Of a stretch of 64,000 nt of DNA, positions 1-64,000 are shown piece after piece. Each line of letters opens with the position of its first letter. Position 1 is the stretch's first letter. The notes under the pieces are model-generated. The model had not been told where the DNA came from and did no database searches. It worked only from the letters and a program-made list of their open reading frames with translations. A program made the translations under genes and the position numbers. The stretch comes from Lachnospiraceae bacterium (GTDB lineage: Bacteria; Bacillota; Clostridia; Lachnospirales; Lachnospiraceae): the NCBI GenBank assembly GCA_015057325.1, contig SVEQ01000007.1, positions 62,001 through 126,000 of the forward strand, in the 5' to 3' direction.

Positions 1-882
1 AAACTTAAAGAAGAAAAAGATGTTGTTATTCTTGCTCATTATTATGTTGATGGTGATGTCCAGGAATTAGCTGATTATGTGGGGGATTCTTTCTACCTTG
101 CGAAAGTTGCAACCAAGGTAAAAGAGGCGAATATCCTCTTTTGCGGAGTATCATTTATGGGAGAGAGTGCGAAGCTTCTCAATCCTGAAAAGAGAGTTGT
201 CATGGCAGATGATTGTGCGGATTGTCCTATGGCGCACATGGTTACGAAGGAAAGAATTGCAGAGGTTAGAGAACAGTATGATGACGTGGCGGTAGTTTGC
301 TATGTTAATTCTACAGCAGAGATCAAATCAGTATCTGATGTTTGTGTTACCTCCTCTAATGCTCTTAAGGTTGTTAACAATATTCCGGAGAAGAACATTT
401 TCTTTGTGCCGGATAATAACCTTGGAAGATATATTGCAACAAAGCTTCCTGAGAAGAACTTTATTTTCAACGACGGTTTCTGCCATGTGCATAAGAGCAT
501 TACGGTAGAAGAGGTTAAGAATGCAAAAGAGGCATGCCCGCAGGCAGAGGTGCTTACTCACCCGGAATGTACAATGGACGTGCTTGAGATTTCTGATTTC
601 ATCGGAAGCACATCGGAGATTATAGATTATGCGACTTCATGTAATAAGAAGGAGTTTATCATATGTACTGAAATGGGAGTTTTCTTCGAACTTATGCAGA
701 AGAATCCCGACAAGAAGTTCTACTCTGTAGGACATAGACAGTTCTGTCCGAACATGAAGCTTGTAACTCTTGATAAGGTGCTTAATGCACTTGAGAAAAT
801 GGGACCTGAAGTAACACTTCCTGCTGATATCATGGAAACCGCAAAACGACCGCTTGAGCGAATGCTCGAACTTGCTAAGTAA
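1..882 (+). CDS. nadA: Quinolinate synthase NadA (5' truncated)
   Basis: Condenses iminoaspartate with dihydroxyacetone phosphate to quinolinate, the entry to de novo NAD synthesis, in the cytoplasm with a [4Fe-4S] cluster. The reading frame is open from base 1, so the start lies outside the window and the GTG at 79 is internal. The visible part begins with the NadA signature LAHYYVDGDVQELADYVGDS. Further family blocks follow: FCGVSFMGESAKLLNP, the Cys in ADDCADCPMAHM, HPEC, and near the C-terminus FCPNMKLVTLDKV. These supply the cluster cysteines. The stop overlaps the convergent coiled-coil gene by 8 bases. nadB and nadC are not in view; they may lie upstream of the window. Identification is firm; only the N-terminal residues are missing. 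Confidence 0.95.
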   Translation, partial: KLKEEKDVVILAHYYVDGDVQELADYVGDSFYLAKVATKVKEANILFCGVSFMGESAKLLNPEKRVVMADDCADCPMAHMVTKERIAEVREQYDDVAVVCYVNSTAEIKSVSDVCVTSSNALKVVNNIPEKNIFFVPDNNLGRYIATKLPEKNFIFNDGFCHVHKSITVEEVKNAKEACPQAEVLTHPECTMDVLEISDFIGSTSEIIDYATSCNKKEFIICTEMGVFFELMQKNPDKKFYSVGHRQFCPNMKLVTLDKVLNALEKMGPEVTLPADIMETAKRPLERMLELAK

Positions 883-1189
883 TAAGGTGTCTTTTCCTTA
901 AGGCGTCATTTCGATAGGCAATCGCCGTTTCCATTAACTTATTATATTGTAATACAGCACTTTCGATTTGAGATTCTCGAATCGCGAGTGCTTTTTTTGT
1001 GCTGTTTAACTGAACGTTCATTTCTTGTATCAAGCCTTTGCTTGCATTAAGTTGTAAGTTAAGTTCTTTTATGGTGTGCCTGCTTATTTCAAGCTCATCA
1101 TTTAATGATGTAATCATATTTCTTAAAGCTTCGTTTGTTTTGCGTTCGTTTTCCAATGCGACTATCAGCGCAGGAAGGGCAAAATCCAT
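875..1189 (-). CDS. Small coiled-coil protein of unknown function
   Basis: 104 residues, cytoplasmic, with no signal peptide or membrane segment. Residues about 8-90 show a continuous heptad-like pattern rich in Leu, Glu, Asn and Lys, interrupted only by Asn/Ser, so a long coiled coil is the visible feature. An AAGGA ribosome site lies 7 bases before the ATG. A possible -10 (TATACT) lies about 13 bases upstream of that site on the minus strand. It is convergent with nadA and divergent from the next gene, so it is transcribed alone. I do not recognise the family. The ribosome site and coherent composition argue for a real gene rather than a shadow. Confidence 0.6.
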   Translation of the reverse strand: MDFALPALIVALENERKTNEALRNMITSLNDELEISRHTIKELNLQLNASKGLIQEMNVQLNSTKKALAIRESQIESAVLQYNKLMETAIAYRNDALRKRHLIT

Positions 1190-1272
1190 GACAATTCCTT
1201 TTTATCTAGTATACGGTAACATTTTACATTTTAGAACATAATATGTAGTAAACAAGTATAAGGAAATGCATT

Positions 1273-2187
1273 ATGGCAAAGTGTAAATGTAGTAAGAATC
1301 CGAGAATTGTCAGTAATGCGGTGCGTGGAATTGCTAATTGCGCAAACGGCTGCGTAGATGTGTGCACAAATCCAATGTGTGGTGAGCCAAACAGGCTTAG
1401 TTTAATGGCACCGTTAATCTATGATGAGATAGGAATTAATTTATGTACGACTTTTGAACTTCCTGTTGATATTGCTACAACATATCCGACGGTTACATGT
1501 GCCAAAGCTAAGGTCCTTAATGCAACCTATGTGTATGGCACCGGAGGTGTTACGGTAGAGTCGCTTACAGGACGCCCAAATTGTTATGGGGTTACGCTAT
1601 CTAATATAACAGTTGATTTTGCACTTGATTTGTATGATGCTGCGGGAAGATTAATTGATACAATTAATCCTACGGCAGTTTATCTTCCGTCTGATACAAC
1701 TGCAGCAACTTATGATGCAGAGACTAATCCGTCCGCTGTTGCGCTTGAGATTTTTGCACCGTATGGCTATGCTGTTGAAGAAGGTGCGACAGGCAACACG
1801 CCGTCAATTAATTTTGTCGGTATGACTACGACCAACAACACTCCTGCTCAGGGACTTAATCTTTATGCAATTGCAAAGCTTTTGGATTTTGATGTAGATG
1901 AAAGCGAAGCAACAGTCGGACTTACGATTATTCTTCAGAGTATGTACTATGCAGGCTACAAGGTTAACAGTGCAGGCAGAATAGAGACACCTAAGGGAAG
2001 TATCATTTCACCTGACGATACGGATTGTATCAGATTTGTTGCAGGCAACCTGCTTGATCTTGAGATAAAACCGCTTGACCTTGGTTTTCCAAACAATGAG
2101 CAGAATCTAAAAAATGAATGTAACGTTAATAATTGTGGACAGATGACTTGTGATACAGGCACACCAATCACCGCTCCTACAGATTGA
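1273..2187 (+). CDS. Cys-rich N-terminus protein of unknown function
   Basis: 304 residues with no signal peptide or membrane helix. The first 40 residues hold a dense cysteine cluster (CKC, then CANGCVDVC, then MCG). The last 25 residues hold a second one (ECNVNNCGQMTCDTG). Between them is a Thr/Val/Ala-rich stretch of alternating hydrophobic residues that suggests beta structure (repeated TYPTV, LSNITVDFALDLYD, TTTNNTPAQGLN). An AAGGAAA ribosome site precedes the ATG. A rho-independent terminator follows, so it is a single-gene unit. Cysteines at both ends around a beta-rich core suggest a cross-linked structural protein, for example of a spore or cell surface layer. That is inference, and I do not recognise a named family. 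Confidence 0.7.
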   Translation: MAKCKCSKNPRIVSNAVRGIANCANGCVDVCTNPMCGEPNRLSLMAPLIYDEIGINLCTTFELPVDIATTYPTVTCAKAKVLNATYVYGTGGVTVESLTGRPNCYGVTLSNITVDFALDLYDAAGRLIDTINPTAVYLPSDTTAATYDAETNPSAVALEIFAPYGYAVEEGATGNTPSINFVGMTTTNNTPAQGLNLYAIAKLLDFDVDESEATVGLTIILQSMYYAGYKVNSAGRIETPKGSIISPDDTDCIRFVAGNLLDLEIKPLDLGFPNNEQNLKNECNVNNCGQMTCDTGTPITAPTD

Positions 2188-2205
2188 TTTTTTCTATATT
2201 TTGGC

Positions 2206-2248
2206 AAGGGACTGCAAGGATGTAATGTCATTATTGTGGTCCCTTTTA
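2206..2248 (+). terminator. Rho-independent terminator after the Cys-rich gene
   Basis: AAGGGAC (2206-2212) pairs with GTCCCTT (2239-2245), with further pairing inside the loop (ATGTAATG against CATTAT). A T-rich run follows. It lies 19 bases after the stop of the Cys-rich gene. Confidence 0.65.
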
Positions 2249-2352
2249 ACATGTTTTTTTGTAATTATTAACAATTGTATTTTCCGTTATGAAAGAGTAC
2301 ACTATATATGTAGTGTTACATTGTGTTTTTATTTCGGAAAGGAAGTTGTTTT

Positions 2353-2943
2353 ATGCGTAAGAAATCACACATTTCTTTGGCAAGACACATTGTTAATGTT
2401 GCTGATATGAATAGTTTTCAAAAGCATAAGAAGGCGTTTTATGTCGGAAGTATTCTGCCGGATTGCAAGCCTTCATTTCTGACAAAAAGACATGAGATTA
2501 ATCAGACACTTGATATTTTAGAGAATAAGATGTACAAACTGACCAATGGGTATAAGCATGTTGGCGACATGTCGACGCTTTATTTTACAAGACTTGGTGA
2601 GGTCCTTCACTATATAGCGGATTATTTCACTTATCCGCACAATAAGGAATATCCCGGCAATATGAAGGATCACTGTATCTACGAGGGAGAGTTAAAACAC
2701 AAATTAAGAGCATACATTGCTAAGCTTAATGAGCAGGATATAGAGAAATGGAAAAAGAACATGAATCTTGCTGATTTATCAGGATTTTCAAGCGTTAGTG
2801 ACATTATGGATTTCGTTAAAGCTGAGCATAGGAATTATATTAGAAGAGAAATCCACACGGTTGAACAGGATTGCAGATACATTGTAGGAATCTGTTCTAA
2901 GGTATCTATGGCATTACTTCATATTTGCAACGCGTATGGATAA
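2353..2943 (+). CDS. Zinc-dependent phospholipase C family protein
   Basis: 196 residues from the ATG at 2353, chosen because AAAGGAAG lies 8 bases before it; a GTG 30 bases upstream has no ribosome site. The sequence fits the Zn-dependent phospholipase C/S1-P1-like fold: an N-terminal SHISLARHI, GSILPDCKPS, LHYIADYFTYPHN and a later HCIYEGELKH supply His and Asp residues of the kind that bind zinc in this family. There is no signal peptide, unlike the secreted clostridial toxins. It belongs with the intracellular or unconventionally placed Firmicutes members of unproven substrate. Its stop codon abuts, tail to tail, the stop of the AraC gene on the other strand. Confidence 0.75.
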   Translation: MRKKSHISLARHIVNVADMNSFQKHKKAFYVGSILPDCKPSFLTKRHEINQTLDILENKMYKLTNGYKHVGDMSTLYFTRLGEVLHYIADYFTYPHNKEYPGNMKDHCIYEGELKHKLRAYIAKLNEQDIEKWKKNMNLADLSGFSSVSDIMDFVKAEHRNYIRREIHTVEQDCRYIVGICSKVSMALLHICNAYG

Positions 2944-3705
2944 TTATTCCTCGCCGGTAGGCGTATATTTCTTCGGTGTTGTACCGCAGTACTTTCTAAA
3001 TACCTTGGTGAAATAACTTTGACTTGGGAATGCCAAGGCGTCGGAAATCTGAGCAATCGAATAATTGGAATGAGCAAGCATACTTTTGGCGGTCTCAATT
3101 TTTTTAAGCAGGATGTACTCACTTACAGTGCATCCTGTTTCTTTTTTGAAAATTCTGGAAATGTATGAGCTTGAAAGACCGGTTGCTTCGCTTAAGTCTT
3201 CCATAGTTATTCTTGTTGATAAATGATCGTATATATAGTCAATGCAAGTAATAACCGGTTTAGAGCATATAGAAGCCTTCTGCAATTTGCGCATTTTCTT
3301 TGTGTACGCGATACACATTTCATCATGAAGTTCTGAAATCTCTTTTAGAGTTTTGGCTTTATCCACACGCTGTATATAATAGTCACTCATATTGTAGCTT
3401 TCGGAAAGCTGCAGCCCCTGATTAATGCACATACGTGCAATCATAGCTGTAGAGATGACGAAATGATATTTGAGACTCTGTACAGGATTTTTTGAAAGCG
3501 TACCAAAACCGGGCTTTGTATGGAAAGGTTCCTTACACAATTCAAGAACCTTGGCAACGTCCCCGTTTTTGATGCAACCGTAAAATTCCATTTCCGGTTG
3601 ATAGGGGGCATGTATGATATTGTACTCGCGATGCAAAAACTCCTGATAGGAGATTTTCTCGTCGTGAAAAATGCTTATATCGTGGTGTAAATGTTCGGTA
3701 CTCAT
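2944..3705 (-). CDS. AraC-family transcriptional regulator
   Basis: 253 residues from the ATG at 3705, chosen for the AGGAG site 5-6 bases before it. A longer frame to 3774 lacks such a site. The C-terminal ~100 residues carry both AraC helix-turn-helix units: ITMEDLSEATGLSSSYISRI followed by FKKETGCTVSEY, then YSIAQISDALAFPSQSYFTK and FRKYCGTTPKKY. The N-terminal region (about 1-150) is a helical domain without an obvious cupin, resembling AraC proteins whose sensor part is not recognised. It is divergent from the MIF homologue, about 115 bases apart, so that gene is a likely target. The effector is unknown. Confidence 0.88.
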   Translation of the reverse strand: MSTEHLHHDISIFHDEKISYQEFLHREYNIIHAPYQPEMEFYGCIKNGDVAKVLELCKEPFHTKPGFGTLSKNPVQSLKYHFVISTAMIARMCINQGLQLSESYNMSDYYIQRVDKAKTLKEISELHDEMCIAYTKKMRKLQKASICSKPVITCIDYIYDHLSTRITMEDLSEATGLSSSYISRIFKKETGCTVSEYILLKKIETAKSMLAHSNYSIAQISDALAFPSQSYFTKVFRKYCGTTPKKYTPTGEE

Positions 3706-3821
3706 GGCGCTCTCCTGTTCTTGAAAATGAGATTTTATGGGTATAATTATAATGGATTTTCCTTGAAGCGACAAGTGATATGTGCTACACTTTATTTAGT
3801 ATTTTATTGGGAGGTTTTGCT

Positions 3822-4163
3822 ATGCCATTTATTAATTCTAAGGTTACTGTTCCGGTAAGTCCGGACAAAGAAGAAAGTATCAAATCACAGCTTGGAAAAG
3901 CATGCAGCATTATCGGTAAGCCTGAAACTTATGTAATGATCGGCTTTGAAGATGGATATTCGCTTTATTTCGGCGGCGAGAAGCTTGACAAGGGTGCTTA
4001 TATATCAGTTGATGTATATGGTGGCGGCAACTCGGCAGCATTTAACAATATGACACAAAAGATATGTGAGATATTTGAAAATGAGCTCGGAATACCGGGA
4101 AGAAATATATATGTAGAGTATCGTACAACTCCAGACTGGGGCTGGGACGGACGTAATTTCTAG
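3822..4163 (+). CDS. MIF-family tautomerase homologue
   Basis: 113 residues from the ATG at 3822, chosen for the GGGAGG site 7 bases upstream; starting here leaves Pro as the second residue. The protein aligns end to end with macrophage migration inhibitory factor and phenylpyruvate tautomerase. It has the N-terminal MPFI with the catalytic Pro exposed after Met removal, an IGKPETYVMI block that includes the family Lys, a Gly-rich VYGGGN segment and a C-terminal WGWDGRNF matching the eukaryotic VGWNxSTF ending. The family catalyses keto-enol tautomerisation of phenylpyruvate-like substrates as a trimer; the physiological role in bacteria is unclear. No signal peptide. The divergent AraC gene is a candidate regulator. 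Confidence 0.85.
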   Translation: MPFINSKVTVPVSPDKEESIKSQLGKACSIIGKPETYVMIGFEDGYSLYFGGEKLDKGAYISVDVYGGGNSAAFNNMTQKICEIFENELGIPGRNIYVEYRTTPDWGWDGRNF

Positions 4164-4189
4164 ACTGTTAGAACAAAGGGAGTAGTGGG

Positions 4190-5458
4190 GTGAAGGTTTT
4201 TGCGTTTGACAGATTTAAAGTTTTTGTGGTGTCAGGGGTAATCATTTTTTCTGTGCTTTTGACATCTTGTTCTTCAAAGGATAAGCCTGCTGATACGACT
4301 GAAACGTCTCAAACAGAGATAACTGCCGTTGAGGAAACTACGCAAGAATTGACTGAGGAAACTACAACCGAAGAGATTGACGAATATGCAAGCACGATAA
4401 ATGATATAATGGACTACATGACTTTAGAAGAGAAAGTCGCACAGCTGTTTATTGTTTATCCGGAAGCGTTGGTTCCCGGTGTTAATTGTGTTACGGCAGC
4501 GGGAGAGGCCACAAAGGAATCTATTAATAACATTCCTGTCGGTGGTGTAATATATATGTCCGAGAATCTTAGGAATCCCGAACAGACAAAGAGTATGCTT
4601 ACTAACATTCAAAGTTATAGCATCGAGCGGACGGGACTTCCTATTTTGTTGTGCGTTGATGAAGAAGGCGGACAGATTGCTCGTATTGCAAGTAATCCGG
4701 CATTTGCTATAGAAGATGTTGGTGACATGTCTTTAATTGGTGCAAGCAAAGACTCAATGAATGCTTATGATGTGGGTGCTTATATCGGCAAGTATTTGCA
4801 TGAGCTCGGGTTTAACCTTGATTTTGCACCGGACGTTGATGTGAAAAGTTCGACCTTTAATCCGCTTATACAAAGACGTGCATTTTCCGATGACCCGGAA
4901 GTTGTCGCAGATATGGCAAGCAAGTATTTAAAGGGATTAAATGATAACGGTCTCGTAGGTGTCTATAAGCATTTTCCGGGGCATGGTTCTACTTCAGGTG
5001 ATCCTCATAAGGGTTATGCATTTACCAATATGACACTTGATGATTTAAAAAAAAGTGATTTAATACCTTTCCAAAAAGGAATTGATGATGGGGTTTCGGC
5101 TATAATGGTAGGACATATTTCGCTTCCTAACATAATTACAGACGGAACGCCGGCTTCCCTTTCTGCAGAGATAATTGATGGCCTTTTGCGAAATGATATG
5201 GGTTATGAAGGCGTTGTGATAACCGATGCCATGAATATGAATGCGATTAATGACAAATATACGCCGAAGGAAGCTGCGGTAATGGCTATTGAGGCAGGTG
5301 CTGATATAGTATTGATGTCCAAGGATTTTAGAGCAGCATATCAGGGCATTTTAGAAGAAGTTGAGTCAGGACGGATAAGTGAAGAAAGAATTGATGAGTC
5401 TGTTGAAAGAATAGTAAGACTCAAACTTGAAATTAAAGACGCAAATAACGAAAATTAA
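4190..5458 (+). CDS. Glycoside hydrolase family 3 lipoprotein (NagZ-like)
   Basis: 422 residues starting at a GTG behind AGGGAG. A hydrophobic signal with lipobox LTSC places it outside the membrane as a lipoprotein. A Thr/Glu-rich linker follows to about residue 65. The rest is a GH3 TIM barrel of the beta-N-acetylhexosaminidase type: LDFAPDVDV, the KHFPGHGSTSGDPHKGY loop carrying the His of the NagZ His/Asp dyad, and GVVITDAMNMNA carrying the presumed nucleophile Asp. It probably removes terminal N-acetylglucosamine from peptidoglycan fragments or glycans. It is a single-domain enzyme, lacking the C-terminal domains of longer Bacillus NagZ. A weak hairpin with a short T run follows the stop. 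Confidence 0.9.
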   Translation: MKVFAFDRFKVFVVSGVIIFSVLLTSCSSKDKPADTTETSQTEITAVEETTQELTEETTTEEIDEYASTINDIMDYMTLEEKVAQLFIVYPEALVPGVNCVTAAGEATKESINNIPVGGVIYMSENLRNPEQTKSMLTNIQSYSIERTGLPILLCVDEEGGQIARIASNPAFAIEDVGDMSLIGASKDSMNAYDVGAYIGKYLHELGFNLDFAPDVDVKSSTFNPLIQRRAFSDDPEVVADMASKYLKGLNDNGLVGVYKHFPGHGSTSGDPHKGYAFTNMTLDDLKKSDLIPFQKGIDDGVSAIMVGHISLPNIITDGTPASLSAEIIDGLLRNDMGYEGVVITDAMNMNAINDKYTPKEAAVMAIEAGADIVLMSKDFRAAYQGILEEVESGRISEERIDESVERIVRLKLEIKDANNEN

Positions 5459-5514
5459 AGGCGCATTGCACTTGTGCTTTTATCAATAAAAAACTATAAT
5501 AAGGTAGTGATGAT

Positions 5515-5955
5515 ATGGTTCGAGAAGATAATGTCAAAATGATGAGTCGGGTTGCCATCTATGAGAAAAATGAAGGCAAGAAAGAAATCCCGATGAACAG
5601 TTTTTATAAAGGTGACTATGTAAGGCTTTATGCCTTGAAGGCGGTAATTAATGCAACAATTGCTTTTGTGTTGATTGCCGGTATAGTTGTTGTATATAAG
5701 CTTGATTTTATTTTGGCAAATGTATTAAAAATTGATTATAAACAGTGGGCACTGTATATAGGCGGTGCTTATGCTGTTTGGGTAATAATATATTGGCTGG
5801 TAGCCTTTTTGGTTTATTCTGCGAGATATGAGAAGGCAAGACCTAACATCATTATTTACAATCACCATTTGAAGAAACTTTGTGAAATGGCTGAGACAGA
5901 GATAGTTAAAACAAAAGGAGGAGTTGTAATCAGTGACGACTTTATTGACTTTTAG
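5515..5955 (+). CDS. Small two-helix membrane protein, c-di-AMP operon
   Basis: 146 residues with two membrane segments (about 43-65 and 80-104) and a charged C-terminal tail. An AAGGTAG site precedes the ATG; internal Met codons at positions 9-10 and 27 leave the exact start open. Its end overlaps the next gene by 23 bases, which implies translational coupling. It is the first gene of the run that contains cdaA and cdaR. I do not recognise the family. Position suggests an accessory membrane factor of the c-di-AMP unit, but nothing in the sequence proves it. Confidence 0.7.
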   Translation: MVREDNVKMMSRVAIYEKNEGKKEIPMNSFYKGDYVRLYALKAVINATIAFVLIAGIVVVYKLDFILANVLKIDYKQWALYIGGAYAVWVIIYWLVAFLVYSARYEKARPNIIIYNHHLKKLCEMAETEIVKTKGGVVISDDFIDF

Positions 5956-6865
5956 GGAGAACGTTAAAGGGTTCTTCGGACGGTATGACTTTGTAATAAC
6001 TCCAATTTTGAAATTTATATTGGCATTTATTGTTTTTCATACACTGGATGTAGGATTTGGATATTGGGCGATTCTTGGGAATCCTATAGTGATTCTTATG
6101 CTTTCTGCAATATGCGCCTTTTTGCCAAGTGAGGTTATAACGGCAATTGGCGGTGTGATTATCGTAATGGAATCATTTAAAGTTTCGATTGATGTCGGAG
6201 TTTTGGCGGTTGCTATGATAATTATTTTCTACTGCGGTTATATGAGGTTTGTTCCTCAAACCGGAATTATCGTTCTTTTGGTTCCTATTCTTAATACGAT
6301 TCATTTGACTTATGCACTTCCGATATTGCTTGGATTTATTGTCGGTCCTGCGGCGATTGTGCCTGCTATATTTGGTTTGCTGCTTGATTATTGTGAGGGC
6401 AGTCTTTCGGATATTGTTAAGGTTATGGCGGCTTCGACGGAAGAAGATACAGCGGTATCGGGATATCAGTATGTGATTAATGGGTTTGTTACTAACAAGG
6501 AGTTGTTGTATTCCTTTGTTGTTATGGCATTTGTAATTCTTGTTACATATTGTATTTACAGGTTATCTTTCGAACACGCATGGATTATTTCTTTTGTCGT
6601 TGGTGGAATACTTAATATTACGCTTTTCCTTATCGGTAATGTGCTTGTGCTTATCAATGTTGATATACTTCCGATAGTTTATGGAACAATCATTGGAATA
6701 GTCATTGCGGTTATTGTTCAGTTCTGTAAGGGAATTGTAGATTACCAGAGAACGGAGCTTTTGCAGTTTGAGGATGACGAATATTATTATTACGTTAAGG
6801 CAATTCCGAAAATGTCGATTTCGGGTTCAAACAAGAATATTAAGCATATTAATTCCAAATCTTGA
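5933..6865 (+). CDS. Polytopic membrane protein upstream of cdaA
   Basis: 310 residues starting at GTG behind GGAGGAG, overlapping the preceding gene. About eight to ten hydrophobic segments fill residues 18-280, followed by a short charged tail with a run of Glu/Asp/Tyr (about residue 280) and Lys. No transporter signature or catalytic motif is visible. It is 21 bases upstream of cdaA and in the same operon, so a link to c-di-AMP signalling, turgor or wall homeostasis is inferred from context only. It is not a recognised ABC or MFS permease. Confidence 0.7.
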   Translation: MTTLLTFRENVKGFFGRYDFVITPILKFILAFIVFHTLDVGFGYWAILGNPIVILMLSAICAFLPSEVITAIGGVIIVMESFKVSIDVGVLAVAMIIIFYCGYMRFVPQTGIIVLLVPILNTIHLTYALPILLGFIVGPAAIVPAIFGLLLDYCEGSLSDIVKVMAASTEEDTAVSGYQYVINGFVTNKELLYSFVVMAFVILVTYCIYRLSFEHAWIISFVVGGILNITLFLIGNVLVLINVDILPIVYGTIIGIVIAVIVQFCKGIVDYQRTELLQFEDDEYYYYVKAIPKMSISGSNKNIKHINSKS

Positions 6866-6886
6866 TAATGAAAATGGAGAGTAGTT

Positions 6887-7756
6887 TTGTTGGGGCAGAT
6901 TCATAATTATTTAACAACATATTTTGATTGGTTTTACATACCGAGAATGAAAGTGACAGACGCGATTGAGATTCTCTTTATTGCGGTAATAGTCTATTAC
7001 GTTATGGTATGGTTTAAAAAGACGCGTGCATGGACGCTGTTTAAAGGAATACTCATTCTTCTTATTTTTATGGGTATATCTGCAATCTTTGGTTTTAACA
7101 CGCTGCTTTGGATATTCCGTAATACCATTCGTGAAGGTATTATAGCGGTTATTATCATTTTCCAGCCTGAATTTAGAAGAGCCTTGGAACAGTTGGGAAG
7201 AAAGAAGTTCATTTCTTCGTTGTTTACGGGTGATAACGCAGAGCAGGGTAGAAGAATTGATAAGAAAGTATTAAATGATATAACAAAGGCAGCTTATGCT
7301 ATGTCTGAAGTTAAGACCGGTGCACTTATCGTTATAGAGCAGGAAGTCCGTTTGGGCGATTACGAGAGAACGGGAATTGCTATTGATGCGGTTGTGTCAA
7401 GTCAGTTGCTTATCAATATATTTGAGCATAACACTCCGTTGCATGACGGTGCGGTTCTTATTAGAAATGACAGGGTAGTTAGTGCTACATGTTATTTGCC
7501 GCTTTCAGATAATCTTGATATCAATAAGGCGTATGGCACAAGACATAGAGCGGCTCTTGGTATAAGTGAAGTATCGGACAGTATAACAGTAATTGTTTCG
7601 GAGGAGACAGGTGCTGTTTCGTTAGCATGCAATGGTGAATTATATCGAGATCTTTCCAGAGAAGATTTTGTTGACAAGATTGAAAGACTGGGCAAGAATG
7701 AGCCTTTTGCCCGCAAGATAAAAATGTGGAAAGGTCGTGGTAAACGTGAAAAATAA
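6887..7756 (+). CDS. cdaA: Diadenylate cyclase CdaA
   Basis: Makes cyclic di-AMP from two ATP at the membrane, controlling potassium and osmolyte uptake and wall integrity. 289 residues beginning at tandem TTG codons behind GGAGAG; either TTG could be used. Three hydrophobic segments (about 20-95) precede a DAC domain (about 110-270). The domain has both catalytic motifs: DGA in HDGAVLI and RHR in GTRHRAALGISE. The 3' end overlaps cdaR, the usual regulatory partner. In many Firmicutes glmM follows cdaR; here an HPr gene does. Identification is firm. Confidence 0.96.
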   Translation: MLGQIHNYLTTYFDWFYIPRMKVTDAIEILFIAVIVYYVMVWFKKTRAWTLFKGILILLIFMGISAIFGFNTLLWIFRNTIREGIIAVIIIFQPEFRRALEQLGRKKFISSLFTGDNAEQGRRIDKKVLNDITKAAYAMSEVKTGALIVIEQEVRLGDYERTGIAIDAVVSSQLLINIFEHNTPLHDGAVLIRNDRVVSATCYLPLSDNLDINKAYGTRHRAALGISEVSDSITVIVSEETGAVSLACNGELYRDLSREDFVDKIERLGKNEPFARKIKMWKGRGKREK

Positions 7757-8975
7757 AATTTTTGAAAATATAGGCCTTAAGTTTTTGGCGTTGATTATTG
7801 CTGCGGTTATATGGATTGTTGTAGCTAATATTGATGACTACAAAACTACAAGACAGATTTCCGGAGTTGAGATTGAGTTTATCAACGGCGAAGCAATAAC
7901 CGATAATAACATGGTATATGAAGTTCCTGAAGGAACAACAGTAGATATTATAGTTAAGGGTAGAAGAAAGGTTGTTGAGGGGCTGTCAAGTATGGATTTT
8001 CATGCGGTAGCTGATCTTTCGAAAATGTCAATGACTAATGCCGTTACTATTGTTGTTAGTGCCAACAACAGTTATGTGGCAAGAGACATTAATATTACTT
8101 GCAAAGAGAATACAGTCAATGTTGCTGTTGAAAAGAAGATAGAGAGTCAGATGGCAATAAATGTCAGAACCAGTTCTGAAGTTGCAGATGGTTATGCAAT
8201 TAGAAGTAAGACGCCAACTCCTAATTTAATTACTGTAACGGGAGCGGAAAGCGTTATTGACATGATAAGTGAAGTTGTTGTGGATGTGGATGTATCAGGT
8301 GCCAGCGCAGATCTTACTGCAAATTCGGAACCGATATTCTTAAGTAAGAGTGGAGAGGTTATAGACTCTGCAAAATTTGAATATGACGTCAAGACTGTTG
8401 ATGTAACAATTGAGGTGGCAAAGACAAAAGATCTTGCACTTAAGATTAAGGCAGCGGGAGAACCCAAAGAAGGTTATGCGATTGCAGGTATTGATTACCA
8501 GCCTACAAGCATTACTGTGGTTGGCGATGAATCTGATCTTGCAAAGGTTGATGAAATACTTATTGATGATATAGATGTTACGGACTTAACAAAGGATTTG
8601 GAAACTTCGGTACAAATTGCGGATTATCTTCCTAACGGAATTACTGTTGTTGGTTCAACGGAAGAGATTATGGTTAAGATAATGATTGAGGAATTGGTGG
8701 AGAAAAATATGATAATAACTTCTGATTCCATCAACATAGTCGGGCGTAACGAAGAGTACAGTTATGAGTTTTTAAGCGGCAACAGTTATTCGCTGAAGTT
8801 AAAGGGGCTTAAAGACAAACTTGACAACCTGATAGTAACCAATCTGATACCAAGTATAGATGTTACCGATTGCGGACCGGGAAGACATTCTTTTGTGGTT
8901 AACATGCGAGAAATAGCGGGAGTTGAATATTTGGATACAATTACCGTTGATATTGAGATTAAGCAAAATGAATAA
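7746..8975 (+). CDS. cdaR: YbbR-domain regulator CdaR
   Basis: 409 residues from the GTG at 7746; an in-frame GTG nine bases earlier sits too close to the AAAGG site. One N-terminal membrane anchor (about 9-28, LALIIAAVIWIVVANI) is followed by an extracellular part made of repeated YbbR domains. The domain motif shows as VPEGTTVDIIVKGR, a PNLITVTGAESVI unit and a PTSITVVGDESDL unit. Family members bind CdaA and modulate its cyclase activity from outside the membrane. The gene overlaps cdaA by 11 bases. The last repeat is diverged but still recognisable. Confidence 0.93.
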   Translation: MKNKIFENIGLKFLALIIAAVIWIVVANIDDYKTTRQISGVEIEFINGEAITDNNMVYEVPEGTTVDIIVKGRRKVVEGLSSMDFHAVADLSKMSMTNAVTIVVSANNSYVARDINITCKENTVNVAVEKKIESQMAINVRTSSEVADGYAIRSKTPTPNLITVTGAESVIDMISEVVVDVDVSGASADLTANSEPIFLSKSGEVIDSAKFEYDVKTVDVTIEVAKTKDLALKIKAAGEPKEGYAIAGIDYQPTSITVVGDESDLAKVDEILIDDIDVTDLTKDLETSVQIADYLPNGITVVGSTEEIMVKIMIEELVEKNMIITSDSINIVGRNEEYSYEFLSGNSYSLKLKGLKDKLDNLIVTNLIPSIDVTDCGPGRHSFVVNMREIAGVEYLDTITVDIEIKQNE

Positions 8976-8996
8976 CTAACCGGAAGGAGGGGTTTT

Positions 8997-9257
8997 GTGG
9001 TAACAGGAAAAGTAGTTATTACCGAGCCTTTGGGCCTTCATTTGCGACCTGCGGGTCTGTTTTGCGAGGAGAGTTTGAAATTTAAATCAAAGATACAGAT
9101 CAGAAAGGGAACAAGTCTGTTAAACGCTAAAAGTGTACTCGGTATATTAGCGGCAAGAGTAAAGTGCGGTGATGAGATTGAGCTTATATGCGAGGGCGAA
9201 GATGAGCAGAAAGCATTTGATCATCTTAGTGCGTTTTTACAAGGAAAGAGTAATTGA
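8997..9257 (+). CDS. HPr-family phosphocarrier protein
   Basis: 86 residues starting at GTG behind GGAGGGG. The active-site loop GLHLRPAGLF puts the phospho-accepting His at residue 15, and Ser46 lies in NAKSVLGILAARV, the site phosphorylated by HPr kinase in Firmicutes. It could therefore serve sugar transport (PTS) or regulation. It is placed after cdaR and before the sirtuin gene rather than next to ptsI. So it may be the general HPr or a Crh-like paralogue; retention of His15 argues against a Crh, which lacks it. Confidence 0.92.
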   Translation: MVTGKVVITEPLGLHLRPAGLFCEESLKFKSKIQIRKGTSLLNAKSVLGILAARVKCGDEIELICEGEDEQKAFDHLSAFLQGKSN

Positions 9258-9280
9258 ATGTATAAGAGGAGGCGGTAATA

Positions 9281-10012
9281 TTGTTGCATGAGGAATCTAA
9301 GGAAAAGATTGCGAAACTCAAAGAAATCGTAAACGGAAGTGATAATATTGTTTTCTTTGGTGGTGCTGGCGTGTCGACAGAGAGCGGTATTCCGGATTTT
9401 CGAAGTGTTGACGGTTTGTACAATCAGAAGTACAAATATCCACCGGAGGTTATGGTTAGTCACAGCTTTTACAGAGATCATACAGAAGAGTTTTTTGAGT
9501 TTTATAGGAATAAAATGTTGGCGTTAGATGCAAAACCCAATGCTGCACATTTGAAGCTTGCAGAACTTGAAAAGCAGGGAAAACTTAAGGCGGTTATAAC
9601 ACAGAATATTGACGGTCTTCATTATGCGGCAGGAAGTAAAGAGGTTCTCGAACTTCACGGAAGTGTCCATAGGAATTACTGTACACGTTGCGGTAAGTCA
9701 TATCCGGTAGAGTATATTGCAAATGCAAATGGAGTTCCGACTTGTGATTGTGGTGGAATTATTAAGCCTGATGTAGTGCTCTACGAAGAGGGATTAGATT
9801 CTATGACAATACAGAAAACTGTTTCTTATATTAGTAAAGCGGATGTTCTTATTATTGGTGGAACATCACTTGCAGTATATCCTGCAGCCGGCTTTATTGA
9901 TTATTTCAGAGGTTCTCATCTTGTTGTTATTAACATGGACAAAACGGCCAGAGACGTTAATGCAGATTTGCTTATTAACGAGAGAATCGGTGAAGTATTC
10001 GAACAGTTATAA
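9281..10012 (+). CDS. cobB: NAD-dependent protein deacylase (sirtuin)
   Basis: 243 residues from TTG behind AGGAGGCGG. It shows the full Sir2 signature: GAGVSTESGIPDFRS for NAD binding, TQNIDGLH, the catalytic His in LELHGSVHRNYC, and a zinc site of four Cys (CTRC followed by CDC about 20 residues later; the spacing is compact). It removes acyl groups from protein lysines, with NAD as co-substrate. It closes the cda operon, with a terminator 15 bases after the stop. Symbol cobB follows the common bacterial usage. Confidence 0.94.
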   Translation: MLHEESKEKIAKLKEIVNGSDNIVFFGGAGVSTESGIPDFRSVDGLYNQKYKYPPEVMVSHSFYRDHTEEFFEFYRNKMLALDAKPNAAHLKLAELEKQGKLKAVITQNIDGLHYAAGSKEVLELHGSVHRNYCTRCGKSYPVEYIANANGVPTCDCGGIIKPDVVLYEEGLDSMTIQKTVSYISKADVLIIGGTSLAVYPAAGFIDYFRGSHLVVINMDKTARDVNADLLINERIGEVFEQL

Positions 10013-10026
10013 TCAAAAAAATGCAA

Positions 10027-10059
10027 AAGTGCACCATACAATATGTGGTGCACTTTTTT
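10027..10059 (+). terminator. Terminator of the cda-HPr-sirtuin operon
   Basis: AAGTGCACCA (10027-10036) pairs perfectly with TGGTGCACTT (10046-10055) around a nine-base loop and runs into T6. Confidence 0.92.
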
Positions 10060-10097
10060 ATTATATATACAAGGTATAGGCATGACAAATATTAAAC

Positions 10098-10112
10098 ATA
10101 AGTAATGCTTAT
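10098..10112. promoter_or_regulatory. ATAA-N7-TTAT box upstream of lysR
   Basis: Palindrome ATAAGTAATGCTTAT, a perfect ATAAG-N5-CTTAT with the T-N11-A form of LysR-type sites. The same box, with one central base changed, lies at 11572-11586 before purA. It lies about 135 bases upstream of the predicted lysR transcription start. The ATAA-N7-TTAT form is that described for CcpC-type LysR proteins. Confidence 0.55.
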
Positions 10113-10210
10113 ACCTATGTGCATAATAGATAATTATTGGTAAAAATTACACATTTAGTGGTATATATAGCATTAAAACACAAAATATTCGACAAAAAGG
10201 TTAAAAACTA

Positions 10211-10239
10211 TGTACAAGTTCCGATATATATATTATAAT
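10211..10239 (+). promoter_or_regulatory. Sigma-A promoter of lysR
   Basis: TGTACA (10211-10216), a 17-base spacer and TATAAT (10234-10239), about 40 bases before the LysR start codon. Confidence 0.6.
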
Positions 10240-10279
10240 CATGTCATAGAATATCGTTAAGCTATAAGGAGAGATTATA

Positions 10280-11176
10280 ATGAATACGAACTTAGAGCAT
10301 TATAAGATATTCTACCATGTAGCCACCGAGCAAAGTATAACTGGTGCTGCCAGGAAGCTCAATATTTCACAGCCCGCTGTTTCACAGGCTGTCAAGCAGC
10401 TTGAAGAGGGACTTGGTATAGAGCTTTTTACCAGGAAAGCAAAAGGTGTCAGCTTGACCGGAGCGGGGAATTTATTGTATTCATATGTCAGTAGTGGCTA
10501 TGAGACAATTATGGCAGGAGAACGGCAGCTTGCTAAGATGATGAATCTTGAGACCGGAGAAGTCAGAATCGGAGCAAGCGATATGACCTTGCAGTTCTAT
10601 CTGCTTCCCTATCTGGAAAGGTTTCATGTGTTATACCCGGAGATTAAGGTTACAGTGACTAATGCTCCTACACCGCGAACGATTGAGCACCTGACACAAG
10701 GTAGAATCGATTTTGGAGTAGTGACAGGTCCTTTAGATGCAGATTCGCATTTTGATATTATTCCTGTAAGACATGTACAGGATATTTTTGTGGCCGGAAC
10801 CAAATTCAGACATCTTAAGGACAGAGTGATAGATTATAAGGAACTAGAACAGCTTCCGATAATAAGTCTGGAAGGTAAAACAAGTACCAGAACTTATGTT
10901 GAAGCTTTCCTAAAACAGAAGAAAGTTGCAGTGAAACCGGAGTTCGAATTGGCAACGAGTGATATGATTATCCAGTTTGCAATGAGAAATCTTGGTGTGG
11001 GTTGTGTAGTAGAAGATTTTGCCGATAAGCAGATTGCGGACGGCTCTCTGATTAAGCTTAAGTTTGCAGAAGAGATTCCGCCAAGAAACATGTGTCTTAT
11101 AATAGACAAACGGTCTTCAATGTCGGTAGCGGCAACAAAGCTTCGAGAGATACTGGAAACTGACAGCAAAGTGTAG
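10280..11176 (+). CDS. LysR-family transcriptional regulator
   Basis: 298 residues with an AAGGAGAG site. Residues 1-62 form the winged helix-turn-helix (ITGAARKLNISQPAVSQAVK, LFTRKAKGVSLT). The rest is a periplasmic-binding-protein-like effector domain (about 90-295) beginning EVRIGASD. An ATAA-N7-TTAT palindrome lies upstream of this gene and a near-identical one upstream of purA, so autoregulation and control of purA are both plausible. The effector cannot be read from the sequence. It is followed 32 bases later by the DUF1292 gene and probably co-transcribed. Confidence 0.92.
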   Translation: MNTNLEHYKIFYHVATEQSITGAARKLNISQPAVSQAVKQLEEGLGIELFTRKAKGVSLTGAGNLLYSYVSSGYETIMAGERQLAKMMNLETGEVRIGASDMTLQFYLLPYLERFHVLYPEIKVTVTNAPTPRTIEHLTQGRIDFGVVTGPLDADSHFDIIPVRHVQDIFVAGTKFRHLKDRVIDYKELEQLPIISLEGKTSTRTYVEAFLKQKKVAVKPEFELATSDMIIQFAMRNLGVGCVVEDFADKQIADGSLIKLKFAEEIPPRNMCLIIDKRSSMSVAATKLREILETDSKV

Positions 11177-11208
11177 ACAAAATAGATTGTAGAATAGTCA
11201 GGAGGATA

Positions 11209-11484
11209 ATGATGGAGCTTAATAATACTTTTAAGTTAACTAATGAGTTTGGTGAAGAGATAACTTATGTTGGTCTTAGTGTAGTTGAGAATCCTGAGAC
11301 AGGACAACGCTATCTCATTTATACCGAGGCTGATAAGGCTAAGGAAGAGACAGGTAAGCAGATTGATTTATATGCTTGCATGTATGGTAAGGAGAACGGA
11401 AGAATCGTTCTTGATCCTATAGCTACAGAGAAAGAGAAAAGACTTATTCGTACATTTATAGAGAATAATTTACAGGTTGCTTGA
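11209..11484 (+). CDS. DUF1292 family protein
   Basis: 91 residues, starting at the first of two adjacent ATG codons behind CAGGAGG. The pattern FKLTNEFGEEITYVGLSVVE followed by a YLIYTE strand and an acidic, Lys-rich tail matches DUF1292 (YrzB-like), a small acidic Firmicutes protein of unknown role. In many clostridia it accompanies RNA or stress genes; here it follows a LysR regulator and precedes a strong terminator. Cytoplasmic. Confidence 0.8.
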   Translation: MMELNNTFKLTNEFGEEITYVGLSVVENPETGQRYLIYTEADKAKEETGKQIDLYACMYGKENGRIVLDPIATEKEKRLIRTFIENNLQVA

Positions 11485-11512
11485 TATTTGAAATATTCCT
11501 CTCTTTTCACAC

Positions 11513-11555
11513 ACCCCGCCCCATTTTAATGTAAATGGGATACGGGGTATTTTTG
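11513..11555 (+). terminator. Terminator of lysR-DUF1292
   Basis: ACCCCG (11513-11518) and CCCATTT pair with AAATGGG and CGGGGT (to 11548), giving a long GC-rich stem followed by ATTTTTGTT. Confidence 0.88.
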
Positions 11556-11571
11556 TTGCCATTTTCTTCAC

Positions 11572-11586
11572 ATAAGTAATTCTTAT
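11572..11586. promoter_or_regulatory. ATAA-N7-TTAT box upstream of purA
   Basis: ATAAGTAATTCTTAT, identical to the box at 10098-10112 except for one centre base. It sits about 30 bases upstream of the purA -35. A second looser pair (TTAT-N8-ATAA) falls between the -35 and -10 elements at 11614-11629. Confidence 0.55.
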
Positions 11587-11608
11587 GACATATATTCATA
11601 ATATTGAT

Positions 11609-11637
11609 TTTACTTATGAACAAAAATAAGTTATAAT
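11609..11637 (+). promoter_or_regulatory. Promoter of purA
   Basis: TTTACT (11609-11614), 17-base spacer, TATAAT (11632-11637). The weak -35 next to a LysR-type box suggests an activated promoter. Confidence 0.6.
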
Positions 11638-11692
11638 GCCTATTGTCGGCTCGAAAAGAGCAGGTAAATTATAAATGAGAGAGGAATAAAGT

Positions 11693-12967
11693 ATGGTAAA
11701 AGCTGTTGTTGGTGCTAATTGGGGCGATGAAGGAAAAGGTAAGATTACAGACACATTAAGTAAAGAGGCGGATATAATCGTTCGTTTTCAGGGTGGAGCA
11801 AATGCTGGCCACACAATTGTTAACGATTATGGAAAGTTCGCATTGCATACATTACCGTCAGGTGTATTCTATGATCATACAACAAGTATTATCGGTAACG
11901 GTGTTGCCCTTAATATACCGGTACTTTTTAAAGAGATTAAGGATATCGTAGACAGAGGAGTTCCGATGCCAAAGATTTTGGTATCAGACAGAGCTCAGAT
12001 TGTTATGCCATATCATATCCTTTTTGATGAGTATGAAGAGGAGAGACTTGCAGGTAAGTCATTCGGCTCTACAAAGTCAGGAATTGCTCCTTTTTACTCA
12101 GATAAATATGCAAAAATCGGTTTCCAGGTTGCAGAACTTTTTGACGAGGAAGGTCTAAAAGAGAAGTTAGAGCGTGTAATTGTTCAGAAGAACACGCTTT
12201 TAGAGCATCTTTATCACAAGCCATTGTTAAATGTTGATGAGTTGTTTAACACTCTTATGGAATATAAGAAGATGGTTGAGCCTTATGTATGTGATACGTC
12301 AGCATATCTTTATCAGGCAATCAAAGAGGGCAAGAACATATTGCTTGAGGGACAGCTTGGTTCATTAAAGGATCCTGATCACGGTATTTATCCTATGGTT
12401 ACATCTTCATCAACACTTGCAGCTTACGGTGCAATCGGAGCAGGAATACCTCCATATGAAATTAAGAAGATTATCACTGTTGTTAAGGCTTACTCTTCTG
12501 CAGTAGGCGCAGGTGCATTCGTAAGTGAGATATTTGGTGATGAAGCTGATGAGTTGAGACGTCGCGGTGGTGACGGCGGTGAGTACGGTGCAACAACAGG
12601 AAGACCTAGAAGAATGGGTTGGTTTGACTGTGTAGCAACTAAGTACGGTTGTCGTATTCAGGGAACTACAGATGTAGCATTTACAGTATTGGATGTACTT
12701 GGATATCTTGATGAGATTCCTGTATGTGTAGGCTACGAGGTTGATGGAGAAGTTACAACAGACTTCCCTACAACAGCTAAGCTTGAGAAGGCTAAGCCTG
12801 TACTTAAGACATTGCCGGGTTGGAAGACAGATATAAGAGGAATCAAGAAGTACGAGGATCTTCCTGAGAACTGTCGTAAGTACATTGAGTTTGTTGAGGA
12901 GCAGATAGGCTTCCCTATCACAATGGTTTCTAACGGACCGGGACGTGAAGATATTATCTACAGATAA
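11693..12967 (+). CDS. purA: Adenylosuccinate synthetase
   Basis: Joins IMP and aspartate using GTP, the first step from IMP to AMP. 424 residues, normal family length, ATG behind GAGAGAGG. The P-loop ANWGDEGKGKI, the GGANAGHT motif and the C-terminal GRPRRMGWFD and SNGPGRED blocks are intact. It is a single-gene unit between its own promoter and a strong terminator, 240 bases from the LysR/DUF1292 unit. The ATAA-N7-TTAT palindrome upstream suggests LysR control, in addition to any purine response. Confidence 0.97.
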   Translation: MVKAVVGANWGDEGKGKITDTLSKEADIIVRFQGGANAGHTIVNDYGKFALHTLPSGVFYDHTTSIIGNGVALNIPVLFKEIKDIVDRGVPMPKILVSDRAQIVMPYHILFDEYEEERLAGKSFGSTKSGIAPFYSDKYAKIGFQVAELFDEEGLKEKLERVIVQKNTLLEHLYHKPLLNVDELFNTLMEYKKMVEPYVCDTSAYLYQAIKEGKNILLEGQLGSLKDPDHGIYPMVTSSSTLAAYGAIGAGIPPYEIKKIITVVKAYSSAVGAGAFVSEIFGDEADELRRRGGDGGEYGATTGRPRRMGWFDCVATKYGCRIQGTTDVAFTVLDVLGYLDEIPVCVGYEVDGEVTTDFPTTAKLEKAKPVLKTLPGWKTDIRGIKKYEDLPENCRKYIEFVEEQIGFPITMVSNGPGREDIIYR

Positions 12968-12979
12968 AATTATAAATGA

Positions 12980-13014
12980 AAAGATAACGAGGCTTTGCTT
13001 CGTTATCTTTTTTT
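12980..13014 (+). terminator. Terminator of purA
   Basis: AAAGATAACGA (12980-12990) pairs with TCGTTATCTTT (13000-13010) around GGCTTTGCT, ending in T7. Confidence 0.93.
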
Positions 13015-13097
13015 GTTGGCATTTATAAGAAAATAACGTATAATCAATGTGTTAAAAAATAATGAGATACTTTGATGTTATAAAGGGGATTTTGTAA

Positions 13098-13562
13098 ATG
13101 GAACACACTGTACATAAGAGTAAGAAAAACAGAATTGCATTACGTAGTCTTGCATTTATTTTTATAGCAATCGCGTTGCTTCGCGTGGCAGTAGTAGTTG
13201 TTCGACATGAGAAAAGCAGCATTGTAATAACATTGCTTTGTACCGTATGTCTGATGTATGGTATTGTGCTATTGGTTCAGACGTTAAAACCGCAGGCGTA
13301 CGACATTACGTATGTATTTGGTGATAAGACAATGACTCTAAAAATGCATCGCAAGGAAAGAACCATTGGTTATGAGGAGATTACTGATTTGGGATATGTT
13401 ATACCTAATCCCAATCTTGACTACAGCCTTGTGCAGATTTATATAGGAAAAGAGCAGTTTGTTATTCCGTTTTCAGAGCACACCAATGTGGGTGAAGCGT
13501 TATACGGGATGCTGAAAATAAAAAAAGAAGAATGCGATAATTTGGAAAAAGAAGGACAGTAA
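13098..13562 (+). CDS. Membrane protein with PH-like C-terminus
   Basis: 154 residues. Two membrane helices (about 16-36 and 45-66) precede a cytoplasmic beta-rich domain of about 75 residues (YDITYVFGDKTMTLKMHRKE, then TIGYEEITDLGYV and a QIYIGKEQFVIPF strand). That pattern resembles bacterial PH-like domains attached to short membrane anchors. An AAAGGGGAT site lies 9 bases before the ATG. One base separates its stop from the birA start, so the two are co-transcribed. No function can be assigned. Confidence 0.75.
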   Translation: MEHTVHKSKKNRIALRSLAFIFIAIALLRVAVVVVRHEKSSIVITLLCTVCLMYGIVLLVQTLKPQAYDITYVFGDKTMTLKMHRKERTIGYEEITDLGYVIPNPNLDYSLVQIYIGKEQFVIPFSEHTNVGEALYGMLKIKKEECDNLEKEGQ

Positions 13563-13563
13563 A

Positions 13564-14553
13564 ATGGGAAATTTAACCAGAGATAATATTTTAAATATGC
13601 TCAAAACTTCAAACGATTACGTGTCGGGACAGGAGATATGTGAGACACTTGGTTTATCCAGAACTGCTGTCTGGAAACATATTAATACATTAAAGTCTGA
13701 AGGATACGAGATATCGTCTGTTAATAATCGTGGTTACAGGCTTGATAACGCACCGGATATTTTAAATGAGAACACAATTAAGGAGAATATGAAGACCAAG
13801 TGGTTGGGGAAGGATATCATTTATCTGGTAGAAACAGACTCGACCAATACACAGGCTAAGCGCATAGGTGAAAATGGAGGCAAGCACGGAACAATCGTTG
13901 TTACTGATAAGCAGACGGCAGGAAAAGGCAGACGCGGAAGAGGGTGGATATCTCCACCGGGTAATACATACTTTTCCATATTGTTGTATCCTGATATAAA
14001 AGTTGACAGAGCATCAATGATTACATTGGTCGCCGCAATGGCGGTTGCGGGGGCGGTTGAAGAATATTCCAGACAGGAAGCATTTATAAAGTGGCCCAAT
14101 GACGTGGTAGTTAACGGCAAGAAAATATGCGGAATACTAACGGAAAGCAGCACTGATCTTGAATATATTCAGTATGTAGTTGTCGGAATCGGAATTAATT
14201 GTAATCAGAAAGATTTTGATAAGGACATTGCGGATAAGGCGACATCTGTTGCACTTGAGATGGGCTGTGATATCGTTCGCGGTAATCTTTTGGCGAGAGT
14301 GTTTGAGTTATTTGAAAAGTACTATGACTTGTTTATGGAAACCGAGGATTTGTCAAAATTAAAAGAAGAATATAATGCGCATTTGATAAATATCGGTCGT
14401 GAGGTAAAGATTATAGACAAAGATAATGAGTATGTAAAAAAAGCTCTCGGAATAGATGAGAGCGGTGCGTTGATTGTCGAGGATGAGAATGGAAGTCGGG
14501 ATTACATCATATCCGGCGAGGTGTCAGTTCGCGGTTTGTATGGATATGTTTAA
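13564..14553 (+). CDS. birA: Bifunctional biotin ligase / biotin operon repressor BirA
   Basis: 329 residues. An N-terminal winged helix (about 1-65, with SGQEICETLGLSRTAVWKHI) is followed by the biotin-protein ligase domain. In it GRRGRGWISPPGNTYFS is the biotinyl-AMP binding loop and FIKWPNDVVVNGKKICGIL the ligase core. An SH3-like C-terminal domain follows. It attaches biotin to carboxylase carrier proteins and, with biotinyl-AMP, represses biotin genes. No biotin genes are in the window. The Nudix gene follows within 26 bases. Confidence 0.95.
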   Translation: MGNLTRDNILNMLKTSNDYVSGQEICETLGLSRTAVWKHINTLKSEGYEISSVNNRGYRLDNAPDILNENTIKENMKTKWLGKDIIYLVETDSTNTQAKRIGENGGKHGTIVVTDKQTAGKGRRGRGWISPPGNTYFSILLYPDIKVDRASMITLVAAMAVAGAVEEYSRQEAFIKWPNDVVVNGKKICGILTESSTDLEYIQYVVVGIGINCNQKDFDKDIADKATSVALEMGCDIVRGNLLARVFELFEKYYDLFMETEDLSKLKEEYNAHLINIGREVKIIDKDNEYVKKALGIDESGALIVEDENGSRDYIISGEVSVRGLYGYV

Positions 14554-14578
14554 GAGTGATTAACAGGAGTGATGCAGG

Positions 14579-15055
14579 ATGAAAGCACCTGAACTTACAA
14601 CGCTGTGTTATCTTGAAAAGGATAACAAGTATCTTATGATGCACAGGGTTAAGAAGGAAAATGATATAAATAAGGATAAGTATATCGGTGTTGGCGGACA
14701 TTTTGAATATGGAGAAAGTCCTGACGAATGTCTTATGCGTGAGGTTTTTGAGGAAACAGGACTTACACTTACAGACTATCGCGCTAGGGGAATTATAACC
14801 TTTATATACGGAGAAGATGTCGTGGAGTATATGCATTTATATACAGCAGACGGTTTTGAAGGTGAAATCGGAGATTGCGATGAAGGAGAACTTGTCTGGA
14901 TTGATAAGGATAAGGTTATGGACTTGGATATATGGGAAGGGGATAAGATTTTCTTTGACCTTTTAATGAAGGAGCAACCATACTTTTCGCTTAAACTTGT
15001 GTATTCATTGGAAGATGAGTTGATTGATGTAAGACTTGATGGACATCATATCTGA
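14579..15055 (+). CDS. Nudix hydrolase (8-oxo-dGTP diphosphatase-like)
   Basis: 158 residues. The Nudix box is complete: GHFEYGESPDECLMREVFEE followed by TGL, matching GX5EX7REUXEEXGU. The N-terminal LCYLEKDNKYLMMHRVKKEN and the short length resemble MutT/YtkD-type enzymes that clean oxidised nucleotides, but the substrate cannot be read from sequence. It follows birA closely and probably shares its transcript. The ribosome site is CAGGAG, 9 bases upstream of the ATG. Confidence 0.88.
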   Translation: MKAPELTTLCYLEKDNKYLMMHRVKKENDINKDKYIGVGGHFEYGESPDECLMREVFEETGLTLTDYRARGIITFIYGEDVVEYMHLYTADGFEGEIGDCDEGELVWIDKDKVMDLDIWEGDKIFFDLLMKEQPYFSLKLVYSLEDELIDVRLDGHHI

Positions 15056-15086
15056 AATAGCTGTTATTTATTGTAAAACCGTAGTT

Positions 15087-15116
15087 TTTACATTGTGTAT
15101 GTTATTATGTTATAAT
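15087..15116 (+). promoter_or_regulatory. Distal gdhA promoter
   Basis: TTTACA (15087-15092), 18-base spacer, TATAAT (15111-15116), about 275 bases before gdhA. The transcript would begin inside the palindrome at 15120-15151. Confidence 0.55.
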
Positions 15117-15119
15117 GCA

Positions 15120-15151
15120 CATGTTATGAGAGAGTTGGAAGTCATAACATG
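15120..15151. promoter_or_regulatory. Ten-base-pair palindrome at the distal gdhA start site
   Basis: CATGTTATGA (15120-15129) and TCATAACATG (15142-15151) are perfect inverted copies separated by 12 bases. The left arm overlaps the predicted start of transcription, so it is either an operator or a 5' stem-loop. A second, shorter pair GTTAAG/CTTAAC follows between about 15165 and 15195. Confidence 0.55.
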
Positions 15152-15179
15152 TATGACTTAATAAAGTTAAGGGAAATGA

Positions 15180-16736
<1,557 letters not shown>

Positions 16737-16744
16737 GCATTGAA

Positions 16745-16852
16745 TACTTGATGAGTGCGAGTGAAACGAAGCACGAATCTAGTATGAAAGCCCATCCCGA
16801 GACTTAGTGGAAACGAGTCGAAGACGAAGTTTGCACGCTAGTCGAGTGGATG
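16745..16852 (+). ncRNA. Highly foldable 3' UTR element after gdhA (RNA or repeat candidate)
   Basis: Two consecutive hairpins between the gdhA stop and its terminator. In the first, TACTTGAT (16745-16752) pairs with ATCTAGTA (16777-16784, one mismatch), then a symmetric GA/GA internal loop, then GTGC/GCAC. In the second, CATCC (16793-16797) pairs with GGATG (16848-16852). Inside it GAC/GTC, TAGTG/CGCTA, GAAAC/GTTTGC (one bulge) and GTC/GAC capped by GAA stack in one rod with GA-rich internal loops. It has no open reading frame. Alternatives are a structured RNA, an mRNA-stabilising 3' UTR, or one copy of a dispersed palindromic repeat. I do not recognise a known RNA family. Confidence 0.5.
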
Positions 16853-16871
16853 AGTAAGTTGATAAATAGAA

Positions 16872-16911
16872 GAGTGTCCATCATGATTGCATGATTGGAC
16901 GCTCTTTTTTT
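16872..16911 (+). terminator. Terminator of gdhA
   Basis: GAGTGTCCA (16872-16880) pairs with TGGACGCTC (16896-16904), with an inner CATG/CATG pair, ending in T8. Confidence 0.92.
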
Positions 16912-17007
16912 AATGCATTCTTTCAAACATGTAAGATTTCAGAAATAATCTGGAAAGGATTGTATGTTATTCTACCTATAGAAAAACAAGAAAGGTGGGA
17001 TAAACAT

Positions 17008-18912
17008 ATGGCAAATACAAGCAAAAAAGCTGTAAAGAAACTTGCTCTTAAATCCCTTAAAATGAATAGAGCAAAAAACTCTGTACTGACATTTTCGGTC
17101 ATTCTTACAACTGTTCTGTTCTCGTCATTATTTACTATAGTAGGAAGCTTGCTAAGCGAATTTCGTGCGTCGTCTATGGGGCAGTACAATTACATTGATA
17201 TGACGGCTGCTTTGGTATGTGCGGCCGCATTGGCAATATTTATCTTTTCAGGCTATCTTATTATCAGTAATGTTTTTAATCTCAACATAATATCTGATAT
17301 GAAGGAATATGGACTTCTTAAGTCGATCGGAACTACAGGTAAACAGATAAAAAATATGGTAAAGGTTAGAGCAAAACGTATATGTTTTGTTGCATTACCT
17401 ATAGGCCTGGCAATAGGATGGGCAGTTGGTGGTTGGCTTCTTCCGATGATTGGAAAATTCATTAATACGGTAGGAGTTAATAAGGGGCATGTTCATATGA
17501 GCATATGGATAATTCTGTTTACTATAGTATTCGTGTATTTTACGGTTTCGATAAGTTCAAAAAAACCATGTAGGATGGCATCTAAGATTTCGCCTGTAGA
17601 TGCAACTCGTTTTACAGGAGGACTAAAGAAAAACGGCAAGCCCAAAAGGAGAACACTTTTGGTTGTTTTATCCCTTACATTACCATTAATAGTACTTAAC
17701 AGTGCGCATACAATAACAAACAGTTTCAGTACAGAAGCATATGCGGAGGATTATGTTGTAAGTGATTTCTGCGTTCAGGATGAGCTTCTTGATAATGCCG
17801 GAGCAAGTGAGAAAAATGTTAATGCTGTTGAAGGATCATTTCTCGCGGAAGCAAGTAAGCAAGAGGGAGTTGAGAAAATCGGCAACTTATATCTTAATCA
17901 TGGTGAACATGTTTTTTCTCCGGAAGTTTGGAGTGAGATAGAAGATTATTTCTATTCGGATGAAATAGTAAAGATGCAGATAGAATCGTTCTATACGGAT
18001 GAGGGTTACTCGGTAAATGATTATCTTAAGGATATACATGGCAAGAGAACCATGGAAGGTAACACTTATGGTATAGGCGAACTTGTAGCCGATAAGTTGG
18101 AAGATGTTCAGACAATGGATGGAACAACAAGTATTGACTGGGGGAAATTTAATTCCGGTAACTTCGTTCTTGCAGAAAGATGGCAGTTTGCAAATGACGG
18201 ATTCCTTAATATCGTAAGCCCGGGAGATAAGATCGAAATAGAGGGACATGAATATACGGTATATGCATTAGTTGACATACCTATGGAAATTGAGTATCCG
18301 GTATATGCTCCGATTGAGTGCAACTTTATACTTCCTGAAGATGAGTATTTATCAGTGTATGGTAAATGCAGCCCTATGCGTACTCTTATAGATGTTGAAG
18401 ATGATAAGGAGTCGTCTTTTGAGGAATGGATAAGCTGTTACACTAAGTCTTCATCTCTTAGTTATACATCAAAACAGAGCGTAACAGAGGATAACAAATC
18501 ATTTGGTGAGTTGTTTGCGGTGGCAGGATTTGTGGTGGCAGTAATACTTGGTATTATAGGAATTATGAACTTTGCAAATACAATGATAGCTTCTATTATC
18601 TCAAGAGCACGTGAGTTTGCGATGTTAGAAGCTGTAGGAATGACTGCAAAACAGCAAAAGAGACAGCTTATAAAAGAAGGTTTAAGATACTTCATTTATA
18701 CATCTTTTCTTAGTGTGATTATATCAAGTATTGTAAATGTTACGGCGGTAAAGCTGTTTGTTAATAATCTGCCTATGTTTTCATGGAAGTTTAGTCTTAC
18801 ATCACTTGCAGTATGTCTTCCGTTAATATTAGTCATTATTGTTATAATTCCAACGGCGACATATAAAAGACTTCGAAAAAGAAGCGTGGTAGAGCGACTT
18901 AGAACAGAATAA
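17008..18912 (+). CDS. FtsX-like ABC permease with shortened first loop
   Basis: 634 residues from the ATG at 17008 behind AAAGGTGGGA; a 39-codon upstream extension starts near the gdhA terminator and lacks a site. Four helices are expected: about 23-45, then 66-90, 125-170, and a C-terminal group. FtsX permease blocks include YGLLKSIGTTGKQIKNM and FAMLEAVGMTAKQQKRQLIK. Related Lachnospiraceae permeases carry roughly 200 extracellular residues between helices 1 and 2; here only about 20 separate them, while the second extracellular domain (about 270-510) is intact. No ATPase gene is adjacent, so its partner must be elsewhere. Export of peptides or lipids is typical of the family; the substrate is unknown. 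Confidence 0.85.
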   Translation: MANTSKKAVKKLALKSLKMNRAKNSVLTFSVILTTVLFSSLFTIVGSLLSEFRASSMGQYNYIDMTAALVCAAALAIFIFSGYLIISNVFNLNIISDMKEYGLLKSIGTTGKQIKNMVKVRAKRICFVALPIGLAIGWAVGGWLLPMIGKFINTVGVNKGHVHMSIWIILFTIVFVYFTVSISSKKPCRMASKISPVDATRFTGGLKKNGKPKRRTLLVVLSLTLPLIVLNSAHTITNSFSTEAYAEDYVVSDFCVQDELLDNAGASEKNVNAVEGSFLAEASKQEGVEKIGNLYLNHGEHVFSPEVWSEIEDYFYSDEIVKMQIESFYTDEGYSVNDYLKDIHGKRTMEGNTYGIGELVADKLEDVQTMDGTTSIDWGKFNSGNFVLAERWQFANDGFLNIVSPGDKIEIEGHEYTVYALVDIPMEIEYPVYAPIECNFILPEDEYLSVYGKCSPMRTLIDVEDDKESSFEEWISCYTKSSSLSYTSKQSVTEDNKSFGELFAVAGFVVAVILGIIGIMNFANTMIASIISRAREFAMLEAVGMTAKQQKRQLIKEGLRYFIYTSFLSVIISSIVNVTAVKLFVNNLPMFSWKFSLTSLAVCLPLILVIIVIIPTATYKRLRKRSVVERLRTE

Positions 18913-18982
18913 ATTTTAGTGTTCTCATAGGGAAAAAAGTGTTATAATGCAAAATGACTAATTGAAATAAGGAGCTTGAACT

Positions 18983-20722
18983 ATGAGAAAAACAAAAATT
19001 ATATGTACATTAGGACCTTCAACAGAAGATGACCAGGTGTTAAGACAGCTCATGCTTGAGGGTATGAACGTTGCAAGATTTAATTTCTCACATGGTAATC
19101 ATGAAGGACATAAAAAGAATCTTGATAGAGTTAAGAAATTAAGAAAAGAACTTGGCTTGCCAATAGCTGCTCTTTTGGATACAAAAGGACCGGAGATAAG
19201 AATTAAGGATTTCAAGGACGGCAGCGTTGACCTTGAGAACGGTCAGACATTTACTTTGACAACAAGAGAAATAGAAGGTGATGAAAAAGAAGTTTCAATC
19301 ACATACAAAGAGCTTGTAAATGATATTAAGGTCGGCAATAAAATATTAATTGATGACGGACTTATATCCATGACGGTAAAAAAAGTAACCGATACGGATA
19401 TCGAATGTGAGGTTGAAAACGGTGGACACATTTCTAATCATAAGGGTGTGAATGTCCCTAATGTCAATCTTTCAATGCCATACATAAGTGATAAGGATAA
19501 GGAAGATATCATTTTCGGTATTGAGCAGGGATTTGATTTTATTGCGGCTTCATTTGTAAGAACCGCGGATGACATTTTGGCTATACGAGATATCTTAAGC
19601 CAGCATAACTGCAACTTTATCAACATAATTGCGAAAATTGAAAATATGCAGGGTGTTGAGAATATCGAAGAAATCATAAGAGTTTCTGACGGTGTTATGA
19701 TTGCACGTGGTGATATGGGTGTTGAGATTCCATTTGAGGACGTGCCTTCAATTCAGAAAATGATAATCAAAAAGGTTTACAATGCTGAAAAGATTGTTAT
19801 AACCGCAACACAGATGTTGGATTCCATGATGAAGAATCCACGTCCTACCAGAGCGGAAGCTACAGATGTTGCCAACGCTATATATGATGGTACATCTGCA
19901 ATTATGCTTTCAGGCGAAACTGCCGCAGGATTATATCCTGTAGAAGCATTAAAGACAATGGTTAGAATTGCAGAAAGAACAGAGTCTGATATAGATTTGG
20001 TAAAGCGTTTTAATAACAGAGGAAGTTTGGTTAACCCTGATATAACTAACGCCATAGCTCATGCAACCTGTACTACAGCAATGGATTTAAATGCCAGCGC
20101 AATTGTAACGGTAACCAAGTCAGGTAAAACCGCAAGAATGATTTCGAAGTATCGTCCGGTTTGTCCGATAATCGGTTGTACGCCATATGAAAATGTATGG
20201 CGTCAGCTTAATCTTTCATGGGGCGTTATGCCGCTTATGGTAGAGGAGAAAACCAACACCGACGAGTTGTTTGAACATGCTATTGAAGAGGCGGAAAAAG
20301 CCGGCTATGTTAAGCAGGGACAGATAACGGTTATTACCGCAGGTGTTCCTCTTGGAGTTTCAGGAACAACCAATTTGATTAAGGTTCATGTCGTGGGTCA
20401 TATTCTTGTAAAAGGCCGCGGTGTTAATAACAGAAAAACAACAGCAAGTCTTTGCGTAGGAAAAGAAGAAACCGACATAATAGAAAACTTTAAGGAGGGC
20501 GATATTATCGTTCTTCCTGAAACAAGTAATGATATAATCGATGAACTTAGACAAGCCTCAGGAATAATTATTGAGAATGAGGGGCATAATTCGCATGCTG
20601 CGATTGTGGGATTATCTCTTGATATACCGGTAATTCTTGGAGCAACTAATGCAACAGACATATTAAAATCCGGTGCGGTAGTTAATCTAGATGCAGAGAA
20701 GGGTATAGTATCATCTAATTAA
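18983..20722 (+). CDS. pyk: Pyruvate kinase with C-terminal PEP-utiliser-like domain
   Basis: 579 residues. Transfers phosphate from PEP to ADP, the last step of glycolysis. The catalytic barrel has KIICTLGPS, FNFSHGNHEGH, LLDTKGPEIR, the IAKIENMQGVENIEEI Lys motif and TQMLDSMMKNPRPTRAE. Beyond the normal end at about 470 there is an extra domain with GIIIENEGHNSHAAIVG, the His swivelling-domain motif seen in Bacillus-type kinases. The ATG follows AAGGAG by 9 bases, and a TATAAT lies about 35 bases upstream of the start codon. It is followed 20 bases later by degV. Confidence 0.97.
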   Translation: MRKTKIICTLGPSTEDDQVLRQLMLEGMNVARFNFSHGNHEGHKKNLDRVKKLRKELGLPIAALLDTKGPEIRIKDFKDGSVDLENGQTFTLTTREIEGDEKEVSITYKELVNDIKVGNKILIDDGLISMTVKKVTDTDIECEVENGGHISNHKGVNVPNVNLSMPYISDKDKEDIIFGIEQGFDFIAASFVRTADDILAIRDILSQHNCNFINIIAKIENMQGVENIEEIIRVSDGVMIARGDMGVEIPFEDVPSIQKMIIKKVYNAEKIVITATQMLDSMMKNPRPTRAEATDVANAIYDGTSAIMLSGETAAGLYPVEALKTMVRIAERTESDIDLVKRFNNRGSLVNPDITNAIAHATCTTAMDLNASAIVTVTKSGKTARMISKYRPVCPIIGCTPYENVWRQLNLSWGVMPLMVEEKTNTDELFEHAIEEAEKAGYVKQGQITVITAGVPLGVSGTTNLIKVHVVGHILVKGRGVNNRKTTASLCVGKEETDIIENFKEGDIIVLPETSNDIIDELRQASGIIIENEGHNSHAAIVGLSLDIPVILGATNATDILKSGAVVNLDAEKGIVSSN

Positions 20723-20742
20723 AATATAAATGGGAGGACAAA

Positions 20743-21594
20743 ATGGCAGTTAGAATTATTGTAGATTCAGCGAGTGATGTGAGTCAGGCAACAGCAAAGG
20801 AATGGGGGATTACCGTTGTTCCGTTAAAGGTTCGCTTTGGCGATGATGAGTATCAGGACGGAAAAACATTATCCAATACAGAGTTTTATGAAAGACTTAT
20901 AGAGACGGATGTTGTTCCGAAAACAAGTCAGATTCCGCCTGCGGAATATATAGATGAATTTGAAAATGCGGTCGAAGCGGGAGATGAGGTTGTATGTCTT
21001 GTTTTATCATCAGGAGTGTCGGGATGCTTCCAAAGTGCAACAATTGCTTCAAGCGATTTCGAAGATAAGATTCATTTGGTTGATACAAGGCAGTTTTCAC
21101 TTTCTTACTATATTCTTGTTGAGTATGCGGTTCGTTTACGTGATGAGGGCAAGAGTGCCGCAGAAATTGCTGAGGCTATAGAAAATGCTAAATCAAGAGC
21201 CAAGGTGCTTAGCGTATTTGATACGTTAGAGTATCTCAAAGCTGGAGGAAGACTTTCATCAACAGCAGCATTTGTAGGTAATGTATTGTCGATTAAACCT
21301 GTTATTACAATTACTGACGGTGTTGTAGAGGTTATAGGTAAAGCACGCGGATCAAAAAATGGTAACAATATATTAAATCAGACGATAGATAAGGTGGGTG
21401 GAATTGATTTTTCAATGCCAATCTGTTTTGGCTATACCGGTCTTTCCGATGATATGCTTCAAAAGTATATACGTGATGGTAAAGATATTTATGAGGGTAA
21501 GCTTGATGAGTTAAAGGTTGTATCTGTCGGTGCAACAATTGGTACATATGCAGGCCCGGGAGCTATAGCTGTAGCATTTTTTATGAACGAGTAA
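20743..21594 (+). CDS. DegV family fatty-acid-binding protein
   Basis: 283 residues, ATG behind GGGAGGAC. The DegV pattern is clear: RIIVDSASDVS, VPLKVRFGDDEYQDGK, TSQIPPAEY, the LSSGVSGCFQSA lipid-binding Ser/Gly block and DTLEYLKAGGRLS. Members (FakB) bind fatty acids for phosphorylation by a FakA kinase, which is not in this window. The stop codon lies inside the first copy of the 27-bp direct repeat that bounds the next segment, so the original downstream sequence has been displaced by about 3.2 kb. Confidence 0.93.
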   Translation: MAVRIIVDSASDVSQATAKEWGITVVPLKVRFGDDEYQDGKTLSNTEFYERLIETDVVPKTSQIPPAEYIDEFENAVEAGDEVVCLVLSSGVSGCFQSATIASSDFEDKIHLVDTRQFSLSYYILVEYAVRLRDEGKSAAEIAEAIENAKSRAKVLSVFDTLEYLKAGGRLSSTAAFVGNVLSIKPVITITDGVVEVIGKARGSKNGNNILNQTIDKVGGIDFSMPICFGYTGLSDDMLQKYIRDGKDIYEGKLDELKVVSVGATIGTYAGPGAIAVAFFMNE

Positions 21595-21615
21595 AAAATA
21601 TTATTGACAAAAGAA
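21589..21615. repeat. 27-bp direct repeat, left copy (degV stop)
   Basis: Identical over 27 bases to 24779-24805. It begins GAGTAAAAAATATTATTG and ends GACAAAAGAA. It contains the degV stop codon and a TTGACA hexamer. Sequence on either side of the two copies differs. Confidence 0.85.
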
Positions 21616-21713
21616 TATATTGTACTTGTAGTTTAATGAAAAACTCATATATCCATGATATCATTTTTTTGATAGGTTAAGTCCGGAAGAATGATTGAAG
21701 GGAGATTTTAATT

Positions 21714-23360
21714 ATGGGTATTAGCATTCATTTATCGGTATCTAAATCTGTAAAAAAAGAAGAATGGAAGGCAGTATATGAAGAAAGTCTGAAAATGGTT
21801 AAAGCTTTTCCTCTTGCAGAACTAAGAGAAATTGACATCGATGGAATTGACACTATTTGTCTTGTGGAAACTGAAGAACATCAGGAAACATATGGATGGT
21901 ATGATGAAAAAACTAGAGTGGGCTGGGATGCAGTAGGTGACTATAGGTATATGCGTATTGCTGAAGATTATTATCTTCCCAGAGATCTTGTAGATGATAA
22001 GAAATATATTGAGAGGTGTGAGGATGCAATGTTTGGAATACTTCCGGCCTATCTCGATTATGACTGGCAAGATAAGCAATTTGATATTACATATGATATT
22101 TGGGGAGCGAAAACTCAAGGAGAGCCATACCATATGTATCTGTTAGCTATAGCCTGTATGATTGAATCAAGACTATCTAATAAGGCATTTGTCTATGGCG
22201 ATATAACAAGAGGGCAGTGCGTAAGAGCTGTTGAATTGGCTAATGAAGTATTGGATAATCCTATTGAAATACCTGCTAGATGTGATTTAGACAGATTACT
22301 TGAAAGAGTTTCTGCTATGCCATTGACAGAACAGGAGAAAATTAGGGCTTTTGAATGTATTTATCTGGGTAATAAAGATGTAAAGTTTGGGGAGTATATA
22401 AGAAATTATTTTTCAGATGCTGCATTTATTGAATATTGGGAAAAAAGATTCAGCCATTGTACTGTGGAACAATTTGGTTTTCTGGATATTTTCAGTGATT
22501 ATATATTATGGGGATTTGATCTGTCAGATGTGTGCAGATATGTGAAGTTTAAAAACAAAGATGGAAAGCTTCTTTATGAGGATTTTGTGAAATATGTAAT
22601 GGATACGAAACTGCACTTGTTGAATAAGGATTGTAGCGATCCGCTTAAGATTGACGAGGATGAGAGCAGACCTTACGGTGTAAGCACTTTATTTGCGCAA
22701 CTTGTATTTATTGGTGCTAAGAATAAGAAGATTGATAGATTTATTCCTATTGAAGAGATTAGAAAAGCACTTACAGCAAGTATTGGTGATAAATGTGATG
22801 TTAACAATATTATAGATAACTATCTGAGTAAAGAAGCAGAACAGGATAATATAGATTTGTTGAAAATTTCAACGGAAGAAGATTATATAAAAGCCTGTGA
22901 CCAGGATCCGTCTGAATTATACAAACAGTATATAAATAATACTGCGGAGAAAATTGAAAAAATCCGTGAGACATATGATATAGCAGATTTTGATTATTTA
23001 CCTTTTTATGAATCAGGAGATACCATATCCCCTGGCATTTTAAAATCTTTAGGAAAATCATTTGCGTTTTACAGAAGTATTCTCGAAGAGGATAGTTACA
23101 AAGAACTTATGAGAAAGGATTACATATCTCGTTGTCGGTTTTTAGTAGATCAAAATTCATCGATTTTCATTAGGGATACAGACTGGAGAAAAATATTCAA
23201 GGATATCAGAGAAAATGACGAGTCTTTTGCCAGATATTATCCGATGGTTAGGGTGAGTATTACTAGTAAAAACATTGCATATATGATTAATGCAATTGTT
23301 TTAAATGATGAGTTATATGAATATTGTTTTGAGTTGGCTTCGCAATATGAAAAAGAATAG
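21714..23360 (+). CDS. 548-residue protein of unknown function in the degV insert
   Basis: ATG behind AAGGGAG. No signal peptide or membrane segment; acidic, rich in Tyr and Asp. The N-terminal 110 residues (MGISIHLSVSKSVKKEEWKA; many Trp, Tyr and Asp, for example ETYGWYDEKTRVGWDAVGDY) look like a separate domain. A central helical region contains WGAKTQGEPYHMYLLAIACM. From about 400 onward the sequence is highly charged. I do not recognise a family and see no catalytic signature. It is AT-richer in codon choice (ATA, AGA, TTA) than degV or pyk, consistent with transfer. It is the largest gene between the direct repeats and could be the cargo of that segment. Confidence 0.7.
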   Translation: MGISIHLSVSKSVKKEEWKAVYEESLKMVKAFPLAELREIDIDGIDTICLVETEEHQETYGWYDEKTRVGWDAVGDYRYMRIAEDYYLPRDLVDDKKYIERCEDAMFGILPAYLDYDWQDKQFDITYDIWGAKTQGEPYHMYLLAIACMIESRLSNKAFVYGDITRGQCVRAVELANEVLDNPIEIPARCDLDRLLERVSAMPLTEQEKIRAFECIYLGNKDVKFGEYIRNYFSDAAFIEYWEKRFSHCTVEQFGFLDIFSDYILWGFDLSDVCRYVKFKNKDGKLLYEDFVKYVMDTKLHLLNKDCSDPLKIDEDESRPYGVSTLFAQLVFIGAKNKKIDRFIPIEEIRKALTASIGDKCDVNNIIDNYLSKEAEQDNIDLLKISTEEDYIKACDQDPSELYKQYINNTAEKIEKIRETYDIADFDYLPFYESGDTISPGILKSLGKSFAFYRSILEEDSYKELMRKDYISRCRFLVDQNSSIFIRDTDWRKIFKDIRENDESFARYYPMVRVSITSKNIAYMINAIVLNDELYEYCFELASQYEKE

Positions 23361-23462
23361 AGTTTGGAAAACCATTATTTTATACTACAACTATAATGAC
23401 AAATAAATGATAAGCAGTTATGATATTAACAACTAAAAATACAAATGAAAATTATATTAGCA

Positions 23463-23491
23463 TTGTAATTTTTTTATAAATCGAATATAAT
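23463..23491 (+). promoter_or_regulatory. Promoter of the intergenic structured RNA
   Basis: TTGTAA (23463-23468), 17-base spacer, TATAAT (23486-23491). The predicted start near 23498 is the first base of the foldable region. Confidence 0.6.
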
Positions 23492-23497
23492 ATAGGT

Positions 23498-23705
23498 AGA
23501 GCGGAAACGCCTCGATGAAAGAGCATCGTAAAAAGTTGGGCTGCAGATGGAGCAGGGTAAACTTTCCATCTCTTTAGATGTCTTGACTGGACATCGAGTC
23601 TGGCAGCAAGGATTAAAGCTGTAGTCCACGTGGGGGACTTTATGATTTCCACGTCGTTGATGGTATTTTGAATGGATACCGCGGCTGACAACCAGCAGAA
23701 AACTC
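23498..23705 (+). ncRNA. Structured non-coding RNA candidate, about 210 nt
   Basis: A 410-base gap without a gene holds a string of perfect short stems: GCG-GAAA-CGC (GNRA cap, near 23500), CGATG/CATCG, AGATGG/CCATCT, GATGTC/GACATC, CAGC/GCTG, GGTAT/ATACC and GCTG/CAGC. AGAG near the 5' end can pair with CTCT near the 3' end, closing the whole. A good promoter sits just upstream and a T6 run follows. GC content is higher than its surroundings, and no plausible coding frame is present. Size and architecture recall the raiA-motif RNAs of Firmicutes, but I cannot confirm that from memory. It lies inside the repeat-bounded segment. Confidence 0.6.
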
Positions 23706-23713
23706 TTGTTTTT

Positions 23714-23761
23714 TAGATGTAAATAAGGAGTGCGGTTTTCCGCACTCCTTATTTACATCTA
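23714..23761. repeat. 22-bp perfect palindrome before the PBECR4-like gene
   Basis: The arms 23714-23735 and 23740-23761 are perfect inverted copies around a TTTT loop. Each arm reads, from outside in, AGATGTAAATAAGGAGTG followed by CGG. The T run lies before, not after, the hairpin, and the right arm abuts the ribosome site of the next gene. So it looks like an operator or translational control hairpin rather than a simple terminator. Confidence 0.75.
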
Positions 23762-23769
23762 GGAGAAAA

Positions 23770-24414
23770 ATGTCTGAAAAAAGAGAAAAGAAGTACGCAA
23801 TTAGACAGTTTATAATTGAAGCTGCCAGGATATATAGTGAAGAATTAGCAGGAAAATCTTTTTTGTATGTATATGGAAATGAATACTTTGAAGTATCGTT
23901 TCCTACAGATCATTTTTTACATTTAACTGGCGTTGAAAGTATGTTGACTGCAAAAAACTTTTATAAGAGAGCAAAGAAAGGACAGTTGACGGATAAACAG
24001 TTTTATTTTACGTCAAGACATCCTTTTGCTAATGCAAAGAAGAAACTGCCAAGTCTGAAACGTATACAGGAACTTACCAATGATGCGGTTTGTATTTTGA
24101 AAGAAATGAGTACAAATACAGTTGTTTATAAGTTGAGTATTTCAAATCTGGAGTTCACACTCGGTTTGACAGAGGATGTGGATAAAGACAATAATAAGTT
24201 AAGTGATTATTATTTGCCAATGTCGCTTAGGGTAGAAGAGTCTTCGGTTGAGAAAAGCAGTGATTGGGAAATAGTTGATTTTATACTTGTAAAGGATTTG
24301 AGTAATAGGTTATATGATAAGCTATTGTATATAGATGAAAACAAAAGATTGCCTTCTTTGGTACATACATTGGTAAGCAAAGAACTATTAGAAGAGTGTA
24401 AATTAGGAGAATAA
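23770..24414 (+). CDS. PBECR4-like (BECR-fold nuclease-related) protein
   Basis: 214 residues, ATG only four bases after AGGAG, directly behind the 22-bp palindrome. The core pattern (KSFLYVYGNEYFEVSFPTDH, FLHLTGVES, then AKNFYKRAKKGQL) matches what I recall of the PBECR4 group of phage-associated barnase/EndoU/ColicinE5-D/RelE-like nucleases. In that group a beta strand leads to a conserved HLTGV and an F-Y-x-R/K helix. The C-terminal half (KLSISNLEFTLGL onward) is strand-rich. It overlaps no gene but is followed within 5 bases by an XRE regulator, the arrangement of a toxin with its repressor or antitoxin. Family assignment is moderate, and activity is not shown. Confidence 0.6.
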   Translation: MSEKREKKYAIRQFIIEAARIYSEELAGKSFLYVYGNEYFEVSFPTDHFLHLTGVESMLTAKNFYKRAKKGQLTDKQFYFTSRHPFANAKKKLPSLKRIQELTNDAVCILKEMSTNTVVYKLSISNLEFTLGLTEDVDKDNNKLSDYYLPMSLRVEESSVEKSSDWEIVDFILVKDLSNRLYDKLLYIDENKRLPSLVHTLVSKELLEECKLGE

Positions 24415-24419
24415 TTTGT

Positions 24420-24797
24420 ATGGGGAAACAATATCCGGTTATAGATATAGATGCAACTGCTAAAAACATTAAGAATATTATGTATTCAAGAAATATTACG
24501 GTAAAAGACATACAGCGATTTCTAGGGCTTGAAACACCTCAAAGTGTATATCATTGGCTTAATGGAAGAAATATGCCAACGATTGATAATCTATATGCAT
24601 TGAGCGAGTTGTTTCAGATGCCTATTGATACAATCATTATAGGAAATAGAAAGTTTAATACAGATCAAAATAAATCTATTATAGAAGTATATGAGAATTA
24701 CATTTGCCGTGGTGATTTATATGATCGCATGAGATTTTATCTGGTATTAAATTATTTCTATATTTCAAAGAATAGAATGAGTAAAAAATATTATTGA
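24420..24797 (+). CDS. XRE-family helix-turn-helix protein
   Basis: 125 residues. Residues 10-66 are a Cro/C1-type helix-turn-helix (ITVKDIQRFLGLETPQSVYH, WLNGRNMPTIDNLYALSELF). A helical tail of unknown role follows. It starts five bases after the stop of the PBECR4-like gene and is probably translated with it after GGAGAATA. Its last five residues (SKKYY) and TGA stop are encoded by the right copy of the 27-bp repeat, so its 3' end was either shaped by or selected as the recombination site. It is a likely repressor of the upstream gene, perhaps through the 22-bp palindrome. Confidence 0.78.
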   Translation: MGKQYPVIDIDATAKNIKNIMYSRNITVKDIQRFLGLETPQSVYHWLNGRNMPTIDNLYALSELFQMPIDTIIIGNRKFNTDQNKSIIEVYENYICRGDLYDRMRFYLVLNYFYISKNRMSKKYY

Positions 24798-24805
24798 CAA
24801 AAGAA
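24779..24805. repeat. 27-bp direct repeat, right copy
   Basis: Identical to 21589-21615. It encodes the C-terminus and stop of the XRE gene and carries the TTGACA hexamer that serves as -35 for the protease operon. Confidence 0.85.
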
Positions 24806-24864
24806 AACCGGCGTTGTATTATTTGTATTACAAGGAGTAATACAAATAATACAACGCCGGTTTT
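24794..24864 (+). promoter_or_regulatory. Promoter and 28-bp palindromic operator of the CPBP/GntR/ABC operon
   Basis: TTGACA (24794-24799), 17-base spacer, TATTAT (24817-24822). A perfect 28-bp inverted repeat (arms 24804-24831 and 24837-24864, loop AAGGA) covers the spacer, the -10 and the start site; the core is GTATTAC-N5-GTAATAC. A transcript starting near 24829 would contain only the right arm, so the palindrome acts on DNA, most simply as a site for the GntR protein encoded downstream. For read-through from upstream it could also terminate, since T6 follows. Confidence 0.65.
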
Positions 24865-24886
24865 TTATAAGAAAGGGTGATAGAAT

Positions 24887-25810
24887 ATGGATAAGAAGAA
24901 AATAATCAAGTTTGTTGTAATGACGTTTGCTGTGGCTTGGATTATACAATCAGTAGTTTCGATTATTTCGGCTAAACTCACAAACCCGATGGTGGGACAG
25001 ACGGTTTTTACATTAGGAATGTCAGTGGTTATGTTTGTTCCGCTTATGGCAGCGCTAATTGTCAATCATAGTTTGAAGGGAATGGGATGGAAACCTAAGC
25101 TTAAAGGCAATATCAGATGGATATTCTTTGCAGCATTTATTCCGCTCTTTTTTGTTATACTTGGCGCAGCATTATTCTTTGCAATCTTTCCCGATTTGTT
25201 TGATGCGACAGGTTCGTATTTATTCAAAACATATGCGGATATGGGTTTGGATTTTGCAGATACGTTGGAGAAAGCAGGCTTGGATTATACGACATATATG
25301 CTTGTATCACTTGTAGCATTCATATATGCACCATTTTTAAATATGTTTGTAGCCCTCGGTGAAGAGGTTGGTTGGCGAGGATTTCTTTATCCCGAACTTT
25401 CTAAGGGCCATAGTAAGACAAAGACATGGATAATCGGTGGAATTATATGGGCGGCATTTCATTTCCCGGTTATGCTCATTGCAGGATATGAGTATGGTAA
25501 GGATTATATGGGTGCAATGTGGCTGGGACTGATTGTGTTCTCGGTAAACTGCATTTTCATGGGAATGATTCATGAGATACTATATGAAAAGACAAAAAGT
25601 ATTTGGTTTCCTGCACTTTTGCATGGCTCAATAAATGCAGCTGCGAAAATGCCACAGTTTGTCATGAATGCCAACCAAATGGATAAGCTTAACAGATACA
25701 TGATTTTTGGACCGTATTTTAACGGAATTATCGGAATGATACCGATGGTGATAATTGCTATAATTATGGGTGTATGTGCTCTTAAGACTGAAAAAAATAT
25801 AAAATATTAA
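24887..25810 (+). CDS. CPBP family intramembrane metalloprotease
   Basis: 307 residues with about eight membrane segments. The three CPBP motifs are present: EEVGWRGFLYPEL (EExxxR), FHFPVMLIAG (FHxxF-like) and LHGSIN (HxxxN-like). Ribosome site GAAAGGGTG. The family cleaves or processes membrane proteins and is often linked to bacteriocin immunity. First gene of an operon with a GntR regulator, a DUF5808 protein and an ABC exporter pair, which suggests response to envelope stress or a peptide; that link is inferred. Confidence 0.88.
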   Translation: MDKKKIIKFVVMTFAVAWIIQSVVSIISAKLTNPMVGQTVFTLGMSVVMFVPLMAALIVNHSLKGMGWKPKLKGNIRWIFFAAFIPLFFVILGAALFFAIFPDLFDATGSYLFKTYADMGLDFADTLEKAGLDYTTYMLVSLVAFIYAPFLNMFVALGEEVGWRGFLYPELSKGHSKTKTWIIGGIIWAAFHFPVMLIAGYEYGKDYMGAMWLGLIVFSVNCIFMGMIHEILYEKTKSIWFPALLHGSINAAAKMPQFVMNANQMDKLNRYMIFGPYFNGIIGMIPMVIIAIIMGVCALKTEKNIKY

Positions 25811-25834
25811 TACAGTTTAAGAAAGGAAGCGGCA

Positions 25835-26194
25835 ATGGTTATTAAAATAGATGATTATTCTGATGTACCTATATATATGCAGATTAGAAATCAGATTGTA
25901 ATGGGTATTTCCGGTGGAGAACTAAAACCCGGCGAACAGCTTCCGACTGTCAGAGCTCTTGCGATGGAAATTGGAATCAATACGATGACTGTCAGCAAGA
26001 CGTATCAGATTCTAAAGAACGAAGGCTATATTACAACCGATAGGAAAAACGGTGCGAGAGTTCGTGAGGAAATCAAACAGTCAGGTGAAGTGAGTGAGGA
26101 TAATAAGGTTGAACTTCGAAGAATTGTATCTGAAGCAAGACTTTCCGGTGTTTCCAAGAATGAGCTTAAGAAACTAATAGACGAGTATTATTAA
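25835..26194 (+). CDS. GntR-family regulator, YtrA subfamily
   Basis: 119 residues, the short YtrA form: a GntR winged helix (about 8-75; YMQIRNQIVMGISGGELKPG, LPTVRALAMEIGINTMTVSK, YQILKNEGYITT) and a short C-terminal helix in place of an effector domain. This subfamily typically represses the ABC operon in which it lies. The 28-bp palindrome over the operon promoter is the obvious candidate site. Ribosome site AAAGGAAG. Confidence 0.92.
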   Translation: MVIKIDDYSDVPIYMQIRNQIVMGISGGELKPGEQLPTVRALAMEIGINTMTVSKTYQILKNEGYITTDRKNGARVREEIKQSGEVSEDNKVELRRIVSEARLSGVSKNELKKLIDEYY

Positions 26195-26209
26195 AGAGGG
26201 GATGATGAT

Positions 26210-27613
26210 ATGAATAAAATGCTTGGTTTAATAATGTTTTTGTGTTTCGTTCCGTTTTTGATAATAATGTACTTTGTTATGTATCCGAGAAACTGGAAGA
26301 AGAAAAAAACTATTTTTGGTGTGAGGAATAGGTCAGAGTTTTTGGACGTTGACAACAGTGGGCTTGTAGATGAAATCGTTAAAGGAAACAGAAAACTTGC
26401 AACGGTGATTTTAATATCTTCATGTATCATATCGCTGGCGTTTTTGCTTATACCAAACTTAAGTGCAATGATGATTTCATTTACGGTATTTATAATGATT
26501 ATTTGTGTTGTTATAATGCTGCCACATATTAAAGGTAATGGCGAAATGAAAAGCCTAAAGCGTGAGCTTGGAATAGTGGCCGGTTCAACTGTAAGGACTG
26601 CCGATTTAAAGAGTATCAGCGCGTCGCATACGTTTAACATTTTATCTTTCATAATACCTAACGGAATTTCCATGATATGTTTGGTGTTTTCGATTTTATA
26701 TGACCTTAAGTTAGTTGATGTCGGCAAGGGTTTATATCAGGGATCATTTGGTGCAACGGTGCTTTCGGGTGTGTTTTTCTTTCAGGGAGTGTTGTTCGTT
26801 GTGCTTGCAATAATGATGGATAATATGCGAAACGAAGTAATTTCCCAAAAGAGTGATGTCAATGCCAATTACAACCGGGCTAAGAAAAAGTTGTGGAGTG
26901 ATATGTGGCTTTTGATGACATGGCTAAACACAGCATTACTCTTGTTTATGGTTTTTACTATTGTTTTGGGATTATCACCGGTAACGGTACTTGTGGGTGC
27001 GACGGTTTGGCTTGTGGCAACGATACTTCTTATGTTCATGTTGACGAGAAAGACATCGCTTTTAAATGAGCATTATGAGTCGGAAAATGTAACTGAGGAC
27101 GATGACGATTTTTGGATATATGGCGTGTTTTATTATAATCCCAAAGATGCAAGACTCAATGTTGAGAAAAGAACCGGTCTTGGTTCTACGGTGAACATGG
27201 CGCATCCTGTCGGAAAAGTTATTGCAGCTTTTTGTGTCTTGGCAATAGTCTTTTCGTTTGTGATGATGTTCTATGTCGGTGTTATCGAGGTTACACCGCT
27301 TGAACTTCGTGTTGATAACGGTTATGTAATATGTCATCAATTAAGAGATGAATATAACATTGCTCTTGAGGACATTAAGGAAGTAACTTACGTGGAAAAT
27401 AAGGGCGATTTTAAACCAATAAAAATTGCAGGTGTGGAAAGCGATAATGTTTTGAAAGGTAAGTTTGGTGTCGAGGGAGAAAATGATGCAAAACTATTTA
27501 TGAATGGCAAGGTGGATAGTTACATAAGAATTAAAACCGACAAGACAACTTATTTTATAAATGATAAGACCAATGAAGAAACAAGAAAAACATATGAGGA
27601 AATTAAGAAATAA
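26210..27613 (+). CDS. DUF5808 membrane protein with PH-like C-terminus
   Basis: 467 residues with about eight membrane segments in the first 370. After a central charged loop the DUF5808 pattern appears: DDDFWIYGVFYYNPKDARLN, VEKRTGLGSTVNMAHPVGK. The final ~100 residues follow the last helix and form strands (YVICHQLRDEYNIALEDIKE), resembling a PH-like domain used by DUF1648-related proteins. Ribosome site AGAGGGGATG. It lies between the GntR and ABC genes, so it probably takes part in the same envelope response; its activity is unknown. Confidence 0.8.
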   Translation: MNKMLGLIMFLCFVPFLIIMYFVMYPRNWKKKKTIFGVRNRSEFLDVDNSGLVDEIVKGNRKLATVILISSCIISLAFLLIPNLSAMMISFTVFIMIICVVIMLPHIKGNGEMKSLKRELGIVAGSTVRTADLKSISASHTFNILSFIIPNGISMICLVFSILYDLKLVDVGKGLYQGSFGATVLSGVFFFQGVLFVVLAIMMDNMRNEVISQKSDVNANYNRAKKKLWSDMWLLMTWLNTALLLFMVFTIVLGLSPVTVLVGATVWLVATILLMFMLTRKTSLLNEHYESENVTEDDDDFWIYGVFYYNPKDARLNVEKRTGLGSTVNMAHPVGKVIAAFCVLAIVFSFVMMFYVGVIEVTPLELRVDNGYVICHQLRDEYNIALEDIKEVTYVENKGDFKPIKIAGVESDNVLKGKFGVEGENDAKLFMNGKVDSYIRIKTDKTTYFINDKTNEETRKTYEEIKK

Positions 27614-27634
27614 AACTTATTGGGAGGATATAAA

Positions 27635-28348
27635 ATGTTAGAGATTAAAAATTATTCAAAATCGTATGCTGAGGGCAAGAAAGCAGCAGATGACGTGACA
27701 CTTACAGTAGAGAGCGGAGATATTTACGGCTTTATCGGTCACAACGGTGCGGGTAAATCAACAACAATTCGTGCCGTTGTGGGAGTACTTGATTTTACAG
27801 AGGGTGAAATATATATAGATGGTCATTCCGTTAAAGATGAGCCGCTTGAGTGTAAGAAGGTTACTGCATACATTCCTGACAATCCGGATCTTTATGAGAA
27901 CTTAACAGGTATTCAGTATCTTAACTTTGTGGCAGATGTTTTTGATATCAGTGCAAAGGACAGAGAGGAGCGTATCAAAAAATATGCGGACACGTTTGAG
28001 ATAACAGATTCTTTGGGAGACCTTATAAGTTCGTACTCACATGGTATGAAACAGAAGGTTGCAATCATTTCAGCACTTATTCATAATCCGAAACTTCTTG
28101 TCCTTGATGAGCCGTTTGTAGGACTTGACCCTAAGGCAACATTTACACTTAAAGAAATAATGCATGAAATGTGTAAGCAGGGTACAGCGATTTTCTTCTC
28201 GACACACGTGCTTGATGTTGCCGAGAAGTTGTGTAACAAAGTTGCAATTATCAAGAAGGGCAAGATTATCGCATCCGGCACAATGGAGGAGTTAACTGCA
28301 GGACAATCATTGGAAGAGGCTTTCTTGGAGGTGGCAAATGAAGAGTAA
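27635..28348 (+). CDS. ABC transporter ATP-binding protein
   Basis: 237 residues from the ATG at 27635 behind GGGAGG. Walker A GHNGAGKSTT, signature SSYSHGMKQKV (degenerate LSGGQ, as is common in YtrB/BcrA-type ATPases), Walker B LLVLDEPFVGLDP and the switch His in FFSTHVLD are all present. It pairs with the permease that overlaps its 3' end by 11 bases. BcrA-like exporters with a YtrA regulator respond to cell-wall-active peptides in other Firmicutes; the substrate here is inferred only by analogy. Confidence 0.95.
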   Translation: MLEIKNYSKSYAEGKKAADDVTLTVESGDIYGFIGHNGAGKSTTIRAVVGVLDFTEGEIYIDGHSVKDEPLECKKVTAYIPDNPDLYENLTGIQYLNFVADVFDISAKDREERIKKYADTFEITDSLGDLISSYSHGMKQKVAIISALIHNPKLLVLDEPFVGLDPKATFTLKEIMHEMCKQGTAIFFSTHVLDVAEKLCNKVAIIKKGKIIASGTMEELTAGQSLEEAFLEVANEE

Positions 28349-29936
28349 TATTATCCTTCTTAGGACTATGCTTAAGTCCACAAGTCTTGTTAATATTTAC
28401 AGATACACAACAGATAAAAAGAAGAAGAAAAAAGTGGTGGCAGGCTTTATCGGCATAATTATTCTATATGCGATGCTTATGGGCTACAGTTTGTCGATGT
28501 GTATTGGCTACGGGCAACTGGGTATTATTGACGCAACGCCTGTGATGTGTGCGTTTATAATCAGTGCGATGTCTTTTTTGTTCACCTTCTTTAAGACAAA
28601 CGGATACCTTTTTAACTTCAAGGAATATGACATGTTAATGTCGCTTCCGTTTGAAGCAAGAACGGTTGCCGGTTGCAAGTTTGCGTATATGTATATCAAG
28701 AGTCTTGGCTGGTACATAAGTATTTCATTAGCGATGTTAATTGGTTACGGTTACTATAAGAGACCTTCCGTGCTTGTGTATCCGGTGTGGATTGTAATGT
28801 CGTTATTCATTCCTGTAATTCCGATGCTGCTTGCCTCTCTTGTCGGTTTTATAATTGCCAAGATTAGTGCGGGATTTAGGAAAACAAACCTTATACAAAC
28901 AATATTCTCGTTTGTGTTTGTCATTTTCTGTTTCTCTCTTCGCTACATAATAGATGCAGTTGTTAAATCGGATAAGGTTGATGACATATTAAAGACTGTG
29001 TCTGTGGCAACGGATAGTGCGGCGCAGGTTTATCTGCCGGCTGCATGGTTTTCAGGTGCGGTAACAAAGTTTGTTTTATCGGATATGCTTCAACTTGTCG
29101 GCTTTAGCATCCTGCTATTTTCGTGTGTGTTCTATGTTGTAGGCAAGTCATACAGACAGATTAACTCAGCACTCAAGTCTCATGTGGCATCTAAAGATTA
29201 CAAAATGACCGCACAAAAGAAACATAGTGTGTTAAATGCGATTGCATTTAAAGAGTTTAAGAGAATGACGGGCTCGACAATTTACATGACCAACGGTTGT
29301 ATGGGTGAGGTGTTGGTGGTAATACTTGGTGTCGTTACTCTTGTTGTCGGATTTGATAAGATAGTAAATGTTGTAACACAGGGAGCGCCTTTTGATGCGA
29401 CGATAATACAGCCTGCAATTCCTTTTGTCGTTTACTTCATGATTGGTATGGTGGCAACGACAGCATTTACACCTTCGCTTGAAGGTAAGAATTACTGGAT
29501 TATGCAGAGTCTTCCGTTAGAGAATAAGACGATTTACCAGGGCAAGATGCTCTTTAATATGTACCTTACAGTTCCGTTTATGTCGTTTGGTATTTTGTGC
29601 CTTTCGATATCTGCAAAGGTGCCGGTAGTTAACACGATTTTCTATCTCGTGCTTGGAGTTGCGCTTTGTGCGTTCTCTACAACGTGGGGATGCGTGTGTG
29701 GTGTGAAGCATATGCGTCTCGACTGGGAGAATGAGGTTGAGGTTATCAAGCAAGGCGCATCTGTCGCAATCTACATGTTCCCTAACATGTTTGTTGTTAT
29801 GGGACTCGTGGTACTTATGGTATTTCTTGGAATGAAAATGGACCACAAGGTTTTGACACTCATTATGACTGTGATTGCAGCGGCACTTTCCGGTCTTTGC
29901 TACTTAAGAGTTATGGCGCTTTCTAAACGTAAATAA
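28338..29936 (+). CDS. ABC-2 type permease, large
   Basis: 532 residues with twelve or so hydrophobic segments, larger than the usual 250-residue ABC-2 permease and so probably a fused pair of six-helix halves. The N-terminus carries a basic KKKKKVVAGF before helix 1. The start codon overlaps the ATPase gene, so translation is coupled. A perfect terminator follows within three bases. Substrate unknown; context suggests export or defence against an envelope-active compound. Confidence 0.88.
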   Translation: MKSNIILLRTMLKSTSLVNIYRYTTDKKKKKKVVAGFIGIIILYAMLMGYSLSMCIGYGQLGIIDATPVMCAFIISAMSFLFTFFKTNGYLFNFKEYDMLMSLPFEARTVAGCKFAYMYIKSLGWYISISLAMLIGYGYYKRPSVLVYPVWIVMSLFIPVIPMLLASLVGFIIAKISAGFRKTNLIQTIFSFVFVIFCFSLRYIIDAVVKSDKVDDILKTVSVATDSAAQVYLPAAWFSGAVTKFVLSDMLQLVGFSILLFSCVFYVVGKSYRQINSALKSHVASKDYKMTAQKKHSVLNAIAFKEFKRMTGSTIYMTNGCMGEVLVVILGVVTLVVGFDKIVNVVTQGAPFDATIIQPAIPFVVYFMIGMVATTAFTPSLEGKNYWIMQSLPLENKTIYQGKMLFNMYLTVPFMSFGILCLSISAKVPVVNTIFYLVLGVALCAFSTTWGCVCGVKHMRLDWENEVEVIKQGASVAIYMFPNMFVVMGLVVLMVFLGMKMDHKVLTLIMTVIAAALSGLCYLRVMALSKRK

Positions 29937-29938
29937 GA

Positions 29939-29974
29939 AAAACTGCGAGCATTACAAGTGCTCGCAGTTTTTAT
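29939..29974 (+). terminator. Terminator of the GntR/ABC operon
   Basis: AAACTGCGAGCA (to 29951) pairs with TGCTCGCAGTTT (from 29959) around TTACAAG, followed by a T run. Confidence 0.93.
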
Positions 29975-30110
29975 TTGCTAATAAATATTCTGTATTCTTA
30001 ATTACATTCCCTTCAGCTACTACTCTAACATATTTGCCTGCGTCTGGCAATTGACTATTTGCTTGTAATTTGTGGTGTTTTTTGTATAATTAATTTCAGA
30101 GGTAAAACAT

Positions 30111-32018
30111 ATGAAACGATTAAACAAATTGATTATATTTGGTGGACTTGTCTTGACACAGGCGATTAGTTACGTTGAGACGACGGAAGACATACCAAAT
30201 CCCGGACGTGGTTTTTATAATCCTAAGTGTATAAGTTATTCCGTGACAGGTAACAAGGTTGATACGTATGCACCGTCGCTTTATCATATGCGTCTTGATA
30301 TATCGAAGTTTGCGGCTAGTTATAATGATGAGGGTAAAGATATTGAACTTTCAGAAGACATGCTTAATGCACTTGACGGAACGCTTGATAATCTTGAAAA
30401 AAAGCATAGTTGTGCAATTATAAGATTTGCGTATGACCCGAGTTTTGGTGGCAAGGATACGATACACGAACCATCTATAGAGATGATAAACAAGCATCAG
30501 GAACAGTTAGGCAAGGTGCTTTCAAAACACGAAAAGTGCATTGTGTCTGTTGAAGTTGGTCTTTTTGGCAAATGGGGCGAGATGCATAGTGGGGATAAAT
30601 GTAGTGCTGACAATTTCAACAAAGCAATAAGCAAGTGGTTAGAGGTTCTTCCTGAAGATATTCCTATTAGTGTAAGAACACCCGGATATTATGCAGACTG
30701 GGCAGGAGTTAATCGGGCAAAACTCGATGAAAATGTTACTGTTAAGGGAACAGATGCTTATCGTGTGGGAATATATAATGATGGCTATTTGGGTTCTTAT
30801 GATGATAGCGGAACCTATGCAAAACGAGATGTTGAAATAGCATGGCTTAACAACCAGGCAAAACACACGTTGTATGGCGGAGAGATAGTTTTAAATGACA
30901 ATAAAGGTACTGTGAAAAACACCGCAGCTTACATGGAGACGGAAGCATTTACCACGCATACAAGTTATCTTAACATTGCATGGAATGACAAAGTGATAGC
31001 GGCAATGAAAGAAGAAAAATACAGCGGTAAGGATCCGTTATATAAGGGCAAAACAGGTTTTGAATATATAAGGAATCATTTGGGATATCGATTTGTGGTT
31101 CGAGGTGTGAAAATCGCAAATGCGGCATCTCCGCTTGAGGACTTTTCTGTAGAGGCAGATATTGAAAATGTCGGTTTTGCGAATGTGGTCAAAGATAAAA
31201 AAGCAATTTTAATTTTGAAAAATGATAATAATACTTACTACATTCTGTTAGATAAAAACACTGTTGATCCTAACAAATGGGATTCGAAACAAACAACGAA
31301 AGTAAATGCGGTTTGTGATCTTCCTGATGATATGGTACTTGGTGACTACAAGGTATATTTAAGGGTTGCATCAGATACGAACAGCAGAGGTGAAGAGGGC
31401 TATCCTATTCGTTTTGCTAATGAAGATATGACTTTTGGTGATACAAAAATTTCTATGTGGGATAAAACGCTTGGTGCAAACTATCTGGGTAATGTTAATA
31501 TTACCGAGTCAAAGCCGGTTTCGCAGGAAATGGTTGAACCGGTTGCACAAGTTGGCAACGAAATTGTGGTTGTAAATCCAAACAACGAAAAGATTGATCT
31601 TTCTGTGCGTGTTACATCTGTTGATAGAAAAAAAGGCACAGGAACCGTAACTGTTGTGCGATACAACTCAACGACAAAAACCGTCAAAATAGATGATACA
31701 TTTAATGCCTACGGAATAGTCTTTAAGGTGACGGCAATCGCTGACAAGGCATGCGTGAATAATAAAAAAGCCACTAATGTAATAATCGGTAAGAATGTGA
31801 AAAAGATTGGCAAACAGGCATTCTATGGGCTTACAAAATGTAAGAAGCTTACAATTAAAAGTCCGTATCTTACTTCAAAAAGAGTCGGCAAAAAGGCTTT
31901 TGGTAAAATGAACAAGAAGATTAAGGTTGTTGTTCCAAAGAAGAAATTAAAATCCTATAAGAAATGGATTTACAAAAAAGGATTGTCAAAGAAAGCAAAG
32001 ATTGTGAAGGGAAAATAA
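30111..32018 (+). CDS. Secreted DUF4874/DUF4832 protein with BspA-like C-terminus
   Basis: 635 residues with an N-terminal hydrophobic segment (LIIFGGLVLTQAISYV) acting as a signal. Residues about 25-180 fit DUF4874 (IPNPGRGFYNP, VEVGLFGKWGEMHSG) and about 200-450 fit DUF4832 (VRTPGYYADWAG, EIAWLNNQAKHTLYGGE). The catalytic barrel fold suggests a glycoside-hydrolase-like surface protein. The last ~130 residues form a leucine-rich BspA-type repeat (KATNVIIGKNVKKIGKQAFY, GLTKCKKLTIKSP) with a very basic end, typical of Lachnospiraceae surface proteins. Preceded by TATAAT-like sequence; no strong ribosome site beyond AGAGGT. Function unproven. Confidence 0.8.
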   Translation: MKRLNKLIIFGGLVLTQAISYVETTEDIPNPGRGFYNPKCISYSVTGNKVDTYAPSLYHMRLDISKFAASYNDEGKDIELSEDMLNALDGTLDNLEKKHSCAIIRFAYDPSFGGKDTIHEPSIEMINKHQEQLGKVLSKHEKCIVSVEVGLFGKWGEMHSGDKCSADNFNKAISKWLEVLPEDIPISVRTPGYYADWAGVNRAKLDENVTVKGTDAYRVGIYNDGYLGSYDDSGTYAKRDVEIAWLNNQAKHTLYGGEIVLNDNKGTVKNTAAYMETEAFTTHTSYLNIAWNDKVIAAMKEEKYSGKDPLYKGKTGFEYIRNHLGYRFVVRGVKIANAASPLEDFSVEADIENVGFANVVKDKKAILILKNDNNTYYILLDKNTVDPNKWDSKQTTKVNAVCDLPDDMVLGDYKVYLRVASDTNSRGEEGYPIRFANEDMTFGDTKISMWDKTLGANYLGNVNITESKPVSQEMVEPVAQVGNEIVVVNPNNEKIDLSVRVTSVDRKKGTGTVTVVRYNSTTKTVKIDDTFNAYGIVFKVTAIADKACVNNKKATNVIIGKNVKKIGKQAFYGLTKCKKLTIKSPYLTSKRVGKKAFGKMNKKIKVVVPKKKLKSYKKWIYKKGLSKKAKIVKGK

Positions 32019-32023
32019 ATGCC

Positions 32024-32614
32024 ATGAGTAATAATAAAAAAGACCCGCTTGCATGGGAAGAGATAAGTACAGAACATATTGTTCAAGATGAATGGATTGA
32101 TTTTAGAAGGTCAGCATACAGATTTCCGGATGGAAGTGTATTCGAACCTTATTACAGCTACAGCAGAAGAGATTACGTTGTAATTGTTGCCACAGATACT
32201 GATGGTAATTATCTTTGTGTAAGACAATACAGACACGGAATCAAAGAGGTTACGACGGAGTTTGTGGCAGGTGGAATTGAAAGAAAAGACGGCAAGGAGT
32301 ATGGCAAGTCGGAAGATGATTTTTCTGAGGTTGCACTCGATGCTGCAAAGAGAGAACTTATGGAGGAAACAGGATATACTTCAAATGATTGGGAATACTT
32401 AAGTAAGGTTCCTTCTAATGCGACAATAGCAGACAATTATGCGTACCTTTTTGTTGCCAAGAATTGTACTAAAGTTTCCGGACAGGATCTTGACGAAACA
32501 GAGTTTTTAAACGTGGTTAAACATTCAAAAGAAGATATAGAAAAAATGATAGCAAATGAGGAGTTTTACCAGGCAATGCATATAGTTGCGTGGTATATGT
32601 CACAACAAAAATAA
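32024..32614 (+). CDS. Nudix hydrolase, ADP-ribose pyrophosphatase-like
   Basis: 196 residues from ATG at 32024. The N-terminal strand-rich region (DEWIDFRRSAYRFPDGSVFE, EPYYSYSRRDYVVIVATD) and the Nudix box ending AAKRELMEETGY match the ADP-ribose/NDP-sugar class. The box carries an extra 12 residues (GKEYGKSEDDFSEV) between its first Gly and the REXXEE core, an expansion not seen in every member. It begins six bases after the DUF4832 gene stop. Cytoplasmic; the exact nucleotide substrate is not readable. Confidence 0.87.
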   Translation: MSNNKKDPLAWEEISTEHIVQDEWIDFRRSAYRFPDGSVFEPYYSYSRRDYVVIVATDTDGNYLCVRQYRHGIKEVTTEFVAGGIERKDGKEYGKSEDDFSEVALDAAKRELMEETGYTSNDWEYLSKVPSNATIADNYAYLFVAKNCTKVSGQDLDETEFLNVVKHSKEDIEKMIANEEFYQAMHIVAWYMSQQK

Positions 32615-32634
32615 GTTAAAACGGAGGTATTTAA

Positions 32635-33237
32635 ATGAAGTTATTTAGTTCAAAGTTTTTACCGGTGGTAGCATTACTTACTTTGGGTGTGTCGGTATGT
32701 CTTACCGGTTGTGATCTGTTGTCGGATATTGAAGACGAAGAAGGGCAGGAGGTCAGCTCCGGGTCTTATGAAGATGAAGAGGACACTAATGCCAATTATG
32801 GGGAATTATCAGAAGGCGATACCGCTCCTGACTTTACAGCGGAACTTGTAGATGGCAGCAAGTTTTCTCTTTCTGAGAACTCAGGCAAGGTAATTCTTAT
32901 CAACTTATGGGCAACGTGGTGTGGTCCGTGCGTGGAGGAAATGCCTGCGTTTGAAAAACTCAACAAGGAATATGGCGATGATGTTAAAATCGTTTGCGTT
33001 AATTGCATGGAAGCAAAAAGTGATGTAAATAGTTTTGTAAAACAGAACGGATATACATTTCCTGTTGCTTATGATGAAAGCGGAGCAATTAATATGAAAT
33101 ATCCAACACAAGGGATTCCGTACACATTAGTTGTAGGAAAAGACGGAAAGGTCAAGAATATATATGTCGGCTCGGCAGGAATGGAACAGCAGTATCAGAC
33201 ATATAAGGATGCTATCGATGCAGCAATTGCAGAGTAA
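32635..33237 (+). CDS. TlpA/ResA-like thioredoxin lipoprotein
   Basis: 200 residues. Signal with lipobox LTGC (Cys at about 26), a Glu/Asp/Ser linker, then a thioredoxin fold (about 62-200). It has the active site NLWATWCGPCVEEMP and the cis-Pro in GIPYTLVVG. It works outside the membrane as a disulfide reductase or a thiol carrier. It is followed by a CXXC mini-protein and a membrane 4Fe-4S protein, so electrons probably pass from the cytoplasm through these to TlpA. Ribosome site ACGGAGG. Confidence 0.94.
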   Translation: MKLFSSKFLPVVALLTLGVSVCLTGCDLLSDIEDEEGQEVSSGSYEDEEDTNANYGELSEGDTAPDFTAELVDGSKFSLSENSGKVILINLWATWCGPCVEEMPAFEKLNKEYGDDVKIVCVNCMEAKSDVNSFVKQNGYTFPVAYDESGAINMKYPTQGIPYTLVVGKDGKVKNIYVGSAGMEQQYQTYKDAIDAAIAE

Positions 33238-33249
33238 GAGGTGTTTGCT

Positions 33250-33405
33250 ATGAATAAGACTGCAAACAAGAAAATGATTTTGATACGAATAGCAATTATT
33301 GCCGTGGCATTGGTACTTCTTGTTATCGGAATAAGAGGTGGGGACTACGTTGATGTCATGAACAAGGCAATACGCATTTGTTATGAATGCATCGGAATAG
33401 GATGA
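33250..33405 (+). CDS. CD1871A-family CXXC mini-protein
   Basis: 51 residues, not long enough for most gene finders. One membrane helix (about 11-29, LIRIAIIAVALVLLVIGI) and a C-terminal ICYECIGIG carrying a CXXC pair. The length, helix and CxECIGIG ending match the CD1871A-type family that occurs between TlpA-like and 4Fe-4S membrane proteins in clostridia. It probably relays thiol electrons across the membrane. An AAGAGGTG site (33235-33241) precedes the ATG, and its TGA overlaps the ATG of the next gene. Confidence 0.88.
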   Translation: MNKTANKKMILIRIAIIAVALVLLVIGIRGGDYVDVMNKAIRICYECIGIG

Positions 33406-34220
33406 GAGAAATGAAGATTAAAGACAAAAAGCGCAGACTGACTCAGTTAGTCTGTGCGTTGTTATATAATTGCAACTTAAAAGGTTTTGCCAAGGGTAAG
33501 ATTTACCAAGGAAAAGCAAAAAGTGCCTGTGTGCCGGGACTTAACTGTTATTCGTGTCCGGGTGCTGTTGGCTCATGCCCTCTTGGAAGTCTCCAATCCG
33601 CCCTTGTATCGTCCAAGTACAAGATTAATTATTATATTTTGGGCATGCTTTTGCTATTCGGCGTAATATTCGGACGTATAGTGTGTGGTTTCTTATGCCC
33701 ATTTGGACTTTTGCAGGAATTGTTGTATAAGCTTCCGACGAAAAAGATTAAGAAGGGTAAATGGAGTCGTATATTATCGTATGTAAAATACATGATCCTT
33801 GCGGTGTTTGTAATTGCAATTCCAATCGTCAAGCTAGCCCCGGGATTTTGTAAATACATTTGCCCTGCAGGAACATTAGAAGGTGGAATACCCCTTGTGG
33901 CAACTAACGAACAGTTAAGGACACTTATCGGAGAACTGTTTAGTTGGAAAGTATTTGTCCTTGTTATAATTTTAATATCGGCTGTTTTTGTGTTTAGAAG
34001 TTTCTGTCGTTTCTTGTGCCCGCTCGGTGCCATTTATTCTTTGTTTTACAAGGTTTCACTTTGTGGTGTGCACGTTGATAAGGATAAATGTGTGGGGTGT
34101 AATGAATGTGTTCGCGAATGCCTTATGGATGTCAAAAGTGTTGGGGATAGAGAATGTGTGCACTGTGGAGAATGTATCGGTAAGTGCCCGACGTGCGCGA
34201 TTTCTTATAAAAAACATTGA
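33402..34220 (+). CDS. NapH-like membrane 4Fe-4S protein
   Basis: 272 residues from the ATG that overlaps the CXXC gene stop; a Met three codons on is an alternative. Cys motifs near the N-terminus (LNCYSCPGAVGSCPLGS), a CGFLCPFG turn, CKYICPAG and CRFLCPLG lie between about four helices. The last 60 residues carry two ferredoxin-type clusters (CVGCNECVREC and CVHCGECIGKC). It resembles NapH/CcoG-type electron-transfer proteins. With TlpA and the CXXC protein it forms a trans-membrane thiol reducing unit. Redox partner not determined. Confidence 0.9.
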   Translation: MREMKIKDKKRRLTQLVCALLYNCNLKGFAKGKIYQGKAKSACVPGLNCYSCPGAVGSCPLGSLQSALVSSKYKINYYILGMLLLFGVIFGRIVCGFLCPFGLLQELLYKLPTKKIKKGKWSRILSYVKYMILAVFVIAIPIVKLAPGFCKYICPAGTLEGGIPLVATNEQLRTLIGELFSWKVFVLVIILISAVFVFRSFCRFLCPLGAIYSLFYKVSLCGVHVDKDKCVGCNECVRECLMDVKSVGDRECVHCGECIGKCPTCAISYKKH

Positions 34221-34240
34221 AAATAACAAGTGAAAAACAC

Positions 34241-34292
34241 TTGATTTACGTCTGTAATCTGTTATTATAGAATTATATTTACGTTTGTAAAT
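34241..34292 (+). promoter_or_regulatory. Promoter with two TTAC-N4-GTAA operator boxes
   Basis: TTGATT (34241-34246), 16-base spacer, TATTAT (34263-34268). TTACGTCTGTAA (34246-34257) overlaps the spacer. The near-identical TTACGTTTGTAA (34279-34290), inside a 16-base palindrome, lies just past the start site; the two are exactly 33 bases apart, three helical turns. The spacing and form resemble BlaI/CopY-type operators. A GACACTC/GAGTGTC hairpin follows at about 34295. Confidence 0.6.
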
Positions 34293-34381
34293 ATGACACT
34301 CAAGGATGAGTGTCCACAACAATTCATTATGCGGATTATCAAGGTCCGCGCGGCTCATAGGAAAGAAGGGAGTTGATTACT

Positions 34382-35617
34382 ATGAGAATCACAGAAAGTG
34401 CGGTAGCAATGTCCGGAAAATCAAGCTACAGTCACTATCAGGAATCGACATCTGTTGTCGTGCAGATGTCCGCTTCAAGGTGGAAAGAACTTGGTGAACA
34501 AGCCGCCGTCATGTCCATTTCGGATGAGGGAAAACGCAGAGGTTCAATTAATGGATTCGGAAGCCGGGATGCAGTTATGAGAGAAAAGAACCATAACCGC
34601 GAGAAGGTGAAACAACTGCTTGAAGAAAATGCTACCATGACGGATGAAGTCCAGTCGGACGTTCGAGCAGACAGCAAGGATGAGCAGATTATAAGAATCC
34701 TTAGAAAACTTACTGAAATCCTAAGACAGATGCGTAACGGTGGGAGATTAAGAAACTATTCTGACATTCGTAAGGAAATGCAGGCGGAGGAGATGCAGGA
34801 GTTTGACCAAAAGTTCGAGGATACGATGAAACGACTCGGAAGACAGATGCCTGTAGGAAGTCAAACGGTGCTTAATCTTACCGGCGGCAGAGCTAATGGA
34901 GTTGCCGGTTCTGCGGCAGAGAGAAGAGCAAACCGCGAAAATGCAGGCAACCTCTGGGTAAGGTATGAAGCCAAAAGCAGCTTTGTTATGGAACAGGAAA
35001 GCACGCATTTTGCTACTACCGGAGTGGCAAAAACAGCAGACGGTCGTGAGATTTCCTTTAACCTTGACCTTGAGATGTCAAGAGCATTTGCGGGTACAAT
35101 TCAGTCGGAGAAGCTTGAGAATTATATTATGACCGACCCTCTGGTTATCAATCTTGATGACAGTCCCGCAGGCCTATCGGATCAGAAGTTTTACTTCGAT
35201 ATCGATTCGGACGGTAAGAAGGATAAGATATCTTCCTTAAGACAGGGAAGTGCATTTCTTGCATACGATAAGAATGGCGACGGAGTGGTTAATGACGGTT
35301 CGGAGTTATTCGGTACGAAATCCGGAAACGGGTTTGCAGACCTTGCCGCCTATGATACCGACGGTAACGGATGGATTGATGAGGAAGACGACATTTATTC
35401 CAAGCTTACGCTTTGGACAAAGGATGAAAATGGCAACGATAAGATGCTAAGTCTTAAAGAGGCTGACGTTGGAGCTATTTATCTTAGAAGTGCAAGTACC
35501 AACTATCATTTAAATGATGCATCAAACACTACTAACGGCATGATAAGACAGACCGGAATATTCCTTCGTGAAAGCGGTGGAGTCGGTACGGTACAGCATG
35601 TCGATCTTGCAGTATAA
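34382..35617 (+). CDS. EF-hand-like calcium-binding domain protein of unknown function
   Basis: 411 residues from ATG at 34382, GAAGGGAG upstream. No signal peptide. Residues 1-170 are charged and helical with coiled-coil potential (RILRKLTEILRQMRNGGRL). The C-terminal ~150 residues hold a domain with Asp-rich loops spaced like EF-hand or dockerin loops: FDIDSDGKKDKI, YDKNGDGVVNDG, YDTDGNGWIDEEDD. Similar C-terminal ends occur in clostridial proteins of unknown function. The two-box promoter suggests tight repression. Neither the location nor the role is known. Confidence 0.7.
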   Translation: MRITESAVAMSGKSSYSHYQESTSVVVQMSASRWKELGEQAAVMSISDEGKRRGSINGFGSRDAVMREKNHNREKVKQLLEENATMTDEVQSDVRADSKDEQIIRILRKLTEILRQMRNGGRLRNYSDIRKEMQAEEMQEFDQKFEDTMKRLGRQMPVGSQTVLNLTGGRANGVAGSAAERRANRENAGNLWVRYEAKSSFVMEQESTHFATTGVAKTADGREISFNLDLEMSRAFAGTIQSEKLENYIMTDPLVINLDDSPAGLSDQKFYFDIDSDGKKDKISSLRQGSAFLAYDKNGDGVVNDGSELFGTKSGNGFADLAAYDTDGNGWIDEEDDIYSKLTLWTKDENGNDKMLSLKEADVGAIYLRSASTNYHLNDASNTTNGMIRQTGIFLRESGGVGTVQHVDLAV

Positions 35618-35637
35618 AAACGAATAATATAAGAAAG

Positions 35638-35666
35638 GCGCATATCATTTTTGGTATGCGCTTTTT
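35638..35666 (+). terminator. Terminator after the EF-hand-like gene
   Basis: GCGCATA (35638-35644) pairs with TATGCGC (35655-35661), ending in T5. Confidence 0.8.
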
Positions 35667-35814
35667 GCTTGGGATAGCACATTTACAGTCCGTGTGGTAT
35701 AATAGTGTGAGTAATACCCTTGCGGTATAATAATAGGAACACTTAGTGAATTTGAATCCGTTTTGGAATATAAATGTTATATAGAAATCAATAACGTACA
35801 TGGGGGATGTGAAT

Positions 35815-38016
35815 ATGGCAAGTACCAAACAAAAGAAGATACGTAAATTAAAAAAGAATCATTCGTGGATTTTTCTGATTGTGTTTGTGTTTTTAATGAC
35901 ATTCAGTGTTGCATTGCTGGCTGTTTTTTTGGAATCTATGATAGATTATGTTGTCGAGTCAAAGCTTTCCGGTGAGTGCGAATCAGTTACATATATGGCT
36001 GATTTGTACAATAATAAAGCATTGTTTTCAGACGAAGAAGCATTATACAGTCTGCTTGATACGGAGGGAAGAGATTACTTTATTAAGGATAGTAAGGGTA
36101 GTGTGCTTCATTCAAAAGGAAAGAATACCTGTAGTGATGAGGGCGGCAAGGTTATACTCTCTGCTAATACAGAGGATGTTTGTCTTTATAAGGATTCGGT
36201 ACATGGTTATATTACGGTTGATTCTACCGGAAGAATAATTGTTGATATAAAGGGCTTGTACAAATTGTTTTCTGAAGTTACCCCTGAAAATGTAAAGGAT
36301 GGGGAATATAACGATTTGGTTGGTAATGCCGATTCGTTTAATTTAGAAAATTATAATTCGAATGATAACAGGAATTTTACGATAACGATTAACGGTTTGG
36401 ACGAAGAACAAACTGATTCACTGGATTTTGATGAAAATGATTTAGATGAGTTGGAAAAGATGGGTGAGTTGGATGATAGTTCGTATGTTGGTACAATCGT
36501 TACGTCGAAGGATCAGATATATTTTAAGATTCCTGCGTGGCTGCTTATTAAATTAGATGGCGGTGACGAACTCTATGCAAAAGTGATTATGAGGATAGAT
36601 ATGCATGATTTATTCCTTGTGGGAATATTTTTGGGAATTATATTTGTTCTTGCAACGCTGCTTTTTGTCATCGTGCTTGTGACGGTAATTAACGGTATTG
36701 TTAATCAGAGAAGAATGCTTAAGGTGTTCTTTACGGACATTATAATAAACGGACACAACTGGATGTGGTTTTTATATAAGGGTGAACCGCTTCTTCGAAA
36801 GGGAAGCTCTGCAAAAAAGAATTATGCGGTTCTTAATCTTGTGTTTGTAAAGTACAGAAATTATTGCGTATGTCACACTGTTGAAGAAGGTGAGCGAGTT
36901 CTTAAAAGGGTATATAATTTAATACAGAATAAGCTTGTAAGAAAAGAAATGATAGCACATGTTTCTCATTCAAACTTTGCGATTTTGATGAAATATGAGG
37001 ATGAAGACAAACTTAAAATGAGAATACAGAGCCTTATTTTAGAGCTTGAGAAAATAGACCCTGATCATGTATTTAGTTTTCAGGTAGGCGTAGATTTGCT
37101 TCCTGTACTTCGTAACGAAAAGGGAAGAGTAATAAGAAGAAAGAATATAGACATTGAAGTTGAATATAACAATGCATGTACAGCAAGAGCAACATTAGCA
37201 GACGGTGATGATTCCGGTGTTGCATTCTTTGACCAGAAGCTGATTGAGGATCAGTTGTGGCTTGATAAGGTTACCGAGAAGCAGAGATTTGCATTAGAGC
37301 ATGAGGAGTTTGCAGTATTCTATCAGCCTAAATATGACCCTAAGACGGATGAGCTTCGTGGAGCTGAAGCCCTTATCAGATGGCAGTCGCCGGAGCTTGG
37401 TTTCATACCACCCGGGCGATTTATTCCGATATTTGAAAAGAACGGATTTATTACTGAGATAGATCATTACATGCTTGAACATGTGGCAAAGGATCAGAAG
37501 GCGTGGCTTGAAAAAGGATGTAAATGTGTACCTGTATCCGTTAATATTTCAAGAGCACATTTCATTGAGAGTGACCTTGCAGAACAGATAAGAGATATTG
37601 TTGACAGAATAGGAACGCCTCATAATCTTATAGAGATAGAGCTTACAGAGAGTGCATTCTTCGATGACAAGAAAGCAATAGTATCTACAATTGTGAAACT
37701 TAAAAATTACGGTTTTTCCGTATCGATGGATGATTTTGGTTCGGGTTATTCTTCGCTTAACTCGCTTAAGGATATGCCACTTGACGTATTAAAACTTGAT
37801 GCTGAGTTTTTCAGAGGAGAGGATGCAGGAGAACGAGGCGAGATAGTAGTTGCTGAGGCAATCAAGCTTGCAAAGAATCTTAATATGCGGATAGTAGCAG
37901 AAGGAGTAGAGGTTAAGGAGCAGGTAGACTTCCTTGCAAAGCAGGATTGCGATATGATACAGGGCTATTATTACGCAAAGCCTATGCCAAAAAATGATTT
38001 TGAACAAAGAATGTAA
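35815..38016 (+). CDS. Membrane-bound EAL phosphodiesterase with degenerate GGDEF
   Basis: 733 residues. Helix about 16-40, an extracellular sensor (about 45-260), helix about 264-292, then a degenerate GGDEF-like domain (about 310-470) in which the GGDEF position reads SHSNF. It is followed by an EAL domain (about 495-733). The EAL domain is intact: GAEALIRW, NISRAHF, ELTES, DDFGSGYSSL and LKLD. It should hydrolyse c-di-GMP, with the sensor and the inactive GGDEF as controls. TATAAT-like sequences lie upstream. Ligand unknown. Confidence 0.93.
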   Translation: MASTKQKKIRKLKKNHSWIFLIVFVFLMTFSVALLAVFLESMIDYVVESKLSGECESVTYMADLYNNKALFSDEEALYSLLDTEGRDYFIKDSKGSVLHSKGKNTCSDEGGKVILSANTEDVCLYKDSVHGYITVDSTGRIIVDIKGLYKLFSEVTPENVKDGEYNDLVGNADSFNLENYNSNDNRNFTITINGLDEEQTDSLDFDENDLDELEKMGELDDSSYVGTIVTSKDQIYFKIPAWLLIKLDGGDELYAKVIMRIDMHDLFLVGIFLGIIFVLATLLFVIVLVTVINGIVNQRRMLKVFFTDIIINGHNWMWFLYKGEPLLRKGSSAKKNYAVLNLVFVKYRNYCVCHTVEEGERVLKRVYNLIQNKLVRKEMIAHVSHSNFAILMKYEDEDKLKMRIQSLILELEKIDPDHVFSFQVGVDLLPVLRNEKGRVIRRKNIDIEVEYNNACTARATLADGDDSGVAFFDQKLIEDQLWLDKVTEKQRFALEHEEFAVFYQPKYDPKTDELRGAEALIRWQSPELGFIPPGRFIPIFEKNGFITEIDHYMLEHVAKDQKAWLEKGCKCVPVSVNISRAHFIESDLAEQIRDIVDRIGTPHNLIEIELTESAFFDDKKAIVSTIVKLKNYGFSVSMDDFGSGYSSLNSLKDMPLDVLKLDAEFFRGEDAGERGEIVVAEAIKLAKNLNMRIVAEGVEVKEQVDFLAKQDCDMIQGYYYAKPMPKNDFEQRM

Positions 38017-38024
38017 AATAAGTA

Positions 38025-38084
38025 TTGACAAATAAATAAAATATATTAAAATAACTTTAGTTAGAAACTGCTAACTAAAGTTAT
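38025..38084 (+). promoter_or_regulatory. feoA promoter with metal-regulator box
   Basis: TTGACA (38025-38030), 16-base spacer, TAAAAT (38047-38052). A perfect palindrome with 14-base arms (38051-38064 and 38071-38084) covers the -10; its core is GTTAG-AAACTG-CTAAC. It resembles DtxR/MntR-type operators (TTAG...CTAA). It could also fold as a hairpin followed by T's. Confidence 0.65.
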
Positions 38085-38110
38085 TTTTGCATAACATGGG
38101 AGTGAGTATT

Positions 38111-38323
38111 ATGTCGTTAAATGATGTTGAATTAGGAAAAGAGTATATTATTAAATCGGTTGATATAGGTGACGACGAGGAATTACAGAGCTTCCTGTTT
38201 TCTTTGGGTTGCTACAGCGGTGAGTCTATAACTGTTGTTGATAAGAAAAAAAATCTTGTCGTTTCAATTAAGGATGCAAGATATAATATTGATCCGGAAC
38301 TTGCGGGATTAATAACCGTTTGA
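38111..38323 (+). CDS. feoA: Ferrous iron transport protein FeoA
   Basis: 70 residues from the ATG behind GGGAGTGAG. SH3-like small cytoplasmic protein (VELGKEYIIKSVDI, FSLGCYSGESITVVDKKK) that binds FeoB and aids iron(II) uptake. It is separated from feoB by a hairpin and a second GTTAG/CTAAC box, so the two can be controlled separately or together. Confidence 0.9.
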   Translation: MSLNDVELGKEYIIKSVDIGDDEELQSFLFSLGCYSGESITVVDKKKNLVVSIKDARYNIDPELAGLITV

Positions 38324-38327
38324 TTTC

Positions 38328-38366
38328 ATGTGCCGAAACCCTTAGGGAGAGAGGCACATTATTTTT
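38328..38366 (+). terminator. Hairpin and T run between feoA and feoB
   Basis: ATGTGCC (38328-38334) pairs with GGCACAT (38353-38359), with CCC/GGG in the loop, followed by TATTTTT. Confidence 0.7.
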
Positions 38367-38374
38367 GCATAAAG

Positions 38375-38390
38375 GTTAGAAAAAACTAAC
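38375..38390. promoter_or_regulatory. Second GTTAG-N6-CTAAC box before feoB
   Basis: GTTAG (38375-38379), six A's, CTAAC (38386-38390). Same core and spacing as the feoA box, about 100 bases upstream of feoB. Confidence 0.6.
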
Positions 38391-38491
38391 AAACCTTATA
38401 ACTGACTAACTTGGCTTGCATGCAGACTATGTCACATACAGCCAATAAGTAAATAACAACATGTAACAACATTATGTAAGGAGGAATCATC

Positions 38492-40483
38492 ATGAGAATT
38501 GCGTTAACAGGTAATCCCAATAGTGGTAAGACTACTATGTACAACGCATTAACGGGACGAAATGAAAAGATTGGTAACTGGGCAGGAGTTACCGTAGACA
38601 AGAAGGAAAGTGCCATTAAGATGGCGTACAACGAGACGGGTATTGACCTTATTGCGGTTGACCTTCCGGGAGCATATTCAATGTCTCCATTTACATCCGA
38701 GGAGAGTATTACAAGTGGCTATGTAAAAAATGAGCACCCTGATGCAATAATTAACATAGTCGATGCTACAAACCTTAGCAGAAGTTTGTTCTTTACTACA
38801 CAGCTTTTGGAACTTGGAATACCGGTTGTGGTAGCTCTTAACAAGAGTGATATAAATGATAAAAAAGGGAATACTATTGATGAAAAGAAACTTTCGGAAA
38901 AACTGGGATGCCCCGTTATCAAGACAGTTTCAATAAATGACAAGGGAATAAACAAAGTTGTTTCTGCGGCGGCAGACCTTTTTGGCAAAGGTCAGAAGGC
39001 ACCGTATGTTCAAGGAGATATTAACTTAAACGACAAAGCGGCTGTAGAGGCGGCTGACAGAAAACGTTTTGAGTTTGTAAATGCTATAGTTAAAGAAGTA
39101 GAGAATAGAAAAGTACTTACAAAGGATAAAAATACAGGTGATGCAATTGATAAGATAGTTACTAATCCGATAATAGGCTTGGCTATATTTGCAGCGATTA
39201 TGTGGGCGGTATTTTTTGTTTCACAGACAACGGTTGGTACATGGCTTGCTGATATATTAGTAGGTTGGATTGAAACCTTCCAGGGCTTTGTTGCTGACAA
39301 GATGGCAGATTCAAGTCCGCTTTTGTATGCATTAGTTGTAGATGGTATTATTGGTGGTGTTGGTGCCGTTGTTGGTTTCCTTCCGCTTGTAATGGTAATG
39401 TACTTCCTTATTGCTTTGTTGGAGGATTGCGGATATATGTCAAGAGCAACGGTTGTTCTTGATCCAATTTTTAAGAGAGTTGGTCTTTCGGGCAAATCCG
39501 TAATTCCAATGATAATAGGTACCGGTTGCGGAATCCCTGCCATTATGGCATGCCGCACAATTCGTAATGAAAGAGAAAGACGAGCAACAGCAATGCTTGC
39601 GACCTTCATGCCATGCGGAGCCAAGCTTCCTGTCATTGCTCTTTTTGCGGGAGCATTTTTCCCTAAATCAAAGTGGATAAGTTTTGTTTGTTACATGGTG
39701 GGTATTTTGCTGATTCTCCTTGGGGCGTTACTCATTAAAGCGATTACCGGCATGAAGTACAGAAAGTCTTTCTTCATAATTGAGCTTCCTGAATATAAAA
39801 TTCCAAGTCTTGGCTTCGCATTAAAATCGATGCTCGAAAGAGGAAAAGCTTACATCGTCAAAGCAGGTACGGTAATTCTTGTATGTAACACTGTTGTTCA
39901 GATTATGCAGGCCTTTAACTGGCACTTTGAGGCAGTTGAAGAGGGAATGGAGGACACTTCAATCCTTGCAAGCATAGCGGGACCATTTTCATACCTGTTG
40001 ATTCCGGTTGTAGGTATTGCAGCATGGCAGCTTGCAGCGGCAGCAATCACAGGCTTCATAGCTAAAGAAAATGTTGTCGGTACAATTGCAACTGTATATG
40101 CAATTACCAACCTTGTAGATCCTGAAGAACTTGAACTTATCGGTGAAGGTAATGCAGTTGCCGCAGCAATGGGAATTACCAAAGTGGCAGCGCTTGCATA
40201 TCTTATGTTTAACTTATACACACCACCTTGCTTTGCGGCGCTTGGTGCGATGAACTCTGAAATGAAGTCGGCAAAATGGTTGTGGGGCGCTATCGCACTA
40301 CAGCTTTCAACAGGATTTATAGTTGGCTTCCTTGTATATCAGATTGGAACATTAATTACAACGGGAGCGCTTGGTGCAGGCTTTGTCGGAGGATTGATTT
40401 TTGTAGTGATTTTTGCTATCATTGTGTCATGTCTTATATCATCAAACCACAAAAAGATGGCTCTTGAGTATAAGTTGGATTGA
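38492..40483 (+). CDS. feoB: Ferrous iron transporter FeoB
   Basis: 663 residues. N-terminal G domain (about 1-170): GNPNSGKTTMYNALTG (G1), VDLPGAYSM (G3), NKSDIN (G4). A helical linker follows, then the membrane part with two Gate-type blocks (GTGCGIPAIMACR, PCGAKLPVIALFAG) and about ten helices. It imports Fe(II). Ribosome site AAGGAGG. The antisense frame opposite residues about 175-380 is a shadow. It forms a cluster with FeoA and the Cys-rich protein that follows. Confidence 0.96.
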   Translation: MRIALTGNPNSGKTTMYNALTGRNEKIGNWAGVTVDKKESAIKMAYNETGIDLIAVDLPGAYSMSPFTSEESITSGYVKNEHPDAIINIVDATNLSRSLFFTTQLLELGIPVVVALNKSDINDKKGNTIDEKKLSEKLGCPVIKTVSINDKGINKVVSAAADLFGKGQKAPYVQGDINLNDKAAVEAADRKRFEFVNAIVKEVENRKVLTKDKNTGDAIDKIVTNPIIGLAIFAAIMWAVFFVSQTTVGTWLADILVGWIETFQGFVADKMADSSPLLYALVVDGIIGGVGAVVGFLPLVMVMYFLIALLEDCGYMSRATVVLDPIFKRVGLSGKSVIPMIIGTGCGIPAIMACRTIRNERERRATAMLATFMPCGAKLPVIALFAGAFFPKSKWISFVCYMVGILLILLGALLIKAITGMKYRKSFFIIELPEYKIPSLGFALKSMLERGKAYIVKAGTVILVCNTVVQIMQAFNWHFEAVEEGMEDTSILASIAGPFSYLLIPVVGIAAWQLAAAAITGFIAKENVVGTIATVYAITNLVDPEELELIGEGNAVAAAMGITKVAALAYLMFNLYTPPCFAALGAMNSEMKSAKWLWGAIALQLSTGFIVGFLVYQIGTLITTGALGAGFVGGLIFVVIFAIIVSCLISSNHKKMALEYKLD

Positions 40484-40527
40484 CATTGAAAATGCTAGTC
40501 GTCTTTAATTGGAATAGGAGTGGTCAA

Positions 40528-40695
40528 ATGCTACCTGATATCATTGTAACTTTAATACTTGTTGTAATAGTAGGTTCTGCAATTTACTACATTTACAAGG
40601 AAAAGAAGAAAGGACGCAGATGTATCGGATGTCCTATGGCGGGAGATTGTGCCAGGGCATCAGCATGTAATTCTATGAATAAGACAACAAAATAA
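40528..40695 (+). CDS. FeoB-associated Cys-rich membrane protein
   Basis: 55 residues from ATG at 40528 behind ATAGGAG. One membrane helix (about 3-24) and a Cys-rich cytoplasmic tail (RRCIGCPMAGDCARASAC). The pattern matches the small Cys-rich protein that follows feoB in Firmicutes, thought to help Fe(II) transfer. It is 45 bases downstream of feoB and ends just before a terminator. Confidence 0.88.
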   Translation: MLPDIIVTLILVVIVGSAIYYIYKEKKKGRRCIGCPMAGDCARASACNSMNKTTK

Positions 40696-40707
40696 ATAGA
40701 ATGGATA

Positions 40708-40733
40708 GGGAAGCGTTTTTGCGCTTCCCTTTA
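40708..40733 (+). terminator. Terminator of the feo cluster
   Basis: GGGAAGCG (40708-40715) pairs with CGCTTCCC (40722-40729) around TTTTTG, followed by TTTA. Confidence 0.8.
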
Positions 40734-40743
40734 TGGGTGGATT

Positions 40744-41385
40744 ATGGGTTTTATTAAAAGGAAACTTGCCAATATTATTTTGTTATGTTTTATAGTAGTT
40801 ACCTTGCTGCTCGGTTGCTCGGGTGGTGCAAGCAGACGCTCTGTTGTCGGACTTTCTGACCCGATACAGCAAGAGACTACGGGAAGTACATCTCTTTTTG
40901 TCGACAATTATAATGTTACGGTTGATTATAAGTACTCTTATGATATAAGTGCACTTGTTGTAAGTACTAAGGATTACAGTTCATTGGATTTTTCAGGCAA
41001 GTTGGCACCTAAAGATGTTGCGCTTGCCTGGGGTGCGGTTGCAGAATATAATGACAGAATCAACTTTAACTGGAGCCAATCCGGAAGATGGTATCGTTGG
41101 AGAACAAGTTCTTATGATGATATTGAACCGGTGGGCGGTGTTGACGGCGTGACGGCTCATTCGTCAAACAATCATTTAATTCCTGCAGATGACAATGTAA
41201 AAAAACTCGTTAAGAATATTAAGGCAGGAGACTGCGTAAGAATTAAGGGTTATCTTGTTAATGTTGCTGCGAATGACGGCAAAGGAGCTAACTTCTGGTG
41301 GAACTCAAGCACGACACGCAACGATTCCGGTGACGGCTCATGTGAAGTAATATATGTTACCGATATAGAATGGCTTGATAAATGA
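40744..41385 (+). CDS. Lipoprotein of unknown function
   Basis: 213 residues. Signal with lipobox LLGC, a Ser/Thr-rich stretch, then a soluble domain. Conserved-looking features are WGAVAEYNDRINFNWSQSGR, WYRWRT, NNHLIPAD and KAGDCVRIKGYLVNV, which look like an OB-fold surface protein and recur in Gram-negative genomes I have seen described as unknown. The ATG lies nine bases after GGGTGG. It is upstream of the trp T-box but separated by a strong promoter, so probably not in that operon. Confidence 0.7.
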   Translation: MGFIKRKLANIILLCFIVVTLLLGCSGGASRRSVVGLSDPIQQETTGSTSLFVDNYNVTVDYKYSYDISALVVSTKDYSSLDFSGKLAPKDVALAWGAVAEYNDRINFNWSQSGRWYRWRTSSYDDIEPVGGVDGVTAHSSNNHLIPADDNVKKLVKNIKAGDCVRIKGYLVNVAANDGKGANFWWNSSTTRNDSGDGSCEVIYVTDIEWLDK

Positions 41386-41421
41386 TACCATTTATGTACA
41401 TATCAGTCATGGTATTGAGTA

Positions 41422-41450
41422 TTGACATGTTATAATGTCGGTGCTATAAT
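41422..41450 (+). promoter_or_regulatory. Promoter of the trpD T-box unit
   Basis: TTGACA (41422-41427), 17-base spacer, TATAAT (41445-41450): full consensus. Confidence 0.9.
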
Positions 41451-41464
41451 CCTAGTATCTTAAT

Positions 41465-41740
41465 AGAGAAAACCGTTGATGCGGAGATAACGGCAATCAT
41501 GCCTTTACAGAGAGCCTGGTAAGCTGAGAACAGGTGAGAAACAAGTTGTCAAATGGACCGCTGAGGGTGCAGTCAAACGGAGCAATCCGGAGTATTCTGC
41601 AACGTTGTAGGCAGGCGTTACTTGCCGGGAATATGTTGGTATTCTGCTAAGCGCACGTACTATCGTGAATCAAGGTGGCACCGCGGATAATATATGAATT
41701 ATTCGTCCTTGACAGTATTAATCTGTCAAGGACTTTTTTA
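41465..41740 (+). ncRNA. T-box leader, Trp specifier (trpD)
   Basis: About 275 bases of leader with Stem I features, a specifier-loop sequence AAATGGA in which TGG (41554-41556) is the Trp codon, and the T-box AAGGTGGCACCGCGG (41672-41686). The terminator has GTCCTTGACAG (41705-41715) paired with CTGTCAAGGAC (41723-41733) and T7. Uncharged tRNA-Trp would favour the antiterminator and expression of trpD. Confidence 0.92.
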
Positions 41741-41791
41741 TTACAAAAATCTGAGACGGAAATATTTATCAAAAGAAAGGAGATCAAAGAA

Positions 41792-42808
41792 ATGATCAAA
41801 GAAGCAATTGTAAAAATCGTTAACAAAGAGGATTTAACCTATGATGAGGCATATCAGGTTATGAATGAAATTATGGATGGTAACACATCACCTACTCAAA
41901 ATGCCGCATTTTTGGCAGCACTATCTACAAAGAGTGCACGTGCAGAGACAACTGATGAGATTGCAGGATGTGCAACTGCCATGAGAGAGCATGCTGTTAA
42001 GGTTGAGACGGGAATGGATGTATTTGAGATTGTAGGTACAGGCGGAGACAATGCAGGAAGCTTTAATATATCAACTACTTCAGGTCTTGTTGCCGCAGCA
42101 GGCGGAATGAAGGTTGCAAAGCATGGTAACAGAGCAGCATCATCACTTTGCGGAACTGCGGACTGTCTTGAAGCATTGGGTGTTAATATCGAACAGAGTC
42201 CTGAAAAGTGTGTTGAGTTGCTTAATGAGGTTGGAATGTGCTTCTTCTTCGCACAGAAGTATCATACATCAATGAAATATGTTGGTGCCATAAGAAAAGA
42301 ATTAGGTTTCAGAACTGTGTTTAATATTCTTGGACCTCTTACTAATCCAAGTGTGCCATCAATGCAGCTTCTTGGTGTATATGATGAATATTTGGTAGGC
42401 CCTCTTGCCCAGGTTCTTATTAATCTTGGGGTAAAGAGAGGAATGGTAGTGTACGGTAAGGACAAACTTGATGAGATTTCTATGAGTGCACCAACGGTTA
42501 TCAGCGAGATTAAGGATGGATGGTACAGACAATTCACAATTACACCTGAAGATTTCGGATTTGAGAGATGTACAAAGGATGACCTTAAGGGTGGAACACC
42601 TGAAGAAAATGCCAAAATCACAAGAGAAATCTTAGGCGGAGCAAAGGGACCTAAGAGAAATGCGGTATTGCTTAATGCGGGTGCCTCACTCTACATAGGT
42701 GGAAAAGCTGATACATTTAAGGATGGCGTTAAACTTGCAGCAGAGATTATTGATTCCGGAAAGGCACTTGCAACGCTTGAAAAGTTCATCGAGGTAAGTA
42801 ATAGATAG
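41792..42808 (+). CDS. trpD: Anthranilate phosphoribosyltransferase
   Basis: 338 residues from ATG at 41792 behind AAAGGAGA; a longer frame begins in the T-box and has no site. Transfers phosphoribosyl from PRPP to anthranilate. PRPP-binding loop [29 protein letters not shown] and [10 protein letters not shown] are intact. It stands alone, 6 kb upstream of trpEGCFBA, with its own promoter and Trp T-box. So the pathway is controlled by the same signal from two places. No other gene is in its unit. Confidence 0.96.
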
Positions 42809-42956
42809 AACAATATGCTTTGTGTATTTTAACAAGTAAAAAAAATGCTTATAAACTCTGTGAAAATCGGACAAATTATGATATAGTTAAAGTTGGTTCT
42901 GCTTAGTGCGGGAATCATTTTACGTATGATAATTTTCATAAGGAGGTTTCAGGCAT

Positions 42957-43709
42957 ATGCTTGAATTAAAAAATATATCATTTGGAGTAGAGTCTGATGG
43001 GCAGAGCAAAGAGATAATTCGCGATGTCAGTCTAACTATCCCTGATAATAAGTTCGTTGTTATAACCGGACCTAACGGTGGAGGTAAGTCTACGCTTGCC
43101 AAACTTATAGTTGGTATAGAGAAGCCAACTTCAGGTCAGATAATACTTAATGGCGAGGATATAACGGATAAGACGATTACTGAAAGAGCAAAAATGGGTA
43201 TGGGATATGCCTTTCAGCAACCGGTTAAGTTTAAGGGTATTACGGTTCTTGACCTTGTAAGACTCGCGGCAGGGAAAAGACTTTCGCCAGGAGATGCTTG
43301 TGATTACCTTGCGGCAGTAGGAATGTGTGCAAGAGACTACATTGACAGAGAGGTTGACGGCAGTCTTTCAGGCGGTGAGCTCAAACGAATAGAGATTGCA
43401 ACCGTTCTTGCAAAAGGCTCTTCGCTTTCAGTGTTTGATGAGCCGGAAGCCGGAATTGATTTGTGGAGTTTTGGCAATCTTATAGAAGTGTTTGAAGGAA
43501 TGAGAGAGAATATTCATGACAGTTCAATTCTAATAATCTCTCACCAGGAAAGAATACTTAACATTGCGGATGAGATCATTGTGTTAAGTGACGGTAAGGT
43601 TACAAAACAGGGATCAAAAGAAGATGTGCTTCCCGGTCTTATAGGTACATCAGCTGCTATTACAGGATGCAGCAAGGTAGTTATGCGAAAAGGAGGAGCG
43701 GCAAAATGA
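42957..43709 (+). CDS. sufC: SUF Fe-S assembly ATPase SufC
   Basis: 250 residues, ATG after AAGGAGG. ABC ATPase with Walker A GPNGGGKSTL, signature SLSGGELKR, Walker B SVFDEPEAGID and a D-loop. It drives the SufB/D scaffold during iron-sulfur cluster assembly. No SufS, SufU or SufD is adjacent, so this is the two-gene SufC-SufB form of the system. A TATGA-N6-TCATA palindrome (42925-42940) lies just upstream of the ribosome site and may be an operator. It overlaps the next gene by four bases. Confidence 0.95.
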   Translation: MLELKNISFGVESDGQSKEIIRDVSLTIPDNKFVVITGPNGGGKSTLAKLIVGIEKPTSGQIILNGEDITDKTITERAKMGMGYAFQQPVKFKGITVLDLVRLAAGKRLSPGDACDYLAAVGMCARDYIDREVDGSLSGGELKRIEIATVLAKGSSLSVFDEPEAGIDLWSFGNLIEVFEGMRENIHDSSILIISHQERILNIADEIIVLSDGKVTKQGSKEDVLPGLIGTSAAITGCSKVVMRKGGAAK

Positions 43710-44632
43710 TACAGTTAGATGAGATTCAAAAGAGACTTCTCATGGAGGTTGCCGATCTTCACAAAGTGCCGGAAGGTGCATTTAATATAAGGTCGAATGG
43801 TGAATCGGCAGGAAGACAGTCTTCCGCCAATATTGAGATTATACCGAAGGATAACGGAAGCGGTCTTGATATTCGAATCAAACCCGGCACCAAAAATGAA
43901 AGCGTGCATATACCTGTAGTTATGACAAAGAGTGGTCTTACAGAGGTTGTTTATAACGATTTCTATATTGGTGAGGGTGCCGATGTTACAATCGTTGCGG
44001 GTTGCGGAATAGATAACTGCGGACCGAAGGATTCCGAACATGACGGTATTCATAGATTCTTTATAGAGAAGAATGCATCCGTTAAGTACGTTGAGAAGCA
44101 TTATGGCTCGGGAGAAGGCTCGGGCAAAAGAATACTTAATCCGGGCACCGAGGTATATATGGATGAAGGCAGCTACGCCGAGATGGAAATGGTCCAGATC
44201 AAAGGTGTGGATGATACGAACAGAAAAACAACCGCTAATCTCAAAGCCGGAGCTAAGTTAATCGTAAGAGAAAGACTTATGACTCATGGAGAACAAAGAG
44301 CAATCAGCCTATATGATGTGACACTTGACGGGGAAGGCGCAAGTGCTGATGTTGTTTCCAGATCTGTGGCAAGAGATAACTCTTATCAGGAATTTGAGGC
44401 GAAGATTATCGGTAATGCGCCGTGCCACGGTCATACAGAGTGTGATTCAATTATTATGGATAACGGACGTATTCTTGCTGTTCCGGGGCTTGAAGCTAAT
44501 AATGTGGATGCGGAATTATTCCACGAAGCAGCGATAGGTAAGATTGCAGGAGAACAACTTACAAAGCTGATGACATTAGGTCTTACTGAAGCAGAAGCAG
44601 AAGAACAGATAATTAACGGTTTCTTAAAATAA
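43706..44632 (+). CDS. sufB: Minimal SufB/SufD-type scaffold protein
   Basis: 308 residues from ATG at 43706 behind GGAGGAG; shorter than the 420-470 residues of canonical SufB. A beta-helix core region is present (QSSANIEIIPKDNG, VSRSVARDNSYQEFEA, GHTECDSIIMDNGRI), ending in EAAIGKIAGEQLTKLMTLGL, the family C-terminal block with the conserved Glu/His pair region. It pairs with SufC; together they form the compact SufCB (SMS-like) system seen in archaea and anaerobes. Function in cluster assembly is a family inference. Confidence 0.9.
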   Translation: MIQLDEIQKRLLMEVADLHKVPEGAFNIRSNGESAGRQSSANIEIIPKDNGSGLDIRIKPGTKNESVHIPVVMTKSGLTEVVYNDFYIGEGADVTIVAGCGIDNCGPKDSEHDGIHRFFIEKNASVKYVEKHYGSGEGSGKRILNPGTEVYMDEGSYAEMEMVQIKGVDDTNRKTTANLKAGAKLIVRERLMTHGEQRAISLYDVTLDGEGASADVVSRSVARDNSYQEFEAKIIGNAPCHGHTECDSIIMDNGRILAVPGLEANNVDAELFHEAAIGKIAGEQLTKLMTLGLTEAEAEEQIINGFLK

Positions 44633-44655
44633 AAAACGATTGGGGGGATGTTTTT

Positions 44656-46803
44656 TTGGAACCGAATACTAAGACTAACAGATGGTATATAATCAGACCG
44701 GCACTTTTTTACGTGTTTATGGTGTTGGTTAATATATTTTTCAATCGACTTGTTGGGAAATTAGGACTTCCTTTGTTTGTTGATAATGTTGGAACGATGT
44801 CAGCAGCGATTCTTGGTGGATATCTGCCCGGAGTTGTTGTTGGCTATGTGACTAATATTGTTAATATGACAGCGGATACAACTAATGCGTATTATGCGGT
44901 AATAAGTGCGCTCATTGCCGTAGCGGCTACATATATGAGTCAAAAGGGAATGTTTGAAAAGTTCGGTAAAACTCTGCTTACAGTGCCGGTTTTTGCGCTT
45001 CTTGGAGGTGGATTGGGCTCAATTCTAACATTTCTTTTTTACGGTTATGGAATGGGAGAGGGAATATCTGCCCCCTTTGCCAAAGAATTGCTTGCAAAAG
45101 GCTCGCTTTCTGTGTTTCAGGCACAACTTATATCTGACGTAAGTATAGATATCATAGACAAACTTATAACTGTTGTTATAGTGTTCTTTTTTCTGAAACT
45201 TATTCCTGCCAAAATTAAAGACGAACTTAAGGTTACCGGTTGGAGACAGGAACCACTTTCTAAGGACGTTATGGATGCGGCAATTCATAACGATACCCGT
45301 TCTGTTTCCCTGCGTGCAAAGATTGTTTTGATTATCAGTGTTGTTATGATTTTTGTTGCGGTGGTAACGACAAGTATTAGTTATATTCTATACAGAACCT
45401 TTGCCATCAAAGAATATACTAATGTTGGTATTAGTGTAGCAAAACTTGCAGCCAGTACTGTAGATGGAGATATGGTCGAAGAATATCTTGAAAAAGGTGA
45501 AGCAGCAGAAGGTTACATAGAGACAGAAGAACGATTAGAAAAGATTCGTGAAACCAATCCTGATATAGAGTATATTTACGTATATATGGTGCAACAAGAC
45601 GGTTGCCACGTTGTGTTTGACCTTGATACCCCGGAGATGAAAGCGGAGAATCCCGGAGACATTGTTAAGCTAGAGGATTTTGATGAGATACTTAGGATAA
45701 ATGTTCCCAAAATGTTGGCCGGCGAAGAGGTAGAACCGATGATTACCGTAGATAAGTATGGTCATTTGCTCACGGATTTCGAACCAATTATGGATTCTGC
45801 CGGTAAAACAGTATGTTATGCTGGTGCAGATATACAGATGGAAGATGTTCTGATCAACGGGATCAGTTTCTTATCAAGAGTTGCGGCAATGTTCCTTGGT
45901 TTCTTCATTTTGATACTTGTTCTTTGCGTATGGCTTGCAGATTATCATTTGATATATCCTATTGCAGCAATGACGCATTCTGCAAGAAAGTTTGCATATG
46001 ACAGTGAGGAAGCGTTGGATGTCAGTGTTGAACGACTTAATAATCTTCATGTAAGAACGGGTGATGAGATAGAGAATCTGTATGAGTCGCTTTCAAAGAC
46101 GATTGCCGAGACGGTTGGATACATAGAGGATGTGAAGGAAAAGGGTGAGGAGATTGCCCACATGCAGAACGGTCTTATTTATGTTCTTGCAGATCTTGTG
46201 GAGAGCAGAGATAAAAATACCGGCGACCATGTAAGGAAAACGGCAGCGTATGTGCGTCTCATATTAGAGAAAATGCAGGAGAAAGGCATATATACCGAGT
46301 ATCTTACAGATGAATATATCGAGGACGTTTGCAATTCGGCACCGCTTCATGATGTAGGTAAGATTAAGGTATCCGATTTGATTCTTAATAAGCCGGGAAG
46401 GCTTGATGATAATGAGTTTGAGATAATGAAGAGTCATACTACAGCAGGTAATGATATAATTGCCAGTGCTATGGCGTTGGTATCTGACAGTGGCTATCTA
46501 AAAGAAGCAAAGAACCTTGCAACATATCATCATGAGAAATGGGATGGTTCAGGTTATCCAAGTGGCAAATCAGGAGAGGACATTCCGTTATCTGCACGTA
46601 TTATGGCTATTGCGGATGTGTTTGATGCTCTTGTATCAAAACGAAGTTATAAAAAGCCTTTTACAATAGAGGAGGCATTAGGCATTATAAAAGATGGTGC
46701 CGGCAAGCATTTTGATCCAAAACTTGCAGAACTCTTTATAGAAGCAGAAGATGAGGTAAGAAGGATTGCAGAAGAACATGAGAAGAATTCTAATTACAAA
46801 TGA
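44656..46803 (+). CDS. Membrane-bound HD-GYP phosphodiesterase
   Basis: 715 residues from TTG behind GGGGGGATG. Residues 1-185 hold about six helices resembling an ECF-type substrate-binding membrane component. A helix (about 218-240) and a CACHE-like extracellular region (to ~400) follow. Then come a helix, HAMP (~430-500) and the HD-GYP domain (~505-715). The last has HDVGKIKVSDLILNKPGRLD, then YHHEKWDGSGYPSG and ADVFDAL. It should cleave c-di-GMP. Its 3' end overlaps surE by 26 bases. Confidence 0.92.
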   Translation: MEPNTKTNRWYIIRPALFYVFMVLVNIFFNRLVGKLGLPLFVDNVGTMSAAILGGYLPGVVVGYVTNIVNMTADTTNAYYAVISALIAVAATYMSQKGMFEKFGKTLLTVPVFALLGGGLGSILTFLFYGYGMGEGISAPFAKELLAKGSLSVFQAQLISDVSIDIIDKLITVVIVFFFLKLIPAKIKDELKVTGWRQEPLSKDVMDAAIHNDTRSVSLRAKIVLIISVVMIFVAVVTTSISYILYRTFAIKEYTNVGISVAKLAASTVDGDMVEEYLEKGEAAEGYIETEERLEKIRETNPDIEYIYVYMVQQDGCHVVFDLDTPEMKAENPGDIVKLEDFDEILRINVPKMLAGEEVEPMITVDKYGHLLTDFEPIMDSAGKTVCYAGADIQMEDVLINGISFLSRVAAMFLGFFILILVLCVWLADYHLIYPIAAMTHSARKFAYDSEEALDVSVERLNNLHVRTGDEIENLYESLSKTIAETVGYIEDVKEKGEEIAHMQNGLIYVLADLVESRDKNTGDHVRKTAAYVRLILEKMQEKGIYTEYLTDEYIEDVCNSAPLHDVGKIKVSDLILNKPGRLDDNEFEIMKSHTTAGNDIIASAMALVSDSGYLKEAKNLATYHHEKWDGSGYPSGKSGEDIPLSARIMAIADVFDALVSKRSYKKPFTIEEALGIIKDGAGKHFDPKLAELFIEAEDEVRRIAEEHEKNSNYK

Positions 46804-47500
46804 TGATGGGATAGATTCGGACGGAATAATAAGACTGGCCAAAGCGGCGTTAAAATATGGTGAAGTGTGGGTTGTTGCGCCGGATGGACAAAGAAGTGCA
46901 GCATCTCATAGTATTTCTCTTCATCAGCCTATAGATGTGTATCCTTATGACTTCCCTGTAGAGGGCGTTAAGGCGTTTTCCTGCAGCGGGACACCGTCTG
47001 ATTGCGTAAGAGTCGGAAGTCTTAATGTAATGCCGCAAAAGCCGGATGTAGTGCTTTCGGGCATTAACAGAGGATATAATTCAGGAACGGATATTCAATA
47101 TTCGGCAACTGCAGGAGCGGCATTTGAGGCGGCATTTCAGGGCTGTCATGCAATAGCGCTTTCTGAAAGCTTCGAAGGACCGGATGATATAACAGATCAT
47201 TATCTTAATGATATATTGGAAGAATTGCTTGATAAGCCTTTGGGGTATGGGCAGATTCATAATGTTAACTTCCCGGGAGGAACGGTTTCTGAGTGTAAAG
47301 GCGTGCTTTACAACAGAACTGTATCACATGGTATGTTTTATAAAGATTATTATAATGTTGTTGAAAAACTCGATAATGACGGTATAAGGTATATGGTCAA
47401 GGGTGATTACAGAGAAGAAGCGGAAGAAGGCAGTGATATGGCTGCTATCATTGACTGCTACGTATCCGTTGGAATAGTAGACAACATAGGTAACAGATAG
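46778..47500 (+). CDS. surE: 5'/3'-nucleotidase SurE
   Basis: 240 residues from ATG at 46778. N-terminal metal site RRILITNDDGIDSDG, VVAPDGQRSAASHSIS, CSGTPSDCVRVG and SGINRGYNSGTDIQYSATAG, all matching the family. Dephosphorylates nucleoside monophosphates under stress. The gene begins inside the 3' end of the HD-GYP gene, a coupling not usual for surE. A LysR gene follows within ten bases. Confidence 0.95.
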   Translation: MRRILITNDDGIDSDGIIRLAKAALKYGEVWVVAPDGQRSAASHSISLHQPIDVYPYDFPVEGVKAFSCSGTPSDCVRVGSLNVMPQKPDVVLSGINRGYNSGTDIQYSATAGAAFEAAFQGCHAIALSESFEGPDDITDHYLNDILEELLDKPLGYGQIHNVNFPGGTVSECKGVLYNRTVSHGMFYKDYYNVVEKLDNDGIRYMVKGDYREEAEEGSDMAAIIDCYVSVGIVDNIGNR

Positions 47501-47510
47501 GAGTAATAAT

Positions 47511-48404
47511 ATGGAATTACAGCAGTTGCAGTATTTTCTTGTTGCTGCACGTTATGAGCACATAACAAAAGCGGCGAATTCATTGCATATAGCACAGCCG
47601 GCACTTTCTCAGTCAATTAAACGACTCGAGGCGGAGCTTGGAGTGAAGCTTTTTGAACGAAAAAAAGGTGGAATAACATTAAGCAAGGCGGGAAAACTTC
47701 TTGCGGAAGAAGTCAAACCTATAGTAAGTACTATAGAGGCGCTTCCACGCAAACTTGCCGATGTCGATAAGAAGCAAAACAGTACAATACATCTTAATGT
47801 TTTAGCGGCTTCTATTTTGGTAACCAATTGTATTATTTCGTATAAGGCAAAACACCCGGATATTAATTTTGAGTTTGTTCAGAGTCCTTCGGCAGAGGAT
47901 TATGATTTGTGTATTACGGCGACACTTCCTAAGAACGTTGCTGTGTCCGATCAGATAACGCTTGAGGAGAAATTCTATCTGGCTGTTCCGGCATCTTCAA
48001 AGTATGCTGCGTATCCGGAAATAGATTTGGCTGAGGTGGCTGATGAAGGCTTTATTATGATGGCAGATACAAGACCGATAAGAAGTATTTGTGATCAGTT
48101 CTGTATGGAAGCAGGATTTACTCCGAATATCATATTTGAGAGTATGAATTTCGAGTCGGTACGAAGCTTGATTAGTGCGGGTCTTGGAGTTGGCTTCTGG
48201 CCGGAATATTCATGGGAAAGCGCTGAACCTTCGAAAAATGTGGTGCTTTTGCCGGTGAAAGGACAGGAGTGTAAGCGAGATATTGTTATTACATGCAATT
48301 CTCAGTCTGAAAAAAATGTGATAGTCAAAGATTTTTATGATTATTTAATTGCCTTTGCGATGGAGTGTAGAGATAAACATCAACGTAGTCGTGAGAAAAA
48401 ATAG
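47511..48404 (+). CDS. LysR-family transcriptional regulator
   Basis: 297 residues, ATG after ATAGGAG. Winged helix 1-60 (HITKAANSLHIAQPALSQSI, LFERKKGGITLS) and a LysR substrate domain (~90-290, beginning STIHLNVLAAS). It is probably co-transcribed with surE and precedes the trpE T-box by about 90 bases on the same strand. No palindrome of its own is visible, and the target is unknown. Confidence 0.9.
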   Translation: MELQQLQYFLVAARYEHITKAANSLHIAQPALSQSIKRLEAELGVKLFERKKGGITLSKAGKLLAEEVKPIVSTIEALPRKLADVDKKQNSTIHLNVLAASILVTNCIISYKAKHPDINFEFVQSPSAEDYDLCITATLPKNVAVSDQITLEEKFYLAVPASSKYAAYPEIDLAEVADEGFIMMADTRPIRSICDQFCMEAGFTPNIIFESMNFESVRSLISAGLGVGFWPEYSWESAEPSKNVVLLPVKGQECKRDIVITCNSQSEKNVIVKDFYDYLIAFAMECRDKHQRSREKK

Positions 48405-48445
48405 CATTGCACGTGTTTGTGATTTTTGTGATTGCAATTTTGTTA

Positions 48446-48474
48446 TTGACAAAAACATACTTTATGAATATACT
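48446..48474 (+). promoter_or_regulatory. Promoter of the trpEGCFBA T-box unit
   Basis: TTGACA (48446-48451), 17-base spacer, TATACT (48469-48474). Confidence 0.85.
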
Positions 48475-48494
48475 ATTCCTATATTAAACACCGA

Positions 48495-48792
48495 TTTGAG
48501 TTGATCGGTCACATAGTACTACGAAACCGATGAGTAAGAGGAGTAGGCTATTGTAAAGCTTTACAGAGAACTGTGGTGGTGAGATGCAGTAAGTGGTCAA
48601 TGGTTGAATGGACTTATGAGGGTGGTTTGAAATGCGAATGCAGAGTAGATGCCAACGGGAACCTGTCCGTTATCAGTGGGGTGCATATGTTAGTATGTAT
48701 GAAGAGTGGGTGCATTCGCATCAATTTGGGTGGTACCGCAGAAGTTGATTACAAACTTTTGTCCCTTAGCATAGGGACAGAAGTTTTTTTTA
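48495..48792 (+). ncRNA. T-box leader, Trp specifier (trpE operon)
   Basis: About 300 bases. CGGT/ACCG pairing opens Stem I, AGAGAACTGTGG is the AG-bulge region, and the specifier loop GAATGGAC carries TGG (48609-48611), the Trp codon. The T-box is TTGGGTGGTACCGC (48726 on). The terminator pairs AACTTTTGTCCC (48754 on) with GGGACAGAAGTT, ending in T8. Uncharged tRNA-Trp should switch on the operon. Confidence 0.93.
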
Positions 48793-48813
48793 TTTCAAGA
48801 AAGGAGGATGAAT

Positions 48814-50268
48814 ATGTTTCCAAGTTACGAAACAGCAAAGCAGTATGAAGCAGACTACAATATGATTCCGGTATGTAAGGAAGTGTTTGCGGATGTAGTG
48901 ACACCAATTACGTTGTTAAGAAGACTCAAAGAGATTGACAACAGGTATTATCTTTTAGAAAGTGTCGAGGGTGGTAATCGATGGGGACAGTATTCCTTCC
49001 TTGGAGTTAATCCGCTTCTTCAGATATCATGTAAGAACCAAGTTGTCACCATGAAAAGCGGAGCAATGGTAACAGAGGAGAAAACCGACGCTATGGATGC
49101 TTTAAGAAAGCTCCTTGCTAAATATCGTTCACCAAAGATTGAGGGAATGCCAAGTTTTACCGGTGGACTTGTTGGTTACTTCTCATATGAGATGATTGGA
49201 TATGCCGAGCCAACTTTAAAACTTAAAGAGAGTGAGTTTGATGATTATAATCTTATGTTGTTTGACAAGGTTATAGCTTACGATCATTTAAAGCAGAAAA
49301 TAAGTGTTATCGTTAATTATCAAAGCAGTCAGGGTGAAAAAGGTTATAATGCTGCATCTCTTGAAATTGATAAGATAATACACCTTATATATGATAATAC
49401 ACCGTTAAGTCGTGAGGAAGCTGACAAAGATGTGACATTTACATGTAATATGAGCGAGGAAGCTTACTGCGACATGGTTGAAAAGACAAAGAAGTACATC
49501 AGAGAGGGAGACATCTTTCAGGGTGTTGTTTCAAGAAGATTTGAGGCTGACTACAAAGGAAGTCTTATCAATACATATCGCGTGTTAAGAACAACCAATC
49601 CTTCGCCGTATATGTATTTTATAGGATGTGATGACGTTGAGATTGCAGGAACATCACCTGAGACCATGGTTAGACTTAAAGACGGCAAGCTTACAACATT
49701 TCCTGTTGCAGGAACAAGGAAACGTGGAGCAACCGATGAGGAAGATAATGAACTTGAGGTTGAGCTGTTAGCAGATGAGAAAGAATGCGCTGAACATAAC
49801 ATGCTTGTTGATTTGGCGAGAAATGATATAGGACGAATAGCGGAATTTGGTTCGGTAAATGTGGAAGAATACATGAAAATACATCGTTTCTCGAAGGTTA
49901 TGCACATTGCTTCAACAGTAACGGGTCAGATAAGAAAAGATAAGGACGGCTGTGATACAATCGGTGCTCTGCTTCCTGCAGGAACACTTTCGGGTGCACC
50001 TAAGATCAGAGCTTGTGAGATTATAGATGAGTTAGAGCCGGTGGCGCGCGGAATATATGGTGGTGCAATCGGTTATCTGGATTTCTCGGGAAATCTTGAT
50101 GTCTGTATAGCAATAAGAACAGCAGTGAAAAAAGCTGACAAGGTATATGTTCAGGCGGGTGCAGGAATTGTTGCGGACAGCGTACCGGCTAATGAGTATA
50201 TGGAATGTGCCAACAAGGCGGGAGCAGTTATTGATGCAGTTAAGGCAGCATGGGAGGTAAACGGATGA
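48814..50268 (+). CDS. trpE: Anthranilate synthase component I
   Basis: 484 residues from the ATG at 48814; the ATG six bases earlier abuts AAGGAGG, so the second is better spaced. Chorismate-binding fold with SPETMVRL, TFPVAGTRKRGATDEED, DLARNDIGR and PAGTLSGAPKIRA. Makes anthranilate from chorismate with TrpG; the N-terminal LLESVEGGNRWGQYSFLG region carries the Trp feedback site. It overlaps trpG. Confidence 0.96.
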   Translation: MFPSYETAKQYEADYNMIPVCKEVFADVVTPITLLRRLKEIDNRYYLLESVEGGNRWGQYSFLGVNPLLQISCKNQVVTMKSGAMVTEEKTDAMDALRKLLAKYRSPKIEGMPSFTGGLVGYFSYEMIGYAEPTLKLKESEFDDYNLMLFDKVIAYDHLKQKISVIVNYQSSQGEKGYNAASLEIDKIIHLIYDNTPLSREEADKDVTFTCNMSEEAYCDMVEKTKKYIREGDIFQGVVSRRFEADYKGSLINTYRVLRTTNPSPYMYFIGCDDVEIAGTSPETMVRLKDGKLTTFPVAGTRKRGATDEEDNELEVELLADEKECAEHNMLVDLARNDIGRIAEFGSVNVEEYMKIHRFSKVMHIASTVTGQIRKDKDGCDTIGALLPAGTLSGAPKIRACEIIDELEPVARGIYGGAIGYLDFSGNLDVCIAIRTAVKKADKVYVQAGAGIVADSVPANEYMECANKAGAVIDAVKAAWEVNG

Positions 50269-50879
50269 TTTTACTTATAGATAATTACGACAGCTTTTCA
50301 TATAACCTTGTGCAGTTTATTGGAACGATACAAAAGAACAGATATGAAAAGGGTTTGATTAAAGATTCTGCCGATGACAATTACGGCATTAAGGTTATAA
50401 GAAATGATGAACTCACGGTAGAAGAAATCAAAGCACTTTCTCCTGAGTATATAATTATTTCTCCGGGACCGGGAAGACCTGCAGATGCGGGTGTTTGTGA
50501 AGATTTATTAAAAGAGGCAGATTCAAATGCAAAGATACTCGGTGTTTGTCTTGGCCACCAGGCAATATGTGAGGCTTTCGGCGGAGAGATAACTTACGCA
50601 AAGGAACTTATGCATGGAAAACAAAGTAGGATAACCTTTGACAAGGAAGAAAGAATATTTGAAGGTATCCCTGAAGATTCCAATGTAGCAAGATACCATT
50701 CTCTGGCAGCAAAACCCGATACAATACCGGAATGCTTGCAGGTTATAGCCAAAGCTGATGACGGAGAAGTAATGGCAGTACGTCACAAAAACAAAAGCAT
50801 ATATGGACTTCAGTTCCACCCGGAATCGGTATTAACTGATTATGGCATGAGAATGATTGAAAACTTTTTAAGCATTTAA
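50265..50879 (+). CDS. trpG: Anthranilate synthase component II (glutamine amidotransferase)
   Basis: 204 residues from ATG at 50265 sharing ATGA with the trpE stop. Class I amidotransferase: DNYDSFSYNLVQFI, SPGPGRPADAG, catalytic Cys in GVCLGHQAICEAFGG, His/Glu in FHPESVLTDYG. Provides ammonia to TrpE. An insertion of about ten residues (KNRYEKGLIKDSADDN) after the first helix is not in short relatives. Confidence 0.95.
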   Translation: MILLIDNYDSFSYNLVQFIGTIQKNRYEKGLIKDSADDNYGIKVIRNDELTVEEIKALSPEYIIISPGPGRPADAGVCEDLLKEADSNAKILGVCLGHQAICEAFGGEITYAKELMHGKQSRITFDKEERIFEGIPEDSNVARYHSLAAKPDTIPECLQVIAKADDGEVMAVRHKNKSIYGLQFHPESVLTDYGMRMIENFLSI

Positions 50880-50891
50880 GAGGATATAATA

Positions 50892-51680
50892 ATGGATATA
50901 TTAGAAAGAATTGCAGCAGACAAGAGAGTACAGATTTCAGAAGAAAAGAAAAGTATATCTGCAGCTGAAATGATAAACCTTGCAAAGCAAAAGATTGGAA
51001 AACTTGAACCATTTGCATTTGAGAAAGCATTAGAAAAAAAAGGCATTTCATTTATATGTGAGGTTAAGAAGGCTTCTCCTTCAAAGGGAATTATAGCGGA
51101 GGATTTTCCTTATTTGAACATTGCAAAGGAATACGAGGCAGCCGGTGCAGATTGTATATCGGTGCTTACAGAGCCAAAGTATTTCCTTGGAAGTGATCAA
51201 TATCTTAAAGAGATAAGAAAAGAGGTAAACATACCTATTATAAGGAAAGATTTTACCGTAGACACATATCAGATATATCAGGCCAAGGTAATAGGCGCGG
51301 ATGCGGTTTTACTTATCTGCTCATTGTTAGATGAGGACTTTATAAGAGAAGGCATCAAAACTTGCGATGAGTTAGGATTATCAGCATTGGTAGAAACCCA
51401 TAATGAAAAAGAAATAGAAATGGCAATCAATGCCGGAGCAAGAATTATAGGTGTTAATAATCGTAATCTCAAAGATTTTTCGGTAGATATAGGAAATACA
51501 ACAAGATTAAGAGGACTTGCCCCTGACAATGTTTTGTTTGTAGCTGAGAGCGGAATCAAGGAAAGGACTGATGTTGCGGCGTTTGAAGAGGTGGGAGCTG
51601 ATGCTGTTTTGGTTGGTGAAACACTAATGAGAGCAGACGATAAGGCTAAAGCCCTTAATACATTAAGAGGTAGAGTATGA
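50892..51680 (+). CDS. trpC: Indole-3-glycerol phosphate synthase
   Basis: 262 residues, ATG after AGAGGAT. TIM barrel with FICEVKKASPSKGII, CISVLTEPKYFLGSDQYL, IIRKDFTVDTYQIYQAK and IIGVNNRNLKDFSVD. Closes the anthranilate ribotide ring to the indole precursor. It shares ATGA with trpF. Confidence 0.96.
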   Translation: MDILERIAADKRVQISEEKKSISAAEMINLAKQKIGKLEPFAFEKALEKKGISFICEVKKASPSKGIIAEDFPYLNIAKEYEAAGADCISVLTEPKYFLGSDQYLKEIRKEVNIPIIRKDFTVDTYQIYQAKVIGADAVLLICSLLDEDFIREGIKTCDELGLSALVETHNEKEIEMAINAGARIIGVNNRNLKDFSVDIGNTTRLRGLAPDNVLFVAESGIKERTDVAAFEEVGADAVLVGETLMRADDKAKALNTLRGRV

Positions 51681-52327
51681 AGATTAAGATATGTGGTTTA
51701 AGAAGGATTGAAGATATAGATTATGCAAATCTTTATCGACCTGACTATATAGGCTTTGTTTTTGCAAACAGCAAACGCAAGGTGGACTATGATACTGCAA
51801 AACTTTTAAGCGAACGGTTAGATCCTTCAATAATCCCTGTGGGTGTATTTGTTAATGAGGGTATTGACAATATAGTCAAACTCGTTAAAAATAGGATAAT
51901 CAGGGTAGTTCAGCTGCATGGCGATGAGGATGAGCAATATATTAGGACTTTACGAGATGCGTTAATCACCGCTACAACAGATGATGTTACCATTATCAAG
52001 GCTATAAGGGTTAAATCCAAAGACCAGCTAAAAGAGGAATGCCAAATGTCTGCAGACATGTTCCTGCTAGATGCATTCAGCGAAGCGGAATACGGAGGCA
52101 CGGGGAAGAGGTTTGATTGCAGTCTTATTCCTGATATTGATAAGCCATACGTGCTTGCAGGTGGTGTTAATCCTGAAAATGTATTCGAAATATGTGATGA
52201 AATCAAGAAAAATAATGTGATGATGCCGTTTTGTATGGATGTTAGCAGCTCTGTAGAAAAAGACGGGTACAAGGACAAAATAAAGATAGAAAGTATGATA
52301 AATGCTGTAAGAAACTTGGAATGTTGA
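51677..52327 (+). CDS. trpF: Phosphoribosylanthranilate isomerase
   Basis: 216 residues. KICGLRRIEDIDYANLYRPD, YIGFVFANSKRKVDY, VQLHGDEDEQYI and FMAGG-like VLAGGVNPENV fit the family. The middle region is more diverged than in model species. Its end is separated from trpB by 86 bases containing a TATAAT, so an internal promoter is possible. Confidence 0.93.
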   Translation: MKIKICGLRRIEDIDYANLYRPDYIGFVFANSKRKVDYDTAKLLSERLDPSIIPVGVFVNEGIDNIVKLVKNRIIRVVQLHGDEDEQYIRTLRDALITATTDDVTIIKAIRVKSKDQLKEECQMSADMFLLDAFSEAEYGGTGKRFDCSLIPDIDKPYVLAGGVNPENVFEICDEIKKNNVMMPFCMDVSSSVEKDGYKDKIKIESMINAVRNLEC

Positions 52328-52413
52328 TGAATGACGTAAGTTTACATAACATACAAACTGCGAAATAAAAATGTGATAATGCATTTTGCTTATAATAAGA
52401 AAGGAAGGACAAC

Positions 52414-53598
52414 ATGAAAGAAGGAAGATACGGACAATACGGTGGACAGTACGTTCCGGAAACTTTGATGAACGCTGTACACGAACTCAATGAAGCATAC
52501 GAACATTATAAGAATGACCCTGAGTTTAATAAGGAACTTGATGACTTATTAAGAAATTATGCGGGAAGACCTTCTTTATTATATTATGCTGAGAAAATGA
52601 CAAAAGACTTGGGCGGTGCCAAGATTTATTTAAAGAGAGAGGACTTAAACCATACAGGTTCTCACAAGATTAATAACGTACTTGGTCAGGTGCTTCTTGC
52701 AAAGAAAATGGGCAAGACTCGTGTAATTGCCGAAACAGGTGCCGGACAGCATGGTGTTGCAACAGCGACAGCAGCCGCACTTATGGATATGGAATGTGAG
52801 ATTTTCATGGGAAAAGAAGATACAGAGCGTCAGGCACTTAATGTGTTCCGTATGGAGCTTTTAGGAGCTAAGGTTCATCCTGTTACGACAGGAACAATGA
52901 CTCTTAAGGATGCCGTTAACGAGGCTATGAGAGAGTGGACTTCAAGAGTATCTGATACATTATATGTTTTGGGTTCTGTTATGGGACCGCATCCTTTCCC
53001 TATGATAGTAAGAGACTTCCAGAGCGTTATAAGCAAGGAAAGCCGTGCCCAGATACAAGAAGTTGAGGGAAGACTTCCTGATATGGTAGTTGCCTGTGTG
53101 GGCGGTGGAAGTAACGCAATGGGATCATTTTACGAATATATCAATGACAAAGATGTTGCACTTGTGGGATGTGAGGCAGCAGGTCTTGGTGTTGACAATC
53201 CAAAGAATGCAGCAACAATCGCCAACGGTTCGATGGGTATATTCCACGGTATGAAATCGCTGTTTTGCCAGGATAAATACGGCCAAATTGCACCGGTTTA
53301 TTCAATATCCGCAGGACTTGATTATCCGGGTATCGGACCAGAACATGCATGGTTAAATGAAACAGGAAGAGCAACTTATGTTCCAATTACTGACGAGGAA
53401 GCTGTTAAGGCTTTTGAGTATCTTTCAAGAACAGAGGGTATTATTCCTGCAATCGAAAGTGCACATGCAATAGCACATGTTATGAAGGTTGCACCTACTA
53501 TGGATAAGGACAAGATAATAATCGCGACAGTTTCAGGAAGAGGCGATAAGGACGTTGCGGCAATAGCAAGATACAGAGGAGTTGAGATATATGAGTAG
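52414..53598 (+). CDS. trpB: Tryptophan synthase beta chain
   Basis: 394 residues, ATG after [26 protein letters not shown], the PLP Lys in [25 protein letters not shown], the [12 protein letters not shown] phosphate loop and [12 protein letters not shown] are complete. Joins indole with serine. Overlaps trpA by eight bases. Confidence 0.97.
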
Positions 53599-54367
53599 AA
53601 TAAGTGATGCATTTGCAAAGGGTAAGGTGTTTATTCCGTTTGTAACCGGAGGAGATCCGAACGTAGAAACTACATATAGAATAATAATGGCAATGGTAGA
53701 AAACGGTGCGGATATCATAGAAATCGGTATTCCATTTTCTGACCCGATAGCAGAGGGACCTGTAATTCAGGAAGCAGACATAAGAGCACTTGCTTCTGGC
53801 ACGACGACAGACAGTTTGTTTGATTTGGTAGTGCGTCTTAGAAAAGAGACAGATGTTCCGCTTATATTTATGACATACATGAACCCAATTTATGTATATG
53901 GAACTGATAATTTTATGAAAAAGTGTGCAGAGGTTGGAATCGACGGAGTTATCGTTCCGGATGTGCCATTTGAGGAGAAAGAGGAATTAAGGCAGCAGTG
54001 TGAGGATAACGGACTTGATCTCATTTCCATGATTGCGCCAACCTCAGAGGCAAGAATTGAGTCGATTGCCAAGGAAGCCAAAGGATTCATATACTGCGTA
54101 TCTTCGCTTGGAGTTACCGGTGTCCGTTCAGAAATTACTACTGATATAGGAGAAATGGTAAGACACGTGAAAAATGTTACCGACACACCGGTGGCGGTAG
54201 GTTTTGGTATATCAACGCCTGAGCAGGCAAAGAAAATGGCAGGTTTATCGGACGGAGCAATTGTTGGTAGTGCAATTGTTAAGATAATAGCAAAGCACGG
54301 AAAAGACGCAGTACCTTATGTTGCGGAGTATGTTAAGAGTATGAAGGAAGCTGTTTTGCAGGCGTGA
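53591..54367 (+). CDS. trpA: Tryptophan synthase alpha chain
   Basis: 258 residues from ATG at 53591 over the trpB stop. Catalytic Glu in [53 protein letters not shown] and [11 protein letters not shown]. Cleaves indoleglycerol phosphate, passing indole to TrpB. Followed by a terminator. Confidence 0.97.
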
Positions 54368-54426
54368 TTTGTATACAAAGTTAATAGAATCTTAACTTGT
54401 AAAAAAAGTTGATAGAACGTATAATA

Positions 54427-54463
54427 AATGCTGTTGGTGTTAAAAACGCTGACAGCATTTTTA
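54427..54463 (+). terminator. Terminator of the trp operon
   Basis: AATGCTGT (54427-54434) pairs with ACAGCATT (54452-54459), with further pairs inside, ending in T5. Confidence 0.85.
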
Positions 54464-54485
54464 CATTTTGCAGAAGGTGATTACA

Positions 54486-55286
54486 TTGAGTAGTTTTTCT
54501 TGGGAAAACGAATGGAGACTTGAGAATTTAAAAGAAGAATCGTTCCTTACAAAGCATATAATGGATAAGACTCCAAAGTGGGTTAATTTTGTCAGAAAAA
54601 AAGTGCCGACATCGTTGCAAAGAACGTTGGAATCAGCATTTGGCAAGGCCTTTTTCATGGTTTTTCAAAAGGGAACAGGTCTTATTGAGAAAACCTACAG
54701 AAAAGACGAGCAAAAGAGTATATATAAGAGTTCTAACAGGAAAATGGACAGAGAAGGATTTACAGTATCGGGAGTTAAACGCTTTGACAGACAGGCAAAG
54801 CGAACGATACGGAAAAACCTTGTTATATCGTTGTTTGAAGGTATTGCACTTGGAATTTGCGGTATGGGTATTCCCGATATACCGATTTTTGTTTCTGTTT
54901 TGTTAAAGAGCATTTACGAGATAGCGATAAGTTTTGGTTTTGGATACACTTCCGAGAAAGAAAAACTGTTTATTTTAAAACTTATAGACGCATCGTTAAA
55001 GAGCGGAGATACACTTCGAAAGAAAAATGAAGAAATAAACGCTTTAATTGATGCTATGAATGAAGAAGAACTTGATGAACAGGTGATAAGCCTTATGGTC
55101 ACAAGACAGACGGATGAGGCGGCAAACGCGCTGTCAAGAGAACTTCTATATGGAAAGTTTATACAGGGTAAGGCAATAATAGGACTTGTCGGCGGGATAA
55201 ATGATATTGTTTGCTTGAAGAGAATTACTGACTATGCTGTGTTGAAATACAAAAGAAGATTTCTTATAGAGCATGGTGTGGAATAA
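54486..55286 (+). CDS. EcsC family protein
   Basis: 266 residues from a TTG seven bases after AAGGTG; a TTG 18 bases upstream is less well placed. The EcsC pattern appears as VPTSLQRTLESAFGKAFFMV, LVISLFEGIALGICGMGIPD and AISFGFGYTSEKEKLFIL. The middle contains one amphipathic or membrane-associated helix pair (about 120-160). Related proteins accompany exporter genes but their role is unknown. An HD-type gene follows within ten bases. Confidence 0.82.
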   Translation: MSSFSWENEWRLENLKEESFLTKHIMDKTPKWVNFVRKKVPTSLQRTLESAFGKAFFMVFQKGTGLIEKTYRKDEQKSIYKSSNRKMDREGFTVSGVKRFDRQAKRTIRKNLVISLFEGIALGICGMGIPDIPIFVSVLLKSIYEIAISFGFGYTSEKEKLFILKLIDASLKSGDTLRKKNEEINALIDAMNEEELDEQVISLMVTRQTDEAANALSRELLYGKFIQGKAIIGLVGGINDIVCLKRITDYAVLKYKRRFLIEHGVE

Positions 55287-55296
55287 GGAGAATAAT

Positions 55297-55959
55297 ATGA
55301 TTTGCGAAGAATACCGGTCGATTAAGCCCAAAGATTTATTTGACAATTATATTGAATATATGGTGGATATGCTTGTTTTGTGTAACGCTGATACAAGAGA
55401 GCATATATGGTATGTGGCAAAATATACAAGGATACTGGTTGATACATATGCAAGACTATATCCACGCTCGAGAATGACGGCTGAAAAAAGATATAACATA
55501 GTACAGGCATCTAAAATAAAAGACATTGGAAAACTTGCGATACCTGATGTTTTATTGGATAAAGCCGGAGAAATGTCCGCAACGGAGATGAGTTATTATC
55601 AAAAACATACCATTAAGGGAAGTCAGATGATACGTGGCATATCCGGAAAAATTGGACATGAATACGAAAGAATATGTTATAATATATGTTTGTATCATCA
55701 TGAAAACTATGATGGAAGCGGATATCCGTATGGCTTGAAAGAACAAAAGGTTCCGATTGAGGCATTGTTTGTTGGCTTGGCTGACATTTATGATGCGTTG
55801 GTTAACTATAAGGGAAGAAGAGAAAGTTATACACACGAGGAAGCAATTTTCTTAATACTTGACGGAAAGTGTGGGAAACTATCTCCGAAACTTCGAGAAT
55901 GCATTTTAGAAGCACGAGACGAATTGGAAGCAGTGAAATATAATGGTAAGAATATATAA
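55297..55959 (+). CDS. HD-GYP-like protein with altered HD motif
   Basis: 220 residues from ATG at 55297 behind AAGGAGAA. The HD-GYP frame is clear: a long N-terminal helix, LLDKAGEMSATEMSYYQKHT, then YHHENYDGSGYPYG and ADIYDALVNYK. But the HD pair reads KD (Lys75-Asp76 in KIKDIGKLAIPD), so one metal ligand is lost. It may be a degenerate, c-di-GMP-binding or otherwise altered enzyme. It lies between EcsC and the GT4-AKR gene. Confidence 0.88.
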   Translation: MICEEYRSIKPKDLFDNYIEYMVDMLVLCNADTREHIWYVAKYTRILVDTYARLYPRSRMTAEKRYNIVQASKIKDIGKLAIPDVLLDKAGEMSATEMSYYQKHTIKGSQMIRGISGKIGHEYERICYNICLYHHENYDGSGYPYGLKEQKVPIEALFVGLADIYDALVNYKGRRESYTHEEAIFLILDGKCGKLSPKLRECILEARDELEAVKYNGKNI

Positions 55960-55993
55960 ATTATAATATGAGGTTAAAGGGGTCATAAGAGCA

Positions 55994-58093
55994 ATGAATA
56001 TTGGTTTGTTTACAGATACATATTATCCTGAATTAAACGGTGTCGCCAATTCTGTGTATCTCTTGAAACAGGAATTGGAAAAAAGAGGTCATAACGTATA
56101 TGTAATTACAACAAAAACACCGGGCGTGACAGATGACGATGAAAGAGTGTTTCGTGTTCCGTCAAAGGCTGCCCCGATGGTGCCGGAAAGACGAATAGGA
56201 ATGCCGTATCATCCCAAAATTGCATTAAAGATACATAAAATGAAACTCGATATTATCCACACTAATACAGAGTTTGGAATAGGTTTGTTTGGACGTATTA
56301 TGGCCAGAGAATTGTTTATTCCCGTGGTACATACTTATCATACGATATATGAGGATTATACACATTACTTAAAAAAGTATATTTCAAGCGAAAAGCGTGC
56401 CAAACAGTTTGCAAGAACGTACAGTAAGTTTAGTGTCCGTGGTGCAGAGGAATTGATTGTACCGACAGAGAAGGTTGCGACTCTTATGAGACACTACGGC
56501 GTAAAACCTGATATCAATATCATCCCTACAGGTATTGATTTGTCTAAGTTTCAGGAGTGGGATGCAGATGATGAAAAAGAGAAACTCAAACGTTCTCTTG
56601 GCATTCCAAAAGGTAATAAAGTTGTATTGTCATTAGGTCGTGTTTCAGAGGAGAAGAATATCGATGAGGTGATGGATTATCTGGATGTCTATATGGCAAA
56701 GCATGAGGATGTGACATTTCTTATAGTTGGTGACGGTCCGTATAAGAATTCGCTTGAGAGAAAGGCGAGAGGCTTAAAATACAAAAAACGCATGATTTTT
56801 GCGGGGGCTAAGCCTTGGGATGAAATTAACCATTATTATCAGATAGGTGACGCATTTGTGTCGGCATCAACCAGCGAGACACAGGGACTTACTTATATTG
56901 AAGCGTTGGCTTCGGGTGTTCCGTTGGTAGTTAGAAAAGATGATTGTCTTGATGGCGTATTGCTAAATGGAGAGAACGGCTATGAGTATGAGGATGTTGA
57001 CTCATTTGCAAAGGGACTTGATGCCGTATTATACAATCAGGCAGGCATTGATTACAGAACTAATGCGATTAACAGTGTTTTGAAGTTTTCGACGGAAGAG
57101 TTTGCTGCAAAAGTTGAGAACATTTACTATCATGTCATTAAAAACCACAGGAATATACTTATGCGAATGGCAAATAAAGTGGCAGGTAAGATTGGCTTTG
57201 TTCGTACCGGAACCAAGCCTCTTGGTGGACAAATGGCTATGCGGCTCGGTAATTCCGATATGGATGCCAGCAGGATTGCACTTAATTGTGACAATTTTGA
57301 CAGGTTATCTTATCATGAGGCTTTAAGAGTTGTTGATGCTTCGCTTGAGAATGGCATTACAATGTTTTGTAATTCGCCTACATTTGGCGGTGGTAAATGC
57401 GAAGAGATTTTTGGACAGATTCTGTCTGAAAATAAGGGCATGCGTCAAAGAATGAGAATACAGACAGAGTGCGGTAATTACAACGGATATTACGACCTGT
57501 CAAAAGCGTATATGGTTTCGTCGGTAGATGACAGTTTGAAGAGATTAAATGTTGATTGTATCGATTTGTTGATGCTTGGAAAACCGGATTATCTTATGGA
57601 ACCTGATGAGGTTGCTGATACAATTGCTTATTTGCAAAAGAGCGGCAAGGTGTGTCAGTTTGGTGTAAGTGGCTTTTCAATTGACCAAATGAAACTTTTG
57701 CAGGCGTCCTGCAAGGATTCAATACTCCTTGAGAGATTATCATGTGGATTTTCGATGGATGCAGACATTAATAAAACAATGGAGACAATAGATTATTGCA
57801 AACTACAGGATATCACGGTTCAGGCAACAGGATTAACATTGCCGAAAGATAAGCAAAAGGTGTCAGATGTAATTAAAAGGATTGCCCAAGAATATGGTGT
57901 AAGTGATGAAGTTATTGCACTTGCATGGGGACTTAGAAATCCTGCTAATATGCAAATTCTTATTGATGCGAACTCATCAGAGCAGGTTAAAGATATGTGT
58001 TCGGCCATGAATATTACACTTACAAGAAAAGAGTGGTATGAACTTTTTTTCACGTTTAGCGGTAATAATACCGAATTAAATAAAGTTGATTAA
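55994..58093 (+). CDS. Glycosyltransferase family 4 fused to an inactive-looking aldo-keto reductase
   Basis: 699 residues. Residues 1-~385 are a GT4 enzyme close to 1,2-diacylglycerol glucosyltransferases: MNIGLFTDTYYPELNGVANS, HTYHTIYEDYTHY, LSLGRVSEEKNIDEVM, and the EX7E in SETQGLTYIEALASGVPLVV. Residues ~405-690 match an aldo-keto reductase of the YdhF kind: SVDDSLKRLNVDCIDLLML, MEPDEVADTIAYLQKSGKV, QFGVSGFS. All four catalytic positions are changed: Cys459 for Asp, Phe464 for Tyr, Glu492 for Lys, Gly529 for His. The GT half is probably active in glycolipid synthesis; the second half may be a binding or regulatory domain. No frameshift is seen at the join. Confidence 0.88.
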   Translation: MNIGLFTDTYYPELNGVANSVYLLKQELEKRGHNVYVITTKTPGVTDDDERVFRVPSKAAPMVPERRIGMPYHPKIALKIHKMKLDIIHTNTEFGIGLFGRIMARELFIPVVHTYHTIYEDYTHYLKKYISSEKRAKQFARTYSKFSVRGAEELIVPTEKVATLMRHYGVKPDINIIPTGIDLSKFQEWDADDEKEKLKRSLGIPKGNKVVLSLGRVSEEKNIDEVMDYLDVYMAKHEDVTFLIVGDGPYKNSLERKARGLKYKKRMIFAGAKPWDEINHYYQIGDAFVSASTSETQGLTYIEALASGVPLVVRKDDCLDGVLLNGENGYEYEDVDSFAKGLDAVLYNQAGIDYRTNAINSVLKFSTEEFAAKVENIYYHVIKNHRNILMRMANKVAGKIGFVRTGTKPLGGQMAMRLGNSDMDASRIALNCDNFDRLSYHEALRVVDASLENGITMFCNSPTFGGGKCEEIFGQILSENKGMRQRMRIQTECGNYNGYYDLSKAYMVSSVDDSLKRLNVDCIDLLMLGKPDYLMEPDEVADTIAYLQKSGKVCQFGVSGFSIDQMKLLQASCKDSILLERLSCGFSMDADINKTMETIDYCKLQDITVQATGLTLPKDKQKVSDVIKRIAQEYGVSDEVIALAWGLRNPANMQILIDANSSEQVKDMCSAMNITLTRKEWYELFFTFSGNNTELNKVD

Positions 58094-58110
58094 TACAAAG
58101 GAGAGAGTTA

Positions 58111-59208
58111 ATGAAAAAGAGTGTTAAGTTGGTTGTTCTTACAGCAATAATGGCGGTGGGACTTACAGGTTGCGGCAAGGTGAAATTGGCGAACTATAAG
58201 GGTCTGGAAGGACAAAAAATAGTATTTGATATAACAGATGAAGATGTAAGAAATGCTGTAGATGATATGATGTATGAATATGTGCAGTATGATCCTATTA
58301 CTGACAGAGGGGCTCAAAACGGTGACTATGTAAATCTGACTTACAAGGTTACGGTTGACGGCGAATACAATGAAGATTTATCCGGGGAAGACGAGGATAT
58401 TTGTGTTGGAGAAGAATACGTATATCCTGAGGTTGAAAAAGCATTGGTTGGCATGAAAACCGGAGATAACAAGACGGTAAATGTTAAGTTATCCGAAGAT
58501 TATGTAGAGGATGATTTAGTTGGAAAAGAAGCATCGGTTGACGTTACTGTCAATGAGATATCTGTCGAGAATCTTCCGGAATATAATGATGAATTTGTTA
58601 AGGAGAATCTTGGTTTTGACAGCGTGGCTGCCTATGAGGAGGATCTAAAGCAGCAACTTTATGCGGAAAAAGAAGAGGAATACAAATATGACAGTTTTTA
58701 TGAAATGCTTCAGGAAGTTATAGATAATTCAACATTTGGAAGTTATTCAAAGAGTCTTTATAGCGAGTGTGAAGAAGAATACAATTCAAGTAATGAGTCT
58801 ATGGCTGCGATGTATGGCATGGAACTTAAAGATTACGAAGAATTCATGGAAATAGACGAAAAGACAAAGAAAAGCGATATTGAAGCTATGATTCATGAAA
58901 AGCAGGTGATTGAGGCTATTGCAAAGAATGAAGGTCTTGAAGTTTCCGACAAAGAGATAAAAGAGTTTGCAGAGCAAAATTATGCAAGCTATGAATGTGA
59001 AAGTGCTGATGCGTTTATTGAAGAATATGGAGAGGATTCAATTAAGGATTATCTTTTGATGGATAAGATTTGTAATTTCATTTATGAAAATGCAAAACTT
59101 ACAGAGATATCTGAAGAGGAGTATTTGGAGGCTAAAGAAAGCGAAGATTTTGACGAGGACGCCGAAGAAGATGGTGAATCGGAAGAAGTAGAGAGCGAAG
59201 AAGAGTAA
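58111..59208 (+). CDS. FKBP/trigger-factor-like PPIase lipoprotein
   Basis: 365 residues, ATG after AAGGAGAG. Signal with lipobox LTGC (Cys at 21). An FKBP-like domain (~75-160; AQNGDYVNLTYKVTVDGEYN, VEKALVGMKTGDNKTVNVKL) is followed by a trigger-factor-type helical C-terminus (~165-330) and a highly acidic tail. It probably folds secreted proteins on the outside of the membrane. It is very acidic (net negative), and the tail has many Glu and Asp. Confidence 0.88.
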   Translation: MKKSVKLVVLTAIMAVGLTGCGKVKLANYKGLEGQKIVFDITDEDVRNAVDDMMYEYVQYDPITDRGAQNGDYVNLTYKVTVDGEYNEDLSGEDEDICVGEEYVYPEVEKALVGMKTGDNKTVNVKLSEDYVEDDLVGKEASVDVTVNEISVENLPEYNDEFVKENLGFDSVAAYEEDLKQQLYAEKEEEYKYDSFYEMLQEVIDNSTFGSYSKSLYSECEEEYNSSNESMAAMYGMELKDYEEFMEIDEKTKKSDIEAMIHEKQVIEAIAKNEGLEVSDKEIKEFAEQNYASYECESADAFIEEYGEDSIKDYLLMDKICNFIYENAKLTEISEEEYLEAKESEDFDEDAEEDGESEEVESEEE

Positions 59209-59226
59209 TACAATCAGAGGTTGCCT

Positions 59227-59862
59227 ATGACAAAAAAACAAAGAGCATTAGAGATAATTAAGTTGCTTAAATCGGAGTATCCTGATGCAGACTGCACACT
59301 AGACTATGATGATGCATGGAAACTTCTTGTCAGTGTCAGGCTTGCGGCACAATGTACGGATGCCAGGGTAAATGTTGTCGTTAAGGATTTGTTTGAGAAA
59401 TATCCGTCCGTAAAGGCTTTGGCAGGGGCGCAGGTTGATGATATAGAAAGTATTGTTAAACCTTGCGGACTTGGCAAAAGTAAAGCGCGTGATATATCCG
59501 CATGTATGAAAATGCTGCAGGCTGATTATGGCGGAAAAGTGCCGGAGGATTTTGATGAACTGTTAAAACTTCCGGGAGTCGGAAGAAAAAGCGCCAATCT
59601 TATCATGGGTGATGTTTTCGGGAAGCCGGCTATTGTGACCGATACACATTGTATTCGCCTTGTTAACAGGATGGGACTTGTGGATGGAATCAAGGACCCC
59701 AAGAAGGTGGAAATGGCATTATGGAAGCTTATACCCCCTGAAGAGGGCAGCGATTTTTGTCATAGAATTGTGTATCATGGAAGAGAGATATGTACAGCAA
59801 GAACAAAGCCTTATTGTGATAAATGTTGTCTTAAAGATGTATGTAAAAAAATAGGAATATAA
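59227..59862 (+). CDS. nth: Endonuclease III
   Basis: 211 residues from ATG at 59227. Helix-hairpin-helix LPGVGRKSANLIMGDVFG with the catalytic Lys, the Asp in VTDTHCIRLVNRM, and the C-terminal [4Fe-4S] loop CTARTKPYCDKCCLKDVC. The first cysteine gap is one residue longer than the common C-x6-C. It removes oxidised pyrimidines and nicks abasic sites. Tail to tail with the chemotaxis receptor across a shared terminator. Confidence 0.95.
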   Translation: MTKKQRALEIIKLLKSEYPDADCTLDYDDAWKLLVSVRLAAQCTDARVNVVVKDLFEKYPSVKALAGAQVDDIESIVKPCGLGKSKARDISACMKMLQADYGGKVPEDFDELLKLPGVGRKSANLIMGDVFGKPAIVTDTHCIRLVNRMGLVDGIKDPKKVEMALWKLIPPEEGSDFCHRIVYHGREICTARTKPYCDKCCLKDVCKKIGI

Positions 59863-59875
59863 AAAGTGGTAATAA

Positions 59876-59905
59876 AAAACCGTCCCATATAAATGGGACG
59901 GTTTT
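59876..59905. terminator. Shared terminator of nth and the chemotaxis receptor
   Basis: AAAACCGTCCCAT pairs with ATGGGACGGTTTT around ATAA; T runs on both sides let it serve both strands. Confidence 0.93.
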
Positions 59906-59918
59906 TGAAGTTAATGGG

Positions 59919-61667
59919 TTACTCAACCGTGAACTTGGAAATGCTTTCCTGAAGTCCGTCAGCAGCTCTTTTCTGTGTATTTGCCTGCTCAACGATTGTC
60001 TGCATGTACTCAGTAAGCTGGGCAAGGATTGCAGAAGTTTCTTCTGTAGATGCGGCATTCTCTTCAGAGATTGCTGACAATGAGTCAACGGATACCATAA
60101 CGGAATCTTTGTCTGAATTGAGTGATTCCATAAGTTTTAATATGTTCTGGTTGCCTTCTTCTGTCTGCTTCAAAAGAACCATCATTTCATCAAAGGCCTC
60201 AACCATCTTCTCGAGATCTTTTGCTTCATTCTGTGTTGCCTGTTCAATCTGATTGGTGAGATTTCTGTTTCTGTCAGAGAGCTCAACAATACGTGAAAGC
60301 ATATCTGTAATCTTCTTTGCAGTTGTATCTGATTCTTCAGCAAGATTCTTGATACTCTCTGCAACAACGGCAAATCCTCTTCCGGCTTCACCGGCTCTTG
60401 CAGCCTCGATAGAAGCATTAAGTGCAAGAAGGTTTGTCTGGCTTGCGATACCGATAATTGCTTCAGCAGCGCTACTGATTTCATTTACAAGGTCTGCAGT
60501 TTCATTAACTGACTGTGCAACCTGCTCTGCCATGTTGGTGGTAAGAGCACCGGATTTCTTAACACCCTCAAGCTGTTTTTTAACTGCTTCAGAGTTTTTA
60601 AATACTGTTTTGCCGTTCTCTGTATTTGTTTCGGTTGATGAAAGAACCGATTCAACTGAACGACCGATGTTAACTGTAAGTCCTGATGTATTCTGTACAT
60701 CTTGAGCCATTGAAGTTGCGCCGTTTGCAATATCTTCAACTGCCTGATTGATATCTTTAGACATCTTCTGGCTGTCTTCAACACTTTTCTCTGTTGTGGC
60801 AGCGCCTTCATTAACATCTTTTGCGTATGATGCAACATCAAGTAATGCTGCCTGCATGCTAAGTCTCATATCATCCGCGGATGTGGCTATTGCTACAAAC
60901 TCGTTAATCGGACTATCTCTTTCAATAGTAGATACAAAGTCACCTTCTGCCATCTTATCGATGGAAGCTGCAACTCGCTTGATTCCATCTGCCATTGCAG
61001 AAGCTGTTGCTAATACTGCTACAATAAGTAATATTGAAAGAACAAGGAATATCACGATTATTGTTGCTACACTATGCTTGATACTCTTTTGAAGTGCAGC
61101 ATCTTCCTCGTCTGCCCATAACTCGACGATGTCTGTCATATCAGAAATGTAGCTTCTTGTTTCTTCGAAATCTGTTGTGAAGGTTGCCTGATCACCCTCA
61201 TCGTTATCGAAGTTGTAATCACTCAACCATCTGTTGCAAGCTTCATTGAACTTGTCATATGCTGACTGGTAAGTGTTGCCGTTTTCGGATGTAAACTCTG
61301 TGTAAAGTTTGTCATATTCCTTTGCAATGCTGTTGGCAGTGTTAAGTCTGTCAAGAACCTGATCCTTGTTCTCATTGAAAGCATCAAGCTGTGTAACCTT
61401 ATATTCTTCAGCACCCTGCATATTGAAAACTTCGTGGTAGTTGACTGCGGCAAGCTGAGCCTGATAGAAATCTCTGTCTGCATTAAGCAAAGTAGTGTTA
61501 ATTTGGTACAGCGTGTTGTAATACATCTCTTGAGCATCTTTGTAGGTGGAACTGACTCTCATAGAGAAAAAGACAATACATACGATAAGACATATGATTG
61601 CCGGTGCCACAAGCATTAACTGCGACACCAGAAATGAAATATGTGACTTTTGAAATAGTTTTTTCAT
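59919..61667 (-). CDS. Methyl-accepting chemotaxis protein
   Basis: 582 residues, ATG after GAGGAGG on the minus strand. Helices about 14-35 and 205-228 bound an extracellular four-helix-like sensor with no PAS/Cache signature. HAMP follows, then the signalling domain with the hairpin tip [20 protein letters not shown]. It passes signals to CheA/CheW. The ligand is unknown. It indicates a motile cell, though no motility genes are in the window. Confidence 0.96.
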
Positions 61668-61727
61668 ATAGTAACCTCCTCGTTGTATGTTAAGTTTTTA
61701 TAAAACTTGCACAAATATTTGTACATA

Positions 61728-61756
61728 ATTATACACTATGTGACAATATAATACAA
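61728..61756 (-). promoter_or_regulatory. Promoter of the chemotaxis receptor
   Basis: On the minus strand TTGTAT (61756-61751), 17-base spacer, TATAAT (61733-61728). It is not the sigma-28 form usual for motility genes. Confidence 0.6.
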
Positions 61757-61791
61757 GGGTAATATTGATAAAATAAAATTATCTGACAACT

Positions 61792-61818
61792 TTAGCACTC
61801 GACACTTGACAGTGCTAA
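61792..61818. promoter_or_regulatory. CIRCE element (HrcA operator) before clpB
   Basis: TTAGCACTC (61792-61800), nine bases, CAGTGCTAA (61810-61818). It matches TTAGCACTC-N9-GAGTGCTAA with one change in the first base of the right arm. TTGACA (61805-61810) lies inside it with TAATCT 17 bases on, so HrcA would block the promoter. Confidence 0.9.
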
Positions 61819-61880
61819 CAGTTAGTGGTAATCTATGCTTGAAATCAAACATATACGTTGAAAGAAAGGTGGGATTTATC

Positions 61881-64000
61881 ATGAATGCAGAGAAATTTAC
61901 AAAGAAGTCACTTGAGGTTGTGGAGAATTGTGAGAAGCTTGCCTACGAATACAATAATCAGGAGATTGATCAGGAGCACATTTTATATAGCTTGCTTACT
62001 GTAGATGACAGTCTGATTGCAAAACTGATTGAGAAAATGGATATTGACCTTATGCATTTTACAAAGGAATCAGAGAAGGCACTTGCCTATAGACCGAAGG
62101 TGTCTGGTGGTAATCTATTTACAAGTTCTGATTTTCAAAAGACATTTGTTCACGCAGAGAAGGAAGCAAAACAGATGGGGGATGAGTATATCTCTGTGGA
62201 GCATATATTCATGGCTCTATTAAAATACCCGAACAAAGCATTAAAAGGCTTGTTTATGGGATATGGAATTACCTCTGAAAGATTTTTAAAGGTTCTTTCG
62301 GAAGTCAGGGGTAACCAGCGTGTGGATACCGATAATCCGGAAGCAACTTATGATAGTCTGGAAAAATACGGATATGATTTGGTGGAACGTGCAAGACAGC
62401 AGAAACTAGATCCTGTTATCGGACGTGATACAGAGATTCGTAATATAATAAGAATATTATCCAGAAAGACAAAGAATAATCCGGTGCTTATCGGAGAACC
62501 GGGTGTAGGTAAGACTGCGGCAGTTGAGGGACTTGCACAGAGAATAGTCAGAGGAGATGTGCCGGACGGTCTTAAGGATAAACAGATATTTGCACTTGAT
62601 ATGGGAGCATTAATAGCGGGCGCAAAATACAGAGGTGAGTTTGAGGAAAGACTCAAAGCTGTGCTTGATGAGATTAAGCAGTCAGATGGTGAGATTATTC
62701 TCTTTATTGATGAGCTTCATACGATAGTGGGAGCAGGCAAAACAGATGGTGCACTCGATGCCGGCAATATGTTAAAACCTATGCTTGCAAGAGGTGAACT
62801 TCATTGTATAGGTGCTACAACTCTAGATGAATACAGAAAATACATTGAGACTGATGCGGCGCTTGAACGACGTTTTCAACCGGTTATGGTTGGAGAACCA
62901 ACTGTTGAGGATACCATTTCAATACTTCGAGGACTTAAGAATCGTTACGAGGTATATCATGGCGTTAAGATAAATGACAGTGCAATAGTTGCAGCTGCAA
63001 CCTTATCAGACCGTTATATTTCAGATCGTTTTCTTCCGGATAAGGCAATTGATTTAGTAGATGAGGCGTGTGCGCTTATCAAAACGGAACTTGATTCTAT
63101 GCCGGTAGAACTTGATGAAATCAGCAGAAGAATGATGCAGCTAGAGATAGAGGAGGCTGCCCTTAAGAATGAGGAAGACAGACTTAGTAAGGAACGTCTT
63201 TCAAAACTTCAGGAAGAGCTTACAGAACTTCGAGAACGCTTTGAAAGCCTTAAAGCCGACTGGGATAACGAGAAAATGGGCGTTGACAAGGTCCGTGAAA
63301 TCAAAGGAAAGATTGAGGAGGTCAATAACGAAATACAGATTGCGCAGAGAAATTATGACCTCAACAAAGCTGCTGAACTTCAATACGGCAAACTTCCTGA
63401 ACTCGAAAAAGAATTGCAGGAAGTAGAAGCGAAGGAAGGCAACAAGGAGAAAGTGCTTGTTCATGAGAATGTAACGGATGAGGAGATTGCCTCAATAGTG
63501 TCTAAATGGACCGGAATCCCTGTTTCAAAGCTTACGGAAAGTGAACGTAACAAGACATTAAAACTTGCAGATGCTCTACACGAAAGAGTTGTTGGACAGG
63601 ATGAAGCGGTTGAACTTGTTTCCGATTCAATAATCCGTTCAAAAGCAGGTATCAAAGATCCAACCAAACCTATTGGCTCATTTCTTTTCTTGGGTCCTAC
63701 CGGTGTCGGTAAGACCGAACTTGCAAAAACGCTTGCACAGGCACTCTTTGATAATGAGGCTAACATGGTAAGAATTGACATGAGTGAGTATATGGAGAAG
63801 CACTCTGTGGCAAGATTAATCGGAGCGCCTCCGGGATATGTAGGTTATGATGAGGGCGGTCAGCTTACGGAAGCAGTCAGAAGAAAACCATATTCGGTCG
63901 TTCTTTTTGATGAGATAGAAAAAGCCCACCCGGATGTTTTTAATGTGCTTTTACAAGTCCTTGATGATGGTCGTATAACAGACTCAAAGGGAAAGACGGT
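61881..64000 (+). CDS. clpB: Chaperone ATPase ClpB (3' truncated)
   Basis: ATG after GAAAGGTGGG; the frame runs open off the window end (about 706 residues seen of roughly 860). N-terminal repeat domain (1-150), then AAA+ domain 1 with [18 protein letters not shown] and [13 protein letters not shown]. The coiled-coil middle domain (~410-530) identifies ClpB rather than ClpC. AAA+ domain 2 has [20 protein letters not shown] and [14 protein letters not shown]. It rescues aggregated proteins with DnaK. The CIRCE element puts it under HrcA. Confidence 0.96.

Follow-up and report, generated by a model that had tools for sequence, protein, structure and literature searches.

The DNA analysed here, a window of 64 kb (64,000 nt) from a Lachnospiraceae genome, carries behind degV a segment of four parts, namely a 548-aa gene, a structured RNA, a PBECR4 gene and an XRE regulator gene, bounded by the two copies of a direct repeat. 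The features, in window coordinates, are as follows.

21585..21615, + strand: left copy of the 31-nt direct repeat, containing the degV stop codon; two copies in the genome
21714..23360, + strand: 548-aa gene, an ORF with matches in 8 of 299 family genomes
23463..23491, + strand: sigma-70-like promoter of the RNA (TTGTAA-17-TATAAT), read from the letters, with a presumed start near 23498
23497..23713, + strand: class C structured RNA, proposed antitoxin, with two imperfect repeat units by eye (model R2)
23714..23761, + strand: intrinsic terminator in the gap between RNA and PBECR4, with a perfect 22-bp stem and a 4-nt loop
23770..24414, + strand: PBECR4, predicted endoribonuclease and proposed toxin (PF18813; His51 and Ser152 conserved)
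24420..24797, + strand: XRE/HTH_3 regulator (HTH_3 match), probably the partner of the 548-aa gene
24775..24805, + strand: right copy of the 31-nt direct repeat, with the XRE gene end and a -35-like TTGACA
24804..24864, no strand assigned: perfect 28-bp inverted repeat with a 5-nt loop, just outside the insert

A sequence-only reading of this DNA had described an exact 27-nt repeat that holds the degV stop codon and recurs at 24779, at the XRE gene end. That repeat is real (21589-21615 and 24779-24805) and grows to 31 nt with 30 of 31 positions identical, the degV ORF ending at 21594 within the left copy. The TTGACA of the right copy, followed after 18 nt by TATTAT, forms from its letters a candidate promoter of the CPBP operon. 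The same reading had allowed that the repeat might occur frequently by chance; it is the sole direct repeat of at least 20 nt in the 64 kb, and a degenerate 25-nt pattern of it matches two places genome-wide, with none on the opposite strand. Because no other same-strand 20-mer is duplicated in the window and the genome holds just these two matches, the repeat lies far beyond chance expectation.

The proposal that the segment is an insertion, to be checked by an empty site among relatives, has held up well: in genome G010 the degV site carries a single repeat copy without the insert, along with the 28-bp inverted repeat in slightly changed form, so that the segment behaves as an insertion. The insert is likewise absent behind degV in G021, and the 548-aa gene occurs in 2 of 26 genus genomes. 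These two observations stand against the unlikely alternative that the segment was deleted from G010 through recombination of its flanking repeats, which would then be no mark of insertion in this lineage, even though the neighbouring CPBP gene has also been lost in G010, apparently at a 7-nt repeat.

The further suggestion of a defined non-autonomous or site-specifically inserted element found no support. Terminal direct repeats and an empty site (in one relative) were found as expected of an integrative element; an integrase, transposase or other recombinase of its own was not, in agreement with the earlier reading, in a scan that covered the three main ORFs of the segment (21585-24805). The exact 27-nt repeat and the G010 site would also suit a small site-specific mobile element that uses the 31-nt repeat as attachment site and a recombinase supplied in trans, but we consider this unlikely, given that the genome holds two repeat copies only, that no other insertion was seen at the site, and that genome G006 has all four parts at a different location with other flanks, where no copy of the 31-nt repeat showed. 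Moreover, the XRE gene end in G006 resembles the first ten bases of the repeat, so the right copy probably consists in part of original XRE sequence, a picture consistent with recombination at short homology. The segment probably entered by such recombination, and could be lost via the 31-nt repeats.

The contents of the insert are those proposed from the letters: a 548-aa ORF, a structured stretch, PBECR4 (PF18813) and XRE (HTH_3). For the 548-aa protein, no Pfam family above cut-off and no PHROG, NCBIfam or PADLOC family was found, nor any match in plasmids or IMG/VR; its structure model, built with two sequences only, is unusable (pLDDT 34), and a PDB sequence search with profiles of this protein and of PBECR4 returned nothing credible.

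The XRE gene starts 6 nt past the end of PBECR4, an arrangement that would suit a standard type II toxin-antitoxin pair of the proteins PBECR4 and XRE, with the RNA incidental. That pairing is very improbable, however, in view of the distribution of the regulator. XRE homologues adjoin homologues of the 548-aa gene in L135 and L138 (two of the five loci read), both from genomes without a PF18813 match; by eye, the class C loci L153 and L155 have no XRE directly behind PBECR4 (the sequence of L154 ends there); and an RNA plus about 350 nt separate PBECR4 from XRE in G006. Two relationships were overlooked by the sequence-only reading: PBECR4 forms a single unit with the RNA, and the probable partner of XRE is the 548-aa gene. 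The insert consists of two modules, the 548-aa protein probably with its XRE, and the RNA-PBECR4 unit between them.

Within that unit, promoter, RNA, terminator and PBECR4 follow one another in the order of a type III toxin-antitoxin locus. The region 23480-23770, terminator hairpin included, folds with a z of -7.7, a value owed mostly to that hairpin, and 23497-23713 without the terminator reaches -2.8, only modestly better than shuffled sequences (1 of 200 shuffles was as good). In the class C RNA to which this stretch belongs, 16 of 34 predicted pairs carry changes on both sides among six sequences. Comparison with Rfam identified the window RNA neither as drum nor as an antitoxin family or the abiF motif; the Rfam matches obtained in the window were hairpins on two perfect inverted repeats, all under gathering scores, and were rejected.

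The window PBECR4 protein matches PF18813 with an E-value of 3.7e-28 (99.6 bits, cut-off 27), the sole family found, with no match to ToxN or PF13958; PADLOC and NCBIfam searches gave no match for this protein. In an alignment (A1) of 40 of the 49 intact proteins, which omits L043, L055, L071, L123, L124, L129, L142, L143 and L144, His51 and Ser/Thr152 are each present in 40 of 40. The structure model (pLDDT 90) places His51 in the helix 46-53, the second rather than the first, and residue 152 in the strand 143-155; these conserved residues are of catalytic type and agree with PMC5512222, where PBECR nucleases have their His on a helix and their Ser/Thr on a strand. Comparison of the model with PDB chains gave no clear match, and no ToxN entry stood out, which excludes nothing. 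By sequence and model, PBECR4 carries the His and the Ser/Thr that characterise BECR nucleases and is predicted to be an endoribonuclease. The earlier remark on possible defence or toxin genes is supported.

The association of RNA and PBECR4 extends well beyond the window. A first scan of genome contigs with the window protein alone gave no match; PBECR4 matches in the wider collection number 64, or 62 places once second fragments (in G142 and G054) are merged. Four RNA classes account for the RNAs upstream of 43 of the 49 intact genes (drum 21, class B 13, class C 3, class D 6), and six genes have none of the four, L124 and L129 showing no clear RNA by eye. A terminator-like hairpin was called within 160 nt upstream of 41 of 49 intact PBECR4 genes, inside the RNA itself at L057, L118 and L142, against 25 of 170 control ORFs (Fisher p 2.9e-19), the controls being other ATG ORFs of at least 120 aa on either strand of the same loci, some of which are not genes since length and ATG alone define them.

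Viewed from the RNA side, the linkage varies by class. Across 299 family genomes, 26 carry drum, with 30 RNAs in all; behind 23 of the 30, on the same strand, comes a PF18813 match at a distance of 14-142 nt, and behind one further RNA a relic. All searches of more than 40 genomes were run with stricter Infernal filters, at which weak matches are lost. In a draw of 398 genomes across the phylum, drum was found in just two, one of them without a nearby PBECR4. Class B RNAs precede a PF18813 match at 17 of their 35 places and class C RNAs at 4 of 18, and RNAs of both classes often stand alone. These counts compare the RNAs with 22 of the 62 PBECR4 places, the remaining contigs having no class B or C place, and they exclude two weak PBECR4 fragments (L179, L187) lying over 1 kb away from class C RNAs. 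The models of classes B, C and D derive from most of the very sequences that they later matched. Some solitary class B and C RNAs precede PBECR4 relics, and some RNA copies have their own terminator and no gene behind. The four classes hardly match one another's models.

The window order of RNA and PBECR4 recurs in relatives (L062 is the window itself, L152 is G006, and L155 is L110), in the three plasmid loci read from 21 records, in phage phi1605 and in six of six IMG/VR loci. As queries in phage records, the window and drum-type PBECR4 proteins found no match and a class B protein found one phage; class C PBECR4 found no match in IMG/VR. A decayed ToxN gene adjoins the homologous locus in G006.

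RNA structure is backed by covariation, best in class B, which folds as tandem pseudoknots with strong compensatory change. In alignment A8, all 435 of 435 cells of the pseudoknot are paired, a figure that describes a chosen set, since five of 20 candidates (L065, L067, L102, L145, L146) were omitted as divergent or cut; both sides change in 17 of 29 pairs, and on four of five measures none of 500 shuffles scored as high. Support from class D is weaker, with 98.7% pairing in six sequences (alignment A10, from which L107 was omitted for a collapsed unit). Among 70 upstream stretches, TRF detected units of 50-54 nt in about two copies in the class B loci L041, L042, L050, L069, L105 and L115, and no such unit in drum loci; the class D RNA has two units by its letters.

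Attenuators, too, place an RNA and a terminator immediately before a gene, and the RNA might act in cis as a ligand-sensing riboswitch that tunes read-through into PBECR4 and binds no protein. We regard this as quite unlikely, because four barely cross-matching classes serve a single protein family, because the pseudoknot units are in tandem, and because RNA copies occur with their own terminator and no gene behind. Most likely, to judge from sequence comparison, the RNA-PBECR4 unit is a type III-like toxin-antitoxin system. In this scheme a single promoter would drive the repeat-containing folded RNA in excess, the terminator would let some transcripts continue into the PBECR4 gene, and PBECR4, as a metal-independent endoribonuclease, would be bound and kept inactive by the RNA; a drop in RNA supply, for example when a phage takes over the cell or the locus is lost, would free the nuclease to cut RNA and stop growth. 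We infer each of binding, toxicity, trigger and defence role. More broadly, PBECR4 probably represents a new and large superfamily of ribonuclease toxins neutralised by RNA, one that is unrelated to ToxN and has recruited at least four RNA antitoxins, drum among them. If so, solitary drum and class B or C RNAs would be leftover or anti-addiction antitoxins, and diverse RNA-protein inhibitor pairs would exist on chromosomes, on Enterococcus and Streptococcus plasmids and in phages.

Among 5.39 million open-access papers, the term PBECR4 was absent and drum RNA appeared in a single paper, on structure prediction; no title among those listed linked drum to toxin-antitoxin systems, and in the one listed paper where "drum" stood alongside toxin-antitoxin, it was a roller drum and was set aside. 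RF02958 is also named in PMC11974997. Drum is typed in Rfam as sRNA and is an orphan family of unknown role, which the RNA-PBECR4 switch may explain.

To our knowledge, most of the type III systems recognised so far involve relatives of ToxN, to which AbiF has recently been added. The ToxIN, CptIN and TenpIN (AbiQ) systems consist, as described in PMC5086642, of a promoter, a repeat-containing pseudoknot RNA, a terminator and an endoribonuclease gene, on chromosomes and plasmids. PBECR4 units share that gene order and both settings; in contrast, the window toxin has no match to ToxN and so falls outside the ToxIN, CptIN and TenpIN toxin families, and the RNAs upstream of PBECR4 match no Rfam antitoxin family, only drum. 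A ToxN-unrelated nuclease family with several pseudoknot RNAs would widen the type III class. The AbiF toxin family, Abi_2, is HEPN-type. Two copies of its RNA, RCd22 (abiF motif, RF03085), lie upstream of the toxin gene with a terminator between, and RCd22 is reported to neutralise AbiF through RNA-protein contact (PMC12373285). The likeness is of an Rfam-listed motif upstream of a toxin gene across a terminator; however, Abi_2 is not BECR, and the abiF motif is unmatched in the window. The PBECR nucleases of phage polyvalent proteins share, by name, the domain clade of PBECR4, and also the placing of the His (helix) and the Ser/Thr (strand), but are described as virion-linked or solo phage effectors, with no RNA partner mentioned in the available part of PMC5512222. 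Finally, although the window RNA is not itself drum, 21 of the 49 intact PBECR4 genes have a drum RNA (RF02958) immediately before them, and drum would gain a testable function if the RNA-PBECR4 unit works as proposed.

The main finding concerns the cargo of the insert rather than the repeat or the insertion itself: judged by comparative sequence, this cargo likely belongs to a PBECR4-based, type III-like toxin-antitoxin family, whose antitoxin RNAs fall into at least four classes, the window RNA representing one of them. The window RNA is preceded by a TTGTAA-17-TATAAT promoter. Behind the RNA come a 22-bp terminator hairpin, GGAG as a Shine-Dalgarno-like motif, and then PBECR4 (Pfam PF18813, a predicted endoribonuclease), an order by which RNA and PBECR4 form one predicted unit. 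The whole RNA stretch, terminator hairpin included, has a fold z of -7.7; without the hairpin it is -2.8, with 1 of 200 shuffles equally good. Folding energy weighs less here than the comparison across loci.

Of 299 family genomes, 50 have a PF18813 match, and 70 loci were read: all 62 family places, three from closer relatives, one from the related genome G006, three plasmid loci (of 21 records) and one phage. Forty-nine encode an intact PBECR4, defined as an open frame of at least 175 aa. A hairpin resembling a terminator lies no more than 160 nt ahead of 41 of these, compared with 25 of 170 further ORFs from these loci (p 2.9e-19); the hairpin counted for L057, L118 and L142 sits inside the RNA, and some PBECR4 genes scored as lacking one show longer-looped hairpins by eye. 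Upstream of the intact genes lie the Rfam family drum (RF02958; 21 loci, including L121 below the gathering score), class B (13), class C (3, window included), class D (6) or none of these (6; L106, L112, L118, L124, L129 and L132). Because the models of classes B, C and D were mostly built from the same loci (11/13, 3/3 and 6/6), their counts classify the loci rather than test the association; the Rfam drum model is independent. Individual arrangements vary. On the minus strand of L071 (2113-2475), a class B RNA, a class D RNA and PBECR4 follow one another like two stacked modules; L105 has class B upstream of PBECR4 and class D behind; and in L065 class B RNAs on opposite strands (1242-1402 and 3238-3397) flank one PBECR4 gene. 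On Enterococcus plasmid pMP8-1 (L143, 2495-5531), a drum-PBECR4 pair adjoins an AbiH family gene with a recombinase nearby, a defence-like neighbourhood.

The RNAs also occur apart from PBECR4. Drum has 30 places in 26 of the 299 genomes, 23 with a PF18813 match 14-142 nt downstream in the same orientation; of the others, one has a C-terminal relic, five are solitary (L081, L082, L084, L090 and L091, with no PBECR4 piece in the flanking sequence examined) and one borders the end of a contig. A phylum draw yielded drum in only 2 of 398 genomes, with a PBECR4 piece nearby in one and absent in the other. Class B has 35 places in 29 of the 299 genomes; a PF18813 match comes next at 17 of these places, and a PBECR4 piece is present at 14 of the 20 places having loci. 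Class C (E 0.01 or better) has 18 places in 17 of the 299, four followed by a match; 6 of the 12 places having loci show any PBECR4 piece, two of them too distant to count. Several solitary RNAs retain the terminator, and some retain PBECR4 stubs or an internally deleted PBECR4. An intact PBECR4 without a drum or class B, C or D RNA is exceptional (6/49), whereas RNA without PBECR4 is common in classes B and C. This is the imbalance to be expected of an antitoxin, but it would equally result if the RNAs had a separate role in trans.

The class B unit consists of GUUG-loop-CAAC, in which the loop tetranucleotide pairs with bases past an A-rich stretch; the tail, with the last loop, pairs back to the 5' end. 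In the 15 sequences selected from 20 candidates, each of the 435 cells of this pseudoknot is paired, and both sides have changed in 17 of the 29 pairs. Of five measures, four were not reached by any of 500 shuffles; the count of pair types was unexceptional (230/500). Class D has 98.7% of cells paired, with both-side changes in 4 of 25 pairs, and class C has such changes in 16 of 34 predicted pairs (six sequences each). At six class B loci TRF reports tandem units 50-54 nt long, and the class C RNA of L107 is shorter than that of its near relative L108, as though one unit had collapsed.

Forty of the 49 PBECR4 proteins were aligned; every one has His51 and Gly54, and position 152 holds either Ser or Thr throughout. 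His51 falls within a helix of the predicted window protein (pLDDT 90), and Ser152 within a strand. PMC5512222 describes a similar placement in PBECR RNases, with the histidine in the N-terminal helix, whereas His51 lies in the second helix. No clear match to the model was found among solved structures; the conserved residues and the model support a putative nuclease. The 548-aa protein, for which structure prediction gave no usable fold, has matches in 8 of the 299 genomes. A homologue of the window XRE gene lies directly before the 548-aa homologue in L135 and directly behind it in L138, and is absent beside it in the other three of five loci read. The genomes of L135 and L138 have no PF18813 match. 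XRE is therefore probably the regulator of the 548-aa gene.

As findings, the repeat and the insertion are genuine, though modest. The sequence-only reading's exact 27-nt repeat (21589-21615 and 24779-24805), with the degV stop in its left copy and the XRE gene end in its right, was borne out, and allowing one mismatch lengthens it to 31 nt; no other 20-mer recurs on the same strand within the 64-kb window, and across the 3.05-Mb genome a 25-nt pattern of the repeat matches twice. An empty site occurs in G010, a genome of the same genus with a 100% identical DegV: its lone repeat copy, which lacks one A, runs directly into the right flank, including its 28-bp inverted repeat, with no part of the insert present. 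In G021, DNA behind the degV orthologue (85%) has no match to the window. The 548-aa gene is present in 2 of 26 genus genomes, and PBECR4 has a match in 4 of 26 relatives (a separate draw from genus and order, G006 not included). The segment is variable among relatives and, given these observations, would most simply be an insertion. Loss from G010, rather than gain in the window lineage, retains some plausibility, since the neighbouring CPBP gene is likewise missing there, apparently lost between two GGTGATA sites by their letters (L006, near 1381-1400). In the window, the perfect 28-bp inverted repeat (24804-24864) encloses TATTAT, which resembles a -10 box for the CPBP operon; transcripts would begin within the palindrome.

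For the favoured reading, insertion, G006 bears on the route of entry. It has relatives of all four insert parts (548-aa protein 83%, RNA, PBECR4 65% and, by eye, XRE) between an ABC transporter gene and an ABC operon, the latter by eye a homologue of the operon 2.8 kb downstream of the window insert. Comparison with the window revealed no copy of the 31-nt repeat; G006 has its own gapless direct duplication, about 156 nt of an upstream gene's 3' end, flanking the ToxN-548 part, and its XRE end resembles the repeat's first ten bases. Entry by recombination at short homology would leave a duplicated gene end behind, and we infer that it accounts for the window and G006 better than a site-specific recombinase. 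The G006 locus (L037) also holds a decayed ToxN gene beside the 548-aa and PBECR4 genes (9397-9890; PF13958, E 7e-24 for the piece behind an internal stop), with a hairpin-rich leader, and another orphan RNA, skipping-rope (RF02924, 46.5 bits; 12989-13069), ahead of the XRE gene, with a terminator-like hairpin behind it by eye.

A search of the open-access literature returned no paper for 'PBECR4' and one, on structure prediction, for 'drum RNA'; Rfam 14 gives drum as an example family. PMC5086642 gives the rule that a type III locus carries a tandem-repeat RNA and a terminator ahead of a ToxN homologue. By sequence, PBECR4 loci share the order of RNA, terminator and protein gene, and for class B the comparative evidence for a pseudoknot is strong, but the toxin of ToxIN, CptIN and TenpIN is a ToxN homologue and PBECR4 is not; membership in those three is therefore ruled out. 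AbiF-RCd22, in which an Rfam motif is reported to be such an RNA antitoxin (PMC12373285), sets a direct precedent.
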